A stretch of DNA of 40,787 nucleotides from Sharpea porci (lineage in GTDB: Bacteria; Bacillota_I; Bacilli_A; Erysipelotrichales; Coprobacillaceae). The position numbers and the translations under genes were made by a program. Shown here one piece after another: positions 1 to 40,787 of the stretch. Within the stretch, counting starts at the first letter, position 1, and the number at the start of each line of letters is the position of its first letter. The notes under the pieces were generated by a model. It made no database searches. It saw only the letters and a list, made by a program, of their open reading frames with translations, and was not told the DNA's origin. The stretch spans positions 1 to 40,787 of the forward strand of contig NZ_VUNM01000025.1 of assembly GCF_009695655.1 (NCBI RefSeq), given 5' to 3'.

Positions 1-3000
1 TATTTGGGTCCTTGACTGTATACCAGCCTTCGTCTGTTTCGCCTGTCTTCACTCTGTCACCGGCTTCTGGGTTGTCCAATTCAGTATCAGTGCCTTCGAT
101 GAAGTATTTCACTCTGACAGCACCGCCATTATCAAACAATATAACGCCAACTCTCTCTGGTTCAGTAGGCAATAAACCATTTGTCGTTACCGCAAATGAA
201 TTCCAGGCTGCCTTCTTTTCATTTTCTTCAGTTCTTTTTGCTTTCGCAAGATCTGTGAAGAGAATGCTTTCATCAGGAAGATTTGTTTTATCGCCTTTTT
301 CTGGTGCTTTCATATCAAACGTAAGAGTAATATCCTGCCCTTTGACAAAGATTGTATCGTCTTTAAGTTCTAATTTAAAGCTATGAATAGTACTCCAGTC
401 ATTAACTTCTTTTGTCCAGTTTGCTTCTTGAGCAGTTGCTGGATCTGTATGAACGAATGATGTATTTGGGTAATTCACTCTATTATAGAGATCAGTTCTC
501 TTTGGATTTTTTGAAGTACTGTAGTATACATCTACTTTATCAGCCCAAGCTTTAGGTAACTGTACAGGACCTTTAAGGATTGGTGTAAATGCACTTCCTC
601 TACTTGTATTATCAACAATTCCTAAATCACCAACGGAAGGAAGAACATCAATAAAGCCTAATTGAGAAATATTTCTACCTGTAGTATTTGTAAGATGTAA
701 TTTATATGAAATATCCCCACCTAAACTTGCCTTACCAAAACGAGAATATTCCGTATCCATATTACCTTTTACAGACTTTTCAATCTTAAGGTCTTCTTTT
801 GTACGTAAGTTATAATTATTGCTGGCTTTAATAATCTTTTGATCATTTGATAAGCCATCATCATTAATATCTTTTGTATCTATTTCAATAGTATTAGTAT
901 CTGGAGTAGAAGCAACAAGTTCTTTAGATTTCGTACTTCCAGAATAAGAAATCAATTGCATATTCTTTGGTGCATCATCAGTAATATCAACATCGAATGT
1001 TACTGCTAACTGGTCATATGGGGCAACATAATCCTTATCCCACACAACTTTCACTAACTGCTTACCTGTACCCTTATAATCATCATCAATAACTTTACCT
1101 GTACCAGTAATACTATTAGCTGGAATATTTAAACGATATTCCTGATGATAGAACTTGAAGTTACCATCACCTTTTAGCTTTACACCATATGGAAGAATAA
1201 TAGCTGAACTTATTTCACCATCTAGATTAACAGGAGATGCATATGGCGTATTAATGAAATGACGAACTTGATTTTCACCTACTTTTACAGTATTTCCATC
1301 AGCATTACTAAAACGAATACCTGATTTTACTAATGGTGTATTTTCTGTATTTTTAATAACCTGAAGTGTTCTTGGACCAATATTATCTGATGTTTTATCA
1401 GCTGATTTCACATATGTCTTTCCATTTGATAGCGTCATTTCCCAAGTATTTTGCCATCTAAGTTCACCTTCATAACCCTTCTTGATATTAAAGAATGGAT
1501 AGGCATCTAATGAAACACCACCAAATATAGGAGAACCATCGGCATTTTCATAAACAACTTCATAACTATCAACATGATCTTGAGGAGTGATACCAAAGGC
1601 AGTACGTGATACTAAAACTTGATGAATACCAGTTTGTTTTGAGAAGTCAACTGTTTGTGATTTTGTTGTGCCATTATCTAAATGAAGGATAATTGTAACA
1701 ACAGGATCAGATGCTAAACGTAAAGGTGGCTGACTTGAATGATAGTAACTCTTTGGTGTTTCAAGACGTACACCAGAGAAAATGAGTTCAGGACTAAATA
1801 TTTGTTTCGAGACAATTTTCTTATAGCCTTGTTTCAAGACATCTCCTAAATTCCATTCAGATCTTGCATCAACACCATCTCTTGTCAGTTTATCTGTTTG
1901 ATTAAGTGCTATAGCGTAATAATCATGGAAGAGAAGGGAAACGTTGTCTTTAACTGATGGGTTTGTGTTTTGTGCCCCAGTTACAGCATTAATTTGATTA
2001 ACAGCTGTTCCACTTGTAAGAGATGTATACCAGCTTCCATCAGGAAATTTTGTATTATCGCCATCAGGAGCAATAGACATCTGTGCTTTAGATTCTTTTG
2101 TTATTTCTTTTCCATCAATACTTGTCGTTGTGAAAGTGACTTTATTTTCTAGTTTCTGAAGTTGATTTGTTTCCTTTGTCACTTCTGTAAGAAGCTGAAT
2201 TTCAAATAAATATAAAGCTTCACCTCTAGCTGAACTTTCTTCCTGTTCTTTAAGAGAAGGTGCAGTAGCTGTCCAAGTAACTGTCTGGCCATTTACTTTA
2301 GCTTCACTTAGGTTTTTACTAATAATAGTCGCATTTGAATATGTAAGACCTTCAGGTAATGTATCTGTTACAGTAATTTTACTGCCTGGTTTCATATACA
2401 TACCTGCACGTTGTGCTAAATCAACTGAACCTTTAAGATTCCAAATTGCTTTTTCACCCTTTTTAGGTGCTTCTTCTTTAGAATTCTCAACACCTTTATA
2501 AACCTTTGAGACAGATTCATTATATGCAGATTTAATCTGGAATGATGCTGTACGAGGAGTTGTGAATGATGTGCCATCTTCTTTATTAAGACTAGCTTCA
2601 AACGAAAGTGTTGTACCATTTGGTGTTATCCCATTATAAGTATTGATAGGGATTTGTACGACTGCTGATACGCCTGTTTCAACATTTTCAAGATTCCAAG
2701 ATAATACTTTATTGTTTTGATCAAATGTTGGTTTTGTACCTAAGATTGATAAGCTTTCTAATGTATCTTGATGAAATGCATAATAAGTATCATCTTTAGG
2801 TAATTGCACTTTAACTTGTGCTTTACCTGAAAGATCCTCATTAATTTGTTCTTGTGAGCCTGCAATTTTCACATGCATTTCAAGAATCCCCGTATCTCCT
2901 GCATTAACACTCGATTGCACTGCATTAAGCGCAATATCATAATTCTCATTGCTTTGTGCTCCAGCTGCAAAAGCTTTAATCCCCATTGGCATGATCATCA

Positions 3001-3061
3001 TACAAATCGCAATTAAATACTTATACAGCGAAGAAATCATTTTCTTTGACTGTCGTGTCAT
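1..3061 (-). CDS. Large secreted surface protein (adhesin-like), 5' part only
   Basis: This open frame of 1020 codons runs off the left edge, so the C-terminus is missing. The start ATG (3059-3061) has an AGAGGT ribosome site about 7 nt upstream. The N-terminus is a classical signal peptide: basic MTRQSKK, a hydrophobic stretch with Met-rich core, then KAFA-AG as probable cleavage site near residue 32. The rest is low-complexity beta-rich sequence typical of Gram-positive wall proteins: adhesin-like blocks (residues about 35-330), a DUF11/isopeptide-like block starting LKIEKSVKGN near residue 755 and containing YKLHLTNTT, and near the edge a MucBP-like segment (VRVKYFIEGTDTEL). No cysteine-rich, enzymatic or nuclease motif was seen. 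An LPXTG sortase signal would be expected beyond the window but cannot be seen. Export and cell-wall attachment are inferred; ligand unknown. Confidence is high that it is a surface protein, low on domain names. Confidence 0.85.
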   Translation of the reverse strand, partial: MTRQSKKMISSLYKYLIAICMMIMPMGIKAFAAGAQSNENYDIALNAVQSSVNAGDTGILEMHVKIAGSQEQINEDLSGKAQVKVQLPKDDTYYAFHQDTLESLSILGTKPTFDQNNKVLSWNLENVETGVSAVVQIPINTYNGITPNGTTLSFEASLNKEDGTSFTTPRTASFQIKSAYNESVSKVYKGVENSKEEAPKKGEKAIWNLKGSVDLAQRAGMYMKPGSKITVTDTLPEGLTYSNATIISKNLSEAKVNGQTVTWTATAPSLKEQEESSARGEALYLFEIQLLTEVTKETNQLQKLENKVTFTTTSIDGKEITKESKAQMSIAPDGDNTKFPDGSWYTSLTSGTAVNQINAVTGAQNTNPSVKDNVSLLFHDYYAIALNQTDKLTRDGVDARSEWNLGDVLKQGYKKIVSKQIFSPELIFSGVRLETPKSYYHSSQPPLRLASDPVVTIILHLDNGTTKSQTVDFSKQTGIHQVLVSRTAFGITPQDHVDSYEVVYENADGSPIFGGVSLDAYPFFNIKKGYEGELRWQNTWEMTLSNGKTYVKSADKTSDNIGPRTLQVIKNTENTPLVKSGIRFSNADGNTVKVGENQVRHFINTPYASPVNLDGEISSAIILPYGVKLKGDGNFKFYHQEYRLNIPANSITGTGKVIDDDYKGTGKQLVKVVWDKDYVAPYDQLAVTFDVDITDDAPKNMQLISYSGSTKSKELVASTPDTNTIEIDTKDINDDGLSNDQKIIKASNNYNLRTKEDLKIEKSVKGNMDTEYSRFGKASLGGDISYKLHLTNTTGRNISQLGFIDVLPSVGDLGIVDNTSRGSAFTPILKGPVQLPKAWADKVDVYYSTSKNPKRTDLYNRVNYPNTSFVHTDPATAQEANWTKEVNDWSTIHSFKLELKDDTIFVKGQDITLTFDMKAPEKGDKTNLPDESILFTDLAKAKRTEENEKKAAWNSFAVTTNGLLPTEPERVGVILFDNGGAVRVKYFIEGTDTELDNPEAGDRVKTGETDEGWYTVKDPN

Positions 3062-3211
3062 GTTTTTTACCTCTTTTCCCACTAGATTTTGGCACACGAA
3101 AAACAAGAGAAGACTTTCAATCTTTTCCCTCAGTGACCAATTTATTTGAAATACCAACTAAGAAGTACAGGCAGCTTCCTATTGATATCCCTAACCTCTT
3201 TACAAAGAAAG

Positions 3212-3273
3212 ATAAGCTATATCAGCATCAATTAATGATTAAACTAGAAAGAGAAACGACTCATATAGCTTAT
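3212..3273. repeat. 11-bp perfect inverted repeat upstream of the surface-protein gene
   Basis: ATAAGCTATAT at 3212-3222 is repeated as its exact complement ATATAGCTTAT at 3263-3273, with a 40-nt spacer. It lies about 150-210 nt upstream of the adhesin start. It could be a leader hairpin, a double operator or a small invertible segment; the sequence alone does not decide. Confidence 0.5.
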
Positions 3274-3403
3274 ACATTCTCAAATACTTCTATCAGCACA
3301 ATCTTCCATATCATACTGATAACTCATGAGCAATCATAAAACATATCATCAAGCTGGTGCTATATTATTTGTTATGAGCTAAGTATTGTTATGTGTATAT
3401 ATT

Positions 3404-3424
3404 ATTTGAGTGTTACACTCAAAT
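3404..3424. promoter_or_regulatory. 21-bp near-perfect palindrome, operator candidate
   Basis: Arms ATTTGAGTGT and ACACTCAAAT are exact reverse complements around a single central T. There is no T-tract after it, so it looks more like a dimeric regulator site than a terminator. It lies about 340 nt upstream of the adhesin start on the minus strand. No regulator is identified. Confidence 0.4.
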
Positions 3425-3646
3425 TATGAAATTATCAAATATAGCCCCAGCAATATCACAGCTTTATAATCATCATTAGATTAACGTAATGTTTATTGTA
3501 GAGATAGTACTGAATATGAACGATTTTATGCATATTTCGTACTTGATGACTTTGTATCTGGATCTTGGATATCTCTATAAAAATACATAGATATCAAGTT
3601 GATTGACTTTAATCTTCTTTATATGTTTTACAGTTAGAAAACTAAT

Positions 3647-3690
3647 AAAGGCGAAATATATTGATTAAATCAATACTTTTTCGCCTTTTT
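3647..3690. terminator. Bidirectional hairpin terminator
   Basis: AAAGGCGAAA (3647-3656) pairs with TTTCGCCTTT, and the inner ATTGATT pairs with AATCAAT. T-runs sit on both sides, so it could work in either direction. It is isolated: the nearest gene upstream on the minus strand is the Fic gene, 460 nt away, which already has a terminator at 3899-3950. Confidence 0.65.
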
Positions 3691-3898
3691 GCATATTATT
3701 TCAGCTTCGTACTTTTCTTGGAGTTAACGACCCGCTATATTTTTTTAGATATTTCTATGTAATGATCTCCCTTGATGGCTGAATGTCAAATGTCTTTACC
3801 AGCGCATCTTCCATCTCACACGCCTTAGTTCACAATTAGATTACCAAACAGAAATCATCTTAAGAGGGATTATCTCATATCAAAAATAATCATCGTAA

Positions 3899-3950
3899 AA
3901 CACAAAAGACCTAGATTGTAAATGATCTAGATCTTTCTATTCATGATTAT
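3899..3950 (-). terminator. Terminator after the Fic gene; copy A of a 52-bp direct repeat
   Basis: AGACCTAGAT pairs with ATCTAGATCT (one mismatch) around a short loop; on the minus strand it is followed by TTTTGTG. It differs at only 4 of 52 positions from 5419-5470, which ends the gldA operon. The repeat extends past the hairpin into identical flanking bases (TCTTTCTATTCATGATTAT), so it is a true duplication and not just two similar terminators. Confidence 0.75.
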
Positions 3951-4148
3951 GCCACTTAGCGTATTGCAGCGAATACATATGAACCATTTGCGCCAATAGT
4001 TTAAATTAGATATTTGATAAACCTATACCTTCTTCAATAAGATGATATCATTTGCTTCAAAAAAATGTTGCTTTCAAAAAAAAGGAGTTTCTTGCACTCA
4101 TATTCATTTTCAATCTTCCATAAATATGTTTCTATCTTCGATGACTAT

Positions 4149-5039
4149 CTAATAAGGTATTCTAAAGTAATCTAGATAAGACTTATATTGATCCTGCGCA
4201 CTTAGGCATGTATCCCTCAAATAGCCTCTCTCATGACTCCATTCTTTTAGTCCCCGATAGTAAAACATCTTCAGTTCATCCTCAATTATGAAAGGAACAA
4301 TACCATATCTCAAACACTCTTTAAACATGATGAGTCTACCTACTCGACCATTACCATCCTGAAAAGGATGAATGCGTTCAAACTTAACGTGGAAATCCAA
4401 GATATCATCAATGCCCTTGTCTTCTATTTCATGATACTCTTGAAGTAATTCCTTCATTCTTTGAGGAACATCTTCAGGAAGTGCTGTCATTCTTCCGCCA
4501 ACTTCATTGGGTAATTTTTTGTAAGCTCCTACTCTAAACCAATCTTTCCTAGCATCACTCGTACCATTTTTCAAGATTGCATGGAGCTCTTTAATAAAAT
4601 TCTCAGTTAACTCAGACTTAGCGCGGTCTATGATTTTGTCAACACAGCGAAAATGATTAATAGTCTCTATAACATCGTCTATATTGACAGCTTGCTTTTC
4701 TAATCTAATAGTATTTGTATCAAAAATATACATTGTTTGATCAAGTGTTAATCTACTTCCTTCAATATGATTAGAATGATATGTTAATTCGATTTGCGTC
4801 TTGTGGTATATTCCTCTTGTATATTTTGTACTTTTCTGCTCTTGTAAAATATCTAATAAGTTATTAGATTTGTCTTTCTTTTGATTTTTGCGTTTTGGCT
4901 TTATCGCATTTTCAGGAATTTTCCAAGTTTTACCTTTAAGAAAGGCATCCTTTACACGTCCCTGGGCACAATAGTTTCTCACACTTCGCTCAGATATATT
5001 CCATTTTTTTGCAATTTCTCTTACACCAAGATATTTCAT
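4149..5039 (-). CDS. Fic-family protein with N-terminal helix-turn-helix
   Basis: This 296-residue protein has two parts. Residues 1-45 (MKYLGVREIAKKWNISERSV...) resemble an excisionase/MerR-like winged helix-turn-helix. The remainder is a Fic domain with the full catalytic motif HPFQDGNGRVGR, whose His and Asn/Arg residues support transfer of AMP or a related nucleotide group to protein hydroxyls. Ahead of it, SNHIEG fits the (S/T)xxxE(G/N) inhibitory-helix motif, so the enzyme is probably self-inhibited. I chose ATG 5037-5039 because GGTGAGG lies 8 nt upstream; a longer frame opens at 5105 but would put the operator-like repeat inside the gene. No antitoxin gene is adjacent. With an HTH and an inverted repeat over its own promoter, autoregulation is likely. 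Target unknown. Confidence 0.88.
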   Translation of the reverse strand: MKYLGVREIAKKWNISERSVRNYCAQGRVKDAFLKGKTWKIPENAIKPKRKNQKKDKSNNLLDILQEQKSTKYTRGIYHKTQIELTYHSNHIEGSRLTLDQTMYIFDTNTIRLEKQAVNIDDVIETINHFRCVDKIIDRAKSELTENFIKELHAILKNGTSDARKDWFRVGAYKKLPNEVGGRMTALPEDVPQRMKELLQEYHEIEDKGIDDILDFHVKFERIHPFQDGNGRVGRLIMFKECLRYGIVPFIIEDELKMFYYRGLKEWSHERGYLRDTCLSAQDQYKSYLDYFRIPY

Positions 5040-5094
5040 TCTTTGTTCCTCACCATAAATAAGTATTTTCATGATCCTGATATTATTATATAAC

Positions 5095-5161
5095 TTTATC
5101 GGCAAAATTTCTCTTCAAATTCATACATCTATAATATTTTTTGCCGATAAAAGATGCCGAT
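5095..5161 (-). promoter_or_regulatory. Operator candidate upstream of the Fic gene
   Basis: TTTATCGGCAAAA (5095-5107) and TTTTGCCGATAAA (5139-5151) form a perfect 13-bp inverted repeat with 31 nt between. A third GCCGAT lies at 5156-5161. Read on the minus strand, the spacer includes TATTATAG, a plausible -10. Three copies of one core around a promoter next to an HTH-containing protein suggest self-repression. Confidence 0.5.
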
Positions 5162-5418
5162 TATTTGCAGTAGAGTAGAGGAAAGAAATGAATTTTGTTC
5201 CTCTCATTGCAGTATATGTTCGGTTCGCATATATAGTGTTACATTCATTCACTTACTTCAGGCTATTTTAAATTATAATCAAGGGGATTGACCAAACCAG
5301 GTCTATCGCTTTTTCTTATCACAAGATCTCAAGACTGAGCTCATAGTTGACGCGATCACCATTTAACTACCTGTGTTCGATTTTATTCCGACTGAGTTAG
5401 TGCAATACCCGACATACA
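5162..5418. other. Intergenic stretch, no gene seen
   Basis: Between the Fic operator and the gldA-operon terminator I see no open frame with a ribosome site and no recognisable RNA. The base composition is more mixed than in the flanks (for example GACGCGATCACC near 5349), so it may be debris of an older insertion. Confidence 0.4.
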
Positions 5419-5470
5419 AACATAAAAGACCTAGATTGGGAATGATCTAGGTCTTTCTATTCATGATTAT
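5419..5470 (-). terminator. Terminator of the glycyl-radical/aldolase/dehydrogenase operon; copy B of the 52-bp repeat
   Basis: AGACCTAGAT and ATCTAGGTCT form a perfect 10-bp stem with an 8-nt loop; on the minus strand TTTTATG follows. It lies about 150 nt past the gldA stop. The T-rich TTTCT on the plus side means it may also stop opposing transcription. See copy A at 3899-3950. Confidence 0.75.
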
Positions 5471-5617
5471 TTGGGAAGTTGTCATGAATACGTAGTCTAT
5501 TTGGGAAAATTGTATTTTGGGAAAAATTATGAAAACTCTTTTTTGACTACACTTATAGAATACACATTATTCGTGTGAGAATTATGCATAAAATATGTGA
5601 AATCATGTGAATCTTTA

Positions 5618-6706
5618 TTATGCAATAGTTTGAGATAGCGTATTGGCTGTTTTCATAGCTGCAACGACATCTTCTGGTGTAACTTCAAATGGCATATTAC
5701 CCATCGTGTCATTTGGAGAGCATGCTTCTGTTGCTGCTTTCAACAACAACTCATCACTGACATTTTCCATATTCAAATCTTTAAATGATGTTGGAAGATG
5801 GCACGCTTTACAGAATTTAATAACCTTTGTGATTTCTTCAAGAGAACGATCTTCTAAAACAAGCTGAGTGATTGTGCCAAAGGCAACCTTCTCACCATGA
5901 AGATATTGATGTGTTTCAGGTATTACTGTTAAACCATCATGAATTGCATGAGCAGCCGCTAAACCACTAGATTCAAATCCAAGGCCGCTTAAATAAGTAT
6001 TCGCTTCAACAATATTCTCTAATGCTTTGGTTGTCACTTTGTTTTCGACAGAAGCTTTAGCCTTCAGGGCATCTTCAAATAATGTATCACGACATAATGT
6101 TGCGAGGGCAAAGGCTGCTTTTGTGACATGGCCTCCTGGCATTGTCAAAGCATCACTCTTAACACAGGCAGCTGCTTCATAATATGTCGCAAGAGCATCA
6201 CCAACACCGGCCATCAAGAAACGTACTGGCGCATGAGCAATAATATCCGTATCCATCAAAACCATATCTGGATTAGCTCTTAAAGGCAAATAAGCATCAA
6301 ATTCACCATTAGGCTTATAGAGAACGGACAATCTTGAACATGGCGCATCGGTAGAAGCTGTTGTTGGCACAATGATGACAGGTAAGTGTGCATAGAATGC
6401 GACAGCTTTAGCAGCATCCAATGTCTTACCACCACCAATACCAATAACGACATCACATTCACCTAACTGTTTTTGATGTTTTTCCACTTCTTCGCTTGAA
6501 CATTCACCACCAAAGACTGCTGAAGTAAAAGGTACATTTGCTTCTTTAAAAGAACTTTCAATGTCATCTAAGTCATGTACATAGGCATGATGACCAATCA
6601 TCATATAGGCACCTTTCGTACCTAATTCCTGATAGTAGGAAGCAAGTTTCTTAATTTCACCTGCTCCCTGAATATAACTTCCTGGTGCACAAATAATTTT
6701 TGTCAT
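5618..6706 (-). CDS. gldA: Glycerol dehydrogenase-type iron/zinc alcohol dehydrogenase
   Basis: At 362 residues this matches the usual GldA length. The NAD-binding GIGGGKTLDAAKA segment, the PTTASTDAPCS loop and the metal ligands Asp in GVGDALATYYEA, His in AAHAIHDG and His in LHGEKVAFG are all present. GldA oxidises glycerol to dihydroxyacetone with NAD+, and in fermenters also reduces hydroxyacetone to 1,2-propanediol. Its start is 18 nt downstream of the aldolase stop with AAGGAG just ahead, so it is the third gene of the operon begun by the glycyl-radical enzyme. The same gldA-fsa-glycyl-radical association occurs around E. coli pflD. In this context reduction of an aldolase-derived ketone is the more likely physiological direction; that is inference. 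Confidence 0.93.
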   Translation of the reverse strand: MTKIICAPGSYIQGAGEIKKLASYYQELGTKGAYMMIGHHAYVHDLDDIESSFKEANVPFTSAVFGGECSSEEVEKHQKQLGECDVVIGIGGGKTLDAAKAVAFYAHLPVIIVPTTASTDAPCSRLSVLYKPNGEFDAYLPLRANPDMVLMDTDIIAHAPVRFLMAGVGDALATYYEAAACVKSDALTMPGGHVTKAAFALATLCRDTLFEDALKAKASVENKVTTKALENIVEANTYLSGLGFESSGLAAAHAIHDGLTVIPETHQYLHGEKVAFGTITQLVLEDRSLEEITKVIKFCKACHLPTSFKDLNMENVSDELLLKAATEACSPNDTMGNMPFEVTPEDVVAAMKTANTLSQTIA

Positions 6707-6724
6707 AAAGCAACATCTCCTTTT

Positions 6725-7405
6725 TTATAAGTCACTAACTTGTTTATTAACACCATACAAATTATACCAGTCTTTATTAAAATCTTCTATTGCCAGGGAA
6801 ATATTCTTATTTTCAAAGATTGTCTTAAGAACACCATAGGGTGCTGTAATAGCCTGAGCTCCAGCTGCCAATGACTCTTCCACCTGTCCTAAGGCATGGA
6901 AGCTAGCTGCAAGAATCTTACAATCATAGCCATCCATGGCGATTCTGCTTTCAACCTTGTCAATAAGGTCATATGGATCACCACCAATATTCGCAATACG
7001 ATTGACATAAGGGGCAATATAGTCAGCACCTGCTTCTAAAGCCATATAAGCTTGCATCACTGTATAGATAGCAGTTGCTGTTACATTTCTACCTTCTGCT
7101 TTTAATGCTTTGATGGCTTTTACACCTTCATAGCTTGTTGGGATCTTTATATAAACATCTTCATCTATTTCTTCAAAGATACGTTTCGCATCTTTCAGCA
7201 TATCTTCACAGGTTGTACCTACAACCTGAATATGAAGGCTTCTATCTTTTCCTATGATATGTCTGACTTCACGCATATGTTCAAAGAAATCTTTTGGTGC
7301 TGTCTTTTTGACAATACTTGGGTTGGATGTAATGCCACTAATAGGCATATGATCAACCCCATCTCTTATTTCCTCTAAGTTAATTGTATCTAATATGAAT
7401 TCCAT
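6725..7405 (-). CDS. fsa: Fructose-6-phosphate aldolase / transaldolase-like protein
   Basis: This 226-residue protein belongs to the small MipB/TalC transaldolase family. It begins MEFILDTINLEEIR, has the SGITSNPSIVKK segment typical of the family, the Schiff-base lysine in VYIKIPTS, and TATAIYTVMQA further on. Fructose-6-phosphate aldolases cleave or form fructose 6-phosphate using dihydroxyacetone and prefer hydroxyacetone as donor. The start ATG (7403-7405) follows AGGAG by 7-8 nt; a longer frame begins at 7507 inside the preceding gene but lacks support. It begins 10 nt after the glycyl-radical enzyme stop and is clearly co-transcribed. Between a dehydratase and a GldA, it probably splits a 1-deoxyketose phosphate into hydroxyacetone and glyceraldehyde 3-phosphate; that is inference. 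Confidence 0.9.
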   Translation of the reverse strand: MEFILDTINLEEIRDGVDHMPISGITSNPSIVKKTAPKDFFEHMREVRHIIGKDRSLHIQVVGTTCEDMLKDAKRIFEEIDEDVYIKIPTSYEGVKAIKALKAEGRNVTATAIYTVMQAYMALEAGADYIAPYVNRIANIGGDPYDLIDKVESRIAMDGYDCKILAASFHALGQVEESLAAGAQAITAPYGVLKTIFENKNISLAIEDFNKDWYNLYGVNKQVSDL

Positions 7406-7415
7406 TTTCTTTCTC

Positions 7416-9833
7416 CTATAAACTTTGTTCTGTTCTTCCAATAATATCATCCTGTGTTGCTTTAGAAAGGACATTGAAGAATGCTGAGTAACCAGCAACA
7501 CGAACAATTAAGTCTTTGTGTTTTTCTGGATGTTTTTGGGCATCAATGAGTGTTTCTCTTGAAACAATATTATATTGGACATGATAGCCATGTAATCGAT
7601 TAAAGAATGTCTTTATCAACATTTCTAATTTCATTTTGTTTTCATCTGTTGTCAGCATTGTTGGGGTCATCTTTTGATTAAGTAGGACACCACCTGTTAT
7701 AAGATGTGTTGGTAGTTTAGAAACAGTCTTGAAGACAGCCGTTGGTCCATTTTGGTCGGCATTATGAGCAGGTGAGCAACCTTCGGCTAATGGTTCATGG
7801 GCATGACGACCATCCGGTGTTGCCATAGTCCCCATACCTTGGCCAACATTGGCAGAAATAGAAGATGTTCCACCATAACGAACACCACCAATAGGTCCAC
7901 GACCATAACGGGTATTCTTATACTTCTTCATTTCATCAAGATAGCTATCATAAGCTTCTACGACGAGCTGGTCAACAGAGTCATCATCATTGCCATATTT
8001 AGGTGCATCATGAATCAGCATATCCTGGATTTTCTGATTTTCTGGTGTACTAAAGTCATCCACAATCGCATCCCATAACTCTGCAGGGGTGATACGCTTC
8101 TCATCGAAGACAAGCTTCTTAATCGCCGCAAGAGAGTCTGCCATATTCGCAATCCCTACCTGTAATCCTGAAATAAAGTCATAAACAGCACCACCTTCTT
8201 TAATCGTCTTACCACGAGCTAAACAATCATCAGTCAAAGTACTACAAAGAATATCAGGAACATCTCTTTCACTCGCTTTATCAATCGCATTTTCAGTAAT
8301 CACTGAATAACGAGTCAGTTCACGAACAGTTAAATCCCATGCCCTCATCAACTCTTCATAACTTGTCATATCTTTGAAATAACCATAACCCTTCGTAAAT
8401 CTCTTACCACTTGTCATATCAATACCATTATTCATCGCCACAAGAAGAATACGAGGGAAGTTCATATAACTCATACCCGTACAACGATATCCCCATTTAC
8501 CTGGTACCGCTGTCTCAACACAGCCAATAGCGGAATAATTATAGGCATCTTCTTCCTTCACACCTTTTTCAATGAATGAAGGAATAATGATTTCATCATT
8601 ATTGAATGCTGGCATACCAAATCCTAACTTCACAACTTCAATACATTCATCAAAGAAAGCTGGATTAAGATTCTTATGATAACGGACTGTTAAGTTAGGT
8701 TGAGTTAATCTTGTTTGAGCGATAGATTGTAAGACTGTGAATGAGAGTTCGTTAACAGCATCCTGATGATCTGTTGTCTGTCCGCCAATAGTGACATTCT
8801 GGTACATTGGGCTACCTGCACTTGATAGTGTATGGGACTGACTTCTGACTTTATTGATTGTTAGGCTCTTAATCCATAAGTTTGATAAGAGCTCCAAGGC
8901 TTCATCTTTAGTCATGTCATGTTGTTCAAGAACGGAATGTTTGTAGTAAGGATACATATATTGATCAAAGCGACCATATGAAAGAGAATGGCCATTGGAT
9001 TCAATTTGGAGAATGAGCTGAATAAACCAGACAGACTGCATTGCTTCATAGAATGTCTCGGCTGGTTCATAAGGCACTTTTTGACAAATCCTACTGATTT
9101 CTAAGAGTTCTGCTTTTCTCTTTTCATCAACTTCTTTCTCAGCTTTCTCTTTCGCAAGTTGACTATAGCGTAAGGCAAAAGTATGTACAGCTTCGAGGAC
9201 AATCAATACGGCATTATAGAAAACATTTTGATCTATTGCATCAGGTTCACATAGGTCAAGCTTTGACTGAAGTTCTTTAGCTCTTTCCTCATAACCCTTA
9301 AGGCCATATTTCAGAACCTTCTCATAATTTACTGCAAGATGGGCATCACCGGCATTTAGCTTGCCTTCCATGCCAAAAAAGCCAGTTTCCATAAAGACCT
9401 GCACACACTCTGGTAAAAGGTTCATCCCTCGATCTCTTAATGTATTATTTTTCCAGAACGGCGCAATGCTTCTTAAATTCTCCTTTGTTTCTTCTGTAAT
9501 ATAGAAAACATCACCATCACGTTTTTCAAACTTATCAAGTTCATCAATCACAAAGCCCATTGTATATTCAGGGAAGATAGGGGCATTCTTGTTTTTTCTT
9601 GCCTGATTTCCTACAAGCAATGTCTGATCTTCAATATAGATTGTCATCTCTTCAAGAATAGCTTTCAACATCAAGGCTCTTAAAAGCACTCTTGGCTTAT
9701 CTTCATTTTCTTTATAAACCTTAGTGACAATCATTGCACGTTCTTCATCAATATAAGGTTTTTCATCAAGTACTTCTTCACGGAATGCTTGCATACGATT
9801 AGTAAGTTGACCAAAGTGTTCTTTGTTTTCCAT
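7416..9833 (-). CDS. Glycyl-radical enzyme, dehydratase type (PflD/YbiW-like)
   Basis: The protein is 805 residues, normal for the family. Near the C-terminus, RVAGYSAFF is the glycyl-radical loop. In the centre, SAIGCVETAVPGKWG holds the thiyl cysteine followed by Val-Glu; the GCVE arrangement marks eliminating or dehydrating enzymes (glycerol dehydratase, choline lyase, YbiW), whereas pyruvate formate-lyase has two adjacent cysteines. So this is probably not a formate acetyltransferase despite common auto-annotation. It has a good AGGAG site ahead of ATG, and its activase is divergently encoded at 10015. Downstream fsa and gldA suggest a sugar-derived substrate; 1,5-anhydroglucitol 6-phosphate is chemically the best fit, because ring-opening elimination would give 1-deoxyfructose 6-phosphate. 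Substrate is inference. Confidence 0.92.
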   Translation of the reverse strand: MENKEHFGQLTNRMQAFREEVLDEKPYIDEERAMIVTKVYKENEDKPRVLLRALMLKAILEEMTIYIEDQTLLVGNQARKNKNAPIFPEYTMGFVIDELDKFEKRDGDVFYITEETKENLRSIAPFWKNNTLRDRGMNLLPECVQVFMETGFFGMEGKLNAGDAHLAVNYEKVLKYGLKGYEERAKELQSKLDLCEPDAIDQNVFYNAVLIVLEAVHTFALRYSQLAKEKAEKEVDEKRKAELLEISRICQKVPYEPAETFYEAMQSVWFIQLILQIESNGHSLSYGRFDQYMYPYYKHSVLEQHDMTKDEALELLSNLWIKSLTINKVRSQSHTLSSAGSPMYQNVTIGGQTTDHQDAVNELSFTVLQSIAQTRLTQPNLTVRYHKNLNPAFFDECIEVVKLGFGMPAFNNDEIIIPSFIEKGVKEEDAYNYSAIGCVETAVPGKWGYRCTGMSYMNFPRILLVAMNNGIDMTSGKRFTKGYGYFKDMTSYEELMRAWDLTVRELTRYSVITENAIDKASERDVPDILCSTLTDDCLARGKTIKEGGAVYDFISGLQVGIANMADSLAAIKKLVFDEKRITPAELWDAIVDDFSTPENQKIQDMLIHDAPKYGNDDDSVDQLVVEAYDSYLDEMKKYKNTRYGRGPIGGVRYGGTSSISANVGQGMGTMATPDGRHAHEPLAEGCSPAHNADQNGPTAVFKTVSKLPTHLITGGVLLNQKMTPTMLTTDENKMKLEMLIKTFFNRLHGYHVQYNIVSRETLIDAQKHPEKHKDLIVRVAGYSAFFNVLSKATQDDIIGRTEQSL

Positions 9834-9849
9834 AAGCTTCTCCTTTTAA

Positions 9850-9959
9850 TTTCATTTGAAAGTTCACAAACTTTCTTTTCCACCTATATCGTAGCATTAT
9901 TTGGAAATTAGTCAATATATTGTTTCAATTAAATGATATTTAACTTTCATTCGTAAGTT
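9850..9959. promoter_or_regulatory. Divergent promoter/operator region of the glycyl-radical enzyme and its activase
   Basis: Minus-strand promoter: TTGACT (complement of 9910-9915), 16-nt spacer, TACGAT (complement of 9888-9893). Plus-strand promoter for the activase: TTTACT 9964-9969, 17-nt spacer, TACAAT 9987-9992, lying just past this feature. Two related palindromes flank them: GAAAGTT-CACA-AACTTTC at 9858-9875, and AACTTTC-ATTC-GTAAGTT at 9942-9959 (one mismatch). TTTCATTTGAAA at 9850-9861 recurs exactly at 12033-12044 in the promoter of the DeoR-type regulator gene. Joint control by that regulator is the simplest reading. Confidence 0.65.
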
Positions 9960-10014
9960 TATATTTACTCTTTACTCTCAAACTGCTACAATAATTGCGA
10001 AGGAGAAGTAGCTT

Positions 10015-10911
10015 ATGAGTAATGGTATCTTATTTAATATACAAAAGTTCAGCATTCATGATGGTCCTGGTATTAGGACAACAATATTCTTAAAAGGTTG
10101 TCCTTTGAGATGTCAATGGTGTGCCAACCCAGAAAGCCAGCTGGCAAAAATACAAATTCTCTATGATCAAGAACAATGCCTTCATTGTCTTCATTGTGTT
10201 GAGATTTGTCCTACACATGCCCTCACACATCATAATCAAAGCATTCATGTCAATCTTACAAAATGTAATGGATGTTTAAAATGCGTAAAAGAATGTCCTG
10301 GTCATGCCTTAAGTCATGAAGGGGAATATAAGAGTGTTGAGGAAGTTGTTGAAATTTGTCTTCAAGATTTACCTTTCTATGAAGAGAGTTGTGGGGGGAT
10401 TACGATATCCGGTGGCGAAGGCATGAGTCAGCCTGATTTCCTACGTGAATTACTTCCTGCCTTAAAAAAGCACAATCTTCATCTTGCGATTGAAACAACA
10501 GGATATGTGCCAGAAGATCTCTTTCATGAACTAGCACCAATGTTTGATTTATTACTCTTTGATATCAAACATGCCGATTCTAAAAAACATCAAGCAGGCA
10601 CAAGTGTTGGAAATGAACTGATTGCAAAAAATCTCAAATGGGCGATTAAACAACACATAGATATCCTCCCACGTATACCAGTCATTCCTCATTTCAACGA
10701 TTCTTTAGATGATGCAAGATTAATTGCCACATACTTAAAAGAATTAGGCTTAAAGAAAGTCCAGCTCCTACCATTCCATCAAATGGGTGAAAAGAAATAT
10801 CATTTACTTCAACGTAATTATGCATATGAAAATACAAAAGCCTTACATCCCGAAGACCTTCAATCCTACCAACGCATCTTCATTGATGAGGGCATTGATT
10901 GTTTTTTCTAA
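10015..10911 (+). CDS. Glycyl-radical enzyme activating enzyme (radical SAM)
   Basis: This 298-residue protein has the radical-SAM motif CxxxCxxC as GCPLRCQWCANPE, preceded by the activase signature FSIHDGPGIRTTIFLKGC. Residues about 58-105 are a ferredoxin-like insert with two four-cysteine clusters (CLHCLHCVEICP and CNGCLKCVKECP), as found in activases of dehydratase-type glycyl-radical enzymes but not of pyruvate formate-lyase. GGITISGGEG is the SAM-contacting GGE region. It would generate the glycyl radical on the enzyme encoded divergently at 7416-9833 by hydrogen abstraction with 5'-deoxyadenosyl radical. The start has AAGGAG 9-10 nt upstream. Divergent placement with paired operators keeps enzyme and activase under shared control. 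Confidence 0.94.
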   Translation: MSNGILFNIQKFSIHDGPGIRTTIFLKGCPLRCQWCANPESQLAKIQILYDQEQCLHCLHCVEICPTHALTHHNQSIHVNLTKCNGCLKCVKECPGHALSHEGEYKSVEEVVEICLQDLPFYEESCGGITISGGEGMSQPDFLRELLPALKKHNLHLAIETTGYVPEDLFHELAPMFDLLLFDIKHADSKKHQAGTSVGNELIAKNLKWAIKQHIDILPRIPVIPHFNDSLDDARLIATYLKELGLKKVQLLPFHQMGEKKYHLLQRNYAYENTKALHPEDLQSYQRIFIDEGIDCFF

Positions 10912-10978
10912 GAATGGGATTAAAGTAGTTATCCTCTTTCAGCTATGATAATATTTTTTTTGAGAGGAGAACATCTTT

Positions 10979-11182
10979 ATGAAAATGCATCGCATATTCT
11001 TTATTATAGCTTCAATTATATTTATTGTATTCTACCTATTTGACCATTTTGCCTATGAATACTATTTGAGGAATTTTGATGTCTTCTTTTCTAACTTTTA
11101 TCGCTTTACAGTCTTTAGTCGACCTCTTATTCTCATTGCCTTATGGTGTGATCATCTCTATCTTGTATTTAAACGTAAGTAG
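10979..11182 (+). CDS. Small membrane protein of unknown function
   Basis: This is a 67-residue hydrophobic protein with two probable membrane segments (about residues 5-23 and 43-62) and a basic C-terminus FKRK. It is supported by an AGGAG ribosome site 9 nt before ATG, a -10-like TATGAT upstream, and a hairpin terminator starting 3 nt after the stop. It resembles no family I can name. It follows the activase by 67 nt but seems to have its own promoter, so a role in the glycyl-radical pathway is not implied. Confidence 0.65.
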   Translation: MKMHRIFFIIASIIFIVFYLFDHFAYEYYLRNFDVFFSNFYRFTVFSRPLILIALWCDHLYLVFKRK

Positions 11183-11184
11183 TA

Positions 11185-11217
11185 AAAAGTCTGGCAATAA
11201 TACATTGTCAGACTTTT
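11185..11217 (+). terminator. Rho-independent terminator after the small membrane protein
   Basis: AAAAGTCTG-G-CAA pairs with TTG-T-CAGACTTTT, one internal mismatch, ending in a T-run. Confidence 0.8.
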
Positions 11218-11223
11218 ATAATG

Positions 11224-11249
11224 AAAAAAGTGCTACTTTATATAGCACT
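11224..11249 (-). terminator. Terminator of the DeoR-family regulator gene
   Basis: On the minus strand AGTGCTA pairs with TAGCACT and is followed by six T. It begins right after the regulator's stop codon at 11251-11253 and is separate from the plus-strand terminator at 11185-11217. Confidence 0.8.
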
Positions 11250-11250
11250 C

Positions 11251-11997
11251 TTAGTCAACTTTAATGACTTCTACATTCATTTCATTGAGATAGATTTCAT
11301 CTTCTTGAGGAATATGGGTATCTGTATAAACTTTGGCGACATTTTTTGTATCCAGGAGATTGACTGTACCGATATGGCCAAACTTCTCACTTTCTGTCAC
11401 GACTATAACCTGGGTTGCCTGTTTTGCCATTTCTCTGACAGTCTCAGCACGTAAATAGTCCTTTCCTGTAAAGCCTGATTTCTCTGAAAAGCCATCTGCA
11501 CCAATAAAGTACTTATCGACAAAGAAATTCTTGGCATTATTTATTGTGATTGGTCCAACAAGAACCTGTGATGATGCTTGATATTCACCACCAAGCAAGA
11601 TAACTTTAACTTCTTCATTACGTATGTAATCAGCAATGAAAGCTGAGTTAGTTATAATAGTGATGTTTTTCTTGCTTTGGGCAATCTCTAATGCAACGAG
11701 TGCACAACAAGAACCTGATTCAATCATGATTGTTTCACCATCATGGATATCTTCGCATACTTTCTTAGCTATGCGTTGTTTCATTTCATAGTGATAAGCT
11801 AATCTATTATTCATATCATCACTGTTATTTAATGTCGCATAGCCATGATTACGGATGATAAGACCTTGCTTAGTTAGGGCATCTAAGTCTTTACGAATAG
11901 TGACTTGGGAAACTTCCATCATTTCGGCAAGTTCTTTGACTTCTAGTTTTTCATGTTTTGTAAGTGCATCAAGAATACGATTTTGTCTTTCTTTCAT
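11251..11997 (-). CDS. DeoR/GlpR-family transcriptional regulator
   Basis: The protein is 248 residues. Residues 1-55 are a winged helix-turn-helix of the DeoR type (RQNRILDALTKHEKLEVKEL, then VSQVTIRKDLDAL). The rest is the DeoR C-terminal sensor related to ribose-5-phosphate isomerase, with IMIESGSCCALVA, TNSAFIADYI, LLGGEYQ and FIGADGFSEKSGFT. Family members bind phosphorylated sugars and usually repress. AAGAGGT lies 8 nt before ATG. It sits just beyond the activase and shares the TTTCATTTGAAA motif with the glycyl-radical promoter, so it is the likely regulator of that pathway, with a phosphosugar (perhaps the pathway substrate) as inducer. The ligand is not visible in the sequence. Confidence 0.92.
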   Translation of the reverse strand: MKERQNRILDALTKHEKLEVKELAEMMEVSQVTIRKDLDALTKQGLIIRNHGYATLNNSDDMNNRLAYHYEMKQRIAKKVCEDIHDGETIMIESGSCCALVALEIAQSKKNITIITNSAFIADYIRNEEVKVILLGGEYQASSQVLVGPITINNAKNFFVDKYFIGADGFSEKSGFTGKDYLRAETVREMAKQATQVIVVTESEKFGHIGTVNLLDTKNVAKVYTDTHIPQEDEIYLNEMNVEVIKVD

Positions 11998-12016
11998 ATT
12001 GTTTTACCTCTTTTGT

Positions 12017-12044
12017 ATTCTAACACATTTAGTTTCATTTGAAA
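12017..12044 (-). promoter_or_regulatory. Promoter and operator of the DeoR-family regulator
   Basis: Minus strand: TTTCAA as -35 (complement of 12039-12044), 16-nt spacer, TAGAAT as -10 (complement of 12017-12022). The palindrome TTTCATTTGAAA (12033-12044) covers the -35 and matches 9850-9861 exactly, suggesting autoregulation and common control. Confidence 0.6.
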
Positions 12045-12057
12045 TATATGTAAAAGA

Positions 12058-12080
12058 AAAAGTCCATAATTTGGACTTTT
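12058..12080 (-). terminator. Terminator after the 68-residue membrane protein gene
   Basis: AAAAGTCCA and TGGACTTTT form a 9-bp stem with a 5-nt loop; the minus strand continues TTTTTCTTTT. It lies 7 nt past the stop at 12087. Confidence 0.8.
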
Positions 12081-12086
12081 CTGTTA

Positions 12087-12293
12087 TTATTTTTGATTTA
12101 GTTCTTCTTTAATCTTTTTAAACTGCCTGTCTACAAAGATTAAGATTGGGATAAGAATTAGAAGTGTAATAACGATTTCTACCTCTAAAGGCCAAGATAG
12201 CTTCTCACCTAATGTACGCATTAGAACCAATACTAATGGGTAGGCAAACATAATGACGGATAAGATATTGGCTCTTGTTTTCCCTTTTAACAT
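12087..12293 (-). CDS. Small two-pass membrane protein of unknown function
   Basis: This is a 68-residue protein with two strong hydrophobic segments (about residues 10-28 and 37-55), an intervening acidic stretch, and a charged C-terminal tail KKIKEELNQK. A strong AGAGGAGG ribosome site precedes the ATG and a terminator follows directly, so it is very likely translated. It stands alone between lysA and the DeoR regulator. I do not recognise the family. Confidence 0.7.
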   Translation of the reverse strand: MLKGKTRANILSVIMFAYPLVLVLMRTLGEKLSWPLEVEIVITLLILIPILIFVDRQFKKIKEELNQK

Positions 12294-12396
12294 AAATAGC
12301 CTCCTCTCTTAGCTAATACTTTCTTACTTATAGTATATATGATAAGTATTGATTCTATGTTGTCTTTATTGCTTTTGTTTTTACATTTTTCAATAC

Positions 12397-12419
12397 AAAA
12401 AGGTCGATTGCTCGACCTT
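12397..12419 (-). terminator. Terminator of the lysine biosynthesis operon
   Basis: AAGGTCGA-TTGC-TCGACCTT is a perfect 8-bp stem; on the minus strand it is followed by TTTTTG. It lies directly after the lysA stop. Confidence 0.88.
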
Positions 12420-12423
12420 AAGA

Positions 12424-13737
12424 TTACTCATATGCCTGATCTTCATCATATTCAACTAGATCATCAAATGTCTGTCTTCTAATGACAACTTTACTCTTGC
12501 CTTCATAAGTAAAGACAACTGCAGGCTTAGGTAACTGGTTGTAGTTAGATGACATTGTATAGTTATAGGCACCTGTTGAGAAGACAGCAAAGATATCACC
12601 TGCTTCAATATTACCAGTGACATGGAGATCCTTACAAATAAGGTCTCCGGATTCACAGCACTTACCAGCAATTGTAACAACTTTTGTCTTTGTCTCACCA
12701 GCTTTATTGGCTACAATACCATCATATTTAGCATCATAGAGTGGGGTACGAATATTATCAGCCATACCACCATCTATCGATACATATGTACGTACATCAG
12801 GAATGTCCTTAATAGCTCCAACAGTATAAAGCGTAATACCGGCATTCCCAACAACCCAACGTCCTGGTTCAATTAAGACCATTGGTCTTTCCCAGCCACG
12901 TTTTTCATAAGCTTCACCAATAACATTCATGATTTCTTCTGTAATGGTTTCAAAGTCAAGAGGGTGGTCTAGCTTATTGTAGGCAATACCATAACCACCA
13001 CCAGCATTAATCTTCTTAACAACAACACCAAATGTCTTATAAATCTCATCAACAAATCCCATGAATGTACGCATTGCTGAAATATAGGCATAAAGGTCAA
13101 AGACCTGAGAACCAATATGAGCATGTAAGCCTTCGAATTCCATATTCTTACTATCAAGAATCTTTTTGATTGCTTTGAGATAAATACCATAATGACTAGA
13201 GAAGCCAAATTTAGTATCGACATGGCCAGTCTGAATGAAGTTATGTCCACCCGCTTTAATACCAGGCACAACACGTACTGTTGCTTTGACAACAGTATCT
13301 AATTCACCGGCAATCTTGTCACATAATTCTAATTCATAGAAATTATCAACGACAAAGTGTGTTACCCCATGTTTTAAGGCATATTCGATTTCACTTGGTA
13401 ATTTATTGTTGCCATGGAAATAGATTTTATCAGGATCAAAGCCTGCTCTTAAAGCAATGCTGATTTCACCAGCAGAGACACAATCAATACCAATGCCATA
13501 TTCACTCGCAAGCTTATAGATGGCAAGACAGCTAAATGATTTGGATGCAAATAATGGTAATGTGTTTTCATATTTGTCCATGAACTTCTCTTTGAGTTCA
13601 TTCATCTGATGTCTGATATGTCCTTCACTCATGACATAGAGTGGGGTACCATATTTTTTCGCTAAGTCTGTGGCTTTCACGCCATCGATATAGAGGTCGT
13701 TGCCTCTTATATCCGCAAATTGTGTTTGTAATACCAT
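12424..13737 (-). CDS. lysA: Diaminopimelate decarboxylase
   Basis: LysA removes carbon dioxide from meso-diaminopimelate to give lysine, using pyridoxal phosphate. The 437-residue protein has the PLP lysine in LFASKSFSC near the N-terminus, HGNNKLPSEIEYAL, the GLHAHIGSQ segment, the glycine loop NAGGGYG, EPGRWVVGNAG, and the substrate-binding CCESGDLI. I chose ATG 13735-13737 because GAGGGG sits about 10 nt upstream; an ATG six codons earlier has no such site. It is the last gene of the operon with dapB, dapA and the ACT protein, 21 nt after dapB, and so is covered by the lysine riboswitch at 15941-16101. Confidence 0.95.
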   Translation of the reverse strand: MVLQTQFADIRGNDLYIDGVKATDLAKKYGTPLYVMSEGHIRHQMNELKEKFMDKYENTLPLFASKSFSCLAIYKLASEYGIGIDCVSAGEISIALRAGFDPDKIYFHGNNKLPSEIEYALKHGVTHFVVDNFYELELCDKIAGELDTVVKATVRVVPGIKAGGHNFIQTGHVDTKFGFSSHYGIYLKAIKKILDSKNMEFEGLHAHIGSQVFDLYAYISAMRTFMGFVDEIYKTFGVVVKKINAGGGYGIAYNKLDHPLDFETITEEIMNVIGEAYEKRGWERPMVLIEPGRWVVGNAGITLYTVGAIKDIPDVRTYVSIDGGMADNIRTPLYDAKYDGIVANKAGETKTKVVTIAGKCCESGDLICKDLHVTGNIEAGDIFAVFSTGAYNYTMSSNYNQLPKPAVVFTYEGKSKVVIRRQTFDDLVEYDEDQAYE

Positions 13738-13758
13738 TTTTGCTTTTCCCCTCATCTT

Positions 13759-14505
13759 TTAATTATATAGCGTTTCTAAGTTATAGAATCCAACTTCTTT
13801 TTGTGATAAAGCTTTAAGAGCGCTGACGGCACCTTTCGCAAAGATATCTCTGCTTAAGGCTGTATGTTTGATTTCAATCAATTCGTCATCACCACCATAG
13901 AGAACAGTATGTTCACCATAAATTGTTCCTGCACGAATAGACTGAATACCAATTTCATTACGTTCTCTTGCTTCATGTTTTGACTGACGATCATATACAG
14001 GATGGGCACCATCAATAGATTGAGCAGCTGTATTATAAAGCATTACTGCTGTACCACTAGGGGCATCAATCTTACGATGATGATGTGCTTCTGTTATTTC
14101 TACATCAAAATTGTGATTGTAGAAGTCCTGAGTGAATTCTTTGACCATCTTGTTGAGCATGGCAACACCATAAGATGTGTTATAGCTCTGGAAGACAGGA
14201 ACTTCTTGTGCTAAATCATGAATAGCTTGTAACTGTTCTTCACTAAAGCCTGTTGTGGCAAGAACAACAGGGACTTTATGTGCACGCACATAAGTCATAA
14301 TACTTTCAAGATTAGCAGGATGTGAGAAGTCAATCACTGCATCAGCTTCTTCTTTAACTTCATTAATATTTGTATAATAAGGTACTTCCGGTGTTTCATC
14401 AAAGACAGGAGAAACAACCGCAACTAATGTCAATGTCTCATCTTCATTAACTGCTTTACATACTTTTTTCCCCATCACACCATATCCAACAACAATAACT
14501 CTCAT
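13759..14505 (-). CDS. dapB: 4-hydroxy-tetrahydrodipicolinate reductase
   Basis: DapB reduces the DapA product to tetrahydrodipicolinate with NAD(P)H. The 248-residue protein starts MRVIVVGYGVMGKKV (nucleotide-binding glycine loop), and carries FSHPANLE, the ATTGF loop, and the catalytic and substrate motif EAHHHRKIDAPSGTA with its paired His and the Lys. The fold's C-terminal dimer part is complete. It begins 3 nt after the dapA stop, indicating translational coupling, and precedes lysA. Confidence 0.96.
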   Translation of the reverse strand: MRVIVVGYGVMGKKVCKAVNEDETLTLVAVVSPVFDETPEVPYYTNINEVKEEADAVIDFSHPANLESIMTYVRAHKVPVVLATTGFSEEQLQAIHDLAQEVPVFQSYNTSYGVAMLNKMVKEFTQDFYNHNFDVEITEAHHHRKIDAPSGTAVMLYNTAAQSIDGAHPVYDRQSKHEARERNEIGIQSIRAGTIYGEHTVLYGGDDELIEIKHTALSRDIFAKGAVSALKALSQKEVGFYNLETLYN

Positions 14506-14508
14506 AAA

Positions 14509-15408
14509 CTACCATCCTTTACTTTCAAAAGTTTTCATTGCATCAAACAATAACTGCTTATTTTCATCCGTTGTAGGAATAAGTGGTTTTCTTAATGCTT
14601 CTGATTCAATATATCCCATATGTTTTAATGCAGCTTTAGGCATAATTGGGTTAGTGTCAATAAATAAGTACTTAGAGACATCATTGAAATCTAAAGCCAT
14701 TTCTCTTGCTTTTTCTAAGTCTCCTTTTAATACCAATTGGGCAAACATTTCTGTTTCTCTTGGATACAGGTTAGCGAGAACGGAGATGACGCCTTTTCCT
14801 CCAGCGGCAATAAATGGCAAGATATTGTCATCACAACCAGAATATAAATCAAAGTCCATGTCTCTTGTACGTGTTAAGACTTCCATCGCATAAGCAATAT
14901 CATCTGTAGCATCTTTCATCGCCACAATATTAGGAACTTTCGCAAGTTCAACAACTGTATCAACCGCAATCTTCATGCCTGTTCTTCCTGGTACATTGTA
15001 CATAATAAGTGGTAGCTCAGGTGCTGCCGCTGCAACTGTTTTATAGTGATCAATTAAGCCACGCTGACTTGTCTTATTGTAGTATGGTGTTACAACTAAG
15101 TTAGCATCAGCACCAACTGCTGCATTAAATTTAGCTTTTTCTACAGCCACAGCTGTATTATTTGATCCACCACCAGCAATCACTTTAGTCTTTGTACCTT
15201 TACACATCGCAACCGCAATCTTCGTTAATTCCTGTTCATCTTCCCATGTGATCGTTGCTGGTTCACCTGTTGTCCCATTGACAAGAATGGCTTGTTGTCC
15301 GCCATCAATCATACGTTGTACATGTTTCTTAAATCCTTCATAGTCAATACTGCCATCATCATGCATAGGCAAGATCATCGCAACTGCACTACCTTCAAAT
15401 AATGCCAT
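14509..15408 (-). CDS. dapA: 4-hydroxy-tetrahydrodipicolinate synthase
   Basis: DapA condenses pyruvate with aspartate semialdehyde, the first committed step of lysine and diaminopimelate synthesis. The 299-residue TIM-barrel has VNGTTGEPATITWEDE, the catalytic Tyr in PLIMYNVPGRTG, the Schiff-base Lys in IVAMKDATDD, and the conserved SGCDDNILPF segment. Its ATG overlaps the preceding stop by one base (TAATG), so translation is coupled to the ACT protein. It is of normal length with no lesion. Confidence 0.97.
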   Translation of the reverse strand: MALFEGSAVAMILPMHDDGSIDYEGFKKHVQRMIDGGQQAILVNGTTGEPATITWEDEQELTKIAVAMCKGTKTKVIAGGGSNNTAVAVEKAKFNAAVGADANLVVTPYYNKTSQRGLIDHYKTVAAAAPELPLIMYNVPGRTGMKIAVDTVVELAKVPNIVAMKDATDDIAYAMEVLTRTRDMDFDLYSGCDDNILPFIAAGGKGVISVLANLYPRETEMFAQLVLKGDLEKAREMALDFNDVSKYLFIDTNPIMPKAALKHMGYIESEALRKPLIPTTDENKQLLFDAMKTFESKGW

Positions 15409-15872
15409 TATTCAATACCCTCCTTGATTTCTTTTTGTGCCTTCTTGAGATATTTCTTATCAATAACTAAAGAGATAGAAATTTCACTTGTCGTGATTTG
15501 ATAGAAAGGAATCTGGGCTTGACCGAGTATTTGGAAGACTCTTGCTGCTACACCGGATTCATCCTTCATATCTTCACCCTCAACTACTAGTTTACCAGTA
15601 TTCTTGCTGGAATACACTTCCATTCGTGGGTGATTCTCTAAAATCTGTTGAATAGCTTGATTAAGTTTGGATTGATCTTTTGCTTCACAAGTGAAGTCAA
15701 TCTGCATTTCATCTTCTAAGTTGGCACTAGAAATCATATCGATATTAATATCATGACTCGCCAGTACCCCAAAGATCTGTCCGACAAATAACGAGTTCTT
15801 TTCAACATTCTTCATTCTTACCTGAATAATGTCTTCATCAATTTCCACACGTGTAATAACCTTCTTATCCAT
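15408..15872 (-). CDS. Free-standing ACT-domain protein (aspartokinase regulatory-domain-like)
   Basis: The 154-residue protein is made of two ACT repeats: residues about 5-75 (VRMKNVEKNSLFVGQIFGVL, then INIDMISSA) and about 85-150 (GEDMKDESGVAARVFQILGQ, then ISLVIDKKYLKKAQKEI). The layout matches the C-terminal regulatory part of lysine-sensitive aspartokinases, but no kinase domain precedes it. As first gene of a lysine-riboswitch operon it may bind lysine or another amino acid and act on an aspartokinase encoded elsewhere; this is inference. I chose ATG 15870-15872 with AGGAGG 7 nt upstream. A longer frame to 15950 would run through the riboswitch terminator and is rejected. Confidence 0.85.
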   Translation of the reverse strand: MDKKVITRVEIDEDIIQVRMKNVEKNSLFVGQIFGVLASHDINIDMISSANLEDEMQIDFTCEAKDQSKLNQAIQQILENHPRMEVYSSKNTGKLVVEGEDMKDESGVAARVFQILGQAQIPFYQITTSEISISLVIDKKYLKKAQKEIKEGIE

Positions 15873-15891
15873 TGTCATTCCTCCTGAATAT

Positions 15892-15924
15892 AAAAAAGTA
15901 CAATAGATGAGGGCTACTGTACTT
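15892..15924 (-). terminator. Riboswitch-controlled intrinsic terminator
   Basis: On the minus strand AAGTACAGTAG pairs with CTATTGTACTT (one G-U pair) and is followed by TTTTTT. Its 5' arm can instead pair with CTATTGAACTT, the 3' strand of the riboswitch closing helix, forming an antiterminator. This is the expected off-switch design: lysine bound, helix closed, terminator formed. It ends 19 nt before the ACT-protein start. Confidence 0.85.
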
Positions 15925-15940
15925 GAAAAAACATATAAGT

Positions 15941-16101
15941 TCAATAGCACTCCACATTCCTGTGACAGTGAAGTAGATATTCTCTAAATCACCAGGAAAA
16001 ACAAGTTTACAGCCTCATTCAACCTTCGGCGGTTTCTCCTCCAACAATACCTGTCTGTAAACATTGATACTGTCTTCTTAGCACCCGCGCCTCTATTTAG
16101 G
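15941..16101 (-). ncRNA. Lysine riboswitch (L box)
   Basis: Read on the minus strand, conserved L-box segments appear in the right order: AGAGGCGCGG, then AGTATC, TTGGAGGAGAAACCGCCGA (consensus GGAG...GCCGAAG), GAGGCTG, CACTGTCACAGG and TGTGGAGTGCTA. P1 closes by AATAG with CTATT. It lies in the leader of the ACT-dapA-dapB-lysA operon, directly upstream of a conditional terminator. Lysine binding should stop transcription. Confidence 0.93.
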
Positions 16102-16104
16102 CAA

Positions 16105-16133
16105 ATACTAACACAAAGCGTATGAAAATACAA
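16105..16133 (-). promoter_or_regulatory. Promoter of the lysine operon
   Basis: Minus strand TTGTAT (complement of 16128-16133), 17-nt spacer, TAGTAT (complement of 16105-16110). Transcription would begin just upstream of the riboswitch. Confidence 0.6.
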
Positions 16134-16200
16134 TGAAGCATTTCAAATATCTTGAATAAGTACTGATTTTATATTGTATAATAGGTGTGAGGTGATCTTC

Positions 16201-17277
16201 TTGAAACTTGTACAAATCCTACTCTATATTCTACTTGTCATTATTCCAATGCTTTACTTTTTACATCTCTTGAAAAAAGAAAGCCTATTTTATAAAGGTC
16301 TTGTCGTACTGATTGCCTTATTTTCAGGCAATGGCATATGGCTCAAGTTCTACTTTCATCCCAATAACCTTCTCTTTGAATACTTTGTCATTGCGACCCA
16401 GGTACAACTCTGGTTTCTTTATATTCTCTTCTTAATTATTGTCCTTTACCGCTTTCTCTTTACATTCATCAGACATAAACCATTTCGTAAAGGCCATATT
16501 CTCATCATTATTCTCACCATCACTTTAACTGCTTCAGGCTTCACTGAACACTATATAAAAAAACGTCAGCACTATGATGTCACCATCAATAAACAAAGCA
16601 GTATGAAAAGCTTAAAGCTCTGTGTTGTTTCTGATTTTCATATTGGGACAGGGTCTTATCTCAAGACTGTTGATAACTTTGTCAGTCGTGTAAATAATGA
16701 ACATTATGATGCTATCTTGATGGTAGGGGATATATTTGATGAAAATACACCAGATGCGCTTATTCCACAATGTCTCGAATCCTTCAGTCATCTTAAGAGC
16801 ACCTATGGCACATATGCGATTGCTGGCAATCATGAATACTATCGCAAGAATACAAACTTCCTCAATACCCTCAACAAATATCATATTCATTATTTACGAA
16901 ATCAATATATTGAAGTTGATGGTAAATTTAATATTGTTGGCTTTAATGACCACACAAGTCATGACCAGTACAATATCAAACAAGTCATCTCCCACATGAA
17001 CAAGAATCTCCCAACAATTACCCTCGATCATAACCCAGACCGTTATAAGAAATATCATGCCTTTACAGACTTACAGCTCTCCGGTCATACCCATAATGGT
17101 CAGATCTTCCCAGGCAATATCTTCATGAGTCTTTACTTTGATTATTCTTATGGACAACATCACTATGGTCATGAAGATATCATTGTCACAAGTGGTATGG
17201 GTAGCTGGGGCTTCCCATTCAGACTTGGTACTCAGGCTGAGTATTGTGATATTAACCTTCAATTTAGTAAAAAGTAA
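16201..17277 (+). CDS. Membrane-anchored metallophosphoesterase
   Basis: This 358-residue protein has about four membrane segments in the first 115 residues, then a calcineurin-like phosphoesterase domain. Metal and catalytic motifs are all present: DFHIG (DxH), GDIFDE (GDxxD), GNHEYY (GNHE), and the C-terminal SGHTHNGQIFPG (GHxHxGQ). It resembles the YkuE/YaeI group, proposed to act on phospholipid headgroups or UDP-linked lipid precursors; the substrate here is unknown. I chose TTG 16201-16203 because GAGGTGA lies 6-7 nt ahead. A -10 TATAAT (16177-16182) with TTGAAT (16152-16157, spacer 19) lies so close that the leader is very short. It is encoded against the local replication direction, unlike its neighbours. 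Confidence 0.88.
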   Translation: MKLVQILLYILLVIIPMLYFLHLLKKESLFYKGLVVLIALFSGNGIWLKFYFHPNNLLFEYFVIATQVQLWFLYILFLIIVLYRFLFTFIRHKPFRKGHILIIILTITLTASGFTEHYIKKRQHYDVTINKQSSMKSLKLCVVSDFHIGTGSYLKTVDNFVSRVNNEHYDAILMVGDIFDENTPDALIPQCLESFSHLKSTYGTYAIAGNHEYYRKNTNFLNTLNKYHIHYLRNQYIEVDGKFNIVGFNDHTSHDQYNIKQVISHMNKNLPTITLDHNPDRYKKYHAFTDLQLSGHTHNGQIFPGNIFMSLYFDYSYGQHHYGHEDIIVTSGMGSWGFPFRLGTQAEYCDINLQFSKK

Positions 17278-17338
17278 GTGACTTATCAAGATAAGTATGT
17301 GACCGCTTACAAAAACATGCCTTTTTACGAAAAAGTTA

Positions 17339-17367
17339 TAGACAACCTCTCTAAAAATCGTTATAGT
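17339..17367 (+). promoter_or_regulatory. Promoter of the PRD-protein gene
   Basis: TAGACA (17339-17344), 17-nt spacer, TATAGT (17362-17367). It lies in the gap between the phosphoesterase stop and the chosen ATG at 17413, which supports a separate transcript. Confidence 0.6.
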
Positions 17368-17412
17368 ACTAGCGAAGTTAATCAATACATACTTCAAAAG
17401 AGAGGGTATTAT

Positions 17413-18093
17413 ATGACTATCACAGTTCAGAAAGAATTCGAAAATATCGAAAAAGATGTCACAAAAAAAATAGACAAATACATAGAAGAATATAATCTGT
17501 CAGTTGAACAAAATGCCAAAGAAAATCTAGCCATCCACCTCGCACTCTCAATCACAAGAGAGTTATCAGGTAATTATATTCAAACAAGTCATTCACAGTT
17601 AGAAAGCTGTAAAGACTTACCTACATATCCTATTGCTAAGAAATTAGTTAAGGAATTGGCAGATGATTATAATACAGGGGCAAGTGAACTTGACTTCTAT
17701 ACCGCAGCTATGTATTTATCCAATCTTGATCAATGGGATTTAGAATTTAATTCTACCTTTGATATTATTGATGATGAAATGGGGTCTATTATGGATGAGG
17801 CTCTTGATGAAATTAAAGATAAGCTTGGTGTTGATCTTAAGCTTAATGACACATTCTATAAGGGCATGACATTACATTTCTATCCAGCATTAGAGAGATT
17901 AAAACATAATAATCAGTTAATGGACAACCCATTAGTAGATATGGTATCAGCCAGTCATGAAAAAGAATATCAGTGTGCTGAAATTCTAAATAATATTGTC
18001 AAGAAACATTACAACAAAGATTTCAATGAAAATGAACTTGGCTATATTACACTACACTTCGGTACAGCATTCTATAGTCCAGAAAGTCATTAG
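17413..18093 (+). CDS. PRD-domain protein lacking RNA- or DNA-binding domain
   Basis: The 226-residue protein looks like two tandem PTS-regulation domains. The C-terminal one is clear: FYKGMTLHFYPALERLKHNN, then NPLVDMV, and the hallmark NELGYITLHFGTAF. The N-terminal one (about residues 20-115) is weaker, with IHLALSITREL, PIAKKLVKELADDY and LDFYTAAMYLSNL. PRDs are phosphorylated on histidines by PTS proteins and normally control an attached antiterminator (BglG/LicT) or activator. Here there is no CAT RNA-binding domain, no helix-turn-helix and no EIIA/EIIB part. The start ATG has GAGAGGG 6 nt upstream. An upstream in-frame extension to the phosphoesterase stop lacks a site. Function unknown; it may sense PTS status for a partner protein. 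Confidence 0.75.
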   Translation: MTITVQKEFENIEKDVTKKIDKYIEEYNLSVEQNAKENLAIHLALSITRELSGNYIQTSHSQLESCKDLPTYPIAKKLVKELADDYNTGASELDFYTAAMYLSNLDQWDLEFNSTFDIIDDEMGSIMDEALDEIKDKLGVDLKLNDTFYKGMTLHFYPALERLKHNNQLMDNPLVDMVSASHEKEYQCAEILNNIVKKHYNKDFNENELGYITLHFGTAFYSPESH

Positions 18094-18118
18094 AGGATTC
18101 CTAACGGAATCCTCTTTT
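18092..18118 (+). terminator. Terminator of the PRD-protein gene
   Basis: AGAGGATTCC-TAAC-GGAATCCTCT followed by TTT. The stem also abuts the stop of the opposing gene at 18118, so it may end both transcripts. Confidence 0.85.
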
Positions 18119-18378
18119 CATTTAATGAGATGGGCAAAGATATTTAAAAAGACAACCACACAACCAACAATAAAACTATTCTGGATCACTTCTTGTCGAT
18201 CTTGTTTATAGGTATAGTAGATAATGAATAAGCCAAAGACTATTTCAATAAAAGTAAGCAAATAAATATAACGTGCGATAAAATGATATTTATTGGAATT
18301 CAAGAAATAAACCATGACAAAAAAGATTACTAGTACAATACTAAAACAGGTCTTGAAGAAACCTAACTTATTCTTCAT
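18118..18378 (-). CDS. Small membrane protein, three predicted segments
   Basis: This is an 86-residue hydrophobic protein (MKNKLGFFKTCFSIVLVIFF...) with segments at about 10-27, 36-54 and 65-82, and a charged loop YKQDRQEV between the second and third. I chose ATG 18376-18378 with AGGGAG about 8 nt upstream; ATGs two codons and further upstream overlap that site. Family unknown. Its topology and size match the next gene (18461-18718), suggesting distant paralogy or shared role. Confidence 0.65.
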   Translation of the reverse strand: MKNKLGFFKTCFSIVLVIFFVMVYFLNSNKYHFIARYIYLLTFIEIVFGLFIIYYTYKQDRQEVIQNSFIVGCVVVFLNIFAHLIK

Positions 18379-18460
18379 GATCATCACTCCCTATATGTAT
18401 TGTGACATTATTTCTACCACAAATTCAATACCTAAAACTCATCACATTAAAATTACATAT

Positions 18461-18718
18461 TTACTTCAACATAAAGGCTACAAAATAAGCTAAGGTAAGA
18501 ACTACGATAAGTGTCATAACTGCCCATGCTTTTCTTAACTTCCGATCCTCTTTAAGCGCTAATACAAATAGCGCAATTTCTGTAATCACAAACATGACGA
18601 TAAAGAAGAGCACGAAGATAAAAGGCAATTCAATATGGAGTTGTTTTACAATAAAGAGGCAGCTCAATACTCCAAATGAGAAGAATGCATTATACTTTTC
18701 TAATCGAACACTTTTCAT
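18461..18718 (-). CDS. Small membrane protein, three predicted segments
   Basis: This is an 85-residue protein starting MKSVRLEKYNAFFSFG, with membrane segments at about 10-26, 32-54 and 64-83, and a charged loop LKEDRKLRKAW like that of its downstream neighbour. The start is set by GTGGTG six nt upstream; two in-frame starts just ahead would leave no spacing. It lies 82 nt upstream of the other small protein gene and may share its transcript. No family recognised. Confidence 0.65.
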   Translation of the reverse strand: MKSVRLEKYNAFFSFGVLSCLFIVKQLHIELPFIFVLFFIVMFVITEIALFVLALKEDRKLRKAWAVMTLIVVLTLAYFVAFMLK

Positions 18719-18779
18719 TTTCATCACCACTTTTATTATATCGATTCATCATCTTCCCGGGAATCTTTTTGAAAGATAT

Positions 18780-18805
18780 GAAAAAAACTGGGAATATTCC
18801 CAGTT
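18780..18805 (-). terminator. Terminator of the MFS-mnmE-small protein operon
   Basis: AACTGGGAAT and ATTCCCAGTT form a perfect 10-bp stem, followed on the minus strand by seven T. It includes the stop codon of the 73-residue protein. Confidence 0.88.
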
Positions 18806-19025
18806 AGTGTACAATCTTAGAGAGTATAAAGAGAATGATAGCTTCAATGCCTGTCGCTACTGAGAGAAAGAGTGTGAGTAGGCTGACATAGTAGAGATAG
18901 GGGTTATCTCCTGTATTGATTGCTGTAGAAATGAGAAAGACAAGTAGGGCAGGAATGAAGATAAAGAGCACTTTCTTACTATAATCCTTATAGCGTTCAC
19001 CTGGTGTTTTATACTGCATATTCAT
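18804..19025 (-). CDS. Small two-pass membrane protein downstream of mnmE
   Basis: This is a 73-residue protein (MNMQYKTPGERYKDYSKKVL...) with two hydrophobic segments at about 19-36 and 44-70. It starts 2 nt after the mnmE stop, so it is translated from the same message, and its stop codon lies in the operon terminator. It has no recognised domain. A start at the second Met (residue 3) is equally possible. Confidence 0.7.
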   Translation of the reverse strand: MNMQYKTPGERYKDYSKKVLFIFIPALLVFLISTAINTGDNPYLYYVSLLTLFLSVATGIEAIILFILSKIVH

Positions 19026-19027
19026 AC

Positions 19028-20362
19028 CTACTTTCCGATACAGAAACGGGCAAAGAGCTCATCTAGTAAATCTTCTTTCGCCTGTTCTCCTAAGATTTCT
19101 TTGAGTTTTTCCCATGAATCATAGAGATCTGTCACAACTAAATCTGGTGGTACTTGTTGGTTCATGGCCGTAATCGCACGGTTGAGGGCTTGTGATGCTT
19201 GTTCTAAGAGAAGTAACTGACGCTGATTGGCTAACACTTTGGCATCACTTCCTGATAATGCTGAGAAGTCAAAGGTATGCTTGATATAATCTGTTAAGGC
19301 ATCAATGTTGTTGTCTTTGGCGGAGATATGAATACCTTCTAAATCTACAACACAGCCTTTATCGGCTTTGTTGATGATGATTATACGGTTGGTATCCTGT
19401 GTTTTCTCAAGAATGAGCTGGTCTTCTTGATCTAATGGCTGACTTCCATCAACAACAACCAAGACTAAATCAGCTTGATCAATCAGGGAGAGAGATTTCT
19501 CTACACCCATTCTTTCAATCTTTTCATCTGTTTCATGAATACCTGCTGTATCAATCATGTTGAGAACGATGTTATCTAAGCGTATTGATCCTTCAACTAC
19601 ATCTCTTGTCGTACCGGCAATATCTGTGACAATGGCTTTATCTTCTTCCAGTAAGGCATTTAATAATGAACTCTTGCCAACATTAGGTTTACCAACTATT
19701 ACTGTTGATATACCATCTTTGACAAGACGGATATTCTTACTTTTCGCAATAATATGATCCATCTTGCTTCTAAGTGTTGTACTCATTGGGATGAGTTTTT
19801 CATTTGTCATGACTTCGATATCTTCATATTCAGGATAATCGATATTGACTTCAATATTGGTAATAATCTGAATGAGGTCTTCTTTCAAGTCTTTGATGAA
19901 ATGCGAAATGTTACCTTGTATGCCACGTAAAGCAAGCTTGCTGGCTTCATCGTTGGTAGCTGTGACCATATCGGCGATAGCTTCAGCCTGGGATAAGTCA
20001 ATCCGGCCATTTAAGAAAGCACGCTTTGAGAATTCGCCATGTTCAGCCATTCGTGCGCCTTTTCTTAAGATGAGGGAGAGTACTTTATTGGTGATGAAAA
20101 CACCCCCATGGCAATCAATCTCAACCATTTCTTCACCTGTAAATGTATGTGTTCCACGATAGATGGCAACCATCACTTCATCAACTTTTTCATCACCATC
20201 CATAATATAACCATAGTTGATGGTATTGGATTTCTTGTTTGTCAGATTGCCTGAGAAGAAGGACTGTACAAAGGCAATACAGTCTTTTCCTGAGACACGT
20301 ATAATGGAAATAGCTGCTTCTAAACGACTTGTCGCTACAGCAGCAATAATATCATCATTCAT
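19028..20362 (-). CDS. mnmE: tRNA modification GTPase MnmE (TrmE)
   Basis: With MnmG, MnmE installs the 5-carboxymethylaminomethyl group on wobble uridine of several tRNAs. The 444-residue protein has the N-terminal folate-binding domain (DDIIAAVATSRLEAAISIIR), central helical region, and the inserted G domain: P-loop GKPNVGKSS, switch TDIAGTTRD, DTAGIHETD, and NKAD. It ends in the invariant FCIGK, whose Cys is catalytic in the family. It overlaps the MFS gene by 8 nt (ATGAATGA), so the two are coupled. mnmG, its usual partner gene next door in Firmicutes origins, is not in this window. Confidence 0.96.
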   Translation of the reverse strand: MNDDIIAAVATSRLEAAISIIRVSGKDCIAFVQSFFSGNLTNKKSNTINYGYIMDGDEKVDEVMVAIYRGTHTFTGEEMVEIDCHGGVFITNKVLSLILRKGARMAEHGEFSKRAFLNGRIDLSQAEAIADMVTATNDEASKLALRGIQGNISHFIKDLKEDLIQIITNIEVNIDYPEYEDIEVMTNEKLIPMSTTLRSKMDHIIAKSKNIRLVKDGISTVIVGKPNVGKSSLLNALLEEDKAIVTDIAGTTRDVVEGSIRLDNIVLNMIDTAGIHETDEKIERMGVEKSLSLIDQADLVLVVVDGSQPLDQEDQLILEKTQDTNRIIIINKADKGCVVDLEGIHISAKDNNIDALTDYIKHTFDFSALSGSDAKVLANQRQLLLLEQASQALNRAITAMNQQVPPDLVVTDLYDSWEKLKEILGEQAKEDLLDELFARFCIGK

Positions 20363-21530
20363 GAATAGACCTCCTTAAATATATCATTGAAAGTATCAGT
20401 GCTAAGGCAAAAGTAAATGCCCCTAAGATAAATGGATTCATCACATTAATCGAATAAATCATCCCGGCAATATAAGCCCCCAAAATCATCCCAAGAGACT
20501 TTGTCGCTTGATAGAAGCCTAGGACCTGATTACGGGTCTTTTTTTCTGCCTGATTAGTGATCAGTGTTTGAGTAAGTGGGATCATGATGGCATAGAAGCC
20601 ATAGAAAATCATAATGGCGATAATGAAGTGAAGAGGGGACTTCATGACTAATGAAGCACTCACACTGACCATGCCCAAGAAAAGTATCACAATATTACTC
20701 TTTCGAATATCTGTCTTCTTCATCAAATAAATACAAATAGTCATATTAAATAATAATGAAACAAGACCAACCGTCCCTTTTATCATACCATTATAACGAC
20801 TTGTAAACTGAAATACATCTTTGAGATAATAATTAAATGACTGATCAACAGCTGTATAACCTAAGAATATCAATGTAGAAAGAGTAAAGAGTAAAGCTAA
20901 AGACTTCGTCATAAAGAGACGACCATCAATAAAGGCCTTAAAGGGATTAGAAGCTTTCAGTACTTCTGGTAATGTCATATCATGTTCTTCTAAATCCTCA
21001 TCCAAGACAAAATAAACAAGAATACCTGTTGATATCAACTGAATCACTTGAATGATGAAAGAAAGATAGACACTCACTTCACCAAGCATGCCTCCGACAA
21101 AATAGCCAATAGCCCCAGCTACTGTCTGTATTGTCGCATTCATTGTCAAATAACTTCCTCGTTCTTCTTCATGCGACATGTTGGCAATATATGTCAAAGC
21201 CCCAACAAAGAATGCCCCACAGGACAACCCAGCGACAACTCTCGCAATACCGATAAAGAAAGGTATACGACCAAAGCCAAAGAAAGCCTGCGCAATCCCA
21301 TAACCAATCCCACCAATAGCCATTGCACTCTTGGAATTGATAAGGCCTGTGATCTTTCCCCAGAAAGGAGAAGAGATAAACATGCCTACTGACATCAAGG
21401 CAAAAGAAATGCCAAACATACTGGCAGGAAAATGCAACATCTTAAAAAGAGTAGGAGTTACTGGATGGGCATAGTTAGCTGCCAAATTAAATAATATCAT
21501 ACATAGAAAAAAAGGTATTTTCTTCTTCAT
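20355..21530 (-). CDS. MFS transporter
   Basis: This 391-residue protein is a major facilitator with about twelve hydrophobic segments. The first inter-helix loop carries FWGKITGLINSKSAMAIGGIG, a variant of the family's loop-2 motif, and ARVVAGLSCGAFFVGALTYIA lies in helix 4-5, where efflux-type members have a similar motif. It most resembles drug-efflux-type MFS proteins, but the substrate cannot be read from sequence. I chose ATG 21528-21530; AAAGGAG is 7-8 nt ahead, while an ATG two codons earlier abuts the site. It has its own promoter after the jag terminator and is coupled to mnmE, an unusual partner. Confidence 0.88.
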   Translation of the reverse strand: MKKKIPFFLCMILFNLAANYAHPVTPTLFKMLHFPASMFGISFALMSVGMFISSPFWGKITGLINSKSAMAIGGIGYGIAQAFFGFGRIPFFIGIARVVAGLSCGAFFVGALTYIANMSHEEERGSYLTMNATIQTVAGAIGYFVGGMLGEVSVYLSFIIQVIQLISTGILVYFVLDEDLEEHDMTLPEVLKASNPFKAFIDGRLFMTKSLALLFTLSTLIFLGYTAVDQSFNYYLKDVFQFTSRYNGMIKGTVGLVSLLFNMTICIYLMKKTDIRKSNIVILFLGMVSVSASLVMKSPLHFIIAIMIFYGFYAIMIPLTQTLITNQAEKKTRNQVLGFYQATKSLGMILGAYIAGMIYSINVMNPFILGAFTFALALILSMIYLRRSIHE

Positions 21531-21548
21531 AAACATCTCCTTTATGCC

Positions 21549-21577
21549 ATTATAGCGAGAGAGCTATTTTGAGGCAA
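21549..21577 (-). promoter_or_regulatory. Promoter of the MFS-mnmE operon
   Basis: Minus strand TTGCCT (complement of 21572-21577), 17-nt spacer, TATAAT (complement of 21549-21554). It lies between the jag terminator and the MFS ribosome site. Confidence 0.7.
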
Positions 21578-21582
21578 AAGAA

Positions 21583-21604
21583 AAACCTCTTGAATAAGAG
21601 GTTT
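21583..21604 (-). terminator. Terminator of the rpmH-rnpA-yidC-jag operon
   Basis: AAACCTCTT and AAGAGGTTT form a 9-bp stem with a 4-nt loop; the minus strand continues TTCTTTT. It overlaps the jag stop codon. Confidence 0.85.
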
Positions 21605-22208
21605 AGTCTTCGACATAGTAAATCGTAATGAAACGATCTTTACCTTCGCCCTGTGATTCTGTTCTTAAGTGATCCATCTGGGCAATTGTTGAATGAAGGA
21701 CTTTTCTTTCATCAGCAGGCATTGGGTCAAGCTTGACATCAACATGTGTACGCTGTACTTGTTTGCCAAGGCGCTTGCCTAAAGCTGCAACTTTCTTGAA
21801 ACGTTCTTCTTTATAGCCATTGATATCAACAGAGATTTCTAATCTTTCACCAAATTCTGTCTGTACGGCATGCTTTGTGACAAAGTTCAATGTTCTTAAA
21901 ATCACACCGCCCTTACCAATAAGAATAGAGTTGTTGTCAGTATCGATATTGCAGTAATAACGCTGATCCTGGAAGAATGTCGCAGTTTCTACAGTAAAGC
22001 CCATATCTTCAAGAATACGTCTAATATAACCACTCATATATTCTTCAACCATCTGGTTATCGAAGCATTCAATGACTGTTTTCTTTGAGAAAAGACCTTT
22101 CTTTTCTTCAATCACTTTATAATGTAATTCCTCTAAAGTGATGCCTAAATCTAAACAAGCTAAATCAACAGCTTCTTCTTCTGTTTTTGCTTCAAAAGTT
22201 TTTTTCAT
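21603..22208 (-). CDS. jag: Jag/KhpB RNA-binding protein
   Basis: The 201-residue protein shows the three Jag parts: N-terminal Jag_N (MKKTFEAKTEEEAVDLACLD and KKGLFSKK), a central KH-like domain (ILIGKGGVILRTLNFVTKHA), and C-terminal R3H with the Arg-x-x-x-His motif in ADERKVLHSTI. KhpB pairs with KhpA as an RNA chaperone tied to cell elongation and division in streptococci. It follows yidC by 12 nt in the order conserved near Firmicutes origins. Confidence 0.95.
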   Translation of the reverse strand: MKKTFEAKTEEEAVDLACLDLGITLEELHYKVIEEKKGLFSKKTVIECFDNQMVEEYMSGYIRRILEDMGFTVETATFFQDQRYYCNIDTDNNSILIGKGGVILRTLNFVTKHAVQTEFGERLEISVDINGYKEERFKKVAALGKRLGKQVQRTHVDVKLDPMPADERKVLHSTIAQMDHLRTESQGEGKDRFITIYYVED

Positions 22209-22220
22209 ATCTACGCCACC

Positions 22221-23102
22221 TTATCTCACAACATTCTTTTCTTTAGCAGCCTGTTCTTTTTCGATGTAATGAATCTGAATATAGATTGTTCTTAGAACAG
22301 TGATAATATTTGTCGTAATCCAGTAGAATGACATTGCTGTAGGCATGACTAAACCAAAGTAGATAATCATAACAGTCATGACAATATTCATAGACTTCAT
22401 AGAATTCTGTGTACTTGATGGTTTATAGTTCTTGTTTCTCTTGAGCATGATGTTGTTGATTTCAATAGCACCAAACTGAGAAAGCCCCATGATAGCTACA
22501 AGAATTACATAAATGAAATGTCCTTTAGTAATCTGTGACATAGGTGTTAAACCTAAGTTCATACCAAATACTGTTGTTGAGTAAAGAATTTGTACTCTCT
22601 GGACTGCCTGCCACATCGCAAACATAATTGGTAAAGTAATAAATGTGATGAATGAACCAAACATGGAAACATTATTCTTTTTATAAAGTGCCATAATTTC
22701 ATTCTGCATACGTAACTGACTTGTCTGATCATTCATACCACGATACTTATTCTGAATCTTTTCCATTTCTGGCTGAATAAGCTGCATCTTCTGTGTTGAT
22801 ACAGTTGATTTAATCATGATTGGTAAGATAATCAAGTTAATGAGAATTGTCATTAAAATGACACCCCATAATACATTACCTGTTAACGAATTAATAAATA
22901 GAATTCCCTTCGCAATAGGGATTACAAGTAAGAAATCAAAAAATCCAGCATTAATAGACCACTTAGTACTCTCTGTAATTGCTCTATCAGCAATTAGTTT
23001 ACCTGACTTATCAAGATTGTTGGCACAACCCGCAAGAACAACCATAAAAGCGATCATCGCAAAGACTTTGAGATATTTCTTAGTACGATTGTCTAATACC
23101 AT
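22221..23102 (-). CDS. yidC: Membrane protein insertase YidC (lipoprotein form)
   Basis: YidC helps insert and fold membrane proteins, alone or with SecYEG. The 293-residue protein has a lipoprotein signal with lipobox VVLAGC (Cys near residue 26), then five membrane segments of the 60KD_IMP family, including GVILMTILINLIILPIMI with the conserved basic residue after it, and ITLPIMFAMWQAVQR. The start ATG (23100-23102) is 2 nt from the rnpA stop with GGATGGG ahead; a longer frame to 23168 overlaps rnpA and is rejected. It is of SpoIIIJ/YidC1 type. C-terminal tail is basic. Confidence 0.95.
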   Translation of the reverse strand: MVLDNRTKKYLKVFAMIAFMVVLAGCANNLDKSGKLIADRAITESTKWSINAGFFDFLLVIPIAKGILFINSLTGNVLWGVILMTILINLIILPIMIKSTVSTQKMQLIQPEMEKIQNKYRGMNDQTSQLRMQNEIMALYKKNNVSMFGSFITFITLPIMFAMWQAVQRVQILYSTTVFGMNLGLTPMSQITKGHFIYVILVAIMGLSQFGAIEINNIMLKRNKNYKPSSTQNSMKSMNIVMTVMIIYFGLVMPTAMSFYWITTNIITVLRTIYIQIHYIEKEQAAKEKNVVR

Positions 23103-23103
23103 C

Positions 23104-23439
23104 TTATTTACCCATCCTTTTCTTTGTTTTCTCATATAGAGAAAGCAGGGACTGCTTATTTGTCGCATAATCTTGTGTTAAATAATGCTGTCGTACAATA
23201 ATGACATAATCACAAGCTAATTCATGATCAAATGCTTCATGAACCATCATTCTTACCTGACGTTTAATCTTATTGCGAACAACCGCATGCCCAAGCTTCT
23301 TACTGACAGAAATGCCAGCTCTTAAATGACTCTCATTCTTCATGTAATAGAGAACAAAATCTTTATTGGCAACACTTTGGCGTTGATGAATGATTTTCGT
23401 AAAATCTTCGTTTTTCTTAACTCTATATGCCTTTTTCAT
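23104..23439 (-). CDS. rnpA: Ribonuclease P protein component
   Basis: RnpA binds the catalytic RNA of RNase P, which trims tRNA 5' ends. The 111-residue protein starts MKKAYRVKKNEDF and has the signature RNKIKRQVR in the conserved basic helix, plus ISVSKKLGHAVV. The ribosome site is weak (AAAAAAAG before ATG). A frame extending nine codons upstream would overlap a hairpin and is less likely. It lies between rpmH and yidC, with its stop almost touching the yidC start. Confidence 0.95.
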   Translation of the reverse strand: MKKAYRVKKNEDFTKIIHQRQSVANKDFVLYYMKNESHLRAGISVSKKLGHAVVRNKIKRQVRMMVHEAFDHELACDYVIIVRQHYLTQDYATNKQSLLSLYEKTKKRMGK

Positions 23440-23451
23440 ACTTTTTTTTAG

Positions 23452-23474
23452 AAAAAAAAGCCACATTAAAGTGG
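23452..23474 (-). terminator. Hairpin between rpmH and rnpA (attenuator or partial terminator)
   Basis: On the minus strand CCAC-TTTAAT-GTGG plus a flanking G/C is followed by eight T. The stem is short, so only part of the transcripts would stop here. This could explain how abundant L34 mRNA is made without matching rnpA levels. Confidence 0.55.
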
Positions 23475-23481
23475 ACTCTTT

Positions 23482-23616
23482 TTAAACAGTTAAAGCTTTT
23501 CTTCCTCTTTTTCTTCTTCTTGCAATAACTTTTCTGCCACCAACAGTAGCCATTCTTGCTCTAAAGCCATGAGTCTTAGCTCTTTTTCTTTTATTTGGCT
23601 GATATGTTCTTTTCAT
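23482..23616 (-). CDS. rpmH: 50S ribosomal protein L34
   Basis: The gene encodes 44 residues, [18 protein letters not shown] onwards, with the L34 hallmark [14 protein letters not shown] and a basic tail [12 protein letters not shown]. Length and sequence are fully typical. AAAGGAGTG lies 7-8 nt upstream of ATG. It is the first gene leftward from the origin and head of the rnpA-yidC-jag operon. Confidence 0.97.
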
Positions 23617-23678
23617 TTTATTCACTCCTTTAGATTGCTTTTTTCATTGCTTTATACTTCGTTAACATATGCTCCATC

Positions 23679-23707
23679 ATTATATTCAAGAATTATTTAT
23701 TCGTCAA
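23679..23707 (-). promoter_or_regulatory. Promoter of rpmH
   Basis: Minus strand TTGACG (complement of 23702-23707), exactly 17 nt, TATAAT (complement of 23679-23684). This is near the sigma-A consensus, as expected for a ribosomal protein. Confidence 0.85.
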
Positions 23708-23740
23708 CCTCAAATCCCTAAAAATCCCCATCCTATGCAC

Positions 23741-24045
23741 TTATTCACCGCTTAATCACAACTTACGCACATATGCATAAAGTTATTCACACCTGTGAAT
23801 AACGTCTTTTCCCATCCTTATTATATATAGAGAGGTGTGCATAAGGGTGTGAATAAGAAAGTTATCCACAATTTTTAAAAGTTATGCACAGTGACTAATG
23901 ATCTTATGCACATTGGGGATTTAGGCACAATTTGTGAATAAGTAGGAAAATGTTGATATATATACGTCTCAATTGTGCATAAGTATGTGGATAAGTTGTG
24001 AATAACTTTTTTATTCTTCTATTTTATTCACAATTCCTCTATAAT
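23741..24045. other. Replication origin, upstream DnaA-box cluster and dnaA promoter
   Basis: Thirteen 9-mers fit TTATNCACA or its complement, most exactly: 23741 (last base C), 23783, 23794, 23836, 23848, 23862 (perfect TTATCCACA), 23882, 23904, 23933, 23974, 23986 (perfect TGTGGATAA), 23997 and 24024. The pair at 23783-23802 is a perfect head-to-head palindrome. The final box (24024-24032) lies just upstream of TATAAT (24040-24045), the likely dnaA -10, which suggests DnaA autorepression. Gene order and box density identify oriC. The second half lies after dnaA. Confidence 0.92.
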
Positions 24046-24068
24046 AGGTGGGAAAGGTAAGGTGCATT

Positions 24069-25409
24069 ATGACTACGTTAGAATCGAATTGGGAGAAAAC
24101 CCTCAATATCTTTGGTCATAACTTTGAAGATAAGGTCATTTTTGAATCTATCATCACCTTATTAAAGGCTCAGGAAGTTAATAGTCATGAGCTTATTGCG
24201 ACAATAGAAGCTGAATTTAATGTCCCCATCGTTAGTGAGTATGCTGATGAACTAGAAAAGATCTACAATGAAATCACCGACAGCCATATTAAGCTTACAA
24301 TCATGAGTGAAGAGGCTTATTTAAAACAACATGCTTCGGACAATACACCGGTACATTTTGAAGATCATTTAAGACCAGATTTCACCTTTACAAACTTCGT
24401 TGTAGGGAACTCTAACCGTATTGCCCAGAATGCCTCTCTTGCAGTAGCAATGAAACCAGGTGCGGCTTATAGTCCTTTGTTTATTTATTCTAATAGTGGA
24501 CTTGGTAAAACCCACTTACTTAATGCGATTGGGAATTATATTAAAGAAAAAAAGCCCCATTTACAGGTGCTTTATTCAACTTCTGAACAATTTGTGAATG
24601 ACTATATTTCATCCTTATCAAATCATACAATCAATGATTTCAATTTTAGATATCGTAATGTTGATGTCTTATTGATTGATGACATTCAGTTTATTGCGAC
24701 AAAAGAATCAAGTAGTGAGATGTTCTTTAATATCTTTAATGCGTTACAAAATGATAATAAACAGATCGTCATATCATCTGATAAACCGCCAAAAGATCTT
24801 AAAGGCATGGAAAATCGTCTTGTTTCACGTTTCACCAATGGTTTAACTGTCTCCATTGATACGCCTGAATTTGAAACAGCTAAAGCTATTTTACGAAAAA
24901 AGATTGAAATAGAAAAAGTGGACTATCCAATTGATGAAGAAGTCCTTGATTTTATTGCGTCACATTTCAATCGAGATGTTCGTGAACTAGAAGGCAGCTT
25001 AAAGCGTTTATTCTTCTATAAAGTCGTTACTGGTCAAGAATATGACCATATTAATATGGAATGTGCGCTTGAAGCATTCAAAGAAGACTATCATACAACA
25101 GTCAATACGTCTAAAAATGAAGAACTGAGTGTTGATAAGATAAAGAAAGTGGTTGCCGAGTACTATAATTTATCCGTACAACAGATTAATTCTAAATCGC
25201 GTACATCCAATCTCATTGTGGCAAGACATATTGCCATGTATTTAGTAAGAAATCTTATCGAAAGTATTTCTTATATTCAGATTGGGAAGGAATTTGGTGG
25301 TCGTGATCACTCAACTGTTATGAAAGCCTGCGATAAGGTGGAAAAGAATATGAAAAAAGATCCTAATTACCGTAAAGCGGTAGAGGAAATTAAGAGTAAA
25401 CTTGTTTAA
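24069..25409 (+). CDS. dnaA: Chromosomal replication initiator DnaA
   Basis: The 446-residue protein has the N-terminal domain I (LESNWEKTLNIFGHNF), a linker, the AAA+ domain (Walker A NSGLGKTHLLNA, Walker B VLLIDDIQF, sensor ENRLVSRFTNGL), and the C-terminal DNA-binding domain with signature FGGRDHSTVMKA. ATG 24069 follows AAGGTG by 4-5 nt; a GTG at 24048 is possible but gives an atypical N-terminus. In Walker A the usual first glycine is replaced (YSNSGLGKT), which may be lineage-specific; the essential GKT is intact. DnaA boxes flank the gene on both sides. Confidence 0.97.
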   Translation: MTTLESNWEKTLNIFGHNFEDKVIFESIITLLKAQEVNSHELIATIEAEFNVPIVSEYADELEKIYNEITDSHIKLTIMSEEAYLKQHASDNTPVHFEDHLRPDFTFTNFVVGNSNRIAQNASLAVAMKPGAAYSPLFIYSNSGLGKTHLLNAIGNYIKEKKPHLQVLYSTSEQFVNDYISSLSNHTINDFNFRYRNVDVLLIDDIQFIATKESSSEMFFNIFNALQNDNKQIVISSDKPPKDLKGMENRLVSRFTNGLTVSIDTPEFETAKAILRKKIEIEKVDYPIDEEVLDFIASHFNRDVRELEGSLKRLFFYKVVTGQEYDHINMECALEAFKEDYHTTVNTSKNEELSVDKIKKVVAEYYNLSVQQINSKSRTSNLIVARHIAMYLVRNLIESISYIQIGKEFGGRDHSTVMKACDKVEKNMKKDPNYRKAVEEIKSKLV

Positions 25410-25412
25410 AAC

Positions 25413-25580
25413 TGTGAATAACTATTTAAGTTATGCACCGTTATTCACCACTTATTCACACCCTAAATCACAGCATTTCTTCTCTATTTATCATGATATT
25501 TTGAGTTATTCACATAATTCACAGGCTATTATTATGATTATTAAAGATATAGAGAAATAAATAAAAAAAGAAAAAAGGAG
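25413..25580. other. Replication origin, downstream DnaA-box cluster and AT-rich unwinding candidate
   Basis: DnaA-box matches lie at 25413, 25431 (last base C), 25441 (last base C), 25452, 25506 and 25515 (one mismatch). They are followed at about 25525-25580 by an almost pure A+T stretch (TATTATTATGATTATTAAAG and onward). In B. subtilis unwinding occurs between dnaA and dnaN next to such a cluster, so this is the best candidate for the unwinding element. I could not match a clear DnaA-trio series. Confidence 0.75.
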
Positions 25581-25587
25581 ATTTGAA

Positions 25588-26688
25588 ATGAAATTTAATA
25601 TCAAGCGAACAGTTTTACTGAATGCTTTATCAAGAGTATCTCGATCTGTCTCATTAAAGAGTCCACTTCCAGTACTCACAGGTATCAAATTTGATTTAAA
25701 GACTGATGGTCTTATATTAACTGGTAGTGATAGTGATATTTCGATACAAACGAAAGTCACTGAAGATATTGAGATTATTGAAACAGGTTCTGTTGTTTTA
25801 TCGTCTAAATATATTTTGGAAATTGTCCGTAAGATTGCTAGTGACACAATTAGCTTTGAAATTTTAGATGGTGCTTTAACACGTATTGATGGTGGGAGTT
25901 CTCAATTTAATTTAAATGGCACACCTGCATTTGATTATCCAAGAATTGATTTCTCTAAAAAAGGTACACTGATTACTATTGATTCAGAAATCTTAAAGAG
26001 ATTAATCGAAGAAACTTCTTTTGCGACAAGTGAAAATGAAATTAGACCAGCCTTAACAGGTGTCAATTTCCATGCTGCTAATAATCAGCTTACATGTATC
26101 GCTACAGACTCTTATCGTTTAGCCCAGGCTACAAGTCCAATCCCTGATGACAATACTTTCAATATCATTATTCCAAAGAAATCTCTTGTTGAAATATCAC
26201 GTATTATTGAAAAAGATGAACCTATTGATATCTATGTTGAAGACAAGAAAATCTTATTTATTATTGATGAATATATGATTATTTCTCGTTTAATAGATAG
26301 TTCATACCCAGATACATCACGTCTTATTTCTGATTATTATGAATTTGAATTGACTGTTTCATCACATACATTATTAGGTGCGATTGACAGAACAACACTT
26401 CTTTCTAATGAAGACAAGAATCTTGTAACACTGACGATGGATCCAGATCATGTCACTATGACATCAAATAGCCAGGAAGTTGGTTCTGTCGAAGAAGATT
26501 TACCTAAGGCATTCTATAAAGGTGAACCTCTCAGTATCTCTTTCTCTGGTAAATATCTCGCTGATGCTATTAGAGCTATTAACTCTGATAAAGTCAAACT
26601 TGAGTTCTCTGCCCCAATGCGTCCATTTATTGTCAAGGACTTAGAGAGCGATGACAACATTCAATTAGTATTGCCTGTACGTAATTAA
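25588..26688 (+). CDS. dnaN: DNA polymerase III sliding clamp (beta subunit)
   Basis: DnaN forms the ring that tethers polymerase to DNA. The 366-residue protein has three clamp repeats, begins MKFNIKRTVLLNALSRVSR, includes NEIRPALTGVNFH and ATDSYRLAQA in the second domain, and ends with PMRPFIVKD and IQLVLPVRN, the family's C-terminal signature. AAAGGAG lies 8 nt upstream. It is followed by a terminator, so here it is cut off from yaaA-recF by inserted genes. Confidence 0.97.
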   Translation: MKFNIKRTVLLNALSRVSRSVSLKSPLPVLTGIKFDLKTDGLILTGSDSDISIQTKVTEDIEIIETGSVVLSSKYILEIVRKIASDTISFEILDGALTRIDGGSSQFNLNGTPAFDYPRIDFSKKGTLITIDSEILKRLIEETSFATSENEIRPALTGVNFHAANNQLTCIATDSYRLAQATSPIPDDNTFNIIIPKKSLVEISRIIEKDEPIDIYVEDKKILFIIDEYMIISRLIDSSYPDTSRLISDYYEFELTVSSHTLLGAIDRTTLLSNEDKNLVTLTMDPDHVTMTSNSQEVGSVEEDLPKAFYKGEPLSISFSGKYLADAIRAINSDKVKLEFSAPMRPFIVKDLESDDNIQLVLPVRN

Positions 26689-26714
26689 GATGAGCTTATA
26701 TATTTAACTATTTT

Positions 26715-26750
26715 GACGGAAATACCTGAGATGGTATCATCCGTCTTTTT
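26715..26750 (+). terminator. Terminator after dnaN
   Basis: GACGGA and TCCGTC with inner TACC and GGTA form an interrupted stem followed by TTTTT. Confidence 0.8.
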
Positions 26751-26867
26751 CGTATTGATTAACATTAACATTAATATCCAACATCTATATCTATTAAATG
26801 GGATATGTTTTCAAATTATATTCACTTACTAGAAGATAAAAAATTCATTTGATTAATTTAGTATTGT

Positions 26868-26992
26868 CTGATAGGGAACTTCTTTCAGTTAAATACAAAT
26901 ATTAAGTCGAAGAATTGATGCTATAAATGATCTATTATCACTCAGGAAATATAAATCATTCGATATTAATGACAGTTCCTTATCAGTTTTTT
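26868..26992 (+). ncRNA. Candidate structured RNA or miniature element of 125 nt
   Basis: CTGATAGGGAACT (26868-26880) pairs over 13 bases, one of them G-U, with AGTTCCTTATCAG (26974-26986), and six T follow at once. The 93 nt between contain further partial pairings (TCGAA near 26912 with TTCGA near 26959). A long-range closing stem ending in a T-run resembles a leader RNA or riboswitch-like element, but no known class is recognised; a small inverted-repeat insertion is the alternative. The rest of 26751-27066 holds no gene I can support. Confidence 0.35.
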
Positions 26993-27066
26993 ATATCACT
27001 TATAAAATGAAAATATTATAAAGAATAAGATGCATGCGCGATATCCCCAAAATAAATCACAATATT

Positions 27067-27116
27067 TGTAAGCGCTTTATGTTTTACTTGTGCTATATAC
27101 TTTTTTTTTGTATTCT
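27067..27116 (+). promoter_or_regulatory. Promoter of the bacteriocin operon with cre-like site
   Basis: TTGTGC (27088-27093), 17-nt spacer, TATTCT (27111-27116). TGTAAGCGCTTTAT at 27067-27080 matches 12 of 14 positions of the CcpA cre consensus and sits just upstream of the -35, the position from which CcpA activates in some promoters. Catabolite control is a suggestion. Confidence 0.45.
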
Positions 27117-27163
27117 TTAAGTAAATAGGGAAAGGTACAATTTTTAGAAAGGACTTATATAAT

Positions 27164-27472
27164 ATGAAATTAAAAAAGAAAATTGCAATAATCTTTAGTG
27201 TTGCATTCTTATTATGCTTACCTGCATCAGTGCTTGCGAAGGATTATCACTATAGTGATGGTTTTATTTCAATAGATATGGGTGACACTAATTATTCAAG
27301 CGGTAGATCTACGTATTATACTGCGTATGCCTGCAAATCGAGAATGTCACACTCAAAAATTACGACAAAAAGGCACTCACTAACGAGAAGTGGCTATCAG
27401 AATAGTTATGCGAAACTTGAAGAAGTAGAGAGAGACGATAAACATCAGCATACTTATTGGAATGATAACTAA
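27164..27472 (+). CDS. Lactococcin-972-like bacteriocin precursor
   Basis: This is a 102-residue precursor. The signal peptide MKLKKKIAIIFSVAFLLCLP ends at SVLA-KD (about residue 25), giving a mature peptide of about 77 residues that is basic, rich in His, Ser and Tyr, with one Cys. Spaced features resemble lactococcin 972: a Tyr/Ser segment (STYYTAY), SRMSHSKITTKRHS, a middle GYQNSYAKLEE, and an aromatic C-terminus HTYWND. Lactococcin 972 is Sec-exported, non-lantibiotic and blocks septum formation by binding lipid II. Similarity of the peptide alone is modest; the call rests on the two following genes, which match the family's export/immunity pair. AAAGGA lies 10 nt before ATG. Its stop overlaps the next start by 11 nt. 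Confidence 0.7.
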   Translation: MKLKKKIAIIFSVAFLLCLPASVLAKDYHYSDGFISIDMGDTNYSSGRSTYYTAYACKSRMSHSKITTKRHSLTRSGYQNSYAKLEEVERDDKHQHTYWNDN

Positions 27473-29438
27473 ACTCACAACCATTAAGACAACAACTATC
27501 ATCTTAATGGCCTGTGTCCTTTCCTTCTTCATCATTGACTTTGCTGCCCGCGACATGAATGGTGATTTTAGGGACCAATTAGATTCTCATTTTAAGGATT
27601 CCTTGGAGATTTCCTTTGATTACCGTACAAAGAATGATGAACGAAAAGCTATTCTAGAGTATTATGCAAAGAAGTATCATTTCTCCTTCTATTGTTATGA
27701 ATATCATTCAGAGAATGATTCCAATTTCTATTTTATCTATGATCCCTCAAATCGTATTACTTTAAAGAAATATGATATTGGTGGTTACTTTAATCGACAC
27801 TATATACATGATGTCAAAGCTATAAATGAAAACCAATATTATTTAACTAACTATAATATTCTTTTTGATGGTGATAAGTCAGCTATCGAAGATGCTTTCT
27901 CTAGCATGAAAGATATTAGAATAAAAGAGGAATACAATCAACATAATCATCATGTTAAGGGTAATTCTACATTTATCTTTCTTCTACAGACCGTTTCAAC
28001 ATATATCACCATATTACTCATAGTTTATCTTATAGTTGAGTTGGCAATCTATGAAAAGCAATGCAAAGAATATGCTTTAAAAAAGATGCATGGCATAAGT
28101 GTCTTGACCATCTTGAAAAAGACATATATAAATGATTTTCTAGCTGTTTCACTTCTTTATTGGCTTACAAATCTGATATTTGTTTTTGGGTTAGGATATA
28201 AAGGGAATGATTATAGCTATATATTAAAGATGAGTGCTAAGATCTATGGACTCCTACTTATACCATTTATCCTGATAGATGTCTTAGAAAGTGTAGGTGT
28301 ACGTTTCCTTAGCATCAAGGATGCTTTAAAAAATAGAGTGAATGTTGTGGTATATGATGCAGTTTCTATTGCTTTCAAATTTGTGACAGTCTTCTTCTTG
28401 ACATTCCAGCTTGTTTCTTTGACAAGTCATGCTTATGACTTATATAAGCAGACAAGAGAACTCAATAAGATAGCCCAGAAGACAAAATATATGATGAGAA
28501 TTTATGGTATGGATGTACGCTATGATCTTTCTAACGATGAGACGGTTAAAGTTATGAACAAATTTGATCAGCTTGTACAAGATAATGGCGGTATCTATAT
28601 TGATGCCAGTAATTATTATACAAAAGATGGTGGAAATCCTTATGGCCCATTAAGTTATTTTAAAAAGGCTATTATTGTCAATGAGAATGCAGTATCTTTT
28701 TTCCATATCAAGGATGTTAAAGGAAAAGATATTATCATTGATAAAGTTAAACAAAGATATCTTCATCCAATACTCCTTGTTCCTGAAGATTTGAAGGATG
28801 ATCCTAAGGTTCAATCTTACATAAAGGATTCTGATTTGAAATATGAAGTTATTACTATTCAATCCAATCAAAAGATTTATTCATTTAGACCTGAACTGGC
28901 TAATAGGAATGATGGATGGATTATTAATTCAATTATGATCATTGATGGAAGTTCACTTAATGATGCATTGATTCCGATCAAAGACAAAGATATTGAAATG
29001 GGTTTTAAGAACTTACTTAATGCGTATGATATAGATGATAAGTTATTGCTGAAAATGAGACCTGCTGATTATTTCAATGAACATATGAAGTGGCTTAAAG
29101 AAGAGGCTATGCGTTATCTTGTTATTTCTATATTCTCATTATTATTAGCAGCAATCGTGATTTATCAAAGTATTGTCATCTATTTCAAGAGAAATATGAA
29201 ACGTATTTTGATACTGAAAGTGAATGGGAATTCCTTTGTGGAACGTTATGATATGTATTTCATTACTGATTTATCACTGTACATGATTATGGGAATACTT
29301 TCAGTGATTTTGGGAAGACCTCATAATGTTTTGGCTTTATTTGTCATTTATCTGCTCAATATCATATTTTTAACAGCTACATTAAGGCATGTTGAATCAA
29401 GTAAGATCATTGCCTTTCTTAAAGGAGATGATAGATGA
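27462..29438 (+). CDS. Bacteriocin-associated multi-pass membrane protein (putative immunity/transport)
   Basis: This 658-residue protein has an N-terminal membrane segment (about 9-28), an extracellular region to about 165, four more segments (about 170-195, 228-248, 258-278, 297-322), a second extracellular region (about 330-550), then three C-terminal segments. The 7-8 segment, two-ectodomain layout is FtsX/MacB-like and matches the integral membrane proteins that accompany lactococcin-972-type peptides, proposed to give immunity or release the peptide from the membrane. It starts inside the precursor gene without a good site of its own, so translation is coupled, and its stop overlaps the ABC ATPase start. 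Transport versus immunity cannot be decided from sequence. Confidence 0.8.
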   Translation: MITKLTTIKTTTIILMACVLSFFIIDFAARDMNGDFRDQLDSHFKDSLEISFDYRTKNDERKAILEYYAKKYHFSFYCYEYHSENDSNFYFIYDPSNRITLKKYDIGGYFNRHYIHDVKAINENQYYLTNYNILFDGDKSAIEDAFSSMKDIRIKEEYNQHNHHVKGNSTFIFLLQTVSTYITILLIVYLIVELAIYEKQCKEYALKKMHGISVLTILKKTYINDFLAVSLLYWLTNLIFVFGLGYKGNDYSYILKMSAKIYGLLLIPFILIDVLESVGVRFLSIKDALKNRVNVVVYDAVSIAFKFVTVFFLTFQLVSLTSHAYDLYKQTRELNKIAQKTKYMMRIYGMDVRYDLSNDETVKVMNKFDQLVQDNGGIYIDASNYYTKDGGNPYGPLSYFKKAIIVNENAVSFFHIKDVKGKDIIIDKVKQRYLHPILLVPEDLKDDPKVQSYIKDSDLKYEVITIQSNQKIYSFRPELANRNDGWIINSIMIIDGSSLNDALIPIKDKDIEMGFKNLLNAYDIDDKLLLKMRPADYFNEHMKWLKEEAMRYLVISIFSLLLAAIVIYQSIVIYFKRNMKRILILKVNGNSFVERYDMYFITDLSLYMIMGILSVILGRPHNVLALFVIYLLNIIFLTATLRHVESSKIIAFLKGDDR

Positions 29439-30064
29439 TGCGTATTGAACTTAGACATATTCATAAATCTTTTGGGAGTAAAGTGCTTTTTGATGACTTT
29501 TCTTATGTCTTTGAAGAAGGAAAAATCTATGCTGTTACGGGTGATAGTGGTACGGGGAAGACAACACTACTGAATATGATTGGTTTCTTAGAAAAAGTTG
29601 ATCGTGGAGAAATCATTATTGATGGTAATAACCACTGGTCTAGTAAAAAAATCAGAGAACTCTATAAACATAAACTCAGTTTCCTTTTTCAAAATTATGC
29701 TCTTATTGATAACTATACGGTAGAAAAGAATCTTCAACTTATCTTAGATAAGAATGATGATAAGAGAATTGATGATCTTCTGAATCTTCTACATATTAAA
29801 GATTTAAAGAAACAACGTATCTATACACTTTCAGGTGGACAGCAACAGCGTGTTGCTCTTGCAAGAGCCTTACTGCATAATACAGATATCATGCTTTGTG
29901 ATGAACCAACAGGTAACTTAGACGAACATAATAGGGATATTATCATCACTATTCTTAAAGAATGGATGAATGAAAACAAAATCATTATCATGGTGACACA
30001 TGATCTTGAACTTGCTAAGCAATGTGATATCCAAATTGATCTCAATACTTTTTTTCAAGTTTAG
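29435..30064 (+). CDS. ABC transporter ATPase of the bacteriocin operon
   Basis: The 209-residue ATPase is complete: Walker A GDSGTGKTT, Q-loop FLFQNYALIDNYTVEKNL, signature LSGGQQQR, Walker B IMLCDEPTGNLD, and H-loop MVTHD. It belongs to the LolD/MacB-like group that pairs with FtsX-type permeases, here the 658-residue protein just upstream, whose stop it overlaps by 4 nt. AAAGGAG lies 7 nt upstream. It is short at the C-terminus (ends FFQV), as in lactococcin-972-group ATPases. Confidence 0.9.
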   Translation: MMRIELRHIHKSFGSKVLFDDFSYVFEEGKIYAVTGDSGTGKTTLLNMIGFLEKVDRGEIIIDGNNHWSSKKIRELYKHKLSFLFQNYALIDNYTVEKNLQLILDKNDDKRIDDLLNLLHIKDLKKQRIYTLSGGQQQRVALARALLHNTDIMLCDEPTGNLDEHNRDIIITILKEWMNENKIIIMVTHDLELAKQCDIQIDLNTFFQV

Positions 30065-30098
30065 AAGCAAGAAGAAATAACGTTTCTCTTGCTTTTTT
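30065..30098 (+). terminator. Terminator of the bacteriocin operon
   Basis: AAGCAAGAAGAAA pairs with TTTCTCTTGCTT with one bulge, then TTTT. It directly follows the ATPase stop and closes a three-gene operon. Confidence 0.85.
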
Positions 30099-30174
30099 GT
30101 CATCTTTTTCGCATAAAATAAAAATAATGTATGTAGATATCAGAAACATAAACATATCATGATATAGTATATGT

Positions 30175-30463
30175 ATGGAAAATAAATATAGACATACAGA
30201 CACAACGGTATCTTTGATCAACTACCATTTTGTCTTTTGTCCAAGATACATGCGTAAAATTTTTCTGATATCAAATGTAGAAAGACGCTTTAGGGAACTG
30301 GTCAAAATAAAATGTAAGGAGTTGGAAATTGAAATCATTGCAATCGAATGTGATAAGGACCACTCTCATATGTTCTTGAATTGTCCTCCAGCATTAAGTC
30401 CTTCAGGCATTATGCAGCGAAGCAATTAAAAAGTATGCAGAAAGTCAGAAGAAGAGATACTAG
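30175..30463 (+). pseudogene. tnpA: Y1 transposase TnpA, internally deleted
   Basis: The first about 80 residues match IS200/IS605 TnpA: LINYHFVFCPRYMRK at the start and the HUH-type metal motif as DHSHMFLNCPP (His-Ser-His), then SPSGIMQ. Immediately afterwards the frame is lost, and the family's C-terminal end reappears in another frame as AIKKYAESQKKRY ending at 30463. The intervening about 50 residues, which should hold the catalytic tyrosine, are missing. The protein should therefore be inactive, and the element cannot move without help. Confidence 0.85.
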
Positions 30464-30501
30464 AAAAAGAGAATATCATATCAGAAAGCGAGGTGAACAT
30501 C

Positions 30502-31962
30502 ATGGCAAGCTTTATTGTTGAATTTCCATTGATAACGGAAAAATATCAGGAAGATATTTTAAATAAGCGTTTTGAGACTGGAAGAAAGATCTATAATTCC
30601 TTAGTCAATGTAACACAGAAGCGTTATAAGGAAATGATTAAAACCAAGAGATATCGCACTCTTCTGTCTTCATTGTCTGAGAGTGAAAAGTCAGATAAAG
30701 AAATCTGGAAACAGATAAACGATATGCGAAAGCAATATAGCATGTCAGAATATTCATTTCACAAAGATGTGAAGCAGATGCAAAGACATTTTAAGGATAA
30801 TATTGATTCGTTTACTGCACAGAAGATTGCAACAGCATTATGGAAATCCTATGACAGGTTATTCCATGGAAACGGCAGGAAAGTTTATTATAAGAAATAT
30901 GGTGAATTAAATTCACTTGAAGGAAAATCCAACAAGACAGGAATCAGAATAATTAATGATACTCTTGTCTGGAATGGGTTAAAAATCCCAGTTTCAATTG
31001 ATTATGACAATCATTATGAATGTCAGGCTATGCAATGTGATATCTGTTATAACAGGATTGTCAGGAAATATGTAAGAAACAAATATAAATTCTATGTTCA
31101 GGTAGTCTTTAAAGGAAATCCACCTGTCAAGGTGGATGCTGAAACTGGTGAAATGAAACATCGCATTGGCGATGGTGATGTTGGTCTGGATATTGGAACC
31201 AGAACCATTGCCATTTCAAGCCAGTCTGATGTAAGAATATTAGAACTTGCTGACAGGGTCCAGAACATTGAAAACCAGAAACAGAAACTTCTGAGAAGAA
31301 TGGACAGGTCAAGACGTGCAACTAATCCAGATAATTATAATGAAGATGGAACCGTTAAGAAGCAAGGCGATAAGAAAGTCAGATGGAACAAATCAAATCA
31401 CTATATCAGATATCAAAACGAATTAAGAGAACTATATAGAAAGCAGGCAGATATAAGAAAGTATCAGCATGAATGCCTGGCAAACTATATCATATCTCTT
31501 GGAAACAAAGTATATGTCGAAAAAATGAATTTTGCAGGACTTCAGAAGCGTGCTAAAAATACTGAAAAGAATGATAAAGGCAAGTTTAAGCGAAAGAAAC
31601 GTTTCGGTAAGTCATTAGCCAATAAAGCGCCAAGTATGCTGCTGACTATTATAAATAGGAAATTAGGATATTTTGGCGAGAAATTAACAGAAATAAACAC
31701 TTCTGAAGCAAAGGCAAGCCAGTTCAATCACTTTGATGGAACATATACAAAGAAGACACTGTCACAGAGATGGAATGATCTTAATGGAATCAAGATACAA
31801 AGAGACATGTATTCCGCTTTCCTGATAATGAATATAAGTGATGATCTGAAAAGCTTTGATATTGATAAATGTAATGGAAGATTTGAAAACTTCTATAGAC
31901 TCCATAATCTGGAAGTAGACAGACTAACTGGCAGGAAGAATCTAAGCAGTATCGCAATTTAA
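30502..31962 (+). CDS. tnpB: TnpB, RNA-guided nuclease of IS200/IS605 elements
   Basis: This 486-residue protein has the RuvC-like triad: Asp in GLDIGTRTIA (about residue 230), Glu in VYVEKMNFAGL, and Asp in IQRDMYSAFLI near the C-terminus. TnpB uses an RNA from the element's right end to guide DNA cleavage. The usual four-cysteine zinc ribbon between the Glu and last Asp is missing: that stretch reads SQFNHFDGTYTKKTLSQRW with no Cys pair. Related TnpBs with an RDLYSAFLI-type end share this lack, so it is probably a subfamily trait and not damage. GAGGTG lies 6 nt before ATG 30502. Complete and probably functional. Confidence 0.88.
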   Translation: MASFIVEFPLITEKYQEDILNKRFETGRKIYNSLVNVTQKRYKEMIKTKRYRTLLSSLSESEKSDKEIWKQINDMRKQYSMSEYSFHKDVKQMQRHFKDNIDSFTAQKIATALWKSYDRLFHGNGRKVYYKKYGELNSLEGKSNKTGIRIINDTLVWNGLKIPVSIDYDNHYECQAMQCDICYNRIVRKYVRNKYKFYVQVVFKGNPPVKVDAETGEMKHRIGDGDVGLDIGTRTIAISSQSDVRILELADRVQNIENQKQKLLRRMDRSRRATNPDNYNEDGTVKKQGDKKVRWNKSNHYIRYQNELRELYRKQADIRKYQHECLANYIISLGNKVYVEKMNFAGLQKRAKNTEKNDKGKFKRKKRFGKSLANKAPSMLLTIINRKLGYFGEKLTEINTSEAKASQFNHFDGTYTKKTLSQRWNDLNGIKIQRDMYSAFLIMNISDDLKSFDIDKCNGRFENFYRLHNLEVDRLTGRKNLSSIAI

Positions 31963-32133
31963 AAAGAGAATATATAAACAGGTTTTGACACGAGCCTTAT
32001 GCTATCGCTAATGGATGCAGTGGCATCTTTGGTAGTGAAAGTCTTATAGAAACTCATTAGTCTCATATGCTTTCGAGCATATCTGGAAGTGAATGTATAT
32101 AAGAACCCAACGTGCTTTAGCCGTTGGAGTGTC
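31963..32133 (+). ncRNA. Right-end region, putative omega RNA for TnpB
   Basis: In IS605-type elements the guide scaffold is transcribed from the end of tnpB through the right end, and the guide is the flanking DNA. This 170-nt noncoding stretch has several hairpins (CATATGCTTTCGAGCATATC near 32066; CCAACG/CGTTGG at 32107-32127) and ends at the element boundary. By position the guide would be the first bases after about 32133 (CAGACAAATTATTACT). No direct evidence of expression. Confidence 0.6.
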
Positions 32134-32759
32134 AGACAAATTATTACTTGATAATGATGTTGTTGTGCTATGTGAATATGGACAATATGATGCACAGAAT
32201 GAAGCTGATTTTACTGCTTTAAAAAAGGTAAACATAAACATCAATAGCTATGATCTTTTCATGTCAAAAATTGTCCAAGGAACAGCGGATGGTGGTATTG
32301 CACCCGTGACAGTAATCACGAGAAAGTCATTGAACAATCATATCGATGATAATTTCACCTATAGCACAACTTTTTGGTACTCTTCATTTAAAGAATGATC
32401 ACTATCCTGAAATAATTGCCTTACATACCGCTCCACCTTTAGCTATGTTGAAGAATGAATGGCAAAATGATTTACAATTGATCAGTGATAAATTGATCAA
32501 TAAGTATCCCGATGCGATTATTCTTGGCGACTTCAATGCAACTTTGCGTCATGGTAGTTTAAGTACCATTAAGACACATAAAGATGTCCTCAATGCTTTA
32601 CCCTTCTGGAAGAGGGGAACTTGGCATACTCAGATGCCTTGGTTTATTCGCTCATCCATTGATCACATACTTGTCCCTAGAGACTATAAAATAAAAAGTG
32701 TTGCGGTGATGGATTTAGGAGAGTCTGATCATACATGCATTCAGGTTAATCTTATATAG
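32134..32759 (+). pseudogene. Endonuclease/exonuclease/phosphatase-family protein, 5'-truncated and frameshifted
   Basis: Frame one gives LLLDNDVVVLCEYGQYDAQ to about 32370, the usual domain start where the metal-binding Glu is found. The rest continues in another frame as FGTLHLKNDHYPEIIALHTA, then IILGDFNATLRHG (GDFN motif), IDHILV and ESDHTCIQV (SDH motif), the canonical EEP C-terminus. The frame change lies near a T-run at about 32366-32371. The 5' portion is missing: the IS element directly abuts the fragment and no matching N-terminus lies on its other side. Such proteins are DNases, sphingomyelinase-like or inositol phosphatases; the original role is unknown. Confidence 0.85.
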
Positions 32760-32760
32760 A

Positions 32761-32800
32761 AATGTCCCCTTCACTAAGTTATTAAGGTGGGGGCATTTTT
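32761..32800 (+). terminator. Terminator after the EEP pseudogene
   Basis: AATGTCCCC pairs with GGGGGCATT (one G-U pair), then TTTT. It follows the stop codon at once, confirming that the remnant was a real gene. Confidence 0.8.
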
Positions 32801-32862
32801 ATTTTTATTTCTTAAGAATATAGGTTCATGGTAGAATAATTGAGAAGAGTGAGGTGATTATA

Positions 32863-33136
32863 TTGAATACATTTTCCATTGCCTTATGTGATGATGATCC
32901 AGTCATTCATAGAATAGTTCTACAAAATATCGAGTCTTTCTATAAAAGTAAAAAATATATCAGTGAATATACAAAGTTATTATCATGCTATGAATATACT
33001 AAATGATGCTAAAAATCATTAAGTTGTTCTTATGGATATTGATTTTCCTGATATTGATGGCATTGAGGTTGCAAAAAGATTAAAGATTATTCATCCGAAT
33101 AGTAAAGTTGAACGCTTCAAAGATGGATATCTATAA
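32863..33136 (+). pseudogene. Response regulator (AgrA/LytTR-type) remnant
   Basis: A TTG start with GAGGTG upstream begins NTFSIALCDDDPVIHRIVLQ, the receiver-domain N-terminus with its acidic pair. A stop at 33004-33006 ends that frame; the domain continues one frame over with NILNDAKNH, a second stop, then VVLMDIDFPDIDGIEVAKRL, which holds the phosphorylated Asp. It ends after HPNSKV where unrelated sequence begins. The LytTR DNA-binding half is gone. At least a frameshift, a nonsense codon and a large deletion are present. Confidence 0.8.
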
Positions 33137-33141
33137 AAATA

Positions 33142-33342
33142 GGAGAAGGTAGTTTTTTTTGGTCAGTAACTATTTCTAATGCGACATTGAATACTTCTAT
33201 GTTGAAGACTTCTAAAACTGATAAGAAAAACCATGGCTTTGGGCTGAAACATGTCAAAGAAATAGTGAAATAGTATGATGGAAATTTTAATTATGAGTTA
33301 CTACAAAATTGTTTTATTGCCAATATCACATTAAGAAAGTGA
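33142..33342 (+). pseudogene. AgrC-like histidine kinase, ATPase-domain remnant
   Basis: The frame reads EGSFFWSVTISNATLNTSML, then TSKTDKKNHGFGLKHVKEIV, a stop where a Lys codon is expected, and YDGNFNYELLQNCFIANITL to the stop at 33342. HGFGLKHV is the G-box of GHKL-type sensor kinases that partner LytTR regulators. The sensor, dimerisation and N-box parts are missing; the join to the regulator remnant at about 33115-33141 looks like one deletion that removed over a kilobase. Confidence 0.8.
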
Positions 33343-33374
33343 TATATCTTTGTTGAATAGATATTAGATAGCAT

Positions 33375-33407
33375 AAAACGCTTAAATTTCTTGTTTAAGC
33401 GTTTTTT
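33375..33407 (+). terminator. Terminator after the two-component remnant
   Basis: AAAACGCTTAAA pairs with TTTAAGCGTTTT around a 7-nt loop, then TT. It probably served the lost kinase gene and now isolates yaaA-recF. Confidence 0.85.
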
Positions 33408-33513
33408 GGTTAAAGTAATGGTAGAATATGGTTTTTATGGAATGCTTTTTCTGTACTAAAATTCGCATATTTGTGCTATAATAGGCAAGTATGAGAAAGG
33501 ACAGTGTAGTTTC

Positions 33514-33716
33514 ATGAAAGATTTAGAAATATCAACTGAATATATTACTCTAGGACAAGCGATGAAACTTTCTGGTGCTGCTTCTTCTGGCTTTGAGGCG
33601 AAGGTGCTCATTCAAGAAGGTGATGTCACTGTAAATGGTGAAGTAGATACACGTCGTGGTAAGAAGCTCTATGATGGTGATATATTTGGTTATGACGGTG
33701 AAACGTATCGTATTAC

Positions 33717-33735
<19 letters not shown>
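33514..33735 (+). CDS. yaaA: S4-domain RNA-binding protein YaaA
   Basis: This 73-residue protein is almost wholly an S4 RNA-binding fold: ITLGQAMKLSGAASSGFEAK, VNGEVDTRRGKKLYDGD. It is the short protein conserved between dnaN and recF in Firmicutes (YaaA/RlbA in Bacillus), of uncertain role, perhaps in ribosome assembly. AGAAAGGA lies about 13 nt before the ATG. Its 3' end overlaps recF by 19 nt. Likely promoter: a TATAAT (33478-33483) upstream, after the foreign segment. Confidence 0.92.
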
Positions 33736-36736
<3,001 letters not shown>

Positions 36737-36750
36737 GGAAGGAGTATGAA

Positions 36751-39240
36751 ATGGACGATCAACACAATATTGAAGAAAAAGGCGTTCGTAATATTAATCT
36801 TACGAGCGAAATGCGTAAGTCTTTCCTTGAATACGCAATGTCAGTTATTATCTCACGTGCTCTTCCTGATGCAAGAGACGGGTTAAAGCCAGTTCAAAGA
36901 CGTATTATTTATGGTATGAATGAATTAGGCTGTTATAGTGATAAACCATTTAAGAAGTCGGCAAGAATTGTCGGGGATGTTATGGGTAAATATCACCCTC
37001 ATGGTGATAGTTCCATCTATGAAGCCTTAGTTCGTATGGCCCAGGATTTCTCTTATCGTTACATGCTTGTCGATGGTCATGGTAACTTTGGTTCCATCGA
37101 TGGAGATGGCGCAGCCGCCATGCGTTATACGGAATCACGTATGAGTAAGATTTGTATGGAAATGGTAAGAGACATCAACAAAGATACAATCGACTTTGTC
37201 CCTAACTATGATGGTGAAGAAAAGGAACCATCTGTACTACCTTCAAGAATACCAAACTTACTCATTAATGGTACAACAGGTATTGCCGTAGGTATGGCAA
37301 CAAACATGGCTCCCCATAACTTAGGTGAAGTTGTTGATGGCTTATTGGCTTATTCCAAGAATAGAGACATGTCAGTAACGGAACTGATGGAATATATCAA
37401 AGGTCCTGATTTCCCAACTGGTGCCTATATTCTAGGTAAATCAGCTATTAAGAAAGCTTTTGAAACAGGTCAAGGTCTCATTGTCATGCGTGCAAGATCT
37501 GAAATAGAAGATATTGGTTCGAATAAGAAAGCTATTATCGTTACTGAAATTCCATATATGGTCAATAAGGCAAGACTTATTGAAAAGATTGCTGAACATG
37601 TCAAGAATAAGAATATTGATGGTATTACGGAATTACGTGATGAATCAAGTAGAGAAGGTATTCGTATTGTCATTGAATTACGTCGTGATGTACAGCCTGA
37701 AGTTATTCTTAACCAACTCTACAAACTCACTTCTTTACAGACTACATTTGGTGTCAATAACACAGCTATTGTCAATGATGAACCTAAAACACTCACATTG
37801 AAAGATATGTTGGATATCTATTTGAATCACCAGGAAGATGTTATTCGTAGAAGAACAGCCTTTGACTTAAAGAAGGCTGAAGACAGAGCACATATCTTAG
37901 AAGGCTTAAAACGTGCCATTGATAATATTGATGCCATTATTGCCTTAATCCGCTCTTCACGTACAACAGAAATCATCCAACAAAGATTAATGGATGAATT
38001 CAATATGTCTGATCGCCAGGCTAAAGCTATTCGTGAAATGCAGTTACAGCGTCTCGCTGGTTTGGAAAGAGAAAAGATTGAAAATGAATTAAAGGCATTA
38101 TTGGAACTGATTGCGGACTTAAAGGATATTCTTGCGAATGAAGAACGTGTTCTTGAAATTATTCGTGATGAATTAACTGAGATTAAGAATAAGTATGGTG
38201 ATGAACGTCGTACTGAAATCATTCAAGGAACATTTGATATCGAAGATGAAGATCTTATTCCTGAAGAAGACGTTATTATTTCGATGACGACAAATGGCTA
38301 TGTCAAGAGAATGCCAGTTGATACTTATAAAGCCCAGAATAGGGGTGGCAAGGGTGTCAAAGGTATGGCTACAAACAATGATGATGTCGTTAAAGACATT
38401 ATCAATATGTCTACTCATGATGACTTACTAGTCTTTACAAACTTTGGTAAGGTTTATCGTATGAAGGGATATAATATTCCTGAATTCGGACGTACTGCCA
38501 AAGGTCTACCTATTGTCAACCTTCTCAACATGGACAAAAATGAAAGCGTCAAGACAATGATCTCCATCCATCGTGATAATGTATCTGACGAACATTTCTT
38601 ATTCTTTGTCACAAAGAATGGTATTGTCAAACGTACAAAGATCAGTGAATTCGAAAATATTCGTACATCGGGTAAGATTGCGATTAGCCTAAGAGATGAT
38701 GATGAACTTGTTGATGTCAAATTAACAGATGGTCATTCCGAAATTCTCTTAGCAGCATCTAACGGTAAAGCCATTCGCTTTGATGAGAATGATGTCCGTG
38801 AAATGGGCAGAACAGCCAGTGGTGTACGTGGTATGAATGTTGATGGAGCCCATATTGTTGGGGTGACAACATCCCTTGAAGGCAGCAAAGTGCTTGTCGT
38901 GACGGAATATGGTTATGGCAAGATTTCACCTGCTGATGAATATCGTCTTGCACATCGTGGTGGTAAGGGTGTTAAGACACTTAATGTCACAAGTAAGAAT
39001 GGTGACCTTGTTGCGATTAAGGCCGTAGAAGGTGATGAAGACCTCATGATTATGACAAGTGAAGGTATTGTCATCAGATTACCTATGGAACAGGTCAAAG
39101 AAGCTGGTCGTGCAACACAGGGTGTACGCCTTATTCGTGTTAATGATGGTTCAGTTGTCTCTTCTATCTCCGTTGTCGATAAAACAGAGGAATCTGAAGA
39201 AACAGCACAAACAAATGAAACAGAAGAGAGTCAGGAATAA
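36751..39240 (+). CDS. gyrA: DNA gyrase subunit A
   Basis: The 829-residue protein has the breakage-reunion domain with catalytic Tyr in [10 protein letters not shown], the quinolone region [15 protein letters not shown] (Ser at the position equivalent to E. coli Ser83, so no classical resistance change there), and the C-terminal beta-pinwheel. The GyrA box reads QNRGGKG where the E. coli form is QRRGGKG; this box distinguishes gyrase from topoisomerase IV, and gyrase identity is further backed by the gene's position. The C-terminus is a Glu/Thr-rich acidic tail. It starts 14 nt after gyrB with AAGGAGT 8 nt upstream. Confidence 0.97.
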
Positions 39241-39254
39241 TATTCCTGGCTTTT
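39229..39254 (+). terminator. Terminator of the yaaA-recF-gyrB-gyrA operon
   Basis: CAGGAATA and TATTCCTG form an 8-bp stem with a minimal loop, extended by AG and CT, then TTTTC. It overlaps the gyrA stop. Confidence 0.75.
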
Positions 39255-39332
39255 CTCTTACATTGAAACCTGTCTTTTTTTTTAGATATGATTGTTGTAT
39301 AATCATCATGTATATAGTCAAAGGAGATTATC

Positions 39333-40619
39333 ATGATTGATATTGCAAGATTAAGAGAAGATCCTGAATCTGTCAGAGAGAATATTCGTAAAAAGTTCCA
39401 GGATCATAAATTACCATTAGTAGATGAAGCATTAAAGCTTGATCAAGCGAAAAGAGCATCAGAAACAGAAGGTTCTGAATTAAGAGCAGAAAAGAATAAG
39501 ATTTCTAAATCAATTGGTCAGTTGATGAGAGAAGGCAAGAAGGAAGAAGCTGAAGCTGCGAAAGCAAGAGTAAAGGAAATTAATGAAAAGCTTCCTGAAT
39601 TAGAAGCAACACAAAAAGAAACAACACAGAAACTTCTTGAAGTGATGTATCAGATTCCTAATTTCATTGATCCATCAGTCCCAATTGGCAAAGATGATTC
39701 AGAGAATGTAGAAGTTGAAAGATTTGGTGAACCTGTTGTTCCTCCATATGAAATTCCTCATCATGCCGATATTATTCATAGAGTCAATGGTATGGATAAA
39801 GAATCTGCAGGTCGTACTTCAGGTGAAGGTTTCTATTATCTAATTGGTGATATTGCCCGTTTACATGAAGCGATGATTGCTTATGCAAGAGACTACATGA
39901 TTGATAAAGGCTTTACTTATTGTGTACCACCATTCATGATTAGAAGTAATGTCGTTAATGGAGTTATGTCTTTTGAAGAAATGGATGCCATGATGTATAA
40001 GATTGAAGGGGAAGACCTTTATTTAATTGGTACATCAGAACATTCTATGATTGGTCGTTTCCAGGGACAAATTGTTGAATCGGATAAACTTCCAATTAGA
40101 ATGACATCATATTCACCATGTTTCCGTAAGGAAGGTGGCTCACATGGTCTTGAAGAAAGAGGTCTCTATCGTGTTCACCAGTTTGAAAAGGAAGAAATGA
40201 TTGTTCTTTGTGAACCAGAAAATTCTATGGAAGAATATGAAAAGATGTGGCGTTATACTGTTGATGTCTTTAGAAATATGGATGTTCCAGTAAGACAGTT
40301 AGAATGTTGTTCTGGTGATTTAGCTGACTTAAAAGTTAAGTCATGTGATGTCGAAGCATGGTCACCACGCCAGAAAAAGTATTTCGAAGTAGGTTCATGT
40401 TCTACCCTTGGTGATGCGCAGGCAAGAAGACTTGGTATTCGTGCTAAGAACGAAAAGGGCACATACTACTTACATACATTAAATAACACAGTTGTTGCTT
40501 CTCCTAGAGGCATGATTGCAGTTATTGAAAACAATTATAATGAAGATGGTTCAATCAATATTCCTAAAGTATTACAGCCTTATATGGGTGGTAAGACAAA
40601 GATTGTTACTCAGGATTAA
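39333..40619 (+). CDS. serS: Seryl-tRNA synthetase
   Basis: SerS charges tRNA-Ser and, first, tRNA-Sec where present. The 428-residue class II enzyme has the N-terminal coiled-coil arm (about residues 30-100, charged KNKISKSIGQLMREGKKEEA), motif 2 in SPCFRKEGGSHGLEERGLYRV (split: FRKE...GLYR), and motif 3 in NNTVVASPRGMIAVIE. It has AAAGGAG 7 nt upstream and a -10 TATAAT at about 39296-39301. No T-box leader is present in the 92-nt gap. It often follows gyrA near Firmicutes origins. Confidence 0.97.
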   Translation: MIDIARLREDPESVRENIRKKFQDHKLPLVDEALKLDQAKRASETEGSELRAEKNKISKSIGQLMREGKKEEAEAAKARVKEINEKLPELEATQKETTQKLLEVMYQIPNFIDPSVPIGKDDSENVEVERFGEPVVPPYEIPHHADIIHRVNGMDKESAGRTSGEGFYYLIGDIARLHEAMIAYARDYMIDKGFTYCVPPFMIRSNVVNGVMSFEEMDAMMYKIEGEDLYLIGTSEHSMIGRFQGQIVESDKLPIRMTSYSPCFRKEGGSHGLEERGLYRVHQFEKEEMIVLCEPENSMEEYEKMWRYTVDVFRNMDVPVRQLECCSGDLADLKVKSCDVEAWSPRQKKYFEVGSCSTLGDAQARRLGIRAKNEKGTYYLHTLNNTVVASPRGMIAVIENNYNEDGSINIPKVLQPYMGGKTKIVTQD

Positions 40620-40621
40620 TT

Positions 40622-40652
40622 AAAAAGAAGATTCGCTTGAATCTTCTTTTTT
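40622..40652 (+). terminator. Terminator after serS
   Basis: AAAAAGAAGATTC-GCTT-GAATCTTCTTTTT, a 13-bp stem ending in a T-run. The A-run on the 5' side would let it act for a minus-strand gene too. Confidence 0.88.
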
Positions 40653-40787
40653 AGAGCTTATTTTGAGCCTTCATTAACATTAGTGGGTAATATTCCAGCT
40701 TCAATGAATGAATTTATATAACTTTATATAGAAAAACCACTAAATATCATTTATCGTTAAGTCGACCAAAACCACGAGAGGATGATA
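40653..40787. other. Right-edge stretch; possible C-terminus of a minus-strand gene
   Basis: Nothing is certain here. On the minus strand an open frame enters from the right edge and ends at 40747-40749 with the peptide SSSRGFGRLNDK, plausible as a protein C-terminus, but 12 codons are too few to judge. Confidence 0.2.

Follow-up and report, generated by a model that had tools for sequence, protein, structure and literature searches.

The window analyzed here, a 40,787-nucleotide stretch of the Sharpea porci genome (contig NZ_VUNM01000025.1 of assembly GCF_009695655.1), carries dnaA, dnaN, a gap, yaaA, recF, gyrB, gyrA and serS. The genes were named from their sequences, and we take the arrangement to represent the region of the replication origin. 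The gap between dnaN and yaaA, at positions 26689-33513, contains a bacteriocin-like operon, the remnant of an IS200/IS605 element, a broken gene of the endonuclease/exonuclease/phosphatase (EEP) type and, at 32863-33342, the relic of a two-component regulatory system (Table 1). The IS200/IS605 remnant, whose TnpB-like ORF scores below the NCBIfam cut-off, abuts the broken EEP gene. A lysine riboswitch (RF00168, 73.3 bits) is present elsewhere in the window, on the minus strand at 15937-16103.

Table 1. Features in and around the dnaN-yaaA gap of the window
Feature	Position	Strand	Remarks
dnaN	25588..26688	+	left border of the variable gap
Bacteriocin-like operon	27164..30064	+	context, not demonstrably connected with the relic
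Secreted peptide candidate of the operon	27164-27472	+	
DUF1430 membrane protein	27462-29438	+	
ABC ATPase of the operon	29435-30064	+	
IS200/IS605 element remnant	30175..31962	+	truncated TnpA 30175-30429, TnpB-like ORF 30493-31962
Broken EEP gene	32132..32759	+	first ~128 codons lost, one frame change
Terminator-like hairpin just past the end of the EEP gene	32762..32812	+	-12.1 kcal/mol, z -2.3; not in simple terminator scan
Response-regulator receiver fragment, LytTR-type by relatives	32863..33133	+	TTG start, phospho-acceptor Asp region kept
Receiver/kinase junction	33110..33133	+	differing frames, exact point ambiguous
ATPase domain of a GHKL (HATPase_c_5) kinase, last two thirds to three quarters	33118..33342	+	PF14501, 47.5 bits
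Terminator-like hairpin 3' of the kinase fragment	~33374-33409	+	-15.4 kcal/mol, z -5.3; not in simple terminator scan
yaaA (S4-like small protein)	33514..33735	+	right border of the gap, then recF

Both genes of the relic are broken, and they stand in the order regulator then kinase, as they do in related systems. The receiver starts in frame 1 at the TTG of position 32863, switches frame somewhere between ~32972 and 33006, and then runs on in frame 2 across the phospho-acceptor region, with a TAA at 33020-33022, to end near 33133; a small loss is possible in addition to the frame change and the TAA. The junction near 33110-33133 brings another frame change, and from ~33118 the kinase tail is read in frame 1 to a stop at 33340-33342, with a TAG at 33271-33273. 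The Pfam model PF14501 matches positions 33118-33333 above its cut-off of 22 bits (E 3e-12 for the genome), and this match is partial, covers model positions 27-101/102 and has the one TAG inside it. The Asp region of the receiver can still be recognized, as can the C-terminal HGxGL stretch in the ATPase domain, while the membrane sensor, the phospho-acceptor His region and the front of the ATPase domain are absent from the kinase remnant. Neither a full regulator nor a full kinase can be read from this DNA.

For homology searches, the relic was read with X at its broken places. Among 43 genomes of the family, the matches of the receiver fragment are open frames 222-298 amino acids long, the best of which (E 1.9e-9) lies on contig C20 of the genome that we label G028. 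The best match of the kinase tail outside the window, among 294 genomes of the order, is on the same contig (E 3.6e-11). There, the regulator (232 amino acids) and then the kinase (417 amino acids) form one operon, locus L100, which adjoins his genes and has no bacteriocin beside it. The regulator contains LytTR (PF04397, 76 bits) and receiver (PF00072, 72 bits) domains, and the kinase matches PF14501 with 73 bits and the staphylococcal AgrC model only weakly (26 bits, far under the cut-off of 500). In a phylogenetic tree, the G028 pair is the sister of the relic with a support of 88. This pair is thus the best match of both halves of the relic, but it is intact and occupies another chromosomal place. 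It is the nearest intact pair, yet its identity to the relic is just 37% (54 residues over 145 aligned positions), which does not pin down the ancestor.

When the G028 regulator was compared with the window using tblastn, its residues 1-93 were matched in two pieces (E 1e-8). No LytTR DNA-binding domain was found in the comparison with relatives, in which regulator homology does not extend past ~residue 93, and the presumed LytTR type of the relic's regulator is taken from its intact relatives. The Pfam receiver model does not match the 50-amino-acid ORF at the start of the relic when that ORF is searched alone. Gene order is nearly uniform among related systems: the regulator is directly 5' of the kinase in 28 of 30 loci, these loci having been selected for regulator and kinase matches near each other, with ORFs of <180 amino acids left out. 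The other two are L209, where the kinase ORF is short, and L214, where the fetched stretch holds no regulator. The second-best relatives by identity (33%) are another, intact LytTR/GHKL pair that both Sharpea genomes share (L101 6551-8550 on G000:C56, and L105 5961-7960 on G001:C8). Small ORFs that follow this shared pair in G000 look membrane-bound or secreted by eye.

Because the PF14501 match exceeds its cut-off, and because both halves of the relic find their best match in one operon and in the expected order, we regard the relic as the real remnant of a pair rather than as a chance resemblance. The start of the relic does include a short ORF (32854-33006; 50 amino acids, or 47 codons from the TTG) that has a ribosome-site-like stretch and could still yield a small peptide. 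Nonetheless, the strength of the kinase match and the common operon to which both halves lead exclude chance and make a live gene for a small peptide, in place of a relic, very improbable. With a probability of roughly 0.87, the relic represents the non-functional remains of an ordinary LytTR regulator/GHKL kinase operon, which is a known kind of system, and has no special link to bacteriocins. No present function of the relic is apparent, and as a pseudogene pair it matters little by itself.

The relic is 480 bases long, compared with ~1.95 kb from regulator start to kinase end in the G028 pair, and therefore ~1.5 kb are missing. One internal deletion would have removed the DNA-binding half of the regulator together with the membrane sensor, the phospho-acceptor region and the front of the ATPase domain of the kinase, and the smaller lesions may have arisen before or after it. 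The simplest account is a single large deletion accompanied by several small lesions. The initial annotation, made from the sequence without database searches, had described a receiver fragment fused by deletion to the tail of a GHKL ATPase domain. The two fragments are borne out by PF14501 and by the matches of relatives, and fusion by deletion is a fair reading of the missing length.

The same annotation called the relic a fossil of an AgrA/AgrC-type system, which is right for the domain type alone. The relic shares both domain families with LytTR/GHKL pairs of this type and, like its relatives, has the regulator before the kinase. It differs from such pairs in that it lacks the LytTR domain, the membrane sensor and the phospho-acceptor His region, and in that stops interrupt it. 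In agr systems, B and D genes are present and the kinase precedes the regulator. Neither a B nor a D gene was seen beside the relic, and a search for AgrB (PF04647) gave 0 matches in the genome of the window (77 contigs, 99% complete), although no control genome passed the cut-off either. That no AgrB gene was found goes against the annotation. With regard to an AgrD-like or double-glycine peptide gene, for which a search had also been proposed, three gaps in the window were scanned for ORFs of 20-70 amino acids with a ribosome-site motif; the scan returned the regulator start alone and no double-glycine ORF, and such a scan would miss peptides that lack the motif or lie farther off. The same scan around the G028 pair gave two short ORFs, neither with a double glycine. 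In the accessible part of PMC8895600, the combination of HATPase_c_5 and LytTR is listed for the LytTR family alone among the systems studied.

The hairpin behind the kinase fragment, which folds well, had been taken for the kinase's own surviving terminator. However, it lies within sequence that is common to Sharpea azabuensis, where it directly follows the EEP gene and no kinase is present. In a genome of another genus (G012), the same hairpin is found directly behind dnaN. The hairpin therefore predates the relic, and the earlier assignment requires correction; the lack of an AgrB match is the second point on which that annotation is corrected. The relic sits just ahead of this pre-existing hairpin, inside the dnaN-yaaA gap. 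The other hairpin, just past the end of the broken EEP gene, was not seen at the corresponding place in S. azabuensis.

The comparison within the genus Sharpea comprises the genome of the window and one other genome, that of S. azabuensis (G001). According to the accessible part of PMC7738495, Sharpea porci has 88.9% ANI to S. azabuensis. In our comparison of window positions 24000-35000, the two genomes are 90% identical over dnaA-dnaN and 92% identical from yaaA to the start of gyrB. The dnaN-yaaA interval of S. azabuensis contains an intact EEP gene of 342 codons, in the same place and as the sole gene of the gap, followed by the hairpin; it has neither two-component genes nor a bacteriocin operon. 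EEP proteins of this kind were found in no genus of the family besides Sharpea among the 43 genomes searched, and a separate search with the G001 protein matched S. azabuensis alone (strain DSM 18934, at 100%), records of or near the window's genome having possibly been left out. Related strains had been suggested as a place to look for an intact pair at this position, and none is found in S. azabuensis, the sole Sharpea relative compared.

These observations could reflect either gain or loss of the pair. It may have been ancestral in Sharpea beside the EEP gene, with S. azabuensis losing all of it and the species of the window keeping a fragment. The two species diverge sharply in the last EEP codons, where S. 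azabuensis has a stretch resembling the sequence that follows the kinase in the window, as a deletion would leave it. However, the resemblance is weak, since 5% of single-base shuffles score equally (9% for the other side), and aligned to what follows the kinase, the EEP end of S. azabuensis matches too weakly to separate gain from loss. Insertion into the end of the EEP gene would give a similar picture, and the comparison covers two Sharpea genomes. We hold ancestry with subsequent loss as a tentative possibility, somewhat short of even odds.

The gap in which the relic resides differs in content between genera of the family, and may be near-empty or hold an EEP gene, ATPase-like ORFs or regulator-kinase-ABC sets. 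The 43 family genomes gave 25 complete intervals; the others are 3 without a yaaA match, 10 whose match came with no locus, 4 in which the contig stops within the gap, and the genome of the window. The gap is short (~150-415 bases) in 16 other family genomes, and besides S. azabuensis there are 8 further complete intervals that contain other genes. Two of these (G023 and G024) carry ATPase-like ORFs, which resemble P-type ATPases, and two more (G008 and G031) carry single ORFs. In the remaining four (G002, G004, G005 and G029), the gap holds a regulator and a kinase-like ORF together with an ABC ATPase and an ORF resembling a permease, as read from receiver and ABC matches and ORF starts, a set that we would liken to Bce-type modules. 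By these searches, a LytTR/GHKL pair occurs in 0 of the 25 complete intervals, S. azabuensis included, and the regulator-kinase sets of these four genomes are different from it. A gap of such variable gene content beside the origin is a modest lead for specialists.

The bacteriocin-like operon in the gap of the window resembles lactococcin-972-type clusters (TIGR01653/01654/03608, DUF1430), with which it shares a DUF1430 membrane protein and an ABC ATPase, but its two proteins score under the NCBIfam cut-offs (59.7 versus 189.35 bits, and 236.1 versus 254.85). Its peptide candidate has a signal-peptide-like start, as judged by eye, matches no family, and shows no similarity to the lactococcin-972-like peptide of genome G033. 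Of 315 genomes of the order, 59 have a DUF1430 match at E 0.001 and 39 have one above the cut-off. Elsewhere in its genome, S. azabuensis has a DUF1430 match below the cut-off (22.4 bits), and none to the window's own DUF1430 protein.

Across the order, LytTR-type regulators do lie near DUF1430 operons more commonly than in controls. Strong regulator matches (E below 1e-20) are present within 6 kb of 14 of 47 DUF1430 loci versus 0 of 20 controls (one-sided Fisher p 0.003), the controls being few: stretches of 14 kb, chosen by hand on large contigs of the same genomes. The loci comprise 44 that hold 47 of the 48 above-cut-off DUF1430 places outside the window, one such place in G073 being left out, plus three below the cut-off. 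Five of the tested DUF1430 loci had contributed sequences to the regulator model, and two of these to the kinase model; without the five training loci the regulator counts become 9 of 42 versus 0 of 20 (one-sided Fisher p 0.02). Weaker regulator matches occur at three more DUF1430 loci (E 1.3e-14 to 1.6e-8; 17 of 47 in all) and in 4 of 20 controls (E 5.3e-10 to 2.6e-7). At the remaining 30 loci, the flanks that were read, many of them cut by contig ends, gave no such regulator. A kinase is also present at 6 of the 47 loci and in none of the controls, a difference that is not significant alone (p 0.11). By density, 1.5 kinases would be expected in the flanks (P of six or more 0.004), where the expectation uses a single family (399 PF14501 matches in 43 genomes) and the observed six come from our custom kinase model.

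A Pfam search bears out LytTR in each of the nine strong regulators outside the model-building set; one of these (L138) has no receiver match, and one of the six kinases (L157) has no match in Pfam at all. The regulator-kinase pair precedes the DUF1430 operon on the same strand in four genomes, directly in G033 and G039 and at a distance from the DUF1430 gene of 1.9 kb in G012 and 1.3 kb in G082 (loci L114, L115, L147 and L149). The pair is downstream of DUF1430 in G085 and on the opposite strand at a second G033 locus. In the accessible parts of the literature, we found no description, for this order, of a LytTR/GHKL pair adjoining a lactococcin-972-type operon, and the accessible part of PMC12345188 contains neither "response regulator" nor "histidine kinase". 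The occurrence of LytTR regulators close to DUF1430 operons of the order is also a modest lead for specialists.

These associations bear on a further proposal of the initial annotation, that the pair once controlled the neighboring operon through peptide sensing and was then lost, leaving the operon without its regulator. DUF1430 operons in the order are sometimes accompanied by two-component genes, contrary to what would be expected if the two never occurred together, and the upstream, same-strand pairs described above count in favor of this proposal. Among 28 pairs, the DUF1430-adjacent regulator of L149 ranks fourth by receiver match to the relic, and the kinase of L114, likewise beside DUF1430, ranks ninth by kinase match. 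A regulatory link to such an operon is thus plausible in kind, but for the relic it would serve only as a prior. Unlike the upstream pairs of the lactococcin-972-type relatives in G033, G039 and G012, the relic is downstream, 2.8 kb past its operon and beyond the IS200/IS605 remnant and the broken EEP gene, and it belongs to another branch. The six DUF1430-adjacent pairs are 19-28% identical to the relic and do not cluster with it in the tree, in which deep nodes are weak. Its nearest relative, the G028 pair, is in a genome with no DUF1430 match, and S. azabuensis has the EEP gene intact with no bacteriocin operon there. Most DUF1430 loci, moreover, lack such a regulator in the flank read. The quorum-regulation history is not favored, and former control of this operon by the pair appears improbable to us.

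Remains of an ordinary LytTR/GHKL operon are therefore the reading that we prefer for the relic. A broader proposal combines two ideas: that the origin gap repeatedly gains and loses modules in this family, several of them equipped with sensors and ABC transporters of their own, and that the relic is the trace of a regulator cut from a lactococcin-972-type operon of a kind that repeatedly recruits LytTR regulators in the order. We consider this combination unlikely.
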